A stretch of 35,123 nt of DNA, taken from positions 1-35,123 of the forward strand of contig CALUUY010000010.1 in assembly GCA_944324095.1 (NCBI GenBank), read 5' to 3'. The notes beneath the pieces are model-generated. The model was given only the letters and a program-made list of their open reading frames with translations. It did no database searches and had not been told where the DNA came from. Within the stretch, counting starts at the first letter, position 1, and every line of letters begins with the position of its first letter. The translations under genes and the position numbers were made by a program. Below, piece after piece: positions 1 to 35,123 of the stretch. This stretch comes from an uncultured Elusimicrobiales bacterium (GTDB taxonomy: Bacteria > Elusimicrobiota > Elusimicrobia > Elusimicrobiales > Elusimicrobiaceae).

Positions 1-2
1 GT

Positions 3-554
3 TATGCTCAGCCGGCGGAGCTTGTAAGGCAGGAAGCAAGAGCCAAAGGTTTTACCGATTGTATCCGCCGCCCGACGGGTGGGGGAATGGTGTTTCACGA
101 AGACGATTTAACCTTTTCCTGCCTGTTTGAAAGCGCCTTGCGCCCGGGTGCTATTTATGCCCGTTTGCACGGGGCGGTTAAAGAGGCCCTTCAAGTATTG
201 TACCCGATAACCAGTTGGGGAAAAACAGATCCGCAGGCGTATGCACCTGCACATAATGGCGCGGCGGGGGCCTGTTTTATAAACCCGGTGGAAAACGATT
301 TGCTGGCGCAGGACGGGCACAAAATTTTGGGCGGTGCTATACGGCGTTTTGATAGGGCCGTTCTTTATCAAGGCTCGTTACAGATGCCCGGCGCGCGGGA
401 GAACCCCTCCTTAAAGCGCGCGGTTATTAACGGGGTGGAGCGTTGTTTTGGCGTGCGTTTAGCGCCGCGGGCGGCCAGTGGGCCACTGTTGGAAGAAAGC
501 CTGCGTTTAGAACGTTCGTGTTATCTGACCCCGGAGTGGAATGATAAATTTTAA
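3..554 (+). CDS. Lipoate-protein ligase A family protein (5' end outside window)
   Basis: The reading frame is open from the first complete codon at position 3, so the start and probably the first 60-80 residues lie upstream of the window. The visible part carries RRPTGGGMVFH, matching the conserved RR-x-GGG-x-V-x-H segment of the LplA/LipB/BirA fold. HKILGGAIRR follows, equivalent to the K-I-x-G-x-A-x-R segment whose lysine contacts the lipoyl-adenylate. Family knowledge: such enzymes attach lipoate or octanoate to a lysine of lipoyl domains (GcvH, 2-oxoacid dehydrogenase E2) in the cytoplasm. No lipoylated target gene is visible here. A biotin or octanoyl transferase of the same fold cannot be excluded. 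The stop overlaps the next start by one base (TAATG), so the two genes are probably translationally coupled. Confidence 0.82.
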   Translation, partial: YAQPAELVRQEARAKGFTDCIRRPTGGGMVFHEDDLTFSCLFESALRPGAIYARLHGAVKEALQVLYPITSWGKTDPQAYAPAHNGAAGACFINPVENDLLAQDGHKILGGAIRRFDRAVLYQGSLQMPGARENPSLKRAVINGVERCFGVRLAPRAASGPLLEESLRLERSCYLTPEWNDKF

Positions 555-1234
555 TGCGTAACTTTATCAAAACCGTCATAGCCGTTTTGTTTTTGCCAAC
601 GCTGTTTTTTGTGGCGGGGCAGACGGCTCGTTTGTTGTATGCCGGTTTTGGGAACCTACAAACGATGTTGTGTTTATTGGTTGGCGGGGCGGTGTATGCG
701 GGGATTCATTTTTGGTTGTATAATTTTTCCTGTATGTACGTATTGGGGCACGAACTAACCCACGCCGTAGCCGCCGTGCTTTGCGGGTGCCGGATTAAAG
801 ACATTTATGTAGGCAAAGACAGCGGATACGTGAAACTTACCCAATGTAATGCGTTTGTGGCGTTGGCGCCTTATTTTGTACCGGCGTATAGTGTGGCGTT
901 AGGGGTGGTGTATTGCGGGCTGGAATTATGGCGCGATATGACCCCATACCGCTTGTTTTTTGTATTTGCGTTGGGGTTTTTTACTGCTTTTCATTTTATA
1001 CAAACGTTTAAAACTTTGTTTGAAGCCCAGCAGCCAGATTTAAAATTGGCGGGCGGAAAGGTTTTTTCTGCCGTGTCTATTACCTTGGTTAATTTGATGG
1101 TGCTGGCGGTAATGTGTAAGATTTTGTTTCCCCAACAGGTGTCTCTTACGCAAGCGTTATACAATGTGTGGGGCGGAACCTATAATACCTGGAGAATTTT
1201 AGTAAACTATATAATAGAGCGTACTTTTATGTAA
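554..1234 (+). CDS. M50-like integral membrane zinc metalloprotease
   Basis: This 226-residue, very hydrophobic protein has HELTH at residues 66-70 inside a predicted membrane segment, the zinc-binding HExxH motif of M50 (site-2-protease-like) peptidases. Near residue 161 the sequence PDLKLAGGKVFS resembles the second motif of the M50B-like group, where an aspartate acts as third zinc ligand (D162 here) and two glycines follow. About five to six membrane segments are apparent. No PDZ or CBS domain is present, so it is a minimal form. It starts on the stop codon of the lipoate ligase gene and is followed 14 bases later by the AsmA-like gene. Substrate unknown: family members cleave membrane proteins within the bilayer. 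The motif is clear, but the match is to a family rather than to a named enzyme. Confidence 0.75.
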   Translation: MRNFIKTVIAVLFLPTLFFVAGQTARLLYAGFGNLQTMLCLLVGGAVYAGIHFWLYNFSCMYVLGHELTHAVAAVLCGCRIKDIYVGKDSGYVKLTQCNAFVALAPYFVPAYSVALGVVYCGLELWRDMTPYRLFFVFALGFFTAFHFIQTFKTLFEAQQPDLKLAGGKVFSAVSITLVNLMVLAVMCKILFPQQVSLTQALYNVWGGTYNTWRILVNYIIERTFM

Positions 1235-1248
1235 ACAACGGTATTTTT

Positions 1249-3540
1249 ATGGCGGCAAAAAAGAAACGGGACAAAAAAACATTTTGGTTGTTTAGGTTTG
1301 TGATGGCCTTGTGCACGTTGAGTATGCGCACGGTGCTGTTTACTGTAATGTTTCTTTTGTGTGTGCTGTGTGCCGGATGGCTTTTATTTATTAAATTTTT
1401 CAATGCACAATATTTAAGTGAAGAGATAACCCGTCATTTACAGGTAGCGCTTAACCGGCCGGTTATTATTACGTCTATGGATTTGCGGCTTTTTAATACA
1501 CTGGAACTGAAGGGGTTTTCTGTGTTGGACAGCGAGGTCGCACACGGGGAAGCTTTGGTGTCGGCCGAATCGGTTTTTGTTCATTTTAAATTGCTTCCTT
1601 TATTAGACAAACAATTGATTATTGATGAGATTACCTTTAACCGTCCGCGCGTAAACATTGTACGGGGGGAGGACGGACGCTATAATGTGCCGAATGTAAA
1701 TGTTTCTGCTTCTGCCAGCCACGTGTACCGCAGCTCCGCCGGAGAAAACTTAACCGTCAGTATGGAAGACTGGACGATTAAAGACGGGGTATTTAGTTAT
1801 AAAGATTTACAAAATAAAACCACGCACGCCGTATATGGTGTAAATTTGCATTTTGAACGGCTTCGTTTTGATGAATTGTCCCGCTTTCAGATGGATTTTG
1901 TATTGCGTAATAAATGGAAGGACAACATTTCTGATATTGATATTAAAGGCACCGGTCACGTTAATTTTGCTAATTTTAATTGGAAGGATTTTGCTTTGCG
2001 CAGCCTGCGCGCGCAGGTGTTTGTGTTTAGAAAACCGGTTTCCTTAACGGTGGATTTGGATAATTTATACACGCCGTATTTTAATATCCGCGCGCAGGTG
2101 CCAGCTTTTGAAGGAAAGGACTTGTCTTTATTTCAAGACGATTGGACTGAGTTTTATTTGCCAGCGTCTTCGTTGCGTTTAAAAGGTTCTTTGTCTAACG
2201 GGTACCGCAGTTTAAACTTAAGCGAAGGGTTGGTAATAGCAGATGATGCGAATTTAAACGTTACGGGCGGGGTGGATTTTTCTCAAACACCGTGGACGGC
2301 CAGTGCCAGTTTGTCCGCCAAACCGCTGGACTTAGCGGCTTGGAGCAAAAACTACCCGCGTTTAAAACCCTATCAGTTAACCGGGAAAGCCGGCTTTGAT
2401 GCGGAGCTGAAACGGGAAGACGGAAAATGGAGCTTGCCTAAATTAGACGCTTCCCTGCAAGAGGTTTCTGGGGAGTTTTACGGTTTCCCGGCACAGGGCG
2501 TTAGCGGGGAAATTTCCACCAAGCAAGATTTTACCGATTTATACGCCAAATTTTCTTCCGGTAAAGTAACCGTGGACAGAAGCACTTTTGACCAATTAAA
2601 TTTGTCCGGCACGTACCGTAAAGGCAACTTGTATGCCAACATCGCCTCAGGCAATGTTAACGGCGTTCCGTTTAAAATGAATTTGAACGTTAACCGTTTA
2701 AAATCCCCTAAACGCCGCATACGCACCAATATTTATTTAAAACATTTTGACCCGATGGCCTTTATTGAAATGGTGCGCGATTTTGTAACCGTTATTACCC
2801 GCAATAAACCCATAAAAAACAAAGCTTTGGCCACGGGTAAGCTGGCCTGGCTGGAAAACTTTCGTGACCGGCTGCCCAAATTTATGCCCAATTTTGTGGG
2901 CACATTGTCTGCGGATACTTTTTCCTCGCAGGTTATATCCGGCAACAGCTTTTATGCGGAGTTTGATTTAAAAGGCCTTTTGCCCGGTATGAAGCGGTTG
3001 GACGGCACACTGGATGCACGTATGCAGGATGGGGTTATCCATCAAATGGAAAAACTGGCCGAAGAGCAAAAAGCGCTTAACATTACGTTTACTCCGTTTA
3101 TTTTAATGCACCGTATGGAACGGGCCGGAAGTTTTAAGGTGGGGCAGGTGCTTAGAGACGTGCCGTATGAAGAGCTGGCCGTCTCGGCCGATTTTGCCGG
3201 CGGACACATGACCATCAACAATGCCTATACCCAAGGGCCCACCATTTCAGCTGCGGTACAGGGCTGGGTGAACTGGGTGGAAGAAAATTTTGATATTATT
3301 ATATGGACGATGTTTAACAATACTTCCCGTTCGGGCGCATTGGCGGAGAACTTGACCGACGAGTCCGGCAACCCGGCTTTAGCGTTTAAAGTGTCTTCCT
3401 CTATGCTTAAACCGAAGCTGGAAATGTTGCGTGCCAAGCAAACGGGCGCGCAGATAGAGGCTGCCCGTCAGCGCGGGCTGCGTACGGATTTTAAAACCAA
3501 CCGGGATTTTATTAAAGGAGACTTCCATGCCAAGAAATAA
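1249..3540 (+). CDS. AsmA-like envelope protein
   Basis: This 763-residue protein has a lysine-rich cytoplasmic N-terminus and one membrane segment around residues 28-48. A long beta-rich region follows that starts with the AsmA-type pattern (a short helix, then a segment of the type NRPVIITSMDLRLFNTLELKG and the phrase FNRPRVNIVRGEDGRYNV). AsmA/TamB/YhdP relatives are inner-membrane-anchored periplasmic proteins thought to move phospholipid toward the outer membrane. That role is family knowledge and nothing here tests it. The C-terminus ends in a basic stretch without a second membrane helix. The last 14 bases overlap the start of the PyrE-like gene, whose ribosome-binding site (AAAGGAG) lies inside this gene. 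No strong Shine-Dalgarno precedes its own ATG, so translation may depend on the gene upstream. Confidence 0.78.
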   Translation: MAAKKKRDKKTFWLFRFVMALCTLSMRTVLFTVMFLLCVLCAGWLLFIKFFNAQYLSEEITRHLQVALNRPVIITSMDLRLFNTLELKGFSVLDSEVAHGEALVSAESVFVHFKLLPLLDKQLIIDEITFNRPRVNIVRGEDGRYNVPNVNVSASASHVYRSSAGENLTVSMEDWTIKDGVFSYKDLQNKTTHAVYGVNLHFERLRFDELSRFQMDFVLRNKWKDNISDIDIKGTGHVNFANFNWKDFALRSLRAQVFVFRKPVSLTVDLDNLYTPYFNIRAQVPAFEGKDLSLFQDDWTEFYLPASSLRLKGSLSNGYRSLNLSEGLVIADDANLNVTGGVDFSQTPWTASASLSAKPLDLAAWSKNYPRLKPYQLTGKAGFDAELKREDGKWSLPKLDASLQEVSGEFYGFPAQGVSGEISTKQDFTDLYAKFSSGKVTVDRSTFDQLNLSGTYRKGNLYANIASGNVNGVPFKMNLNVNRLKSPKRRIRTNIYLKHFDPMAFIEMVRDFVTVITRNKPIKNKALATGKLAWLENFRDRLPKFMPNFVGTLSADTFSSQVISGNSFYAEFDLKGLLPGMKRLDGTLDARMQDGVIHQMEKLAEEQKALNITFTPFILMHRMERAGSFKVGQVLRDVPYEELAVSADFAGGHMTINNAYTQGPTISAAVQGWVNWVEENFDIIIWTMFNNTSRSGALAENLTDESGNPALAFKVSSSMLKPKLEMLRAKQTGAQIEAARQRGLRTDFKTNRDFIKGDFHAKK

Positions 3541-4105
3541 TTTAGACGTGTTATGCCTCTTGCAGGAGCACGGTGCCATTATGGAGGGGCATTTTGTAAT
3601 GCCGTCTGGCTTTCATAGCCAAAGCTATATACAAACCTCTTTATTGTTGCAGCACCCGCATTTGGCGCAGCGCATAGCGCAGGCGATGTCGGATAAATTT
3701 GCCCAAAAGGCAGATGTTATATTGGCGCTTACGCCGTCCAACTCGGTATTAGCGCAAGAGGTGGCGCGTGTGCGTCAGGCGCGGGCCATATTTGCTTCGC
3801 GCGATGAAAGCGGCAAAATGGTTTTAAAACACAACTTTGTATTAAAACCCGGCGAACGCGTGCTGATTGTGGACGACGTAACCGTAGGCGGGCGCAAATT
3901 AGCCCAAGCTATTGAATTGGCCCAGGCTGCGGGAGCCCACGTGTTTGGTATTAGCGTGATTGTGGATCGTTCTATGGGGTATTTGCCTCTTACTATTCCT
4001 ATGCGGGCGCTTTTATCGTACCCGATGGAAACTTTTACCGCGAAAGAGTGCCCTCTCTGCGCGGCTAAAATTCCGTTTACGGATGTGGAAAAATTAAACA
4101 AATAA
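3527..4105 (+). CDS. pyrE: Orotate phosphoribosyltransferase-like protein (Thermus-type PyrE)
   Basis: At 192 residues this resembles the short Thermus-type orotate phosphoribosyltransferases. It has an early HFVMPSGFHS segment, FASRDESGKMVLKHNF, a VLIVDD segment at residues 112-117 and a C-terminal CPLC pair after SYPMETF. PyrE joins orotate and PRPP to make OMP in pyrimidine synthesis. Two active-site loops look unusual. The PRPP loop reads DDVTVGGRK instead of the usual DDVVTTGGS type, and the pyrophosphate loop after ALTP reads SNSVLAQE instead of a glycine-rich GGxxxG. Either the protein is a divergent OPRT or a phosphoribosyltransferase relative with altered substrate. The gene starts inside the AsmA-like gene with a good ribosome-binding site. 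No other pyr gene is in the window. The symbol is by family, not certain. Confidence 0.72.
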   Translation: MPRNNLDVLCLLQEHGAIMEGHFVMPSGFHSQSYIQTSLLLQHPHLAQRIAQAMSDKFAQKADVILALTPSNSVLAQEVARVRQARAIFASRDESGKMVLKHNFVLKPGERVLIVDDVTVGGRKLAQAIELAQAAGAHVFGISVIVDRSMGYLPLTIPMRALLSYPMETFTAKECPLCAAKIPFTDVEKLNK

Positions 4106-4135
4106 AACGGGCAATTTATTGTACAAGGATAAGAT

Positions 4136-5308
4136 ATGATTGAAATTAAACTAAAAGCAAAAGAAGAAAGAAGGTTGGCGGCGGGGCACTATTGGGTGTT
4201 CTCCAATGAAATTGACGGGTTGGATACATCCATTGAGCCTGGCACGCTGGTACGCGTTATGACGCACGACGGCCGCCAAGCGGGGATAGGTTGTTTTAAC
4301 CCGCACAGTTTAATTTCAGTACGTTTGCTTAAAAAAGGCGAAGGCGAACTGGCCGATGATTTTGTGTTTGAGGCGCTGGATACGGCCTATGGATACCGCC
4401 GGGAAATTGGCCTTCGCAAATATGGGCGTATGTGTTACGGCGAGGCGGACAATATGCCCGGGCTGGTTATAGACCGCTACGGCGATGTGTTGGTGGCGGA
4501 CGTTTTAACGGCCGGTATGGAAAAATTAAAACCGCAAATCATATCCGCCTGCAATAAAATCTTTAAACCCAAAGGCATTTTCTTTCGTAACGACAGCGCC
4601 TTCCGCGCTTTGGAAGGCTTGGGCGGTACGCCTGATATAGTGGGGGAAGTGCCTGAAACGGTGGAAATAGAAGAAAACGGCATTAAGTACGAGGTTCCCG
4701 TTCGGGTAGGCCAAAAAACCGGTTTTTATTTTGACCAGCGCGAAAACCGAGAATTCTTAAAACCCTATTTTAAAGATAAATTGGTGTTGGATTTGTATTC
4801 ATATATTGGTTCTTTTGGTATTACTGCCGCCAAAGCCGGCGCCGCCCAGGTATGGGGGTGTGATTCGTCTGCCGTGGCGGTGGAATTTGCTCAAAAGAAC
4901 GCTAAATTAAACGGGGTGGAAGATGTGGCCGTGTTCCACCGCGATGACGCCGAACGCTTGCTTAGCGCTATGAAAAAAGGCGAGCTTCCCGACCAGCCGG
5001 ATATGGTGCTGCTGGATCCGCCCGCTTTTGTAAAAAGCCGCAAAGCACTGCCGCAGGCGGTGGGGTTGTATGTAAAATTGGTTAAGATGGCTTTGGAAGG
5101 ATTAAAAACAGGCGGTTACTTGGCGTTTTCCACGTGTTCGCACCATATTTCGCGCGAATTGTTTGTGGACATCATCCGCCAAGGCGTCAGCAAAGCCGGC
5201 AAACGGGCTGTATTGTTGGAGCTTCGCGGCCAAGCCAAAGACCACCCGGTTCTTATTGGTATGCCGGAAACGGAATACCTGCATTTTGGTTTGTTGCAAG
5301 TGCGTTAA
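4136..5308 (+). CDS. rlmI: RlmI/RlmK-type SAM-dependent rRNA methyltransferase
   Basis: This 390-residue protein starts with a PUA-like RNA-binding domain (about residues 1-75), then a central domain and a Rossmann methyltransferase domain. TGFYFDQRENR (195-205) is the hallmark of this family. VLDLYSYIGSFG (217-228) forms the SAM-binding loop, LDPPAFVKS (293-301) is motif IV, and FSTCSHH places a cysteine at 334 as the likely catalytic residue. Family members make 5-methylcytosine in 23S rRNA (C1962 in E. coli). It is the last gene of the run and is followed 22 bases later by an intrinsic terminator. The exact target base is inferred from the family. Confidence 0.85.
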   Translation: MIEIKLKAKEERRLAAGHYWVFSNEIDGLDTSIEPGTLVRVMTHDGRQAGIGCFNPHSLISVRLLKKGEGELADDFVFEALDTAYGYRREIGLRKYGRMCYGEADNMPGLVIDRYGDVLVADVLTAGMEKLKPQIISACNKIFKPKGIFFRNDSAFRALEGLGGTPDIVGEVPETVEIEENGIKYEVPVRVGQKTGFYFDQRENREFLKPYFKDKLVLDLYSYIGSFGITAAKAGAAQVWGCDSSAVAVEFAQKNAKLNGVEDVAVFHRDDAERLLSAMKKGELPDQPDMVLLDPPAFVKSRKALPQAVGLYVKLVKMALEGLKTGGYLAFSTCSHHISRELFVDIIRQGVSKAGKRAVLLELRGQAKDHPVLIGMPETEYLHFGLLQVR

Positions 5309-5330
5309 GTGTTGTTAACTTTATAAAAAA

Positions 5331-5362
5331 GCCCCGCTTAAATTTTAAAGCGGGGCCTTTTT
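5331..5362 (+). terminator. Intrinsic terminator after rlmI
   Basis: A GC-rich inverted repeat, GCCCCGCTT ... AAGCGGGGC with an A/T-rich loop, is followed by CTTTTTG. An A-tract precedes it, so it could also work on the opposite strand. Confidence 0.88.
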
Positions 5363-5421
5363 GTTGATATAAAACTAAAATATTTGGGTGGACGTACTCA
5401 CTGCCAGCAGTTTTTATACAT

Positions 5422-5442
5422 AAAAAACCGCCTATGCAGCGG
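5422..5442 (-). terminator. Short intrinsic terminator after tRNA-Phe
   Basis: On the minus strand CCGC-TGCATAG-GCGG is followed by six T residues. The hairpin lies 15 bases past the tRNA 3' end. Confidence 0.6.
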
Positions 5443-5456
5443 AATAAAAAAAGAAA

Positions 5457-5528
5457 TGCCGAGGGACAGGATCGAACTGTCGACACCTGGTTTTTCAGAC
5501 CAGTGCTCTACCACTGAGCTACCTCGGC
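5457..5528 (-). tRNA. tRNA-Phe (GAA)
   Basis: The minus strand folds into a full cloverleaf of 72 bases. The acceptor stem is GCCGAGG/CCTCGGC with discriminator A, and the D-arm is GCTC-AGTGGTA-GAGC. The anticodon stem CTGGT/ACCAG has loop CTGAAAA (anticodon GAA), and the T-arm is GACAG-TTCGATC-CTGTC. CCA is not encoded. It has its own promoter and terminator, so it is a single-gene unit. Confidence 0.96.
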
Positions 5529-5539
5529 ATTACCTACAT

Positions 5540-5568
5540 ATAATACAAAATTTCTGCGTGTTGAGCAA
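5540..5568 (-). promoter_or_regulatory. Promoter of tRNA-Phe
   Basis: Read on the minus strand, TTGCTC (5568-5563) and TATTAT (5545-5540) are separated by 17 bases. The -10 box ends about 11 bases before the mature tRNA 5' end, as expected for a stable-RNA promoter. Confidence 0.6.
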
Positions 5569-5598
5569 ATTTATTGTTTTTCCCTATACAAATGATGT

Positions 5599-6060
5599 TT
5601 ATAAATGACTGTATCGGGCAAATAAATCGGCCAATTGTTCCAAAAAATGTTGGTCGGTTTCATCAAAACGGGCTTTTAGGGGGGAGTCTATGTCCAGCAC
5701 CCCCCACAGTTTCCCTTCTTTGATAATAGGAACTACTATTTCACTGTTAGAGGCTGCATCACAAGCAATATGACCCGCAAAAGCGTGCACGTCTTTTACC
5801 AGCACGGTTTTTTGTTGGGCGGCCGCCGTTCCGCAAACGCCTTTTCCTAAAGCAATGCGCACGCAGGCTGGCTTTCCTTGAAACGGGCCCAGTACTAACC
5901 CGGTTTGACGCAAAATGTAAAACCCGGCCCAATTTAAATCGGGCAGCGTGTTAAACAGCAGCGCAGACAGATTGGCCGCATTGGCAATGGGATCTGTTTC
6001 TGCTTCCAGTAAAGCGCGTGCGGCTTGTAATAAAGATTGGTAAATTGGTGTTTTATCCAT
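5599..6060 (-). CDS. msrC: Free methionine-(R)-sulfoxide reductase (GAF domain)
   Basis: The 153-residue protein is a single GAF domain with the strongly conserved fRMsr stretch GPFQGKPACVRI, then GKGVCGTA and GHIACDAASNSEIVVP. Its three cysteines are C66, C76 and C100. The spacing of 10 and 24 residues equals that of the redox cysteines C84, C94 and C118 of the E. coli enzyme. It reduces free Met-R-O to methionine in the cytoplasm, using thioredoxin as electron donor. The gene stands alone, divergent from korDABC with 112 bases between the starts. In an anaerobe it would serve defence against oxygen exposure. Confidence 0.92.
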   Translation of the reverse strand: MDKTPIYQSLLQAARALLEAETDPIANAANLSALLFNTLPDLNWAGFYILRQTGLVLGPFQGKPACVRIALGKGVCGTAAAQQKTVLVKDVHAFAGHIACDAASNSEIVVPIIKEGKLWGVLDIDSPLKARFDETDQHFLEQLADLFARYSHL

Positions 6061-6093
6061 AGCCTTATTTTAGCAAAAACTTAGGTTGTATTA

Positions 6094-6123
6094 TTGCACC
6101 GCAGGTTAGAAAAGAAATATACT
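6094..6123 (+). promoter_or_regulatory. Promoter of the korDABC operon
   Basis: TTGCAC (6094-6099) and TATACT (6118-6123) are 18 bases apart. The predicted start near 6130 gives a leader of about 43 bases. The leader holds a short GGGCC/GGCCC hairpin (about 6144-6160), just before the AGGAG ribosome-binding site. Confidence 0.6.
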
Positions 6124-6172
6124 TTAATTATCAGGGAACAACCGGGCCAACCCTGGGCCCACAGGAGACTGT

Positions 6173-6376
6173 ATGCCAAGAATTGAAGTGGACGCCAACA
6201 AATGCAAAGCCTGCTATTTGTGCGTAAATGCCTGCCCCAAAAAATGTTTGGGCAAATCTAAAACAATCAGCAAGAAAGGATATTTCCCGGCGCTGCAGGA
6301 GCGCCCCGAAGATTGCATCGGGTGCAAAATGTGTTATTTAGTCTGCCCCGATGTGGCCATTACCGTTATCAAGTAA
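6173..6376 (+). CDS. korD: 2-oxoacid:ferredoxin oxidoreductase, delta (ferredoxin) subunit
   Basis: This 67-residue 2x[4Fe-4S] ferredoxin has two cluster motifs, CKACYLCVNACP and CIGCKMCYLVCP, both with complete C-x2-C-x2-C-x3-C ligand sets. As first gene of a delta-alpha-beta-gamma operon it should pass electrons from the thiamine-bound intermediate of the catalytic subunits to external ferredoxin. Start chosen at the ATG six bases after AGGAG. Similar ferredoxin subunits occur in the 2-oxoglutarate (Kor), 2-oxoisovalerate (Vor) and pyruvate (Por) enzymes, so the kor symbol names the family and not a proven substrate. Confidence 0.9.
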   Translation: MPRIEVDANKCKACYLCVNACPKKCLGKSKTISKKGYFPALQERPEDCIGCKMCYLVCPDVAITVIK

Positions 6377-6403
6377 CGTTTTCTGCTTTTTAAGAGGAAT
6401 TTT

Positions 6404-7567
6404 ATGACCGAAAAAACATTACGTAAAGGCAACGAAGCCTTGGCCGAAGGTGCTATTCGCGCCGGGTGCCGCTTTTTTGCAGGATACCCCATTACCCCGC
6501 AGAATGAAGTGCCGGAATACATGTCTGCCCATATGGCGGATGCCGGCGGCGCTTTTGTACAGGCGGAAAGTGAAGTGGCTGCCATTAATATGGTGTATGG
6601 CGCTGCGTCTACCGGTACGCGCAGTATGACTTCTTCTTCCTCTCCGGGCATTAGCCTTAAGCAGGAAGGGATTACCTATTTAGCCAGCGCGGATTTACCG
6701 TGCTTAATTGTTAACGTGATGCGCGGCGGGCCCGGTTTGGGCAGTATTTCCGGCGCGCAGGGGGATTATTTCCAAGCTACGCGCGGCGGCGGAAACGGGG
6801 ATTATCACATCATTGTACTGGCGCCTAACTCTGTAGAAGAATTGGGCAATTTCCCCAAGCTGGCTTTTGAACTGGCGGAGAAATACCGTATGCCGTGTAT
6901 GATTTTGGCCGACGGTATTTTGGGGCAGATGATGGAAAGTATGTCTTTTAATTTTGATCCCATAGACCCCAACCAGTTGGGTAAATTTGACTGGGCGGTG
7001 GACATCAACAAAAACGGCCGCAAGAAAAACAATGTGTTTTCCTACAAAGGGGACAATTTGATTGCGGACGTGGTGGAACGTGCCAAACGTTACGGTTATA
7101 TTGAAAAAACCGAACCGCGTTTTGAAGCTCGCCAGACCGAAGACTGCGATGTATTGCTGGTAGCGTATGGTTTGTCTTCCCGCGCGTGTATGGAGGCCGT
7201 GGTAAAAGGGCGTGAAGAAGGTTTAAAAGTGGGGTTGTTCCGCCCCATTACGTTGTGGCCTTTCCCGTCCAAAGCCTTGCAACAGGCTGCCCAAAATGCC
7301 AAAGCGGTTGTGTGTGTGGAACAGAGCTTGGGCCAGTTGGTGCAGGATGTTAAACTGGCGCTTAACGGGGCTAAACCCGTCTATTTAAATGCCTACCCTG
7401 CCGGCGGCCAGCCGGACGGCGGAACCATTCTTCCGGCGGTAAAAAGTGCGCTTAACGGCGGTACCGAAGGGCTGTTTGATTTGCAACGCCACGCCGAAGG
7501 GTTCACTTATGAGTGCAAACGTGATGCGTCTTTAGGCATCCAGGGCGATTGGAAAGGAGGCAAATAA
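6404..7567 (+). CDS. korA: 2-oxoacid:ferredoxin oxidoreductase, alpha subunit
   Basis: This 387-residue protein has the pyrimidine-binding domain signature AGYPITPQNEVPEYM near the N-terminus and AESEVAAINMVYGAA, typical of KorA/VorB subunits. The C-terminal transketolase-like domain contains GLFRPITLWPFP. With the beta subunit it forms the thiamine diphosphate site that decarboxylates a 2-oxoacid to acyl-CoA while reducing ferredoxin. The SSSSPGISLKQEG segment around residue 75 is also typical. The ribosome-binding site is AAGAGGA before ATG. The gene is 27 bases after korD and 4 bases before korB, so co-transcription is near certain. Substrate (2-oxoglutarate or branched-chain 2-oxoacid) cannot be decided by eye. 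Confidence 0.92.
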   Translation: MTEKTLRKGNEALAEGAIRAGCRFFAGYPITPQNEVPEYMSAHMADAGGAFVQAESEVAAINMVYGAASTGTRSMTSSSSPGISLKQEGITYLASADLPCLIVNVMRGGPGLGSISGAQGDYFQATRGGGNGDYHIIVLAPNSVEELGNFPKLAFELAEKYRMPCMILADGILGQMMESMSFNFDPIDPNQLGKFDWAVDINKNGRKKNNVFSYKGDNLIADVVERAKRYGYIEKTEPRFEARQTEDCDVLLVAYGLSSRACMEAVVKGREEGLKVGLFRPITLWPFPSKALQQAAQNAKAVVCVEQSLGQLVQDVKLALNGAKPVYLNAYPAGGQPDGGTILPAVKSALNGGTEGLFDLQRHAEGFTYECKRDASLGIQGDWKGGK

Positions 7568-7571
7568 TTTT

Positions 7572-8315
7572 ATGACGATTATTGCTCAAAAACCTAAATC
7601 TTTGCTAGACGTGCCTATGCACTATTGCCCGGGTTGCGGGCACGGCATTGTACACCGCTTAATGGCAGAAACTTTTGACGAGCTGAATATTGCCGAGCGG
7701 GTAATAGGGGTGGCCCCGGTGGGGTGCGCCGTATTTGCCGACAGCTACTTTGCCTGTGATATGGTACAAGGCGCTCACGGGCGCGGCCCGGCTATTGCTA
7801 CGGGGATTAAACGCTCCAAACCCGGTGCTATTGTGTTTTCTTACCAAGGGGACGGGGATTTGGCTTCCATCGGTATGGCGGAAATTGTGCACGCTGCCGT
7901 AAGAAGCGAAAATATTACCGTTATTTTTATCAATAACGCTATTTACGGTATGACCGGCGGCCAAATGGCGCCTACTACTTTGGTGGGCCAGGTAGCTACC
8001 ACGGCCCCTAAAGGGCGCGACCCCAAACTGCAGGGTTGGCCCATTAATATGTGTGAAATGCTGGCCCAAATTACCGGGTCTAAATATTTGGCCCGCGTGG
8101 CGGTGGATTGCCCGCAAAACGTGATTAAAGCCAAACAGGCTATTAAAAAAGCGTTTGAAAACCAAGTCAACGAGGTTGGCTTCTCTATGGTGGAAGTCAT
8201 TTCCCAATGCCCTACCAACTGGGGCGCTACGCCTATGCAGGCGTTGGAATTTGTACGCACCAAAATGATACCGCAGTATCCGCTTGGCGTATTTAAAGAC
8301 GAGGGGGCCAAATAA
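7572..8315 (+). CDS. korB: 2-oxoacid:ferredoxin oxidoreductase, beta (TPP-binding) subunit
   Basis: The 247-residue protein begins with a cysteine pair in HYCPGCGHG (C19, C22). The thiamine-diphosphate/Mg motif GDGDLASIGMAEIVHAA follows, and then INNAIYGMTGGQMAPTT, the stretch that completes the cofactor site in KorB/VorA proteins. It carries the catalytic cofactor and pairs with KorA. The ribosome-binding site AAAGGAGG lies within the end of korA, and its stop is one base away from the korC start, so the subunits are made in step. Confidence 0.93.
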   Translation: MTIIAQKPKSLLDVPMHYCPGCGHGIVHRLMAETFDELNIAERVIGVAPVGCAVFADSYFACDMVQGAHGRGPAIATGIKRSKPGAIVFSYQGDGDLASIGMAEIVHAAVRSENITVIFINNAIYGMTGGQMAPTTLVGQVATTAPKGRDPKLQGWPINMCEMLAQITGSKYLARVAVDCPQNVIKAKQAIKKAFENQVNEVGFSMVEVISQCPTNWGATPMQALEFVRTKMIPQYPLGVFKDEGAK

Positions 8316-8316
8316 T

Positions 8317-8853
8317 ATGTATCAAGGTATTAGAATAGCCGGTTTCGGCGGGCAAGGTGTAGTTTCTGCCGGTATTTTACTGGCGCAGGCCGGCGTGGAA
8401 GACAAAAAAAATGCCAGCTGGCTTCCGTCTTACGGGCCGGAAATGCGCGGCGGAACCGCTAACTGCTCGGTGGTGATTTCAGACGGTGAAGTTTATACGC
8501 CTATTGTGGCCACTCCGGATACGGTCATTGTAATGAACGAGCCCTCTTTGCCTAAGTTTGAGCCGCTTATTAAAAAGGGAGGGCTGCTCATTATTAATAG
8601 TTCGCTCATTAACTCCCGCCCTACACGTACGGACATCAAAGTTGTTTGTGTTCCTTGCAACGAGATTGCCGAAAAAATAGGGATGGACAGAGTAGCTACG
8701 TTGGTGGCTATTGGTGCCTTTTGCAGCTTAATGGGTGCCGTAAGCGTGGAAAGCGTAGTGCGCGCAATGAAGAAAGTTTATAAACGTGCTAAGCCGGAAA
8801 TGTTGGAGCTGAATAAAAAAGCATTAGAAGCCGGTTTTGCCGCTGTAAAATAG
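8317..8853 (+). CDS. korC: 2-oxoacid:ferredoxin oxidoreductase, gamma subunit
   Basis: This 178-residue protein shows the conserved start IRIAGFGGQGVVSAGILLA and PSYGPEMRGGTANC, both hallmarks of the gamma domain that contacts CoA and stabilises the alpha-beta core. I chose the ATG at 8317, preceded by GAGGGGG, and not an upstream TTG at 8284 that would lie inside korB. It is the last gene of the operon, followed by a strong terminator at 8869-8900. Confidence 0.93.
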   Translation: MYQGIRIAGFGGQGVVSAGILLAQAGVEDKKNASWLPSYGPEMRGGTANCSVVISDGEVYTPIVATPDTVIVMNEPSLPKFEPLIKKGGLLIINSSLINSRPTRTDIKVVCVPCNEIAEKIGMDRVATLVAIGAFCSLMGAVSVESVVRAMKKVYKRAKPEMLELNKKALEAGFAAVK

Positions 8854-8868
8854 TTTCAATGAAGCACA

Positions 8869-8900
8869 AAAACCCCCGCATTTAATGCGGGGGTTTTTTA
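8869..8900 (+). terminator. Intrinsic terminator after korC (works both ways)
   Basis: AACCCCCGCAT-TTAA-TGCGGGGGTT type hairpin followed by TTTTTTA. The upstream A-tract makes it functional on the minus strand too, where it would stop the MFS transcript about 145 bases past its stop codon. The bases between 8901 and 9043 hold no gene that I can see. Confidence 0.9.
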
Positions 8901-9043
8901 TTGTTTGGTGTAACTGAAATAATAGTTCGGCTACAAAATAAACATTGGGTTGGTTTTATACCCTGCCTTGTAAAACAGTTTTGGGTGGCATTAAACGAGT
9001 TAGTAAAAACCATTTTACCGGTTTACTGCTATGGGCGGCACGC

Positions 9044-10282
9044 TTATAGGTGTTTGTTTTCTAGGTAATATTCTTTTAAATGGCCGGTTTTGCGGGCAAA
9101 ACGGGCCGATAAAGCCGTAAAAAGACAAGCGGGAATAACGGTGAGGGTGCAAAGTAAAACGGCCGTTTTAAGGCCCCATAAATCAGAAGCCTTCCCCAGT
9201 ATAACGGGGGAAATAGCATCCCCCAGTGCGTGGATGATAAAAATATTAATGGCAAATGCCATGGAACGCACCCGCGTGCGTGTAAGCGCCACAATGGCTG
9301 CACTGATGGGCCCCATAGGTAAAAAGATGAACACCACTGCCACACAAAAGCAGGCCACCGCCCAAAAAGTTTGTTTGCAATACACGCCCAAAGCGGCAAA
9401 CGGAAGCGCCAGTAAAAAACTGCCAAAGATGGTAATAAAATAGGCCAGGTGGGTTTTTTTCAATAGAGAATCGGCAATTTTCCCACCCAGAAAAGTTCCC
9501 AAGGCCCCGCATACCACCACCATAATTCCAAATATTAATCCCGCGTGGGCCACGCTAAAATCAAAAAAACGGTGGAAATAGGTGGGCATCCAGGCGGAAA
9601 GCCCGCCTAAAGCAAAGGTGCCCATTGCGTGAGCCAAACACAAAAAGATGAATGATTTGTTTCTGAGCAAAATTAAATAATCCACCGTGCGCGCGCGGTC
9701 TCTTTCATTTTGGGTGGTGCGCAGGGTGTCTTTTAACTGTGTAAGCGCCATAAGCCCTAAAAATATGCCCGGTATGCCCACCAGCATAAAAGCGGCGCGC
9801 CAGCCCCAGTGCTGCCCCACAAAGCCGCCGGCCAAGTAGCCAATGGCGCTTCCGGCCGGAAGCGCTAAAGCAAAGGCGGATAAAACGGTGGCGCGTTTTT
9901 CTTTGGGGTAATTTTCAGCCAAGAAAGGTTGTGCAATGGTGGTGAATCCGGCCTCTCCAATACCAATAAACCCGCGCGTAATTAACAGAACCAAGTAGTT
10001 CTTGGCCCAGGCGCAGGCCATAGTGGCTACGCTCCAAATAAGGGCACTGGCACCAATCCATTTTTGGCGTTGGGTACGGTCGGCAAAGTAACCCACCAGC
10101 GGGGCATAAAGCATATATATAATCATAAACACAGAGGCAAGGGTGCCTAGCTGGGTATCTGAGATTTGTAAGTCCGCCTGTAACAACGGGAAAACCGCAA
10201 AAAGCACTTGCCTGTCTATATAGTTAAACAGGTTTAAAAGAAATAAAATCCAGAATAATTTTTTTACGTTCATTAGGCTCAT
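9044..10282 (-). CDS. MFS transporter, spinster-like
   Basis: This 412-residue protein has about twelve hydrophobic segments. The N-terminus reads FNYIDRQVLFAVFPLLQ, the FxYxDRxxL pattern of spinster-type and related major facilitator permeases. Motif A of the first half is GYFADRTQRQKW (64-75), and a related loop follows in the second half (GKIADSLLKK). Substrate cannot be read from sequence: relatives move sugars, organic acids, lipids or drugs. Two ATGs are possible (residue 1 or 4). I keep the first because GAGG lies upstream at acceptable spacing. The gene is monocistronic, between a shared terminator and the divergent pilin gene. Confidence 0.85.
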   Translation of the reverse strand: MSLMNVKKLFWILFLLNLFNYIDRQVLFAVFPLLQADLQISDTQLGTLASVFMIIYMLYAPLVGYFADRTQRQKWIGASALIWSVATMACAWAKNYLVLLITRGFIGIGEAGFTTIAQPFLAENYPKEKRATVLSAFALALPAGSAIGYLAGGFVGQHWGWRAAFMLVGIPGIFLGLMALTQLKDTLRTTQNERDRARTVDYLILLRNKSFIFLCLAHAMGTFALGGLSAWMPTYFHRFFDFSVAHAGLIFGIMVVVCGALGTFLGGKIADSLLKKTHLAYFITIFGSFLLALPFAALGVYCKQTFWAVACFCVAVVFIFLPMGPISAAIVALTRTRVRSMAFAINIFIIHALGDAISPVILGKASDLWGLKTAVLLCTLTVIPACLFTALSARFARKTGHLKEYYLENKHL

Positions 10283-10374
10283 TTTATAAAAAAAACTAGC
10301 CTCGGGGGCAAAAAGAATTATACTATAAGAACATACTTGTAATTGCTATAATATGGCATTAGGAGGGTTTAAAA

Positions 10375-10779
10375 ATGAAGAAAGGTTTTACGATGATTGA
10401 GTTGTTGATTGTAATTGTGATTGTGGCTTTGCTGGTGGCTGTAAGCGTGCCGAAATACAAAACCGCTATGGAAAAATCCCGCGCGCAAGAAGCTATTACC
10501 AATTTGAATTTGGCGGCCAATTTGGCCAATGCGTATTATTTGTCTCATAATGCGTCGTATGATGGGTTTAGCCGCACTGCCGATCAAATGGATAAAGCCA
10601 AAAGCGTGTATTTTAATACGGTTACGGTAGCTGCTGCTGGCAATACTGCCACGATAACTGCGGGTAGAAAAACAGGCGCTTATTCTTTAGTATTAACGCT
10701 TACGGATGGGGAAGTAACCGGACGCACGTGCGTAAGCAGCAAGGCAGATTTGTGTGATGCTATTGGTTGGGGCGTTTAA
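10375..10779 (+). CDS. Type IV pilin-like / pseudopilin protein
   Basis: The 134-residue protein starts with a class III signal: MKKG, a cleavage site before F5, and E9, which becomes the conserved glutamate at mature position 5. The hydrophobic helix TMIELLIVIVIVALLVAVSVP follows in outline. PilD/GspO-type peptidase would cut and methylate it. The globular part ends with a cysteine pair (GRTC and ADLC) that could form the C-terminal disulfide loop seen in major pilins. AGGAGGG lies seven bases before ATG. It stands alone with its own terminator, and no pilus assembly genes (pilB, pilC, pilQ) are nearby. It could be a major pilin, a minor pilin or a secretion pseudopilin. Confidence 0.9.
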   Translation: MKKGFTMIELLIVIVIVALLVAVSVPKYKTAMEKSRAQEAITNLNLAANLANAYYLSHNASYDGFSRTADQMDKAKSVYFNTVTVAAAGNTATITAGRKTGAYSLVLTLTDGEVTGRTCVSSKADLCDAIGWGV

Positions 10780-10796
10780 GTATTGTTTTGATATGA

Positions 10797-10828
10797 AACC
10801 CCGCCTGCATTTGCAGGCGGGGTTTTTT
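10797..10828 (+). terminator. Intrinsic terminator after the pilin-like gene
   Basis: Perfect inverted repeat AACCCCGCCTGCA ... TGCAGGCGGGGTT followed by a run of T. Confidence 0.93.
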
Positions 10829-10940
10829 GTTGGAAAAGGCTGCTCAAACCATACGGCCCGAAGCCCGTTTTATAAAAATGTTTTTTGGTTATAAACCACT
10901 TGAAAAAGGTGGCTTATAGGCAGCCTTGATAATGAAACTA

Positions 10941-11399
10941 TTATTTTTTGCTGGTTTGGCGTATAGCCTCAAACAGCGTAATAGCCGCCGAAGACGACAA
11001 ATTGAGCGAACGCACCGGCCCCGGCATAGGGATGGTATAGAGGCGGTCTTTATATCGTTCATAAAAATCTTTAGGAAGACCGCAGGATTCCGCCCCAAAC
11101 ACCAGGTAACTGTTGGGGGAAAAGTGGGCGTCCCAATAAACTTGTTTGCCTTTGGTGGAAAGGAAGAACATATCCTGCACGTCAGGGTGATTGACTGCTA
11201 AAAACTCCTCCCAATCCGCGTAGCGGCGGTAGTTTAGGTTGGGCCAGTAATCCAGGCCGGAACGGCGGATTTCTTTAGATTCTATTTTGAACCCCAGTTT
11301 CCCAACCAGATGAAGCATTGTTCCCGTAGCCACGCAAGAGCGGCCAATGTTGCCGGTATTAAACGGAATTTCCGGATTAACAAGTACAATATTTAACAT
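10941..11399 (-). CDS. trmL: tRNA (cytidine/uridine-34 2'-O)-methyltransferase
   Basis: This 152-residue SPOUT methyltransferase is of the length typical for TrmL. Diagnostic segments are IPFNTGNIGRSC at the start, RRSGLDYWPNL, FGAESCGLP and MPGPVRSLNLSSS, which together form the trefoil-knot SAM site. TrmL methylates the ribose of the wobble base in certain leucine tRNAs and acts as a homodimer. The ribosome-binding site is AAGGA. It follows the glycogen phosphorylase gene on the same strand, but a terminator lies between them, so it is probably read from leak-through or a local promoter. Confidence 0.92.
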   Translation of the reverse strand: MLNIVLVNPEIPFNTGNIGRSCVATGTMLHLVGKLGFKIESKEIRRSGLDYWPNLNYRRYADWEEFLAVNHPDVQDMFFLSTKGKQVYWDAHFSPNSYLVFGAESCGLPKDFYERYKDRLYTIPMPGPVRSLNLSSSAAITLFEAIRQTSKK

Positions 11400-11423
11400 A
11401 CATTCCTTCTTAAATACTGCCAG

Positions 11424-11453
11424 TAAAAAGGACGGGTTGCCCCGTCCTTTTTA
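11424..11453 (-). terminator. Intrinsic terminator after glgP
   Basis: On the minus strand AAAAGGACGGG-GCAA-CCCGTCCTTTTT. It lies between glgP and trmL and should reduce transcription into trmL. Confidence 0.88.
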
Positions 11454-11470
11454 CTTGGCTTATAACAGAG

Positions 11471-14026
11471 TTAGTCTTCCCAGCGGATGTAAAGCGGAGT
11501 TAACACGTTGGGAATATCGTTATTAGCGGGTAAAATGCGCAGGGCATAGTCCTGCCGGCCGCTGTTTAAAGGAGATACCTGCACTTCATAAATGTAAGCG
11601 TCCCCTTCTTTGCCGGTGCAGTTCATGTCCACGGCGTCTTCTTTTACCATATCGCCTAGTGTACCGCGTTGGCCCAGGTATAATTCCACCTGAATGTCTT
11701 GCGGGGCCAAATCTCCCAGGAATACACGGGCTTTAAAGTTTACTTTGTCGCCCATTAAGATAGCCGTTTCCAGCTTGGGGGTAATGTCCACCACGTTTAC
11801 GCGGTACCAGTTTTCGGCAATTTTGCGCCGCCAAGCGGCAACGGCTTCTGCCTTGCCGGGAGCGGATAAAATACCAAAATAGTCGTTAGCCGGTACATAG
11901 AAGCGTTCGTAGTATTCTTTTACCATACGGTGCGTGTTAAAGAACGGCGCAATGTGTTTGACGGATTCTTTCATCAAGGTCAACCACGGCAGAGAAATGC
12001 CGTCTTCCCCTTTGGCGTAATAAGCGGGGGCAATGTCCTGCTCAATTAAGTTGTAGAGGGATTCCGCTTCCACGGCGTCTTGTTCCGCCTCGGAGGCATA
12101 CTTTTCGGCCCCGCCGATAGACCAGCCGTATTCGCACGGGCCTACTTCATCCCACCACCCGTCTAATATGGACAGCGTCATCGCACCGTTTAATGCCGCT
12201 TTCATACCGCTGGTGCCGCTGGCTTCCATCGGGCGGCGCGGGTTGTTGAGCCACACATCCACCCCTTGCACCATATAGCGGGCGGTGTTCATATTGTAAT
12301 CTTCCACAAAAACGATTTTGCCTTTAAAGCGAGGGTCGTTTTGGGAGATATTGATGATGGTTTTAATAAATTCTTTACCTTGCGTGTCAGCCGGGTGGGC
12401 TTTACCGGCAAAGATAAACTGCACCGGCTGTTTGGGGTTGTTGACAATTTTGTCCAACCGGTTTAAATCCTTAAACAGCAGGGTGGCGCGTTTATAGGTG
12501 GCAAAGCGGCGGGCAAAGCCGATGGTCAACACGTCTTTTTTAAGCACTTTACCAGCTTTGTTCACGCTCATAACGTCCAACCCTTGGCGGGTAAGCTGGC
12601 GGCGTAAACGGCCGCGGGCCATATCAATGAGTTTTTCCTTGCGGATGTTGTGCACTTTCCACAGTTCCGCATTGGGTATTTCGTCCATTTTCTCCCACAT
12701 TTTAGCGTCGGAAGGATCTACCTCGCCGGTTTGATCGTTATTAAACAAATACTTGCGGTACAAGTCGTTTAATTCGTGCGAAATCCAAGAAGCGCTGTGA
12801 ATACCGTTGGTAATGCTGGTTATCGGCACTTCGTCCATCGGCAACGTGGGCCAGAGGTTTTTCCACATTTCACGGCTTACTACACCGTGCAGTTTGGCCA
12901 CGCCGTTGGCAAAAGCGGTTAAACGCAGGGCTACCACCGTCATACAATACGTGGTGGAGGAAGGGGTTTCTTTACCCAAGTTTAAAAATTCTTCCCAAGA
13001 AATACCCATTTTGTTGGCGTAAGATTCCATATACTTACGCACGAGCATCGGGTCAAAATGTTCGTTCCCGGCAATAACCGGCGTATGTGTGGTAAATACG
13101 GAGCTTGCCCACACAATTTCACGCGCTTGGGCAAAGCTTAAATGCTTTTCCTGCATAATTTCAATAATGCGTTGGAAAAGCAAGAACGCGCTGTGCCCTT
13201 CGTTGATGTGATAGACGGTGGGTTTAATGCCCATAGCGGCCAATGCCTTTACACCGCCGATGCCGAGCACCACTTCTTGACGGATGCGGTTTTCGCGGTC
13301 TCCGCCGTAGAGTTTTTCGGTAATTAAACGTTGTGCGGGGGTATTTTCCTGCAGGTTGGTGTCTAATAAATAAAGGGACGTTCTCCCCACCGGTACGCGC
13401 CAAATGCAGGCTTTAACGGTTTCTTGCCCCAGCTCAATGTCAACGGTAATTTCTTTGCCGTTGGCATCGGTTACGCGTTCCACGGGCATATGGGCCCAGT
13501 CGTTATCGGGATATTCTTCGTTTTGCCAGCCTTCGCGGTTGAGAATTTGGCGCACATACCCTTGTTTGTAAAACAAACCTACGCCAATAATAGGCATACC
13601 CAAATCACTGGCGGATTTCATATGATCGCCCGCCAGCATACCTAAGCCGCCGGAATAGATGGGTAATCCTTCACCAATGCCGTATTCCATAGAGAAATAC
13701 GCCGCTAGCAGGTTGCCTTGTTCCCGCCGGTGCTGATGGTACCACGTGTTGGGGTTGTTTTTATAATTATAATAGGCTTCTTTTACCCGGTTTACGTTGG
13801 CTACAAATTCCGGGTTATTGCTAAGTTCTTCAAAGCGTTTTTGCGGCACGCAGCCCAAAAACCATTTGGGGTTGCGTTTAGAGGCCGTCCACAATTTAGC
13901 ATCTACTTGTACAAAAAGCAAAATGGCCTGCCAATTCCAGGTAAACCACATATCGTTAGCCAATTCTTCCAGAAATTTAATGTTTTCCGGCAAGTTGGGC
14001 TGTACATTAAAAGAATGAATTTTCAT
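11471..14026 (-). CDS. glgP: Alpha-glucan (glycogen/maltodextrin) phosphorylase
   Basis: The 851-residue length and N-terminal DUF3417-like start (FLEELANDMWFTWNW) mark the short bacterial/archaeal alpha-glucan phosphorylase branch. YFSMEYGIGEGLPIYSGGLG is the glycan-handling region, and TTHTPVIAGNEHFD and EASGTSGMKAALNG lie further on. The last includes K609, the lysine expected to bind pyridoxal phosphate. It releases glucose-1-phosphate from alpha-1,4-glucans by phosphorolysis. The extra C-terminal 100 residues form a beta-rich domain. GAGAGGG precedes the ATG and a TATAAT is found on the minus strand at 14067-14062. No other glycogen genes are in the window. Confidence 0.93.
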   Translation of the reverse strand: MKIHSFNVQPNLPENIKFLEELANDMWFTWNWQAILLFVQVDAKLWTASKRNPKWFLGCVPQKRFEELSNNPEFVANVNRVKEAYYNYKNNPNTWYHQHRREQGNLLAAYFSMEYGIGEGLPIYSGGLGMLAGDHMKSASDLGMPIIGVGLFYKQGYVRQILNREGWQNEEYPDNDWAHMPVERVTDANGKEITVDIELGQETVKACIWRVPVGRTSLYLLDTNLQENTPAQRLITEKLYGGDRENRIRQEVVLGIGGVKALAAMGIKPTVYHINEGHSAFLLFQRIIEIMQEKHLSFAQAREIVWASSVFTTHTPVIAGNEHFDPMLVRKYMESYANKMGISWEEFLNLGKETPSSTTYCMTVVALRLTAFANGVAKLHGVVSREMWKNLWPTLPMDEVPITSITNGIHSASWISHELNDLYRKYLFNNDQTGEVDPSDAKMWEKMDEIPNAELWKVHNIRKEKLIDMARGRLRRQLTRQGLDVMSVNKAGKVLKKDVLTIGFARRFATYKRATLLFKDLNRLDKIVNNPKQPVQFIFAGKAHPADTQGKEFIKTIINISQNDPRFKGKIVFVEDYNMNTARYMVQGVDVWLNNPRRPMEASGTSGMKAALNGAMTLSILDGWWDEVGPCEYGWSIGGAEKYASEAEQDAVEAESLYNLIEQDIAPAYYAKGEDGISLPWLTLMKESVKHIAPFFNTHRMVKEYYERFYVPANDYFGILSAPGKAEAVAAWRRKIAENWYRVNVVDITPKLETAILMGDKVNFKARVFLGDLAPQDIQVELYLGQRGTLGDMVKEDAVDMNCTGKEGDAYIYEVQVSPLNSGRQDYALRILPANNDIPNVLTPLYIRWED

Positions 14027-14112
14027 TCGAACCCTCTCTCCCTGTTTATTTAATATCTAAAATTATATAAAAAAAAGGCGTGTTTCACTGGAAATAATCA
14101 AACTTTTTTAAA

Positions 14113-14147
14113 TTATAAAAAACGCCCGGGTTTAAGCGGCCCGGGCG
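14113..14147 (-). terminator. Intrinsic terminator after the DUF1646 transporter
   Basis: On the minus strand CGCCCGGG ... CCCGGGCG followed by TTTTTTATAA. It separates the transporter gene from glgP downstream. Confidence 0.88.
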
Positions 14148-14169
14148 GTATCGTTTAAGAAAGGCTGTT

Positions 14170-15234
14170 TTATTTCATTACAGCGCTTAAGATAACAAAA
14201 AAAGCAATCAGCAGTACAGCCCCTACACCCACGGCGTGTTTGGCCCATTCTTTGCTTTTTATGCCCAGTTTAGAAGCGCAGATAATGTTGGGAATGTTAC
14301 CCGGTATAAGCATCCCGCCGGATACAATTAAGCTGATAAGCAGGAAGGTGAGTGAGCGGGTGCTGATGTCGGGCGTAACTTCAATGGCAGCCATCGTGGC
14401 GTTATCCAATACGGCGGAAAGCATATTAATCCAATACAGCCATTCTGCGGACAGTTTAGAAATGGTTTGCTGGGCCAGCGGTTTTAAGCCGTCTCCTAAG
14501 AATACCAAAGCCATTACAAACAGGTAAACTTTACCCGCCCGCACGGCAATGCTTTTTACGCTGTGCTCATCGGCTACAGCGGCATCTTCTTTTACGCCGG
14601 GGGCGTTTTTAATGGTGTTGGCGCGTATAGCGCTGGCTAACAGAGACACAAACGCTACCCCGCCTAAAATATACCAGCCCAGGTGTTCCACCAAAAACCA
14701 AAAGTCTGCATTATGAGGCTCGCCGGACAGTTTGGATAATACCACCGTGCCCAACGGTTCCCCGATAGCCGTTAACACGGCCCCCATACCAATGGCATAG
14801 CAGGCAAAAACCACCACGCGGGTGCGTCCTTCGCGGTTTAACGGCAACATCATTACAACTTCGGACAAAATAAGCGCTGCAATAATGGCCGTAATTAAGC
14901 TAGACAACATCCCCAATAAAAACACCATTACAAACAGGGTGGTTCTAAGCCCCAAAAACCCTACGGCTTTTTTGGTGGCTTTTTGTAAATGTTTATTGCA
15001 ATATTTGAACAATAACCCGGCAAAAAATACCGCCAGGGTGATTTTGATGGGGTCTTCCAATGCGGTAAGAACCAACCCGCCGCTCCAACTTTTAGACACC
15101 GTTACAGCAAAAATGCCGCAGCAGAACAAAAATGCTTCCAGGTTTTCTTCCACTTTGTGTACTGTAAGCGGCAGTAATAAGACAACTAAAATAAGCAAAG
15201 ACAAAGATGCCGTTTGCCAAAGAGCTAATTCCAT
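14170..15234 (-). CDS. DUF1646-type putative cation transporter
   Basis: The chosen ATG at 15234 gives 354 residues. A longer frame reaching 15330 is rejected because GAGGG lies six bases before 15234 and the extra 32 residues are polar and atypical. The protein has about ten membrane segments arranged as two related halves. Conserved polar patches inside membranes include VLTALEDPIKI, TAIGEPLGTVVL and LDNATMAAIEVTP, resembling DUF1646 proteins of the ion-transporter superfamily that includes NhaD and ArsB. Family role, probably Na+/H+ exchange or another cation or anion flux, is not established. Monocistronic. Confidence 0.78.
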   Translation of the reverse strand: MELALWQTASLSLLILVVLLLPLTVHKVEENLEAFLFCCGIFAVTVSKSWSGGLVLTALEDPIKITLAVFFAGLLFKYCNKHLQKATKKAVGFLGLRTTLFVMVFLLGMLSSLITAIIAALILSEVVMMLPLNREGRTRVVVFACYAIGMGAVLTAIGEPLGTVVLSKLSGEPHNADFWFLVEHLGWYILGGVAFVSLLASAIRANTIKNAPGVKEDAAVADEHSVKSIAVRAGKVYLFVMALVFLGDGLKPLAQQTISKLSAEWLYWINMLSAVLDNATMAAIEVTPDISTRSLTFLLISLIVSGGMLIPGNIPNIICASKLGIKSKEWAKHAVGVGAVLLIAFFVILSAVMK

Positions 15235-15385
15235 ATAATCCCTCTTGTTTTGCGGGAATTCCCGATATAAAAGCTGTTTGTAAACAGCCTTATACAAATT
15301 ATATAAAAACTCCGCCCCCTTTAAACACAACCCAAACAGAGGTTTTCTGTTTGCAGCAGGCCAAATATGCTACAATTTATACGAT

Positions 15386-15459
15386 GTCCCGTTCGTCTAG
15401 TGGTCCAGGACGCCGCCCTCTCAAGGCGGAGATCACGAGTTCGAATCTCGTACGGGACG
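15386..15459 (+). tRNA. tRNA-Glu (CTC)
   Basis: Cloverleaf of 74 bases. The acceptor stem is GTCCCGT/ACGGGAC with discriminator G. The anticodon arm is CCGCC-CTCTCAA-GGCGG (anticodon CTC), and the T-arm is CGAGT-TCGAATC-TCG type. CCA is not encoded. TACAAT at 15371-15376 is a fitting -10 box. The only -35 candidate, TTGCAG at 15351, is closer than usual (14 bases). A T-run and a terminator follow. Confidence 0.95.
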
Positions 15460-15481
15460 TTTTTTATTGCTTTTTATTTTT

Positions 15482-15507
15482 ACCCCGCCCCTCGTGGCGG
15501 GGGTTTT
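15482..15507 (+). terminator. Intrinsic terminator after tRNA-Glu
   Basis: ACCCCGCC-CCTCGT-GGCGGGG followed by GTTTTTG. The 115 bases after it, up to the next terminator, hold no recognisable gene. Confidence 0.85.
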
Positions 15508-15624
15508 TGTTGGCTTCTTTTTAAGCCTCTTTTCCTGGCGGCAATTTTTTAAAGATAATTATCATTTAAATTGTAAGGGAAAATGTGGAAGACGGGGTTT
15601 GTTTTAAAGAGGAAATAGCGTTCA

Positions 15625-15657
15625 ATAAAAAACCGGGCTTTTAAGGCCCGGTTTTTA
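15625..15657 (-). terminator. Intrinsic terminator after the ankyrin lipoprotein
   Basis: On the minus strand AAAACCGGGCC-TTAAA-AGCCCGGTTTTTT. The stem is GC-rich and followed by a T-run. It is close to symmetrical, so it may act on both strands. Confidence 0.88.
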
Positions 15658-15666
15658 GTAAAGCGT

Positions 15667-16311
15667 TTAATACATTGGCTGTAAGGCTTGTGCCACAGCG
15701 GGGTTAGCATTGTATTGCTGCGCCAAGGCTTGGGCCGTCCAACCATTAGGGGCCCGGTAATTGGGGTCCGCCCCGGCCTGCAACAAAAGTTGGATGGTTT
15801 CCGGGCTGTTGGCAGACATAGCACAAAACATCAGCGGAGTCATACCGTTTTCGGCCACGCTATCCACTTTTGCCCCGTGGGAAAGCACGGTTTGAGTGAT
15901 TTTAGGGCTTATGGCACAGGCGGCAGCCAACAGCGGGGCACCTTGCGCGGTAAGGGCGTTTGCATCAGCGCCGGCGCGTAAGAAAGCGTCCACCGTTTCC
16001 GGGTTGGGGTATTTGGCTTGGGTAAGGTAAATGACAAGCGCGGTTTGGCCTTGTTCATCGCGGGCGTTCGGGTCGGCTCCTTTTTCTAACATAGCGGTTA
16101 TTTCTTCCGGTTTTTGGGAGGCAACAGCTGCCAAGAAGCTTTCATTGTCCACCCCTGCTAAGGATTGTTGGCGGGCAATGGCTTTTTGGGCGGCTTCAGG
16201 GGCCAGCTTGTCGGAAAATTCCCGCAAAGGTTTTAAGAAGCCGTCATCTCCGCAGGCGCTTATTAAGGGCAGCAAGGCGGCGCCGAGTAAAAGGTATAAA
16301 TATTTTTTCAT
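15667..16311 (-). CDS. Ankyrin-repeat lipoprotein
   Basis: This 214-residue protein has a lipoprotein signal, with a lysine pair, a hydrophobic core and the lipobox ISAC giving C20 as the lipid-modified residue. After a linker there are about four ankyrin repeats, seen from phrases such as LEKGADPNARDEQGQTAL, LRAGADANALTAQGAPLL and LLQAGADPNYRAPNGWTA. Ankyrin repeats bind other proteins, so this is probably a membrane-anchored periplasmic binding or scaffold protein. The partner is unknown. The minus-strand start is preceded by CGGAGTG. It is divergent from ychF. Confidence 0.88.
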   Translation of the reverse strand: MKKYLYLLLGAALLPLISACGDDGFLKPLREFSDKLAPEAAQKAIARQQSLAGVDNESFLAAVASQKPEEITAMLEKGADPNARDEQGQTALVIYLTQAKYPNPETVDAFLRAGADANALTAQGAPLLAAACAISPKITQTVLSHGAKVDSVAENGMTPLMFCAMSANSPETIQLLLQAGADPNYRAPNGWTAQALAQQYNANPAVAQALQPMY

Positions 16312-16342
16312 AAAATAACACTCCGTCAGGGTATTTTTTATT

Positions 16343-16351
16343 AGTATAGCA
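16343..16351 (-). promoter_or_regulatory. Extended -10 promoter of the ankyrin lipoprotein
   Basis: The minus strand reads TGC-TATACT (TATACT at 16348-16343), an extended -10 element with no clear -35 box. It sits about 32 bases before the start codon. Confidence 0.4.
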
Positions 16352-16403
16352 AATAAAGTTTAGTCTTTTTAGCTAAAAGGGCAAATGGCTGCGGGAAATG
16401 CTA

Positions 16404-16413
16404 AAATATACTT
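16404..16413 (+). promoter_or_regulatory. -10 region of ychF
   Basis: AAATATACTT contains TATACT at 16407-16412, 29 bases before the start codon. No convincing -35 hexamer is seen. Confidence 0.4.
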
Positions 16414-16441
16414 ATTATTATCGTTTTGAAGGAGATTTTCC

Positions 16442-17515
16442 ATGGAAATTGGCATTGTAGGTTTGCCCAATGTGGGCAAGTCCACCTTGTTTAATGCGCT
16501 TACGCAGGCCGGCGCTGAAGCCAGCAACTATCCTTTTTGCACCATAGAGCCCAATGTGGGCATTGTGCCCATACCGGACAAACGCCTGGATGCTTTGTTT
16601 GACTTGTTTAAACCGCCCAAGAAAACAGCCGCTTTTATTAAATTTGTAGATATTGCCGGTATTGTAAAAGGCGCCAGCAAAGGGGAAGGATTGGGCAACA
16701 AATTTTTAGCCAACATCCGCGAGGTGGACGCCGTTATCCACGTGGTGCGTTTATTTGAAGACGAAAACGTGACCCACGTAATGAACTCCGTTGACCCGCT
16801 GCGCGATATTGAAATCATCAATACGGAACTGATGTTGGCCGATTTGGAAACCGCTACCAAAATTTGTGATCGTTTGGCCAGCAACGCCAAAAGCGGTAAA
16901 AAAGACGCCATCGCCGCGTATGAAACGATGAAGTCTATTAAAGAAGCGTTGGAAAATGGCAAGCCGGTTTCTTCGCTGGGGTTGGAGCCGGAGGTTTTAA
17001 AAGAATATCAATTCTTAACGGCTAAACCTGTGTTGTATGTGGGCAATAATTCTGAAAAGCGCAACGTGGAAAATGCCGAAAAAGTAGCCAAATACGCCCA
17101 AGAAACGGGGGCCGGATTTGTGGAGCTGTGTGTTAAATTTGAAGCGGAAATAGCCGAGTTTTCTGAAGAAGAAAAACACGCTTTTTTGGAAGAAACCGGC
17201 AGCGATTACACCGGGCTTGAAAAAATAGTGCGTGAAGGGATGAAACTGCTTCATTTGTGCACCTATTTTACAGCCGGCAGCGAGGTGGAAGTACGCAGCT
17301 GGTTAATCCCGGTGGGGTGCACGGCGCCGCAGGCGGCGGGTAAAATCCACAGTGATTTTGAGAAAGGGTTTATCCGTGCCGAGGTATATACTTTTGACGA
17401 TTTAATGCAGTACAAGAGTGAAAAAGCCCTCAAAGAACACGGGCTGGTTCGCTCGGAAGGGAAGGACTATATTGTAAAGGACGGCGACATCTGCCTGTTT
17501 AAGCTCAATGTCTGA
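16442..17515 (+). CDS. ychF: YchF/OLA1-family ATPase
   Basis: 357 residues, standard length. GLPNVGKSTLFNAL (7-20) is the P-loop and DIAGIVKGASKGEGLGNKFL is the G2/G3 region with the YchF-specific sequence. YVGNNSE replaces the usual guanine-specific NKxD, which fits the ATP preference of YchF. The C-terminus is the TGS domain, ending with LVRSEGKDYIVKDGDI. YchF binds ribosomes and is linked to translation control and oxidative stress. AAGGAGA precedes the ATG. Its last eight bases overlap the start of the next gene. Confidence 0.96.
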   Translation: MEIGIVGLPNVGKSTLFNALTQAGAEASNYPFCTIEPNVGIVPIPDKRLDALFDLFKPPKKTAAFIKFVDIAGIVKGASKGEGLGNKFLANIREVDAVIHVVRLFEDENVTHVMNSVDPLRDIEIINTELMLADLETATKICDRLASNAKSGKKDAIAAYETMKSIKEALENGKPVSSLGLEPEVLKEYQFLTAKPVLYVGNNSEKRNVENAEKVAKYAQETGAGFVELCVKFEAEIAEFSEEEKHAFLEETGSDYTGLEKIVREGMKLLHLCTYFTAGSEVEVRSWLIPVGCTAPQAAGKIHSDFEKGFIRAEVYTFDDLMQYKSEKALKEHGLVRSEGKDYIVKDGDICLFKLNV

Positions 17516-18728
17516 TTTTACTTGCAAACATTTTAAAGAGTGCGGCGGCTGTGCCTTGCTGGATTTGCCTTACGAAAAGCAAATTGAAAGCAAAAAAGAA
17601 CACCTGTCCCAGCTGCTTAAGGATTATTGGACGCAGGACATCCCTGTTACACTGACCGACTGCCCACGTTATTTTCGCAATAAAGTGGAGCTGGGTTTCT
17701 GCCATCAAGTTAAGTGGGATCCTAACTACAACAAAAAAGACCCCGCCAACAAAACTCGTCCGCTGGAATTTGAACAGACGCTGGGTTTTAAGTTAAAAGG
17801 CAAGTGGGACAGAGCCGTTGACCTGGAAGAATGTTTGCTGTTTGATGACAAACTGATAGATTTATTGCGTGCGGTGCGCCGCTGGGCGGCCGAGCAGAAT
17901 TTGCCGTATTATGACCAGCGCAAACACACCGGCGTGTTGCGGCATTTAATGGTGCGCGAAGGGAAAAATACAGGCGAAGGGTTGGTGGTGTTGTTTGTAA
18001 CCAACGATTTTGATGAAAAATCCTTTGTGGGCGCGGTGGAAAGTGTGTATCCGGGTTTTAGCATTATGTCTGCCGTTAATACAGGTTTAGCCGATACAGC
18101 CGCACCGGAAAGCTTAAAAGTATTAAAAGGCAAAGACTATTTTGTAGAAAAAATCTTGCTCACAAACTCTGCCGGGCAAACCGAAAGGGAAGTTTTGTTT
18201 AAGCTGTCTGCCCAGTCTTTCTTTCAAACCAATACCAAAACCGCGCAGAAAATGTACTCCCGCGTGCGGGGGTTGGTAAAAGAAATTGCACCTAAGATTA
18301 TTTACGATTTATACGGCGGAGCAGGCAGTTTTAGTCTGTCTTGTGCGGATTTGTGCCAAAAGAGTATTTGTGTGGAAAGTGTAGCCCCGGCCATTTATAA
18401 CGGGCTGGAAAACGCCAAACTAAACCACGTAAACAATGTACAATTCTTCTGTTCCCGTGTGGAAGATTTTGTAAAACAGCATACCATAGAGAAAAAAGAC
18501 GCCTTGATTATTTTGGATCCGCCCCGCGGCGGTATGCACCCCAAAGCGGTAAAAGCGGTGGCCGAATCGGGCGTAAAAAACGTGTTGTACATTTCCTGCA
18601 ACCCGGTGGCGTTGGCGGCGGAATTAAAAACCTTAACGCAAACCTATCAGATTGTAGGGGTGGAAGCGTTTGATTTTTTCCCGCATAGCCAGCACATAGA
18701 AACATTGGTTCAGCTTAAGTTGAAATAA
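17508..18728 (+). CDS. rlmD: TrmA/RumA-family RNA 5-methyluridine methyltransferase
   Basis: At 406 residues it carries the N-terminal iron-sulfur ligand set C6, C12, C15 (CKHFKECGGC) plus C109 (LEECLLF). QSFFQTN, YDLYGGAGSFSL and LDPPRGGMHPKAV form the SAM-binding domain. YISCNP gives the catalytic nucleophile C364, and DFFPHSQHIETL the C-terminal glutamate motif. The family methylates U747, U1939 (23S rRNA) or U54 (tRNA). No TRAM domain is visible at the N-terminus. The symbol reflects the family, and the target base is not settled. Translation is coupled to ychF by the eight-base overlap. Confidence 0.88.
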   Translation: MSDFTCKHFKECGGCALLDLPYEKQIESKKEHLSQLLKDYWTQDIPVTLTDCPRYFRNKVELGFCHQVKWDPNYNKKDPANKTRPLEFEQTLGFKLKGKWDRAVDLEECLLFDDKLIDLLRAVRRWAAEQNLPYYDQRKHTGVLRHLMVREGKNTGEGLVVLFVTNDFDEKSFVGAVESVYPGFSIMSAVNTGLADTAAPESLKVLKGKDYFVEKILLTNSAGQTEREVLFKLSAQSFFQTNTKTAQKMYSRVRGLVKEIAPKIIYDLYGGAGSFSLSCADLCQKSICVESVAPAIYNGLENAKLNHVNNVQFFCSRVEDFVKQHTIEKKDALIILDPPRGGMHPKAVKAVAESGVKNVLYISCNPVALAAELKTLTQTYQIVGVEAFDFFPHSQHIETLVQLKLK

Positions 18729-18736
18729 TAATTTAT

Positions 18737-19240
18737 ATGCTTATCCGTCCCGAAACTCCTGCGGATTACGCCGCCGTGTATGCTTTTATTCAAAAAGCGT
18801 TTGAAACGGCCTGCGTCAGCAACGGGGAGGAACAATCTTTTGTAGAGCAACTGCGCCAAAGCCCGCGTTACCTGCCGGATTTGGCACTCTTGGCCGAGCA
18901 GAACGGCCGCATTGCCGCCTACATTATGCTTACCCGGCTTATGCTGGCAAGCCCACGTTTGGTAAAAGGCCTTTTATTGGCGCCGCTGGCGGTGGAGGAA
19001 GAACTTCGCCGGCGCGGCTTAGGTGCAAAAATGGTGCAAACGGCTTTACAGAAAGCCAAGCAGCAGGGGTATGAAGCCGTCTGCTTAGTGGGAGACCCGG
19101 GATATTACGGGCGTTTTGGCTTTAGCCGGCTGGACAGTTTATCCGCCTCTTGTAACCGGCAGATACCGGCGGCGTATGCACTTGGGCTAGAGTGGGTGCC
19201 CGGGGTGCTGGCCGGGGCGGAAATTAATTTTTTAGGATAA
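18737..19240 (+). CDS. GNAT-family N-acetyltransferase (YhbS-like)
   Basis: The 167-residue protein has LAPLAVEEELRRRGLGAKMV, the acetyl-CoA pyrophosphate-binding RxxGxG motif, and GDPGYYGRFGF, typical of the COG3153/YhbS group. Such proteins acetylate small molecules or protein N-termini. The substrate is unknown. It lies 8 bases after the methyltransferase gene and 5 bases before the helicase gene, so it belongs to the ychF transcript. Confidence 0.85.
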   Translation: MLIRPETPADYAAVYAFIQKAFETACVSNGEEQSFVEQLRQSPRYLPDLALLAEQNGRIAAYIMLTRLMLASPRLVKGLLLAPLAVEEELRRRGLGAKMVQTALQKAKQQGYEAVCLVGDPGYYGRFGFSRLDSLSASCNRQIPAAYALGLEWVPGVLAGAEINFLG

Positions 19241-19245
19241 TCAAA

Positions 19246-21711
19246 ATGAGTTTAGAAGAAGCTTTAAAATCGTTAAATCCTCAGCAGTTGGAAGCCGTCA
19301 ATTATGACGGCGGCCCTTGTTTGATTGTAGCCGGTGCGGGTACCGGCAAAACCAAAACGCTTACCACCAAAATTGCCAAATTGATTGCCGATGGTTACAA
19401 TCCGGCCCGCATTTTGGCGGTTACGTTTACCAATAAAGCTGCACAGGAAATGCGCGAGCGTGTGGAAGCGTTGGAACCGGGTGCCGGCAGCCGGGTGTGG
19501 ATACACACTTTCCACTCTATGGGGGTGCGTATGCTGCGCCAACACGCCGAAAGGCTGGGCCTCACGCGCGATTTTGCCATTTATGATGACAGCGACCAGA
19601 AAAAAGTGGTTAGCCTTATTTTGGAACAGATGGGCATTAAAGACCCTAAAAAAGAAATCAATCAAATAGTGTCTTTAATTTCCCGCGCCAAAGACGATTT
19701 GGTGTCTCCGGACTCTATGATGCAATCCGCCACAGCTTCGGGTTTGGATTACAAAATTCGTGCGGCGGAAGTGTATAAAAAATACGAGCAACGCTTAAAA
19801 GCGGCCGGTGCGCTGGATTTTGGGGATTTGTTGGTAAAAACCGTGGAGCTATTTAAAAACCACGAAGACGTAAAAAATTATTACCAGGATTTATTCCAAT
19901 ACGTATTGGTGGACGAATACCAGGACACCAACCACACCCAATATATGATTACCCGTCTGTTGGCGGCCAAACACCGCAAACTGTGCGTGGTGGGTGACCC
20001 GGACCAGAGCATCTATTCCTGGCGTGGGGCCAATATCCGCAATATTTTGGAATTTGAAAAAGACTTCCCGGACGCTAAAACCATTACATTGGAACAGAAC
20101 TATCGTTCTACAAAGGTGATTTTGGACGCGTCCAACAAATTAATTACCAAAAACAAAAAACGCAAAGACAAAAGCCTGTTTACCGATAAAAACGCAGGCG
20201 ATCCTATTGAAGTGCGTGAACTGCTTACCGAAGGCGAAGAAGCCCGCTGGGTCAGCCAGCAAATTAAACAATTGGTGGAAGAAGGCGGCGCCAGCTTAAA
20301 AGACATAGCCGTCTTTTACCGCACCAACGCCCAGAGCCGCAGTTTTGAAGACCGCTTCCGTCAATATCAAATCCCGTACCGTTTGGTGGGTACGGTTCGC
20401 TTCTATGACCGTAAAGAAATTAAAGATATTTTGTGTTACGCGCGCATTTTAATTAACCCGGCAGATAATGTGAGTTTGCTGCGTATTATCAACACGCCTA
20501 CGCGCGGGCTGGGTAAAGTGGCGCAGGATAAGTTAAGTGCGTATGCGGAAGAAAAACAAATTTCTTTATTTGACGCATTGGCGCAGGCGCCTTATGTGGA
20601 GGGGCTTAGTTCTGTGGCGTGCAAAGCCGCTATTAATTTAGCCAAGTTGTTTAATGGTTGGCGGCAGGATATGCTGCTGACAGATCCGGCGGACATTTTT
20701 AATAAGATTATGCAGGAATCGGGCTATTTGGCGGCAGTGCGCGCAGAAATGGAAAAAGACCCGGAAGCAGAAAGCCGCCTGCAGAACTTGGACGCGTTGG
20801 TCAACGCTGTAAAAGAGTACGAAGAACGTTGTGAAAAAGGGGAAAAAGAACCCTCGGTGTCGGATTTCTTGCAGGAAATTTCCCTTTTATCCGGGGAGGA
20901 TGACTCCGCCGCCGGTGAAGGCGGCGCCGTTACGCTGATGACGGTGCACCTGGCCAAAGGGCTGGAGTTTAATAATGTGTTTGTAACAGGCTTAGAGGAG
21001 GGATTGTTCCCTATCTCTAAAGACGATGAGGACGAACTGGAAGAAGAACGCCGCTTGTGTTACGTGGCTATGACGCGCGCGCGGGAAAAGTTATTTATGT
21101 CTTACGCGCAAAGCCGGCGTAAATTCGGGCAGACTTACACCAATGTCCCTTCCCGCTTTTTGTATGAATGCGGCTTGTTAGATGAAAGCGAGCGTGAAGA
21201 GCACGAGGCGCGCCAATCCCGCTTTACGGATTTTAAAAGCAAATACGGCCTTTATGGCGGCACTGCCTCTGGCGGGTACAACGGCGGCCATTACGGCAAT
21301 GGTTATTGGAAAGGAAAAAACAACTTTGGCGGGGGCCGCTCGGACGGATTTGAAGGCTATGCTTCTGCCAGCCGCTTTCAAAAAAAGTATGATAGCCACG
21401 GTTATGAAATAGAAGATAATGATGATTTGGATTATACGTCTTCTTACCGGGGTTCTTCGGGGTTGGGGTCTTTGTATTCCCGCCCGGCGGCGTCATCACG
21501 CCCGGCGTTTGACCCGCCCTCTCAACAGAAACCGCCCGAAAAAAATGCCGACGGCGTAGCCGTTGGCGGGCTTGTAAAACACGGCGTGTTTGGGCAAGGC
21601 AAAATTGTACAGATTGCCGGCTCCGGGGAGAGCGCTAAAATAACCGTTTTATTTGGAAACGGTGTGCGGCGCACCTTTATGCTTAAATTTGCCCCGTTGG
21701 AAATTTTGTAG
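19246..21711 (+). CDS. pcrA: UvrD/PcrA-type superfamily 1 DNA helicase
   Basis: An 821-residue 3'-5' helicase. Q-motif LNPQQLEAV, Walker A AGAGTGKT (29-36), Walker B VLVDEYQDTN, motif III GDPDQSIYSWRGA, motif V TVHLAKGLEF and motif VI YVAMTRAREKL are all present. It unwinds DNA in repair and removes obstacles from DNA and RNA polymerase. The last 50 residues (VKHGVFGQGKI ... ) match the Tudor-like C-terminal domain by which PcrA/UvrD contact RNA polymerase. Between the helicase core and that domain (roughly residues 665-770) is a long linker rich in glycine and tyrosine, then acidic and serine-rich, longer than usual. The last gene of the operon, followed by a terminator. Confidence 0.95.
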   Translation: MSLEEALKSLNPQQLEAVNYDGGPCLIVAGAGTGKTKTLTTKIAKLIADGYNPARILAVTFTNKAAQEMRERVEALEPGAGSRVWIHTFHSMGVRMLRQHAERLGLTRDFAIYDDSDQKKVVSLILEQMGIKDPKKEINQIVSLISRAKDDLVSPDSMMQSATASGLDYKIRAAEVYKKYEQRLKAAGALDFGDLLVKTVELFKNHEDVKNYYQDLFQYVLVDEYQDTNHTQYMITRLLAAKHRKLCVVGDPDQSIYSWRGANIRNILEFEKDFPDAKTITLEQNYRSTKVILDASNKLITKNKKRKDKSLFTDKNAGDPIEVRELLTEGEEARWVSQQIKQLVEEGGASLKDIAVFYRTNAQSRSFEDRFRQYQIPYRLVGTVRFYDRKEIKDILCYARILINPADNVSLLRIINTPTRGLGKVAQDKLSAYAEEKQISLFDALAQAPYVEGLSSVACKAAINLAKLFNGWRQDMLLTDPADIFNKIMQESGYLAAVRAEMEKDPEAESRLQNLDALVNAVKEYEERCEKGEKEPSVSDFLQEISLLSGEDDSAAGEGGAVTLMTVHLAKGLEFNNVFVTGLEEGLFPISKDDEDELEEERRLCYVAMTRAREKLFMSYAQSRRKFGQTYTNVPSRFLYECGLLDESEREEHEARQSRFTDFKSKYGLYGGTASGGYNGGHYGNGYWKGKNNFGGGRSDGFEGYASASRFQKKYDSHGYEIEDNDDLDYTSSYRGSSGLGSLYSRPAASSRPAFDPPSQQKPPEKNADGVAVGGLVKHGVFGQGKIVQIAGSGESAKITVLFGNGVRRTFMLKFAPLEIL

Positions 21712-21725
21712 CGGTATATTGAAAT

Positions 21726-21757
21726 AAAAATCCCCGGGCGTGCGCTCGGGGATTTTT
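21726..21757 (+). terminator. Bidirectional terminator between pcrA and the small membrane protein
   Basis: AAAAATCCCCG ... CGGGGATTTTT hairpin with T-run on both strands. It ends the pcrA operon and, on the minus strand, the convergent gene at 21816-22181. Confidence 0.88.
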
Positions 21758-21815
21758 GTTTAAAAGTTTGCCATCTGGCTAGGCATAATTGAATGTTTGC
21801 GGCCTGCCGTTACCA

Positions 21816-22181
21816 TTATGCGGCGGCTAAAATAGCCCCTAATGCCGCCAAAATGGCCCCGCCAAACAAGAAGATAAAAATAATGGGAAGAATGGCAATA
21901 AGTATGGTTAGCCAGCTAAACGCGGCAGACCAAGCGGCCACGGTTTTGGCTTCTGCTAATAAGTCGTTTTTTGCCAAGTCCTGCGCCCGCAGCGAAAGTA
22001 TCAGCGCTGCCAGCGCCACCGCTATGGAGAAGAATCCTCCTACGCAGGAAAATACAATGGCCACCAAGGCTAAAGTAAAATGAGTATTAATGTCGTTTTT
22101 TGCTTTAGCCGTGCACGGGCAGGCGCCTGTTTGAGAGGCGTTCTGCGCAGTACAGCAGGACGAGCTTTTTTCTTCGTTCAT
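21816..22181 (-). CDS. Small two-helix membrane protein, CD225/dispanin-like
   Basis: The start at 22181 (121 residues) is set by AAGGGGG seven bases upstream. A frame open to 22229 has no such site. The first 35 residues are polar and rich in cysteine (SSSCC and CPC). Two long hydrophobic segments follow, LALVAIVFSCVGGFFSIAVA and a second one near the end, joined by RAQDLAKNDLLAEAKTVAAW. This layout, with the alanine-lysine loop between helices, is like CD225/dispanin proteins. The assignment is by pattern, and function in bacteria is unknown. It is convergent with pcrA. Confidence 0.68.
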   Translation of the reverse strand: MNEEKSSSCCTAQNASQTGACPCTAKAKNDINTHFTLALVAIVFSCVGGFFSIAVALAALILSLRAQDLAKNDLLAEAKTVAAWSAAFSWLTILIAILPIIFIFLFGGAILAALGAILAAA

Positions 22182-22247
22182 AACCAAACCCCCTTGCCGT
22201 GGCGCAGGGCGTATGGAGCTCCTAGCCAAGCGGCCCCATTATTATAT

Positions 22248-22258
22248 AAAATATACTT
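22248..22258 (+). promoter_or_regulatory. -10 region of the gatCA operon
   Basis: AAATATACTT-like sequence with TATACT at 22252-22257, in a very AT-rich stretch. The start codon is 20 bases further on. No good -35 box. Confidence 0.4.
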
Positions 22259-22277
22259 TCTAGGAGTGCACAAAACT

Positions 22278-22559
22278 ATGGAAATAACCAAAAAAGACGT
22301 TGAACTTTCCGGCAAATTGGCCAAAATGCAGGTAAGCGGCCAGGAAGCCGATATTTATAAAGAACAGTTGGAAGCCTTGTTTAAATGGGTGGCAGAATTA
22401 CAGGCCGTAAATACAGACGGGGTGGAACTGACTCAAACCGCTTTAGCGGCGCATTTGCGCCAAGATAACCCGGTGGAAGACCCCGCGCTGTCCCGTACCC
22501 TTATCAGCGCTTTTAACGAAGAAAAAGACGATTGTGCCAAAGTAAAAAAGGTGCTTTAA
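22278..22559 (+). CDS. gatC: Asp/Glu-tRNA amidotransferase subunit C
   Basis: 93 residues, the usual size. ITKKDVELSGKLAKMQVS at the start and LRQDNPVEDPALSR in the second half match GatC, which wraps around and stabilises GatA-GatB. The complex converts misacylated Glu-tRNA(Gln) and/or Asp-tRNA(Asn) to the amidated forms. Start at the ATG behind AGGAG (11-base spacing). An open frame extending upstream to 22080 overlaps the opposite gene and is not used. gatB is not in this window. Confidence 0.93.
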   Translation: MEITKKDVELSGKLAKMQVSGQEADIYKEQLEALFKWVAELQAVNTDGVELTQTALAAHLRQDNPVEDPALSRTLISAFNEEKDDCAKVKKVL

Positions 22560-22561
22560 TT

Positions 22562-23977
22562 ATGATGACCGTTTGCGAAATTTTAACCGATATTCAGTCC
22601 GGCAAGCGCACCGCTGAGGACGTTACCCGCGCCTGCTTGGAAAAAATCAAAGAACTCAACCCCAAAATTAACGCGTTGGTGGAAGTGTGGGAAGAGGACG
22701 CCTTAAAACAAGCCCAAGCTGTGGACGCTAAAAAAGCCCGTGGTGAAAAATTAGGCGCGTTGGCTGGTGTTCCCGTGGCTATTAAAGACAATATTTTATA
22801 CAAAGGCCATAAGGCTACCTGCTGCTCCAAAATGTTGGAAAATTATGTAGCCCCGTACAATGCCACCGTGGTGGAAAAATTGTTGGCGGCGGATGCGGTT
22901 ATCATCGGCCGCGCGAATATGGACGAATTTGCTATGGGCAGCAGCAACCAAACTTCCGTTTATGGGCCCGTGCACAACCCGGTGGATTTGGAACGCGTAC
23001 CGGGCGGAAGCTCTGGCGGAAGTGCCGCGGCCGTAGCCAGCGGAATGGTTCCTGCGGCTTTGGGTACGGATACGGGCGGGTCTGTCCGCCAGCCGGCCGG
23101 TTTTTGCGGCGTGGTGGGTATGAAACCCGGTTACGGGCGTATTTCCCGTTATGGGGTAATTGCTTTTGCTTCCAGTGCCGATCAGGTGGGTGTGCTTACC
23201 CATACTGTGGCCGACTGCGCCAAAGTGTTGGAAGTGTTAAGCGGAAAGGACGCCAATGACTCTACCTCTTTAGATGCACCCGTTCCCGAATATGAAAAAT
23301 TGTTTACGGATGGGTTAAAAGGCGTACGCATTGGTATGCCCAAAGGCTTTTTGGACGGGCTGGCCCCGGCAGTAAAAGAAAAAATTGAGGCGGCTGCTCA
23401 GCGCTTGCAAGCCAAAGGGGCTGAACTGGTGGAAGTGGAAGTGCCGTATGCTAAATACTCGGCCCCGTGCTATTATATTATTACCAGTGCGGAGGCTTCC
23501 TCCAACTTGGGCCGTTATGACGGCATCCGCTATGGTTATGCCGCCAAAGACGCCAACGGTTTAAATGATTATTATGAACTTTCCCGCGCTCCGTTTGGGC
23601 TGGAAGTGAAAAAACGTATTATTATTGGTACGTATGCTCTTACGTCCGAGCGTTATGAGGAATGCTTTTTAAAAGCAATGAAAGTGCGGGAGTTAATCCG
23701 CCAGGACTTTAAAAAAGCGTTTGAAAAAGTAGATGTAATTTTGACGCCTACTTCACCCACTACGGCCTTTAAATTGGGTCAGAAAGAAGAAGACCCTCTT
23801 GCCCTGTACCTGGCGGATTTATATACCTGCCAAGGGAATATAGGCGGCTTGGGCGGCATTAGCGTGCCTTGCGGAAAAGACGAACAAGGCTTGCCGGTTG
23901 GCGTGCAGTTTTATGCGCCTATTTTGAAAGAAGAGGCAGCCTTAAACGTGGCGTATAATTTTGAGAAAGGTTTATGA
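22562..23977 (+). CDS. gatA: Asp/Glu-tRNA amidotransferase subunit A
   Basis: 471 residues with the amidase signature. The catalytic triad is K75 (VAIKDN), cis-serine S150 (GGSSGGS) and nucleophile S174 (DTGGSVRQPAG). The 24-residue spacing of the serines equals that in known GatA. It releases ammonia from glutamine for transamidation on GatB. I chose the ATG at 22562, two bases after the gatC stop. A longer frame from 22532 would overlap gatC. The end overlaps the Nudix gene by four bases (ATGA). Confidence 0.96.
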   Translation: MMTVCEILTDIQSGKRTAEDVTRACLEKIKELNPKINALVEVWEEDALKQAQAVDAKKARGEKLGALAGVPVAIKDNILYKGHKATCCSKMLENYVAPYNATVVEKLLAADAVIIGRANMDEFAMGSSNQTSVYGPVHNPVDLERVPGGSSGGSAAAVASGMVPAALGTDTGGSVRQPAGFCGVVGMKPGYGRISRYGVIAFASSADQVGVLTHTVADCAKVLEVLSGKDANDSTSLDAPVPEYEKLFTDGLKGVRIGMPKGFLDGLAPAVKEKIEAAAQRLQAKGAELVEVEVPYAKYSAPCYYIITSAEASSNLGRYDGIRYGYAAKDANGLNDYYELSRAPFGLEVKKRIIIGTYALTSERYEECFLKAMKVRELIRQDFKKAFEKVDVILTPTSPTTAFKLGQKEEDPLALYLADLYTCQGNIGGLGGISVPCGKDEQGLPVGVQFYAPILKEEAALNVAYNFEKGL

Positions 23978-24426
23978 TTGTATCCGAATTTTCGTGCGGC
24001 GGCGTAATTTTAGACGGGCGCAAAGTGCTTCTGGTGCAGGTAAAAAATATGAAGGGGAAAAAGATTTGGACTTTCCCCAAAGGCCATATAGAAGCAAACG
24101 AAACACCCCGCCAGGCCGCCTTGCGCGAAGTGCTGGAAGAAACCGGCTACAAAGCGGTTATTGTCCGGCCGATGATTCGGGTACGGTATGCGTTCACTTT
24201 TCAAGGTAATTACGTCAAAAAAATGGTTCAGTGGTATTTGATGAAAAAGCTGGGCCGTATTGGCAAGCACGACGCGTCGGAAATTATTTCTATACGTTGG
24301 GTTTCGCTCGTAAAAGCCCGGGAGTTGGTGCAATATCCCAGCGATATTCGCTTGGTGGACATGCTGCTGGCTTCTTTACATATTGAACCTACGGAAGAAC
24401 CGGAAACAGAACCTGCGGACGAATAA
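23974..24426 (+). CDS. Nudix hydrolase
   Basis: 150 residues. The Nudix box runs from G37 to G58, with E43 and REVLEE (51-56) as metal ligands. The preceding IWTFPKGHIE and the overall length resemble MutT/Ap4A hydrolase-like enzymes of the COG0494 group. Substrate not assigned. The C-terminal tail is acidic and probably disordered. The start overlaps the gatA stop in ATGA, giving translational coupling to the tRNA amidotransferase genes. Confidence 0.9.
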   Translation: MIVSEFSCGGVILDGRKVLLVQVKNMKGKKIWTFPKGHIEANETPRQAALREVLEETGYKAVIVRPMIRVRYAFTFQGNYVKKMVQWYLMKKLGRIGKHDASEIISIRWVSLVKARELVQYPSDIRLVDMLLASLHIEPTEEPETEPADE

Positions 24427-24445
24427 ACGTCTGTTTTTTCCTTTT

Positions 24446-24477
24446 ACCCGCCCGGCAGTAAACCGGGCGGGTTTTTT
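24446..24477 (+). terminator. Intrinsic terminator after the Nudix gene
   Basis: ACCCGCCCGG-CAGTAAA-CCGGGCGGGT followed by TTTTT. Confidence 0.9.
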
Positions 24478-24836
24478 ATGGCCTATAAACGCTTTGTATA
24501 AGGGGATTGGGTGTTTTATCAGGTTATATCCGTTGCTAATCTATATAAAAGGCTTGGGGAGGGAAAATGGCGTTGTGTTAGGCCTTTTTTATCCCCAAAC
24601 ACAAGTATTTTAAGGCAGACAAAAAGAAGGAGAAAAGCGTTGTAATCGTTTTACAATGTGTCTTAAAAATTACTTTAGGTGTTGTTTAGGCAGAAAAAGG
24701 GGGAGTATAAGAATAAAAAGCGTTTATGGGCGGAAAAGGTGCTTGGGAAGTTGCTAGGCCCATTTGAGCGGTTTTATCTCGGGCGTCCAATCCGTAATAT
24801 GTTAAAGTAGCCCGTGGAAAAATTTTGCGAGCCATA
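24478..24836. other. Gene-poor spacer with structured segments
   Basis: About 360 bases between the Nudix terminator and the POT transporter terminator. No open frame has a ribosome-binding site. Seen here are a terminator-like hairpin (24547-24590), an inverted repeat TTGTAA/TTACAA near 24640-24657, and A/G-rich sequence. A 49-codon minus-strand frame (24835-24686) exists but starts in a terminator T-run. The region could hold a small RNA, but no known RNA family was recognised. Confidence 0.5.
24547..24590. terminator. Candidate terminator inside the spacer
   Basis: AAAAGGCTT ... TAGGCCTTTT pairs over about nine positions with a 20-base loop and is followed by TTATC on the plus strand. The arms are A/T-ended, so it could act on either strand. 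No gene precedes it closely. Confidence 0.35.
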
Positions 24837-24862
24837 AAAAACCCCGCATAAAGCGGGGTTTT
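24837..24862 (-). terminator. Intrinsic terminator after the POT transporter
   Basis: On the minus strand AAAACCCCGC-TTTAT-GCGGGGTTTTTT. It lies 18 bases past the stop codon. Confidence 0.92.
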
Positions 24863-24879
24863 GTTCAGCAATAGAATGT

Positions 24880-26196
24880 TTATTGAATACCGTTCATCCA
24901 CTGGATGATTTTCTTTCTCAGCAGCATTAAGATACCGCCGCCGATTAACGGCATAACCACTAACCAACCAAAGAATTGAACATTGCTGATGTGTCCAAAA
25001 TAACCGGAGTAGAACCCGGCAGTAAAGTTGGCCGCGGCGTTGGCCAGGAACCAAGTACCCATAAGTAAAGAGGCAAAGCGCAAAGGCGCCAATTTGGTTA
25101 CCAGAGACAACCCCACAGGGGACAAGCACAGTTCGCCCATAGTGTGAAACATATAAGCAAACGTAAGCCAGAAAATACCCACTTTAACCCCAGTGGTTTG
25201 AATGACGTAAGAAGCCGCCACCAAGATTAAAAACCCAAACGCCAAGGACATAAAAGCCCAAGTGAATTTGGCCGGGGTGGACGGTTCCACCCCTTTTTTG
25301 GCCAGTTTGATCCACAATTTGGAGAACAAAGGCGCAAACAAGATGATGAACATCGGGTTTACGCTCTGGAACCAAGAGGTGGGCATTTCCCAACCGAAGA
25401 TGTGGCGGTCAGTAAATTTTTCAGCAAAGATGGTTAAAGAAGCCCCGGCCTGTTCAAAAGCAGACCAGAAGAAAATGCTGAAAAACGCCATAATGAAAAT
25501 AACCGCGATGCGTTGTTTTTCTTCGGTGGTTAAAGGAGCATTGGGGTGGGCCAATTTTTCTTCTTTGGTCAGTTTTTTGGGTTTTTTACCATTCCCTTGC
25601 AGGAATTTTTCTTTTCCCCAAATAAACGTAGCCAAGCCCAGCACCATACCAATACCGGCAGCGGAGAAACCCCAGCTAAAACCTACTTTTTCAGCCAAGG
25701 TTCCGGCTACAAAGTTGCAGATAAACGCGCCCAAGTTAATACCCATATAGAAAATGGTAAAACCGGCGTCACGGCGGGGGTCATTCTTTTCATAGAGTTC
25801 ACCCACTAAGGTGGAGATGTTGGGTTTAAACAAACCGTTACCCAAAACAATTAAGGTAATACCCGTGTACAGGAACATCAAAGACGGATGTGCCGCAATG
25901 GCGAATTGCCCTAATGCCATCAATATACCGCCGCAGATAATAGCCCGGCGCTGGCCCCAGAAACGGTCGGCAATATAACCGCCGATAAGAGGGCTCAAGT
26001 AAATCAAGCTGGTCACGGTGCCGTAGAAGCGGCTGGCGTGGCTTTCGGAAAATTCCAGTACTTTAATGAGGTAAAGCACCAGAATGCCGCGCATGGCATA
26101 GTAGCTGAAGCGTTCCCACATCTCCGCAAAGAAACAGAGGTACAAGCCTGCGGGCTGCTTTTCCAGCTTGGCAGTTTTAGAAACTTCTGAACTCAT
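24880..26196 (-). CDS. POT-family proton-dependent oligopeptide transporter
   Basis: 438 residues, about twelve membrane helices. The first helix has EMWERFSYY (25-33), the ExxERFxYY proton-coupling motif. GGYIADRFWGQRRAI follows, then FKPNISTLVGELY and FYMGINLGAF, the PTR2 signatures. It imports di- and tripeptides with protons, which would suit a peptide-using fermenter. AAGGAGAAAA lies before ATG. Length is shorter than the 480-500 residues common in the family, mainly through a reduced central loop. Monocistronic, with a palindrome in its promoter region. Confidence 0.93.
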   Translation of the reverse strand: MSSEVSKTAKLEKQPAGLYLCFFAEMWERFSYYAMRGILVLYLIKVLEFSESHASRFYGTVTSLIYLSPLIGGYIADRFWGQRRAIICGGILMALGQFAIAAHPSLMFLYTGITLIVLGNGLFKPNISTLVGELYEKNDPRRDAGFTIFYMGINLGAFICNFVAGTLAEKVGFSWGFSAAGIGMVLGLATFIWGKEKFLQGNGKKPKKLTKEEKLAHPNAPLTTEEKQRIAVIFIMAFFSIFFWSAFEQAGASLTIFAEKFTDRHIFGWEMPTSWFQSVNPMFIILFAPLFSKLWIKLAKKGVEPSTPAKFTWAFMSLAFGFLILVAASYVIQTTGVKVGIFWLTFAYMFHTMGELCLSPVGLSLVTKLAPLRFASLLMGTWFLANAAANFTAGFYSGYFGHISNVQFFGWLVVMPLIGGGILMLLRKKIIQWMNGIQ

Positions 26197-26232
26197 TATT
26201 TTTCTCCTTATTTTGAATCAAAAGGGTACTCC

Positions 26233-26248
26233 ATATTTTACAAAATAT
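26233..26248. promoter_or_regulatory. Palindrome upstream of the POT transporter
   Basis: ATATTTT-AC-AAAATAT is a perfect inverted repeat with a two-base centre, 37 bases upstream of the transporter start on the minus strand, in the place expected for a promoter. It could be an operator or only an AT-rich promoter element. Confidence 0.4.
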
Positions 26249-26269
26249 CTATACAGCCGGCGGGATTTT

Positions 26270-26575
26270 TTAATAAGGCATTACCAGGGGGGATGTGAAC
26301 ATCTGCTGCATTAGTACAAAAAACTGCCAGCAGGCGTAACACAAATATACGGTAAACAGCAAAATAACCACACAATAAATAGCTTTGGCGGCCGTGCTAA
26401 GTGTTTTGGACAAAAACACCGGTATTAAAGCAAACGGCCCCAATACCAACATTAATAAAATAATGCCGGAGTGGGAATACCAAAACCCGGTGCCGGGTTT
26501 TAACGGCTTGCCGCAGCTGCGGCAGAAGTTGTCCAGCTCGTCAATTTCTTGGCGGCATTTGGGGCAGAAGGGCAT
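26270..26575 (-). CDS. Zinc-ribbon membrane protein
   Basis: The 101-residue protein begins with a zinc ribbon, FCPKCRQEIDELDNFCRSCGK (ligands C4, C7, C18, C21). Two hydrophobic segments follow (about 33-55 and 62-88). Ribbon-plus-helices proteins are common, but their function is generally unknown. The start codon overlaps the stop of the RelA/SpoT gene (TAATG), so production is tied to it. No terminator is obvious after it. Confidence 0.8.
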   Translation of the reverse strand: MPFCPKCRQEIDELDNFCRSCGKPLKPGTGFWYSHSGIILLMLVLGPFALIPVFLSKTLSTAAKAIYCVVILLFTVYLCYACWQFFVLMQQMFTSPLVMPY

Positions 26576-28017
26576 TAAATGTCCACCCCCTTGCTGCGCA
26601 GGTAGCGTTTGATGTGGCTGCGGGCTCCGGCCGTGCGGGCAAACTCCAGCCAGTCGCGTTTAGGCTCGCTGTTTTTGCGGGTGATAATTTCGCACACGTC
26701 TCCGGTTTTAAATACATAATCCATACGCACCATCCGTTTGTTTACCATAGCGCCTACATAGTGGTCGCCAATATCGGTGTGAATAGAATAGGCAAAATCA
26801 ATGGGGGTGGCGCCTTCCGGCAGGGATTTTACGTCCGCCCGCGGTGTAAACACAAAAATTTGCTGCAGGTTTACGTCCGTTTTAAATCCTTCCAAAAATT
26901 CACGCGGGGCGGTTAAATCCCGCTGCCATTCCACCCATTGGCGTATCCAGTTTATTTTTTCGTCAAAGTTTTTGTCTTGCTTTACATTGCCCATTTTGTA
27001 GCGCCAGTGTGCGGCGATACCGTATTCGCAGGTGCGGTGCATGTCTTCGGTGCGGATTTGCAGTTCCACAATGTCTCCCGTAGGCCCCAGCACCGTGGTG
27101 TGTATGCTTTGATACATATTGGCTTTTGGGGTGGCAATGTAATCCGTAAACGTACCGGCAATGGGTTTAAAGCGGGAATGCACAATACCCAGCGCTTTGT
27201 AACAGTCCTGCACGGTTTTGGTAATAATACGCACGCCCAGGGAATCTTGTATTTCCTGAAAAGAACACTGGTGTTTTTGCATTTTGCGGTAAATGGAATA
27301 ATAGTTTTTAGCGCGGGAAAGCAGGCGGTATTCCAAGTGCTCTTCTTGCAAGGCCGGTTCCAGCTGTTTTTTGAATGCGTCTAACGCGGCTTGCCGGTCT
27401 GCTGTGCGGGCTTCTACCTGTTGTTTTAAATTGGTGTATTCCTGCGGGTGCAGGTATTTAAAAGAAAGGTCTTCTAAATCCGTCTTGATGGTAAACATAC
27501 CCAAGCGCTGGGCCAAAGGCGCATAAAGGGTTAAGGTTTCATAGGCTTTAAATTTTTGTTTTTCCGGGGGCATTACGTCCATTGTACGCATATTGTGGGT
27601 ACGGTCGGCCAGTTTAATGAGAATAACGCGTACGTCTTCGGCCACGGCTATAAGCATTTTGCGCCAGTTTTCCACGGTTTCTTCGTCAGTGGAGGAAAAC
27701 TTTAAATCGCTTATTTTGGTAACCCCTTGCACCATATGCGCCACTTGTTTATTAAACTCTCTTTTTAAGTCTTCCAATGTAACATCGGTGTCTTCCACCG
27801 TGTCGTGCAGAAGGCCGGCGCAGATGGTGTCTTCATCCATTTTAAAATCCAGCAGAATATCAGCCACGTGGTAACAGTGGGTAAAGTACGGTTCGCCGCT
27901 TTCGCGTTTTTGATGTTTGTGCGCTTTTTGGGCAAAATGATAGGCCTTGGCGATTAATTCGCCAGAGCTGTTGGGATTGTATTCTTTAAATTTATCTAAA
28001 AGCGCTTGTAATTCCAT
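26575..28017 (-). CDS. RelA/SpoT-family (p)ppGpp synthetase/hydrolase, C-terminally short
   Basis: 480 residues. The HD hydrolase domain has H47, H71-D72 and N142, spaced exactly as H53, H77-D78, N148 in streptococcal Rel. The synthetase domain has RAKNYYSIYRKM, D258, E318 (ELQIRT) and KANMYQSIHT. The TGS domain is at about 385-448 (QQIFVFTPRADVKSLPEGATPIDFAY). Two features are unusual. The segment that reads RxKD in bifunctional enzymes and ExDD in RelA is T289-F-T-D here. The protein also stops shortly after TGS, so the zinc-finger and ACT/RRM domains of full-length Rel (about 720-750 residues) are absent. It starts 3 bases after lpxB and its stop overlaps the zinc-ribbon gene. By family it controls ppGpp. 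Relative synthesis and hydrolysis activity cannot be judged. Confidence 0.93.
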   Translation of the reverse strand: MELQALLDKFKEYNPNSSGELIAKAYHFAQKAHKHQKRESGEPYFTHCYHVADILLDFKMDEDTICAGLLHDTVEDTDVTLEDLKREFNKQVAHMVQGVTKISDLKFSSTDEETVENWRKMLIAVAEDVRVILIKLADRTHNMRTMDVMPPEKQKFKAYETLTLYAPLAQRLGMFTIKTDLEDLSFKYLHPQEYTNLKQQVEARTADRQAALDAFKKQLEPALQEEHLEYRLLSRAKNYYSIYRKMQKHQCSFQEIQDSLGVRIITKTVQDCYKALGIVHSRFKPIAGTFTDYIATPKANMYQSIHTTVLGPTGDIVELQIRTEDMHRTCEYGIAAHWRYKMGNVKQDKNFDEKINWIRQWVEWQRDLTAPREFLEGFKTDVNLQQIFVFTPRADVKSLPEGATPIDFAYSIHTDIGDHYVGAMVNKRMVRMDYVFKTGDVCEIITRKNSEPKRDWLEFARTAGARSHIKRYLRSKGVDI

Positions 28018-28020
28018 AGT

Positions 28021-29175
28021 CTAGTTCTTTAAATCTTGCAAAATGTCCGCCGCGGCGCGTTGGGCCACTCCTTTTTCGCCCAAAGAGGCCCGTAGTTCCA
28101 GCAATTTGTTGTGCATTTGCTGTAAGCTGTTCGGGTTTTGAAACATAGCAGATGTTTCGGCCGCCAATGCTTCAGCCGTGGCATCTTGCTGAATAAATTC
28201 TTTTACAAGAGGTTTTTCTTTAGCCAGCAGATTTACCAGCGAAATGTAATTTACCTTAATTACCATTTTAGCTATTTTGTAAGTGGGCCAGGAAAGTTTA
28301 TACGCCACCAGCATCGGTACGCCTAAAAGCGCGCTTTCCAGCGTGGCCGTTCCGGAACAGCAAAGCAAATAGTCCATCTGGGCGCGCTGGGCGTAGTGTT
28401 CGTCCCGTACGATGTGAAATTGCGGGTGGGGTTTTTCGCCCAGTAAATCTAAAAACAGCTTATCCGGTAAAGACGGTAAAGCAAACAAATAGGCCTGTGT
28501 ATTAGGAAAAGTTTTTAAGGTTTTTTTGAAGGCTTGATACAACACCGGGGTCAAGCGAGTAATTTCACCCATACGGCTGCCTGGCAGCAAGCCCAGTTTC
28601 CAGGGGTGGTTTTTAGGGTCTTTAATCGTGGTGTAGTCCTTGGGGTGGGCTGGGGGCATAATGTCTAAAAGCGGGTTTCCCAAAAAAACGGCGTTGCCAC
28701 CAAATTTTTGATGAAAAGCCGGTTCAAACGGATAAATAACAAACATTTTACGGGTTAAAGCCGCTAAACGTTTGGCGCGGTATTGGCGGCTGGCCCATAC
28801 CTGCGGCGTTACGTAATAATAAGCCGGAATGTTGCGGTGGGCCGCTAAACCTAGCACCTGGTGGTTGAAGCCGTAAAAATCCACCACAATTAACGCGATG
28901 GGGTTTTGGGTTTCCATATATTGTCGGATGATAGAGAGCAGTTTAATCCACATCGGCATTTTTTTAAGCGGTTCCACAAACCCGCTGGCCCCTTTGGAAG
29001 CCAGGTCAAACAAAAATACATCGGCCTCTTTTTGCATTAACTTGCCGCCGATAGCCGTTACTTTTACTTCCGGGTCTTGGGTTTTTAAAGCCTTGATTAA
29101 GTTGGAAGCGTGCAAATCGCCGGATACATCACCGGCTACAATAAGTATATTTTTTACAATAGGGGTAATAGTCAT
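28021..29175 (-). CDS. lpxB: Lipid-A-disaccharide synthase
   Basis: 384 residues, normal length. Recognised from the N-terminal ILIVAGDVSGDLHASNLIKAL, IALIVVDFYGFNHQVL, PAYYYVTPQVWASR, LLPGSRMGEITR, and the C-terminal CCSGTATLESALLGVPMLVAY nucleotide-sugar site. It joins UDP-2,3-diacylglucosamine and lipid X to form the tetraacyl disaccharide of lipid A, on the inner face of the membrane. Indicates a Gram-negative envelope. It lies 2 bases after the Gfo/Idh oxidoreductase gene and 3 bases before the RelA/SpoT gene. Confidence 0.94.
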   Translation of the reverse strand: MTITPIVKNILIVAGDVSGDLHASNLIKALKTQDPEVKVTAIGGKLMQKEADVFLFDLASKGASGFVEPLKKMPMWIKLLSIIRQYMETQNPIALIVVDFYGFNHQVLGLAAHRNIPAYYYVTPQVWASRQYRAKRLAALTRKMFVIYPFEPAFHQKFGGNAVFLGNPLLDIMPPAHPKDYTTIKDPKNHPWKLGLLPGSRMGEITRLTPVLYQAFKKTLKTFPNTQAYLFALPSLPDKLFLDLLGEKPHPQFHIVRDEHYAQRAQMDYLLCCSGTATLESALLGVPMLVAYKLSWPTYKIAKMVIKVNYISLVNLLAKEKPLVKEFIQQDATAEALAAETSAMFQNPNSLQQMHNKLLELRASLGEKGVAQRAAADILQDLKN

Positions 29176-29177
29176 AA

Positions 29178-30245
29178 TTAATTTTCTCTTTTTATGTTTC
29201 CCAGGGTTTCGTCCAGCATAATTTGAGCGGCGCGTGCCACGTCCCCCACCATTTGCAGCGGTTTGGGTGTGTGCAGGTGGGTTGTTTTAGGAATGTCAAA
29301 ACGGTTGATTTTATCGGTTATTTTTAAAGCCAGTTCCAAGGCTTGGGAGTCCTTTTCTCCGCTGGGGGCCGGGGTGCGGTTGGTGCGGATACAATGAATA
29401 AAATGCAGCAGTTCTGCCGTGAGCGGAAGTTGTTTTTCTACTTTTGGATATTCTACGGTTATGTCCTGCATACTGGCGATAACCGGTTTCTCTTTTTTGT
29501 AAATCTTAACGCGTGCGTTCATAAAATCCACCGATACATACGCGTCCTTTTGAAATAAATGCATATAGCGCGCCCGTTCAAAACTGGCGCGGCTGGCGGT
29601 CACGTCCGCCACGGCGCCGTTAGCAAACCCAAAACGAACGTTAGCGATGTCTTCGTGTGCAGAAAAAACACTTAGCCCCGTTGCTTCTATGGAGGTTACC
29701 GGGCTGGGTACCAAGGTAAGAAGCAGGTCAATATCGTGAATCATTAAATCCAGCACCACGCTGATGTTGGACATACGCGGGTCATACGGGCCTAAACGGT
29801 TAATAGTAATAAAACGGGGGTCTTTAATAAATGGGCTGGCTTGCACAACCGCCGGATTAAAGCGTTCCACGTGGCCAACCTGTAATACTAGTTCCTTGCG
29901 TTGGGCTAGGCGGATTAAGTCGCGCGCTTGCTGCATAGTAGTAGCGATGGGCTTTTCCACCAGCGTATGCAGGCCGTTTTCCAAGCATTGCATACCCAGT
30001 TTATGATGTAATTGGGTGGGGGCGGCAATAATGACGGCATCTATTTGGGGCAGCAGTTCTTCCGGCTTAGAATAAGGCGTACAATTATGTTGCCAAGCCA
30101 CCTTTTGGGCCCGCATAAGGTCAGGGTCGCACACGCCAACCAAGGTGGCGCCTGCGTCTTTAAGGCCGGCCAAGGTGCGTGCGTGAAAAGTGCCAATTTT
30201 GCCGGCTCCCAATATGCCAAAACGAATGGTTTTATTTGTTGTCAT
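29178..30245 (-). CDS. Gfo/Idh/MocA-family oxidoreductase
   Basis: 355 residues. The Rossmann start is GILGAGKIGTFHARTL. VEKPIATTMQQARDL is the EKP substrate/cofactor motif, and GHVERFNPAV and DLMIHDIDLLL form the substrate site with the conserved DxxxHDID-type histidine. It is the first gene of the lpxB operon. Context suggests a nucleotide-sugar dehydrogenase: GnnA of the GnnA/GnnB pair oxidises the 3-position of UDP-GlcNAc for amide-linked lipid A and is often near lpxA/lpxB. No GnnB aminotransferase is in this window, so that is inference only. A cluster of -10 sequence lies upstream. Confidence 0.85.
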   Translation of the reverse strand: MTTNKTIRFGILGAGKIGTFHARTLAGLKDAGATLVGVCDPDLMRAQKVAWQHNCTPYSKPEELLPQIDAVIIAAPTQLHHKLGMQCLENGLHTLVEKPIATTMQQARDLIRLAQRKELVLQVGHVERFNPAVVQASPFIKDPRFITINRLGPYDPRMSNISVVLDLMIHDIDLLLTLVPSPVTSIEATGLSVFSAHEDIANVRFGFANGAVADVTASRASFERARYMHLFQKDAYVSVDFMNARVKIYKKEKPVIASMQDITVEYPKVEKQLPLTAELLHFIHCIRTNRTPAPSGEKDSQALELALKITDKINRFDIPKTTHLHTPKPLQMVGDVARAAQIMLDETLGNIKREN

Positions 30246-30268
30246 ATAGCCCCCGTCTTGTTTTATTT

Positions 30269-30277
30269 ATTATACCA
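30269..30277 (-). promoter_or_regulatory. Extended -10 promoter of the Gfo/Idh-lpxB-rel operon
   Basis: On the minus strand TGG-TATAAT (TATAAT at 30274-30269), 23 bases before the start codon. It is an extended -10 element and no well-placed -35 box is seen. The 13-base word ATATTGGTATAAT is repeated in inverted orientation at the ndk promoter. Confidence 0.55.
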
Positions 30278-30322
30278 ATATCCGCCGCAAATGGGGTAAA
30301 GGTTGTGGTTTTTGAACGCCCG

Positions 30323-30350
30323 TTGACTTACGCTTTTATATTGGTATAAT
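30323..30350 (+). promoter_or_regulatory. Near-consensus promoter of ndk
   Basis: TTGACT (30323-30328) and TATAAT (30345-30350) are 16 bases apart, and TGG directly precedes TATAAT. Transcription should begin about 30357-30359, on or just before the ndk ATG at 30359. Confidence 0.75.
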
Positions 30351-30358
30351 GTTTAAAT

Positions 30359-30817
30359 ATGAGATATATGGAACGCACACTGGTACTTATTAAACCTGAT
30401 GCTATTGAAAAACGCATCAGCGGTCTCATTTTAGACCGGCTTGATCACCTCGGCCTGCAAATGACCGGGGCAAAAGTGGTTTCTTTAACCGAAGAGTTAG
30501 CCCGGGCCCATTACAAAAACCTGGAAGGCAAACCCTTTTTGGAAGAAGTCATTCAGTATATGATGGGTGAATTTAACAACGTTCCCAATCATAAAATTTA
30601 CGCCTTCGTTTTCCAGGGTGAAAACGCCATTGCCAAAGTGCGCCAAGAAATTGGCAGCACCAACCCGGAAAAAGCCGCCCCGTGGACAATCCGCGGCAGC
30701 TTTGGGCGCTTCATCGGGGATGTTATGCAGAACTGTGTGCACGCTTCCGGCTCACCGGAAGATGCCGAAAAGGAAATTGCACTGTGGTTTAAACCCGAAG
30801 AGGTTTTGGACAGATAG
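30359..30817 (+). CDS. ndk: Nucleoside diphosphate kinase
   Basis: 152 residues. MERTLVLIKPDA at the start, the PWTIRGSFG loop and NCVHASGSPEDAEKEI with the phosphorylated histidine at H128 identify it. It passes phosphate from ATP to other nucleoside diphosphates. Two starts are possible, ATG at 30359 or 30368, and the second would begin MERTLVLIKPD as in most homologs. Neither has a Shine-Dalgarno sequence, and the promoter position implies a leaderless or near-leaderless mRNA. One base separates its stop from the next start. Confidence 0.94.
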   Translation: MRYMERTLVLIKPDAIEKRISGLILDRLDHLGLQMTGAKVVSLTEELARAHYKNLEGKPFLEEVIQYMMGEFNNVPNHKIYAFVFQGENAIAKVRQEIGSTNPEKAAPWTIRGSFGRFIGDVMQNCVHASGSPEDAEKEIALWFKPEEVLDR

Positions 30818-30818
30818 A

Positions 30819-31685
30819 ATGAAAGTGTATGCTTTGTTATTGGCGGGGGCCTTGGCGTTATGGGGGTCCCTGCCGTTATCTGCCCAGGGTATTGAGGGCC
30901 AAGCCGTTACGTTAAACACGTCGGACGGGTGGGCCCTTTCTGCGGTGTATAAAGCGCCTAAGGACAATGGCCCTGTGGTCATTCTTTTGCCTGATTTGGG
31001 AAAAGACAAAACCGCTTTTACCAAGTTTTCCGCTTCGTTAGCTCGAGCGGGGTACGGGTACGTGGCGTTGGACTTGCGCGGCCACGGGCAAAGTATTAAT
31101 CAGGGAGAATATACTACTTTTGCCCGGGAAGGTTTAGATAACGAATTTAATAAAATGCCCCGCGATGTGGACGCAGCCGTTTCTTTTTTGCAAAAAAAAG
31201 GAGTGTCGGCCCAAGATATCGTGCTGCTGGGTTGCGGGCTGGGCGCCAATGTGGCGGCTAAAAGCGTCACGTTTACGCCGGAGATTGGCTCTTTGGGTTT
31301 AATCAGCCCCACGGCCAATACGCGCGATGTGTTGGCTATACCAGCTATGCGTCTGTATCAGGGCAATGTGCTTATTGCTGCGTCGGCCGATGACAAAAAA
31401 ACTTTTTTGGAAGCCAGCGTAATACGCAATGTGGCGTATTTGACGGCGGAGAATGCCGGCAAGGAAGGAACCATAACGTTTTTGACGGCGTATGATTTGT
31501 CCTCGCACGAAATGCTGGATAAATATTTAATTCCGTCTGTATTGCAGTGGCTGGCTGTGCCTGCCCGGCCGGAAATAAAGCCGGATATCGTACCGGAAAC
31601 CGAAACGGAAGTGGCCGCGCCCGGTGTATTGGTGGTGGGCCCGTCCGACACAGAAGAAGCCTTGATTCCGTCTGTATTGGAGTAA
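30819..31685 (+). CDS. Exported alpha/beta-hydrolase-fold protein, nucleophile apparently lost
   Basis: The ATG at 30819 gives 288 residues with a clear signal peptide (cut near A22, LPLSAQG). A frame open upstream to 30567 is only the shadow of ndk. The fold is seen from VVILLPDLGKDKTAF, YVALDLRGHGQS and VLLGCGLGANVA. The last is the nucleophile elbow, normally GxSxG, here G138-C-G140-L-G142, with glycine where the serine belongs. A later aspartate and histidine (H in DLSSHEML) exist. The C-terminus is proline- and valine-rich and probably disordered. Either a non-catalytic binding protein or an enzyme using another residue. It directly follows ndk and precedes the GH3-like gene by 10 bases. 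Confidence 0.8.
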   Translation: MKVYALLLAGALALWGSLPLSAQGIEGQAVTLNTSDGWALSAVYKAPKDNGPVVILLPDLGKDKTAFTKFSASLARAGYGYVALDLRGHGQSINQGEYTTFAREGLDNEFNKMPRDVDAAVSFLQKKGVSAQDIVLLGCGLGANVAAKSVTFTPEIGSLGLISPTANTRDVLAIPAMRLYQGNVLIAASADDKKTFLEASVIRNVAYLTAENAGKEGTITFLTAYDLSSHEMLDKYLIPSVLQWLAVPARPEIKPDIVPETETEVAAPGVLVVGPSDTEEALIPSVLE

Positions 31686-31695
31686 TGGAGAAGAT

Positions 31696-32640
31696 ATGAA
31701 AGTCGCCCGGATTGTTTTCCCTGGTTTTTGGTTTGGAGAGAGCGATTTGTCCACCGCTAAACAATTGGCGCATATGGGCGTGGGCGGCTTTTGCGTTTAC
31801 GGCGGCACGGCAGAGCAAACGGCGGATTTCGCCCGCCAAATGCGGGAGGCTTCCCCTTACAATTACTTGCTTATTTGCGCCGATATCAACGAAGATTTAA
31901 CAGAAATAATTCCTGACGCCCCGGCCTTGCCGTCTAATGCGTCTTTAGGGGCGTGCTCTTCGGCGGAGGGGGCTTATAAAAAAGGGCACGTATTAGCTTT
32001 GCAGGCGCGCAGCTTGGGGATAGACTGGCTGCTTGGCCCGGTGGTGGACTTGGGGTATGCGTCACCGTCTTTTAGTGAGTCGCCTTCCTGTGTTACCCGC
32101 TTGGCGGGTGATTTTGTGGCCGGGCTTTCCAATGGGGGGGCGCTAAACTGCATTAAGTATTTCCCCGGGATAAGCGGCGCGTTGAAAACGCTGGCCCAGA
32201 TGGAAGATGCGGAATTTATGCCTTATAAAAGTTTATTCCGCCGGGCGGACGCGATTATGCCTTCTGATATGACGTTCCCCAATATTGATGGGGAAAACCA
32301 GGCGATGCTGTCGGACAAAATTCTGCGCGGTTTATTAAAAAAACGCCTCAATTATAAAGGTTGCATACATAGCTTTCCGCTTTGGAAAGCCTATGTGCGC
32401 TATGAAGCGGCGGCAGCTTTAAAAATGCTGCACTGCGGTGTAGAAAATATTTTGGCACCGGCAGATCCGTTTGCGGTGATAGAAGCCATTGAAAAAGAAG
32501 TAAACAAAGGGTTTTTGGTGGATGAAATTATTCATTCCGTTTCCAATCACGAAATGGCCGTCAGCAAAATTATTTCTGCCCCGGTTATGAATACCAAAGA
32601 AGCGTTTGCGCTAGCTAAAGATTTTTGCAATAAAAAATAA
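31696..32640 (+). CDS. GH3 (NagZ-like) barrel protein, catalytic residues apparently lost
   Basis: 314 residues without a signal peptide. Similarity to beta-N-acetylhexosaminidases of glycoside hydrolase family 3 is seen over the whole length: GVGGFCVYGG, WLLGPVVDLG, IKYFPGISG (NagZ KHFPGHG), RADAIMPSDMTFPNID and LLKKRLNYKGCIHSFPLW. NagZ has SDDLSM at the last position with the aspartate nucleophile. Here the residue is F227, and the Asp-His dyad of the KHFPGHGxxxxDSH loop is also missing. NagZ recycles peptidoglycan muropeptides. This protein may bind such ligands without cleaving. GGAGAAG precedes the ATG. A terminator follows. Confidence 0.78.
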   Translation: MKVARIVFPGFWFGESDLSTAKQLAHMGVGGFCVYGGTAEQTADFARQMREASPYNYLLICADINEDLTEIIPDAPALPSNASLGACSSAEGAYKKGHVLALQARSLGIDWLLGPVVDLGYASPSFSESPSCVTRLAGDFVAGLSNGGALNCIKYFPGISGALKTLAQMEDAEFMPYKSLFRRADAIMPSDMTFPNIDGENQAMLSDKILRGLLKKRLNYKGCIHSFPLWKAYVRYEAAAALKMLHCGVENILAPADPFAVIEAIEKEVNKGFLVDEIIHSVSNHEMAVSKIISAPVMNTKEAFALAKDFCNKK

Positions 32641-32663
32641 TTTTCAAACCACAAATTTTTTAT

Positions 32664-32687
32664 ACCCCGCCTAGTGCGGGGTTTTTT
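32664..32687 (+). terminator. Intrinsic terminator after the ndk operon
   Basis: ACCCCGC-CTAGT-GCGGGGT followed by TTTTT. Confidence 0.9.
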
Positions 32688-32925
32688 GCGGTTAGTTCGC
32701 AGCTAAACGTGTAGATGTTTTTTTAAGGCGGTTTATAAAGAATCATTTTTCTTTAAAGCCACACTTCCCTTAACCCCGTTTGCTTATGTGCGTAGGCGGA
32801 GGGTGTTCGGTAGGACAAATAAAACCAATGGTACGTTGGGAAATTTATTCGGAAACACACCCAAACAGTGTGTTTAGAGCAAGCGGAAAGTTGAGGGGAG
32901 AAAAACTGGTTTTGTTTGGACGCAA
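32688..32925. other. Non-coding spacer with three hairpins
   Basis: About 240 bases with no supportable gene. Three inverted repeats stand out: a bulged stem around AAAGAA/TTCTTT (about 32726-32761), CCAATG-GTA-CGTTGG (32825-32839) and AAACACAC/GTGTGTTT (32853-32875, 8 perfect pairs, 7-base loop). It could be a small RNA or a long untranslated end. No known RNA family was recognised. Confidence 0.45.
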
Positions 32926-32952
32926 TAAAAACCCCGCCTGTTAGGCGGGGTA
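32926..32952 (-). terminator. Intrinsic terminator after the YtxH-like gene
   Basis: On the minus strand ACCCCGCC-TAACA-GGCGGGGT followed by TTTTATTG. Confidence 0.88.
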
Positions 32953-32959
32953 AAAGGTA

Positions 32960-33283
32960 TTAGTCTTTTTTGAATTTTTCGGTTAATTCTTCTTTACGTT
33001 TGTTGAATTCTTTGGTTAGTTTTTCTTTTACGTCTTTGGCTTCTTCAGTTAATTTTTCCTTTACTTCGTTGGCGTGCCGGGTTAATTTTTCTTTTAATTC
33101 GGCTGCGGTATCGGCGATTTTTTCTTTTTGTTCTTCATATTCTTCGTCGGCCCAGTTTTTAATTCTGCGGCGGGTGGTTTCCCCTTTAGCGGGTGCAAAC
33201 ATAACCCCCAAAGCTGCACCTACCACAGCGCCCAACAAGAAAGAAGCCAAACTAGCTCCTGCACAATTGCATCTATCGTTCAT
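32960..33283 (-). CDS. YtxH-like protein with amphipathic 11-residue repeats
   Basis: 107 residues. An N-terminal segment with two cysteines (NDRCNCAG) is followed by a glycine/alanine-rich membrane segment and GVMFAPAKGETTRRRIKNW, the typical YtxH-domain pattern. From residue 51 to 105 there are five imperfect 11-residue repeats of the form xxKEKLTxxAx, forming a long charged amphipathic helix. YtxH proteins are small, membrane-linked and often stress-induced; function is poorly known. AAGGAGG precedes the ATG. Upstream there are two palindromes shared with the divergent nfnB gene. Confidence 0.82.
   Translation of the reverse strand: MNDRCNCAGASLASFLLGAVVGAALGVMFAPAKGETTRRRIKNWADEEYEEQKEKIADTAAELKEKLTRHANEVKEKLTEEAKDVKEKLTKEFNKRKEELTEKFKKD
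32969..33133 (-). repeat. Five tandem 33-base (11-codon) repeats in the YtxH-like gene
   Basis: Encodes residues 51-105 as EQKEKIADTAA, ELKEKLTRHAN, EVKEKLTEEAK, DVKEKLTKEFN and KRKEELTEKFK. Divergence between copies increases toward both ends, suggesting old internal duplication under selection for the helix pattern. Confidence 0.75.
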
Positions 33284-33307
33284 AACCCCTCCTTTTTACA
33301 GCTAGAT

Positions 33308-33329
33308 TTGTATAATATATATTGTACAA
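33308..33329. promoter_or_regulatory. 22-base palindrome in the ytxH/nfnB intergenic region
   Basis: TTGTA-T-AATATATATT-G-TACAA: all positions pair except one mismatched position on each side. It overlaps the place where the minus-strand ytxH promoter should be. Confidence 0.5.
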
Positions 33330-33354
33330 CAATTGGGTTGTATTTCAATTGTTG
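33327..33354. promoter_or_regulatory. Second palindrome, CAACAATTG/CAATTGTTG
   Basis: Two perfect 9-base arms separated by 10 bases. It overlaps the first palindrome by three bases and covers the weak -35 region (TTCAAT at 33343) of the nfnB promoter. A likely operator for one or both divergent genes. Confidence 0.5.
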
Positions 33355-33371
33355 CTACAGTTAAGTATAAT
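33343..33371 (+). promoter_or_regulatory. Promoter of nfnBA
   Basis: TATAAT at 33366-33371 with a weak -35 TTCAAT at 33343-33348, 17-base spacing. The weak -35 and overlapping palindrome suggest regulated expression. Confidence 0.5.
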
Positions 33372-33424
33372 ACATATCCACCCTGTTGGGGTAGGTTGTT
33401 TTTATGTTAGTTGAGAGGTGAGTT

Positions 33425-34816
33425 ATGCCCAATCCGTCCGCGCCGCGTCAAGCCGGCCAAAACCAAGCACCCGAAGTAAGAAAGCACAATTTCGACGAAG
33501 TAACCAAAACCTTCACCAAAGAAGAAGCCCTGGCTGAGGCCGAGCGCTGCCTGCACTGCCAAAATGCCCGCTGTCAGGCCAATTGCCCGGTGGGGGTACA
33601 AATCCCGGCGTTTATCGCTTTGTTAAAAGAAGGCAAAGTGGGAGAGGCCGCCAGCAAGATTATGGAAACCAGCTTACTGCCTGCCATTTGCGGCCGCGTC
33701 TGCCCGCAGGAAAAACATTGTGAGGGTAACTGCGTATTAAAAGCCAAGTTTGGTTCTGTAAATATTGGTATGTTGGAGCGGTACGTGGCGGATACAGCCC
33801 GCAAAGAAGGCTTGTTAAAAGCCCCACAAACGGCTGCACCTACCGGTAAGAAAGTGGTGTGTGTGGGGTCTGGCCCGTCTTCTATTGCGTGTGCGGCGGA
33901 GTTGAAACGTTTAGGGCACGATGTTACCGTATTGGAAGCTTTACACGATTACGGCGGTGTGCTTAGATACGGAATTCCTTCTTTCCGCTTGCCGCGCGAA
34001 GTGATTAACCACGAAATTGAAACCGTTAAAGCGATGGGTGTACAGTTTAAGACGGACGTTTTAGCCGGTGTTACCATACCGGTGGAAGAATTACGCAAAG
34101 AATACGATGCCGTTTACATCGGCAGCGGCGCGGGCCTTCCCACAATGACCGGCGTTCCCGGAGAAAACGGTGTAGGCGTATATAGCGCCAACGAATTTTT
34201 AACCCGCATCAATTTAATGCAGGCTTATAAATTCCCGCAAACGGATACCCCCATTACGGTAGGTAAACACGTGGTGGTGTTGGGTGCCGGAAACAGCGCG
34301 ATGGACGCCGCCCGCTGCGCTATGCGTTTAGGGCCGCAGAGCGTAACCATTGCCTACCGCCGCAGCGCTGCTGAAATGCCCGCCCGCGCGGCTGAAGTGG
34401 AACATGCACAGGAAGAAGGCGTAAAATTTGAATTTTTGGTAACTCCCAAAGAAATCCTGCAGGATGAAAAAGGCCGTGTAACCGGCGTGCGCTTTACACG
34501 CAACCAACTGGGTGAGCCGGATGAAAAAGGCCGCCGCCGGCCGGTGGAAATACCGGGTTCTGATTTTGTGATGGAAGTGGAAACGGTGATTGTGGCCATC
34601 GGCCAGAAACCCAACCCCATTTTGCCCAAACACACCCCCGGTTTAAAAACCACGGAACGCGGTGTTTTGGAATTGGATGAAAACGGCTCTACCTCTTTAC
34701 CCGGTGTATATGCGGGTGGGGATATTATCCGCGGCGGGGCCACGGTGCTTTTGGCCATGAAAGACGGTCTGCAGGCCGCACACCGTATAGACAACTATTT
34801 AAAAGGGGAGAAATAA
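33425..34816 (+). CDS. nfnB: NADH-dependent ferredoxin:NADP+ oxidoreductase, large subunit (GltD-like)
   Basis: 463 residues. The N-terminal iron-sulfur domain has CLHCQNARCQANCP and CGRVCPQEKHCEGNC, as in GltD-type flavoproteins. VVCVGSGPSSIACAAELKRL is the FAD-binding fold, VVVLGAGNSAMDAARCAMRL binds the second nucleotide, and GDIIRGGATVLLAMKDG is the flavin end motif. The small subunit of glutamate synthase is similar, but the next gene encodes an NfnA-type protein, which decides for Nfn. Nfn couples reduced ferredoxin plus NADH to reduction of two NADP+ by flavin-based electron bifurcation. The stop codon is one base from the nfnA start. Confidence 0.9.
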   Translation: MPNPSAPRQAGQNQAPEVRKHNFDEVTKTFTKEEALAEAERCLHCQNARCQANCPVGVQIPAFIALLKEGKVGEAASKIMETSLLPAICGRVCPQEKHCEGNCVLKAKFGSVNIGMLERYVADTARKEGLLKAPQTAAPTGKKVVCVGSGPSSIACAAELKRLGHDVTVLEALHDYGGVLRYGIPSFRLPREVINHEIETVKAMGVQFKTDVLAGVTIPVEELRKEYDAVYIGSGAGLPTMTGVPGENGVGVYSANEFLTRINLMQAYKFPQTDTPITVGKHVVVLGAGNSAMDAARCAMRLGPQSVTIAYRRSAAEMPARAAEVEHAQEEGVKFEFLVTPKEILQDEKGRVTGVRFTRNQLGEPDEKGRRRPVEIPGSDFVMEVETVIVAIGQKPNPILPKHTPGLKTTERGVLELDENGSTSLPGVYAGGDIIRGGATVLLAMKDGLQAAHRIDNYLKGEK

Positions 34817-34817
34817 T

Positions 34818-35123
34818 ATGGAAGAAAATACCATTTTAGTAAAAGAGGATTTGAGCGACGTCGTTTCCAAATTTGTTATTTATAAACCCTTGGTGGCCCA
34901 AACCGCCAAAGCCGGGCAGTTTGTTATTTTGCGCGGTTGCGAAGGGGGGGAACGCATTCCCGTAACCCTGGTGGATTGGGACGCCAAAGCCGGCACCATT
35001 ACCGTAATTATCCAGGCCATAGGCAAATCCACGGTAATGTTTAACTCTTTTAAACAGGGCGATAAATTTGCCAATGTGGCCGGCCCCTTAGGTACCCCGG
35101 TGGAAATAAAAAATTACGGCACG
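34818..35123 (+). CDS. nfnA: NfnA-type small subunit of ferredoxin:NADP+ oxidoreductase (3' end outside window)
   Basis: The frame runs open for 102 codons to the window end. The product begins with an FAD-binding barrel like dihydroorotate dehydrogenase electron-transfer and SudB proteins. KAGQFVILRG and the flavin-contact segment ERIPVTLVDWD are visible, then AIGKSTVMFNSFKQGD and GPLGTPVE. The full protein (about 280 residues in the family) should also hold NAD(H)- and [2Fe-2S]-binding parts. Ribosome-binding site GGGGAG. Together with nfnB it makes the bifurcating complex. Confidence 0.88.
   Translation, partial: MEENTILVKEDLSDVVSKFVIYKPLVAQTAKAGQFVILRGCEGGERIPVTLVDWDAKAGTITVIIQAIGKSTVMFNSFKQGDKFANVAGPLGTPVEIKNYGT

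What the first reader, a model, noticed from the sequence alone, without database searches (positions are those of the whole stretch)
26575..28017. RelA/SpoT protein with T-x-T-D instead of RxKD or ExDD
Seen: the synthetase segment before DYIA reads T289-F290-T291-D292. Known: bifunctional Rel/SpoT have RxKD and monofunctional RelA has ExDD at this place, and the motif affects metal use and the choice of GDP or GTP. Both charged side chains are replaced by threonine, while HD hydrolase residues (H47, H71, D72, N142) and synthetase residues D258 and E318 are kept. Inference: altered nucleotide or metal preference, or a changed balance between the two activities.
Basis: partly seen in the sequence, partly recalled or inferred. 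Interest (0 to 1): 0.6.

Follow-up and report, generated by a model that had tools for sequence, protein, structure and literature searches.

The report
Phylum-wide shortened Rel with TxTD motif
The only alarmone (ppGpp) enzyme encoded in this gut bacterium is a naturally shortened Rel that has swapped a near-universal charged substrate-site motif for neutral threonines or serines, and almost every relative in the phylum Elusimicrobiota that keeps the gene has the same two changes, which makes the phylum a natural test of how the stringent-response enzyme is tuned.

Summary
The gene lies on the minus strand (26575-28017, 480 aa) and reads T289-F290-T291-D292 where Rel/SpoT have RxKD and RelA has ExDD. 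It is not a one-genome oddity. Among 162 distinct Elusimicrobiota Rel proteins from the whole phylum, 160 read [S/T]xTD; none of 136 outgroup RSHs from four phyla does, and a DNA pattern for it hits 0 of 776 further genomes. T291 is the most group-specific site in the protein. It corresponds to RelSeq Lys297, the only charged substrate-site residue lost; all other catalytic residues are kept. The helical, zinc-finger and RRM/ACT domains are absent from the protein and, in 26 of 27 genomes tested, from the genome. Both traits map to the single stem branch of the phylum. Usually this is the sole synthetase gene, so the synthetase is very probably active. Best reading: a minimal bifunctional HD-SYNTH-TGS Rel whose substrate loop was retuned when C-terminal and ribosomal control was lost. 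The motif's biochemical effect is inferred, not shown. E. minutum Rel was already known to lack ACT; I found no report of the motif or of phylum-wide conservation. New variant of a known kind.

The parts
26575..28017 (-). Rel (RelA/SpoT homologue) gene, 480 aa, HD-SYNTH-TGS, only RSH found in the genome
27496..27945 (-). HD (ppGpp hydrolase) domain, residues 25-174; catalytic R38, H47, H71, D72, E75, D76, D138, N142 conserved
26989..27318 (-). SYNTH (ppGpp synthetase) domain, residues 234-343; R235, K237, D258, R263, K298, N300, Y302, H306, E318, R322 conserved
27142..27153 (-). T289-F290-T291-D292, in place of RxKD/ExDD; T291 = RelSeq Lys297
26680..26859 (-). TGS domain, residues 387-446, with H413 (equivalent of B. 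subtilis H420, which recognises the tRNA 3' CCA end) invariant in the phylum
26575..26679 (-). C-terminal tail, residues 447-480, and stop: the protein ends where the helical domain would begin; HEL, ZFD and RRM/ACT absent

Best explanation
This is the bifunctional Rel of an Elusimicrobiota gut bacterium (the closest relative with a published name, at 84% protein identity, is Candidatus Avelusimicrobium). It belongs to a phylum-wide, vertically inherited subtype that differs from canonical Rel in two linked ways: the chain ends after TGS, and RxKD is replaced by [S/T]xTD. Shown: both traits, their phylum-wide conservation, one clade, selection on the motif, conservation of the other catalytic residues, and usually no second synthetase. 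Inferred mechanism: the enzyme makes and degrades (p)ppGpp as usual. With no helical, ZFD and RRM domains it cannot be held on the ribosome or controlled by the C-terminal domain in the canonical way. Its balance is set by direct HD/SYNTH antagonism, with TGS (plus the linker before it) clamping the HD site. Neutralising the basic loop at the substrate site retunes the synthetase (lower or differently gated basal activity, and possibly a different GTP/GDP or Mg2+ optimum), so that the enzyme is tolerable without C-terminal control.
For: Motif: TxTD 83, SxTD 77, NxTD 1, AxND 1 of 162 phylum sequences; outgroups mainly RxKD/RxRD/KxKD/HxKD, with no [S/T]xTD in 136. Pattern 159/162 versus 0/136 and 0/388 + 0/388 genomes. 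T291 ranks first and T289 seventh among group-specific sites. T291 is coded by all four Thr codons; position 289 uses all six Ser and all four Thr codons, with at least 16 changes on the tree. Of 13 RelSeq substrate-site residues listed in PMC8801413, 11 are near-invariant here; K297 became T and A335 became C/A/S. Truncation: 157 of 162 have <10 and 5 have 10-19 residues beyond the match end, versus 140-290 in outgroups. No separate CTD in 26 of 27 genomes, with 6 of 6 outgroup genomes positive. The rows form one clade, SH-aLRT 99, with motif columns left out. 153 of 162 PF04607-positive genomes have a single synthetase domain. Fold: nearest solved structure is B. subtilis Rel 6yxa. Literature: the motif affects regulation by the CTD (PMC8801413); TGS and Core scaffold the HD site (PMC9974481); Francisella RelA also combines a short C-terminus with an odd motif, EXSD (PMC4708007).
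Against: No activity data. Both traits sit on the same stem branch, so their coupling rests on one event in this phylum plus Francisella. H413 of TGS is invariant, so tRNA sensing, and hence some ribosome dependence, may remain. Other stem changes (S/A234, Q257, T266, R231) may matter as much as TxTD. The structure model has a disordered 339-385 linker (pLDDT below 50) and gives no view of substrate contacts.
Confidence: 0.6

Rival explanations
1. One reading: the motif change is mainly an adaptation of nucleotide (GDP/GTP) or metal preference, independent of domain loss.
For: RXKD and EXDD are reported to set GTP/GDP preference and Mg2+ response (PMC3153485, PMC8801413); Francisella RelA with EXSD uses GTP with no measurable GDP turnover (PMC4708007). 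T291 replaces RelSeq Lys297, a listed substrate-site residue.
Against: The change coincides with loss of the whole regulatory C-terminus on the same branch. [quoted passage not shown] Untested for this protein.
Confidence: 0.25
2. The segment is a protein-protein interface: the change alters dimerisation or binding of a partner, not catalysis.
For: In B. subtilis Rel, F296 and K297 (equivalent to F290 and T291) lie at the DarB contact, and that interface is buried in the dimer of Rel lacking ZFD and RRM (PMC9848473).
Against: Lys297 is also a listed substrate-site residue (PMC8801413), and F290 is invariant here. No partner is known in this phylum.
Confidence: 0.1
3. Relaxed constraint: after the C-terminus was lost the motif was free to drift, and T/S has no special role.
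For: RXKD is conserved only in long RSHs (PMC3153485), so loss of C-terminal domains could remove the need for it.
Against: T291 is kept in 161/162 sequences across the whole phylum with all four Thr codons in use; position 289 stays S/T in 160/162 sequences although it changes at least 16 times. A drifting site would vary more widely.
Confidence: 0.05
4. The synthetase is dead and the protein is hydrolase-only, like A. baumannii SpoT.
For: A positively charged substrate-site residue is lost.
Against: SpoTAb lost D272, R249, R277 and Y329 equivalents (PMC9974481); here D258, R235, R263, Y302, E318 and H306 are kept in essentially every sequence. In 153 of 162 genomes there is no other PF04607 synthetase to make substrate.
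Confidence: 0.04

Closest known systems
Canonical bifunctional Rel (RelSeq, B. subtilis Rel, M. tuberculosis Rel)
   Same: HD, SYNTH and TGS domains, 44% identity to 6yxa over the structural alignment, TIGR00691 over cut-off, catalytic residues kept, TGS histidine kept
   Different: RxKD replaced by TxTD; helical, ZFD and RRM/ACT domains missing
Elusimicrobium minutum Rel (PMC3153485; reported to lack ACT)
   Same: Same phylum; the probable E. minutum genome here (G078, 1,643,562-base contig; identification from memory) carries SFTD and the same short form (L111)
   Different: The 2011 survey noted only the missing ACT domain in one species and did not mention the motif; here the loss also covers helical and CC/ZFD domains and the whole phylum
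Francisella tularensis RelA (EXSD, no ACT; PMC4708007)
   Same: Odd hydroxyl residue at the same motif position (S versus T) together with a shortened C-terminus
   Different: Monofunctional RelA; keeps Glu at the first position; only about 100 residues shorter; still ribosome-activated, weakly
RshC of Bacillus and Salinispora RshA (PMC3153485)
   Same: RshC keeps TGS but is cut in the helical domain and lacks CC and ACT; Salinispora RshA lacks CC and ACT
   Different: They are second copies beside a full Rel; here the short form is usually the sole RSH synthetase of the genome. Their motifs were not checked

Membership tests
Bifunctional Rel (long RSH) | HD hydrolase residues intact | tested here: met
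Bifunctional Rel (long RSH) | SYNTH catalytic and substrate residues intact | tested here: met
   12 of 13 listed positions keep a canonical or tolerated residue; only the K297 position departs (T)
Bifunctional Rel (long RSH) | RxKD motif | tested here: not met
   [S/T]xTD in 160/162
Bifunctional Rel (long RSH) | TGS domain | tested here: met
   residues 387-446, H413 invariant
Bifunctional Rel (long RSH) | Helical, ZFD/CC and RRM/ACT domains | tested here: not met
   absent from protein and genome; rare exceptions are already known (PMC3153485)
Bifunctional Rel (long RSH) | Synthesis and hydrolysis of (p)ppGpp | not testable with these tools
   needs enzyme assay
Monofunctional RelA | ExDD motif and degenerate HD site | tested here: not met
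   TxTD; HD residues intact
Hydrolase-only SpoT (A. baumannii type) | Degenerate SYNTH site | tested here: not met
   D258, R235, R263, Y302 kept
Small alarmone synthetase/hydrolase | Single domain | tested here: not met
   HD + SYNTH + TGS

The most novel reading that the evidence does not exclude
A whole phylum runs its stringent response with a minimal, largely ribosome-independent Rel in which loss of the C-terminal regulatory half and neutralisation of the RxKD loop are mechanistically linked: the TxTD loop restrains the synthetase in place of C-terminal control.
Probability: 0.35. Interest if true: 0.7.

Novelty: new variant of a known kind. Interest (0 to 1): 0.55.

Why it matters
RxKD/ExDD is used as a classifier of RSH enzymes and is thought to link nucleotide choice to control by the C-terminal half. 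Elusimicrobiota offer a natural experiment in which the C-terminal half and the motif charges were both lost and the result has been kept across the phylum. Full-length Rel or RelA stripped of its RRM is toxic in B. subtilis and E. coli (PMC7058999), so how these bacteria live with a still shorter Rel as their usual only synthetase is a concrete, testable question. It also warns against annotating RSH nucleotide preference from RxKD/ExDD alone.

Tried and rejected
Split gene or frameshift: the C-terminal half of a Clostridia Rel finds nothing in this genome or in 25 other Elusimicrobiota genomes tested, while 6/6 outgroups are positive; the single exception (G322) is the tail of a second, very divergent long RSH. 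Sequencing or assembly artefact: excluded by near-identical genes in dozens of independent assemblies. Loss of the tRNA-sensing TGS histidine: I first suspected it from the local sequence, but the alignment shows H413 equals B. subtilis H420 and is invariant. A general loss of the long-RSH 'cross-talk' residues of PMC3153485 Table 3: most are kept, with P293, M131, E169 and G317 (RelSeq numbers) the main shifts, so the C-terminal loss did not erase them. Mobile/viral origin: no match of the motif pattern in IMG/VR. lpxB-rel operon as a phylum-wide functional link: adjacency is mostly confined to the own family.

Full report
What is there. The finding lies on the minus strand: ORF 28017 to 26575, ATG start, 480 aa. 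Pfam places HD at 25-174, RelA_SpoT at 234-343 and TGS at 387-446, with nothing after TGS. TIGR00691 is matched well over its cut-off but only up to model position 451 of 687. The genome (1.58 Mb, 88.75% complete) has one RelA_SpoT domain and one HD_4 domain, both in this gene. The nearest named records are uncultured Elusimicrobium/Elusimicrobiales metagenome-assembled genomes and Candidatus Avelusimicrobium at 84% protein identity, so the organism is an elusimicrobiote of animal-gut type.

The motif is real and not chance. Residues 289-292 read TFTD in the place of RFKD in B. subtilis and M. tuberculosis Rel (alignments, where only mismatched letters differ). A degenerate DNA pattern for [S/T]xTD..PK.N.Y occurs once in the window and never in 100 shuffles.

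It is a phylum character. Rel genes were collected from the genus (several dozen assemblies) and from genera, families, orders and classes across the phylum. After removing duplicates and short fragments, 162 Elusimicrobiota proteins were aligned with 136 outgroup RSHs from Bacillota, Pseudomonadota, Cyanobacteria and Bacteroidota (phyla assigned from the record titles of the seed loci). Elusimicrobiota: TxTD 83, SxTD 77, NxTD 1, AxND 1. Outgroups: RxKD 93, RxRD 16, KxKD 12, HxKD 7 and eight others; none [S/T]xTD. The DNA pattern finds 159/162 Elusimicrobiota loci and 0/136 outgroup loci, and 0 of 388 and 0 of 388 genomes in two further phylum-wide scans. No viral contig carries it.

It is under selection. 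In a ranking of all 480 positions by group-specific conservation, T291 comes first and T289 seventh. T291 is encoded by all four Thr codons, and position 289 by all six Ser and all four Thr codons. On a tree built without the motif columns, position 289 changes at least 16 times inside the phylum but is other than S/T in only two sequences, while position 291 changes once. This is what a requirement for a small hydroxyl side chain looks like, not drift.

Everything else in the active sites is kept. HD residues R38, H47, H71, D72, E75, D76, D138 and N142 and SYNTH residues R235, K237, K245, D258, K298, N300, Y302, H306, E318 and R322 are invariant or nearly so. Of the 13 RelSeq substrate-site residues listed in PMC8801413, the only charged one lost is Lys297, now T291; A335 is C, A or S. 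The 286-300 loop goes from a mean net charge of +1.9 in outgroups to -0.1. Other stem changes lie in or near the same domain: G to A/S at 234, Y to Q at 257, V to T at 266, E/D to R at 231. R231 might partly offset the lost charges; this is conjecture.

Every full Elusimicrobiota sequence ends shortly after TGS: 157 of 162 have fewer than 10 residues beyond the match end and five have 10-19, against 140-290 in outgroups (tails). A search with the C-terminal half of a Clostridia Rel finds nothing in 26 of 27 Elusimicrobiota genomes, including this one, while all six outgroup genomes are positive. The exception, G322, has a second and very divergent long RSH. The missing part is the helical, ZFD/CC and RRM/ACT domains. 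TGS is kept, with H413, the equivalent of B. subtilis H420, invariant.

One origin. In a maximum-likelihood tree the 78 Elusimicrobiota rows form one side of one branch, SH-aLRT 99. The branch nearest the root (family code f29) has both traits, so both arose on the stem of the phylum and their order cannot be read. Among genomes at least 90% complete plus this one, 162 have a RelA_SpoT domain and 153 of these have exactly one (my count from the table), so this Rel is normally the sole synthetase.

Structure. AlphaFold2 on a 24-sequence alignment gives mean pLDDT 80 with a disordered 339-385 linker. The best solved match is B. subtilis Rel 6yxa, then SpoT 7qpr and ribosome-bound RelA 5iqr. The linker corresponds to the 'Core', which is disordered in synthetase-active Rel/RelA (PMC9974481).

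How it probably works. Shown: domains, residues, domain loss, conservation, single origin. From literature: RXKD/EXDD has been tied to GTP/GDP preference, Mg2+ response and C-terminal regulation (PMC3153485, PMC8801413); removing the RRM makes Rel or RelA toxic through ribosome-driven overproduction, and removing ZFD as well makes B. subtilis Rel non-toxic (PMC7058999); TGS plus Core clamp the HD site in SpoT, and deleting TGS-HEL brings a 42-fold fall in hydrolase activity (PMC9974481). Inferred: Elusimicrobiota Rel is bifunctional but no longer held by the ribosome through ZFD/RRM; TGS is kept as HD scaffold and perhaps tRNA sensor; the neutral TxTD loop sets a synthetase level or substrate preference suited to the absence of C-terminal control. 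Francisella RelA, which pairs EXSD with a shortened C-terminus and behaves more like bifunctional enzymes in GTP specificity and sigmoidal kinetics (PMC4708007), is an independent case of the same pairing. Two lineages do not make a rule.

Known versus new. The 2011 RSH survey listed one Elusimicrobium Rel as lacking ACT (PMC3153485) and a 2020 paper repeated it (PMC7058999). I found no paper in the open-access library that describes the motif change or the phylum-wide form. Subscription papers could not be checked. I therefore call it a new variant of a known kind.

Limits. No kinetics; no outgroup beyond four phyla; the true sister group of Elusimicrobiota was not sampled, so the traits could extend beyond the phylum. 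Organism names for G-handles are inferred.

Noticed in passing
26270-26575 (-): A 101-aa zinc-ribbon membrane protein starts on the last base of the rel stop codon; it is conserved directly downstream of rel in the own family (f1) only and has no assigned function. Whether it is linked to the loss of the Rel zinc-finger domain is unknown.
   Followed up: partly
28021-29175 (-): lpxB (lipid-A-disaccharide synthase) lies 3 bases upstream of rel on the same strand; adjacency is conserved in the own genus and part of the family.
   Followed up: partly
Elusimicrobiota genomes G253 (C28) and G264 (C34), genus code g74: Rel remnants with several in-frame stops, and no Rel in many other members of this genus, which by size and placement may be termite-gut endosymbionts; the stringent-response gene seems to be decaying there.
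   Followed up: partly
Elusimicrobiota families f3, f6, f7, f8, f16, f18, f19: No Rel of this type was found in these families' listed genomes, several 95-100% complete, which suggests lineages without a bifunctional Rel; one f6 genome (G163) has only a distant RelA_SpoT domain.
   Followed up: no
L197 / L228 (genome G322): A second, very divergent long RSH with GxIN at the motif and an RRM-like tail in an otherwise ordinary Elusimicrobiota genome; transfer or contamination.
   Followed up: no
L170 (G176) and L161 (G100): The only two departures from [S/T]xTD among the 162 phylum sequences: AFND and NFTD.
   Followed up: no
L128 and L129 (G149, two short Rel genes on contigs C34 and C7): A few genomes (G147, G149, G007, G175, G291, G292, G295) show two RelA_SpoT matches, which may be duplicates, mixed bins or small synthetases.
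   Followed up: no

What the first reader, a model, noticed from the sequence alone, without database searches (positions are those of the whole stretch)
30359..32640. Two adjacent apparent pseudoenzymes in the ndk operon
One transcript holds ndk, an exported hydrolase-fold protein and a cytoplasmic GH3-fold protein, the latter two both with replaced catalytic residues. Two independent losses side by side suggest a shared non-catalytic function, for example envelope sensing. This is the best candidate for an undescribed system in the window.
Basis: inference. Interest (0 to 1): 0.5.

Follow-up and report, generated by a model that had tools for sequence, protein, structure and literature searches.

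The report
Dead-enzyme pair from cell-wall recycling operon
Next to a housekeeping gene, a genus of gut bacteria keeps two enzyme-like proteins that have lost catalytic parts; both trace back to cell-wall recycling genes and both are still held by selection, so they probably bind or regulate something rather than cut it.

Summary
A tight unit (ndk, an exported alpha/beta-hydrolase-fold protein "psi-Hyd", a cytoplasmic GH3/NagZ-like protein "psi-NagZ") lies between promoter-like and terminator-like sites. Psi-Hyd has Gly at the nucleophile serine. Psi-NagZ lacks the nucleophile Asp, a pocket Arg and the HGxTxxDSH loop.

The organism is an Elusimicrobiaceae bacterium (genus including Ca. Avelusimicrobium). 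Psi-NagZ is in 66 of 66 genomes of the genus, directly after psi-Hyd in all 65 other loci, and was not seen in sister genera. It is under purifying selection and is usually more conserved than the intact NagZ of the same species.

The new fact is the context. In most sister-genus loci the operon is ndk, psi-Hyd, murQ, anmK, nagZ; in 26 of 28 sampled loci, nearly all from other families, psi-Hyd is followed by murQ. In the window's genome murQ-anmK-nagZ sits elsewhere, behind an ampG-like gene, and psi-NagZ takes its place.

The two losses differ in age: psi-Hyd's serine went once, deep in the class; psi-NagZ is genus-specific. Best reading: a NagZ-derived binding or regulatory pseudoenzyme of peptidoglycan recycling beside an old exported pseudo-hydrolase of that operon. 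Function is inferred, not shown.

The parts
30323..30350 (+). sigma-70-like promoter site TTGACT-16-TATAAT upstream of ndk
   Evidence: 11 of 12 matches; a consensus match only
30359..30817 (+). ndk, nucleoside diphosphate kinase; catalytic His in NCVHAS kept (motif recalled); likelier start 30368
30819..31685 (+). psi-Hyd: exported alpha/beta-hydrolase-fold protein, nucleophile Ser replaced by Gly140, His230 kept, conserved C-terminal motif EALIPSVL
31696..32640 (+). psi-NagZ: NagZ-derived GH3 TIM-barrel domain without nucleophile, catalytic loop or C-terminal domain
32664..32682 (+). intrinsic-terminator-like hairpin with T-run after psi-NagZ

Best explanation
The locus is a rebuilt peptidoglycan-recycling operon. 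The ancestral operon was ndk, psi-Hyd, murQ, anmK, nagZ. psi-Hyd, an exported alpha/beta-hydrolase-fold protein, had lost its catalytic serine early in the class and was kept beside murQ. In the window's genus the working module murQ-anmK-nagZ lies elsewhere (in the window's genome behind an ampG-like permease gene), and a NagZ copy that lost its nucleophile, catalytic loop and C-terminal domain stands next to psi-Hyd. Shown: fold, lost residues, genus-wide retention, purifying selection, gene order in relatives. Inferred: psi-NagZ is a cytoplasmic non-catalytic ligand-binding or regulatory protein of muropeptide recycling (it keeps the pocket residues D62 and K160 and has refixed others), most likely sensing a recycling intermediate or holding a recycling enzyme; psi-Hyd is a periplasmic binding protein serving the same pathway.
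For: Gene order: in 16 of 23 family loci outside the genus murQ stands between psi-Hyd and anmK-nagZ; murQ follows psi-Hyd in 26 of 28 further sampled loci, ndk is beside it in 24 of 28. The intact module in the window's genome is ampG-like, murQ, anmK, nagZ. psi-NagZ is in 66 of 66 genomes of the genus, next to psi-Hyd in 65 of 65. Selection: median dN/dS 0.13 over 266 psi-NagZ pairs, 0.235 over 276 psi-Hyd pairs; over the same barrel columns psi-NagZ is more conserved than NagZ in 61 of 78 species pairs, mean 68.4% against 61.9%. One clade, 100/100, stem 1.23. Of NagZ-conserved positions, 7 of 31 on the catalytic face are refixed to another residue against 2 of 43 elsewhere. Fold: pLDDT 84.7; nearest PDB chains are GH3 N-acetylglucosaminidases.
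Against: No ligand, partner or phenotype is known. The catalytic face of psi-NagZ is on average not more conserved than the rest (3918 of 10000 shifts as low), weak support for a kept binding pocket; 14 of 31 NagZ-conserved face positions vary or are otherwise changed. The stretch around the lost catalytic loop is predicted with low confidence. The two proteins seem to be in different compartments. Adjacency may be plain inheritance of a neighbourhood: lpxB and relA are often conserved there too. Three family loci have anmK-nagZ but no murQ after psi-Hyd, and four have neither anmK nor nagZ in the stretch held.
Confidence: 0.42

Rival explanations
1. Two unrelated neighbours: psi-NagZ and psi-Hyd have separate functions, in the cytoplasm and the periplasm, and stay together only because the neighbourhood is inherited.
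For: psi-Hyd occurs in the rest of the class where psi-NagZ was not seen; the losses differ in age; flanking lpxB and relA are often conserved; compartments differ.
Against: ndk is gone from the spot in 9 loci and the downstream genes vary, yet psi-Hyd and psi-NagZ are not parted in 65 of 65 loci.
Confidence: 0.3
2. psi-NagZ or psi-Hyd catalyses something without the classical nucleophile: a changed enzyme rather than a dead one.
For: psi-Hyd of this genus keeps an invariant His230 (38 of 38 rows) although g2 and g5 lost it; in the f13-f15 clade the nucleophile column holds D or E in 11 of 12 rows, as in Asp-nucleophile alpha/beta-hydrolases (recalled). psi-NagZ has newly fixed residues on the catalytic face.
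Against: psi-NagZ lost nucleophile, catalytic loop and pocket Arg together. In f1, f2 and f9 the nucleophile column of psi-Hyd is G, V, A, L, I, N, R or W, not a constrained catalytic residue.
Confidence: 0.17
3. psi-NagZ is a scaffold that binds intact NagZ, AnmK or MurQ and needs no small ligand.
For: 64 of 66 genomes have a second match, full-length NagZ where listed; the two without it are 83% complete. The strands and the loops before them are more conserved than the catalytic face.
Against: No contact predicted or tested.
Confidence: 0.2
4. psi-NagZ is a decaying pseudogene.
For: It has lost a domain and its catalytic residues.
Against: Frame without stops in 66 of 66 genomes (one cut by a contig end), dN/dS 0.057-0.080 against three close species, nine derived residues fixed.
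Confidence: 0.02

Closest known systems
NagZ, GH3 beta-N-acetylglucosaminidase of peptidoglycan recycling
   Same: TIM-barrel fold, ancestry within the Elusimicrobiaceae NagZ; pocket residues D62 and K160 kept.
   Different: No nucleophile Asp, no HGxTxxDSH loop, pocket Arg lost, no C-terminal domain, stands beside psi-Hyd and not beside anmK.
Glucokinase regulatory protein (GKRP), a MurQ-type fold turned sugar-phosphate-sensing regulator (recalled; the Pfam names show the kinship of MurQ and GKRP)
   Same: Works like: a recycling-enzyme fold used as a non-catalytic sensor, if the best explanation is right.
   Different: Other fold and lineage; no regulatory function shown here.
Alpha/beta-hydrolase-fold esterases (PF12146, PF00561) and non-catalytic receptors of that fold such as GID1 (recalled)
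   Same: Fold; a paralogue lineage with GASIGAN-type motif, Asp and GHG exists in the same class.
   Different: Catalytic Ser absent in 45 of 45 rows of the clade; no ligand known.
AmpR/NagZ muropeptide-sensing circuit of gammaproteobacteria (recalled)
   Same: Would couple muropeptide pools to a response.
   Different: The three-gene unit holds no transcription regulator; no regulation shown.

Membership tests
GH3 / NagZ (active beta-N-acetylglucosaminidase) | GH3 N-terminal TIM-barrel domain | tested here: met
   Pfam PF00933 2.4e-30, 106.5 bits over 27; AlphaFold model and PDB GH3 matches
GH3 / NagZ (active beta-N-acetylglucosaminidase) | catalytic nucleophile Asp | tested here: not met
   F 45, A 18, other or gap 3 of 66; D in 37 of 37 full-length NagZ
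GH3 / NagZ (active beta-N-acetylglucosaminidase) | KHFPGHGxTxxDSH motif with the catalytic His | tested here: not met
   KYFPG kept, the HGxTxxDSH columns are gaps in 66 of 66
GH3 / NagZ (active beta-N-acetylglucosaminidase) | NCBIfam NagZ equivalog cut-off (207 bits) | tested here: not met
   63.8 bits; a weak criterion, as the intact NagZ of the same genome scores 177
alpha/beta hydrolase (catalytic) | fold and Pfam family | tested here: met
   PF12146 42.8 bits over 27; model and PDB matches
alpha/beta hydrolase (catalytic) | nucleophile in GxSxG | tested here: not met
   G in the window and in 17 of 17 other f1 rows on the tree; non-Ser in 45 of 45 rows of the clade; D or E in 11 of 12 f13-f15 rows leaves another nucleophile open there
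alpha/beta hydrolase (catalytic) | catalytic His | tested here: met
   H230 invariant in 38 of 38 rows of the genus; lost in g2 and g5
peptidoglycan-recycling operon | linkage with murQ, anmK or nagZ | tested here: met
   met for psi-Hyd outside the genus; in the window's genome the working module is elsewhere
muropeptide sensor | binds a muropeptide or amino sugar and changes a response | not testable with these tools
   needs bench work

The most novel reading that the evidence does not exclude
A two-compartment peptidoglycan-recycling relay without catalysis: an exported pseudo-hydrolase kept through the class beside murQ reports on envelope turnover in the periplasm, and in one genus a NagZ-derived pseudoenzyme reads the imported muropeptide in the cytoplasm and tunes NagZ, AnmK, MurQ or Ndk.
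Probability: 0.13. Interest if true: 0.78.

Novelty: new variant of a known kind. Interest (0 to 1): 0.52.

Why it matters
Pseudoenzymes derived from cell-wall recycling enzymes would be a new way for bacteria to read their own wall turnover. The case is testable: the pair is genus-wide, the ancestral gene order is still present in sister genera, and intact homologues of both proteins exist for side-by-side binding assays. The ndk, psi-Hyd, murQ cluster seen across the class also gives a first functional lead for an exported alpha/beta-hydrolase-fold family that annotation would call an esterase.

Tried and rejected
Pseudogene decay: rejected by frames without stops in 66 of 66 genomes and low dN/dS. 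Chance or assembly error: rejected by 66 species and by 38 loci from named public contigs, many of them the same contigs as the G genomes.

C-terminal motif of psi-Hyd as a general sorting signal: not supported. A back-translated pattern gave 27 hits in 26 of 66 genomes, 26 of them in psi-Hyd and one elsewhere (G038:C49); it missed psi-Hyd of 40 genomes, which carry variants. Of 65 psi-Hyd proteins a script pattern matched 53; of the 12 others, 11 end in a close variant by eye and one (L125) does not.

Stronger conservation of the psi-NagZ catalytic face: not found. Origin of psi-NagZ from the genus's own NagZ: not rejected (AU p 0.222) and not shown; its stem joins an unresolved fork.

Literature: no held paper had both Elusimicrobi and peptidoglycan recycling, both NagZ and pseudoenzyme, or the three terms. 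The listings (15 of 20 shown; 10 of 34 shown) held nothing on these proteins by title and start of abstract. Only passages of PMC13046382 were read: in Caulobacter, alleles for inactive NagZ act like the deletion, a different case.

Limits: dN/dS pairs outside dS 0.2-1.5 were dropped and only 6 NagZ pairs were left; some psi-Hyd frames there carried an N-terminal overhang into ndk. The first conservation count, 72 of 78 with whole NagZ, was replaced by the fairer barrel-only count, 61 of 78. Trees used 23 of 66 psi-NagZ rows and 16 of 88 f1 psi-Hyd loci plus the window. The 28 loci come from 39 genomes that I picked; 6 of 36 matches and 3 of 33 gave no locus and were not looked at. One partial psi-Hyd (L213) was left out of alignment A2.

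Full report
What is there. The window lies in an 88.75% complete genome of 1.58 Mb. Named relatives that carry psi-NagZ are Elusimicrobiaceae, among them Candidatus Avelusimicrobium excrementipullorum and Elusimicrobia bacterium UBA1436. At 30359-32640 three genes run on the + strand: ndk, psi-Hyd (30819-31685) and psi-NagZ (31696-32640), with 1- and 10-base gaps. A promoter-like site ends 8 bases before the listed ndk start, and a terminator-like hairpin follows psi-NagZ.

psi-NagZ. It matches the GH3 N-terminal domain (2.4e-30) and is predicted as a GH3 barrel (pLDDT 84.7, pTM 0.87; nearest PDB chain 3sqm; profile search 3sql 5.7e-27). The same genome holds a full-length NagZ 41% identical to it and two further GH3 proteins. 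In an alignment of 66 psi-NagZ and 37 NagZ proteins, D62 is kept in 65 of 66, K160 in 66 of 66, R130 is P in 59, H161 is Y in 65, the HGxTxxDSH columns are gaps in 66, and the nucleophile D244 is F in 45 and A in 18. All 37 NagZ keep D62, R130, K160, H161, D171, H173 and D244. The roles of these residues are recalled from the NagZ literature.

Spread. With E up to 1e-20, 160 of 235 genomes of the class have a match to psi-NagZ. In the window's genus the short form is found in 66 of 66 genomes (one cut by a contig end). A second match is present in 64 of 66; where listed it is a full-length NagZ or cut by a contig end; the two without it are 83% complete. Of 24 other genomes of the family, 20 have one match and 4 none; the 18 matches that were listed lie in frames of 468 aa or more. 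psi-NagZ is one clade (100/100; 23 of 66 rows used) with a stem of 1.23 changes per column, inside the Elusimicrobiaceae NagZ. Grouping it with the genus's own NagZ is not rejected (p 0.222).

Selection. Nei-Gojobori estimates give a median dN/dS of 0.13 (psi-NagZ, 266 pairs), 0.235 (psi-Hyd, 276), 0.082 (ndk, 525) and 0.142 (NagZ, 6) for pairs with dS 0.2-1.5. Against three close species psi-NagZ shows 0.057-0.080 and NagZ 0.142-0.154. Over the same barrel columns psi-NagZ is more conserved than NagZ in 61 of 78 species pairs, mean 68.4% against 61.9%. Nine positions carry one residue in at least 34 of 37 NagZ and another in at least 63 of 66 psi-NagZ. Of NagZ-conserved positions, 7 of 31 on the catalytic face and 2 of 43 elsewhere are refixed in this way. 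Against my reading: the face as a whole is not more conserved than the rest (3918 of 10000 shifts as low).

psi-Hyd. It has an alpha/beta-hydrolase fold (the model is moderate, pLDDT 72.6) and a Sec-type signal by eye. The GxSxG serine is Gly in the window and in every f1 sequence whose motif was covered. In the sister family f2 the position is V, A, L, I, N, R or W; in the f13-f15 clade it is D or E in 11 of 12 rows. A second lineage in the class keeps a GASIGAN-type motif, Asp and GHG. A tree of 77 rows with the nucleophile columns left out separates Ser from non-Ser with one change (99/88); the nearest Ser row, L234 of family f12, also stands before murQ and anmK. So the serine was most likely lost once, in a murQ-linked ancestor; the tree is midpoint-rooted, so the direction rests on Ser being the rule in this fold.

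Gene order. In the genus, psi-Hyd and psi-NagZ are adjacent on one strand in 65 of 65 fetched loci; ndk was found in 52 of 65, and 4 of the 13 without it are cut by contig ends. In 23 loci of sister genera, 19 carry anmK and nagZ after psi-Hyd, and 16 of these have murQ between; L134, L142 and L144 do not (several of these MurQ matches lie below the family's cut-off). In L133, one of the other four, a partial murQ match at the contig end follows psi-Hyd. In 28 further loci (27 from other families, one from G081 of this family) murQ follows psi-Hyd in 26 and ndk is beside it in 24; the two without murQ are L270, which goes straight to anmK, and L274. In the window's genome the intact module is an AmpG-like permease (TIGR00901, 162 bits, below its cut-off of 350), murQ, anmK, nagZ on contig C7.

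Reading. But the two losses differ in age, and the common link is peptidoglycan recycling. I commit to psi-NagZ as a non-catalytic regulator or sensor of that pathway (0.42 for the whole account), with functional independence of the two proteins the main rival (0.3). Nothing in the held papers that I listed describes either protein (listings and abstract starts only).

Noticed in passing
window 30359-30817: The Ndk protein is about 100% identical (rounded) to that of six congeners compared although dS is 0.36-1.07, while other species of the genus have an Ndk 59-83% identical at the same spot: several ndk types, perhaps exchanged between species.
   Followed up: partly
L104, L108, L111, L112, L119, L121, L125, L127, L129: ndk was not found between gfo/lpxB and psi-Hyd in these loci of the genus although the contigs continue.
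   Followed up: partly
window 31653-31685 and psi-Hyd of the genus: A conserved C-terminal motif (E-A-L-V/I-P-S-V-L) after a variable acidic linker; one exact-pattern hit outside psi-Hyd in 66 genomes. Some g5 proteins end in PSVL too.
   Followed up: partly
L245, L259, L263: The Ser-bearing alpha/beta-hydrolase paralogue of the class lies before a NagZ-like gene in these three loci.
   Followed up: no
window 33425-35123: A glutamate-synthase-small-subunit-like gene followed by a ferredoxin-NADP-reductase-like gene, the usual look of NfnAB (recalled, not tested).
   Followed up: no
L006/L007 (own genome C6:3325-4679): Two tandem alpha/beta-hydrolase paralogues with Ser in a GYSLG motif.
   Followed up: no
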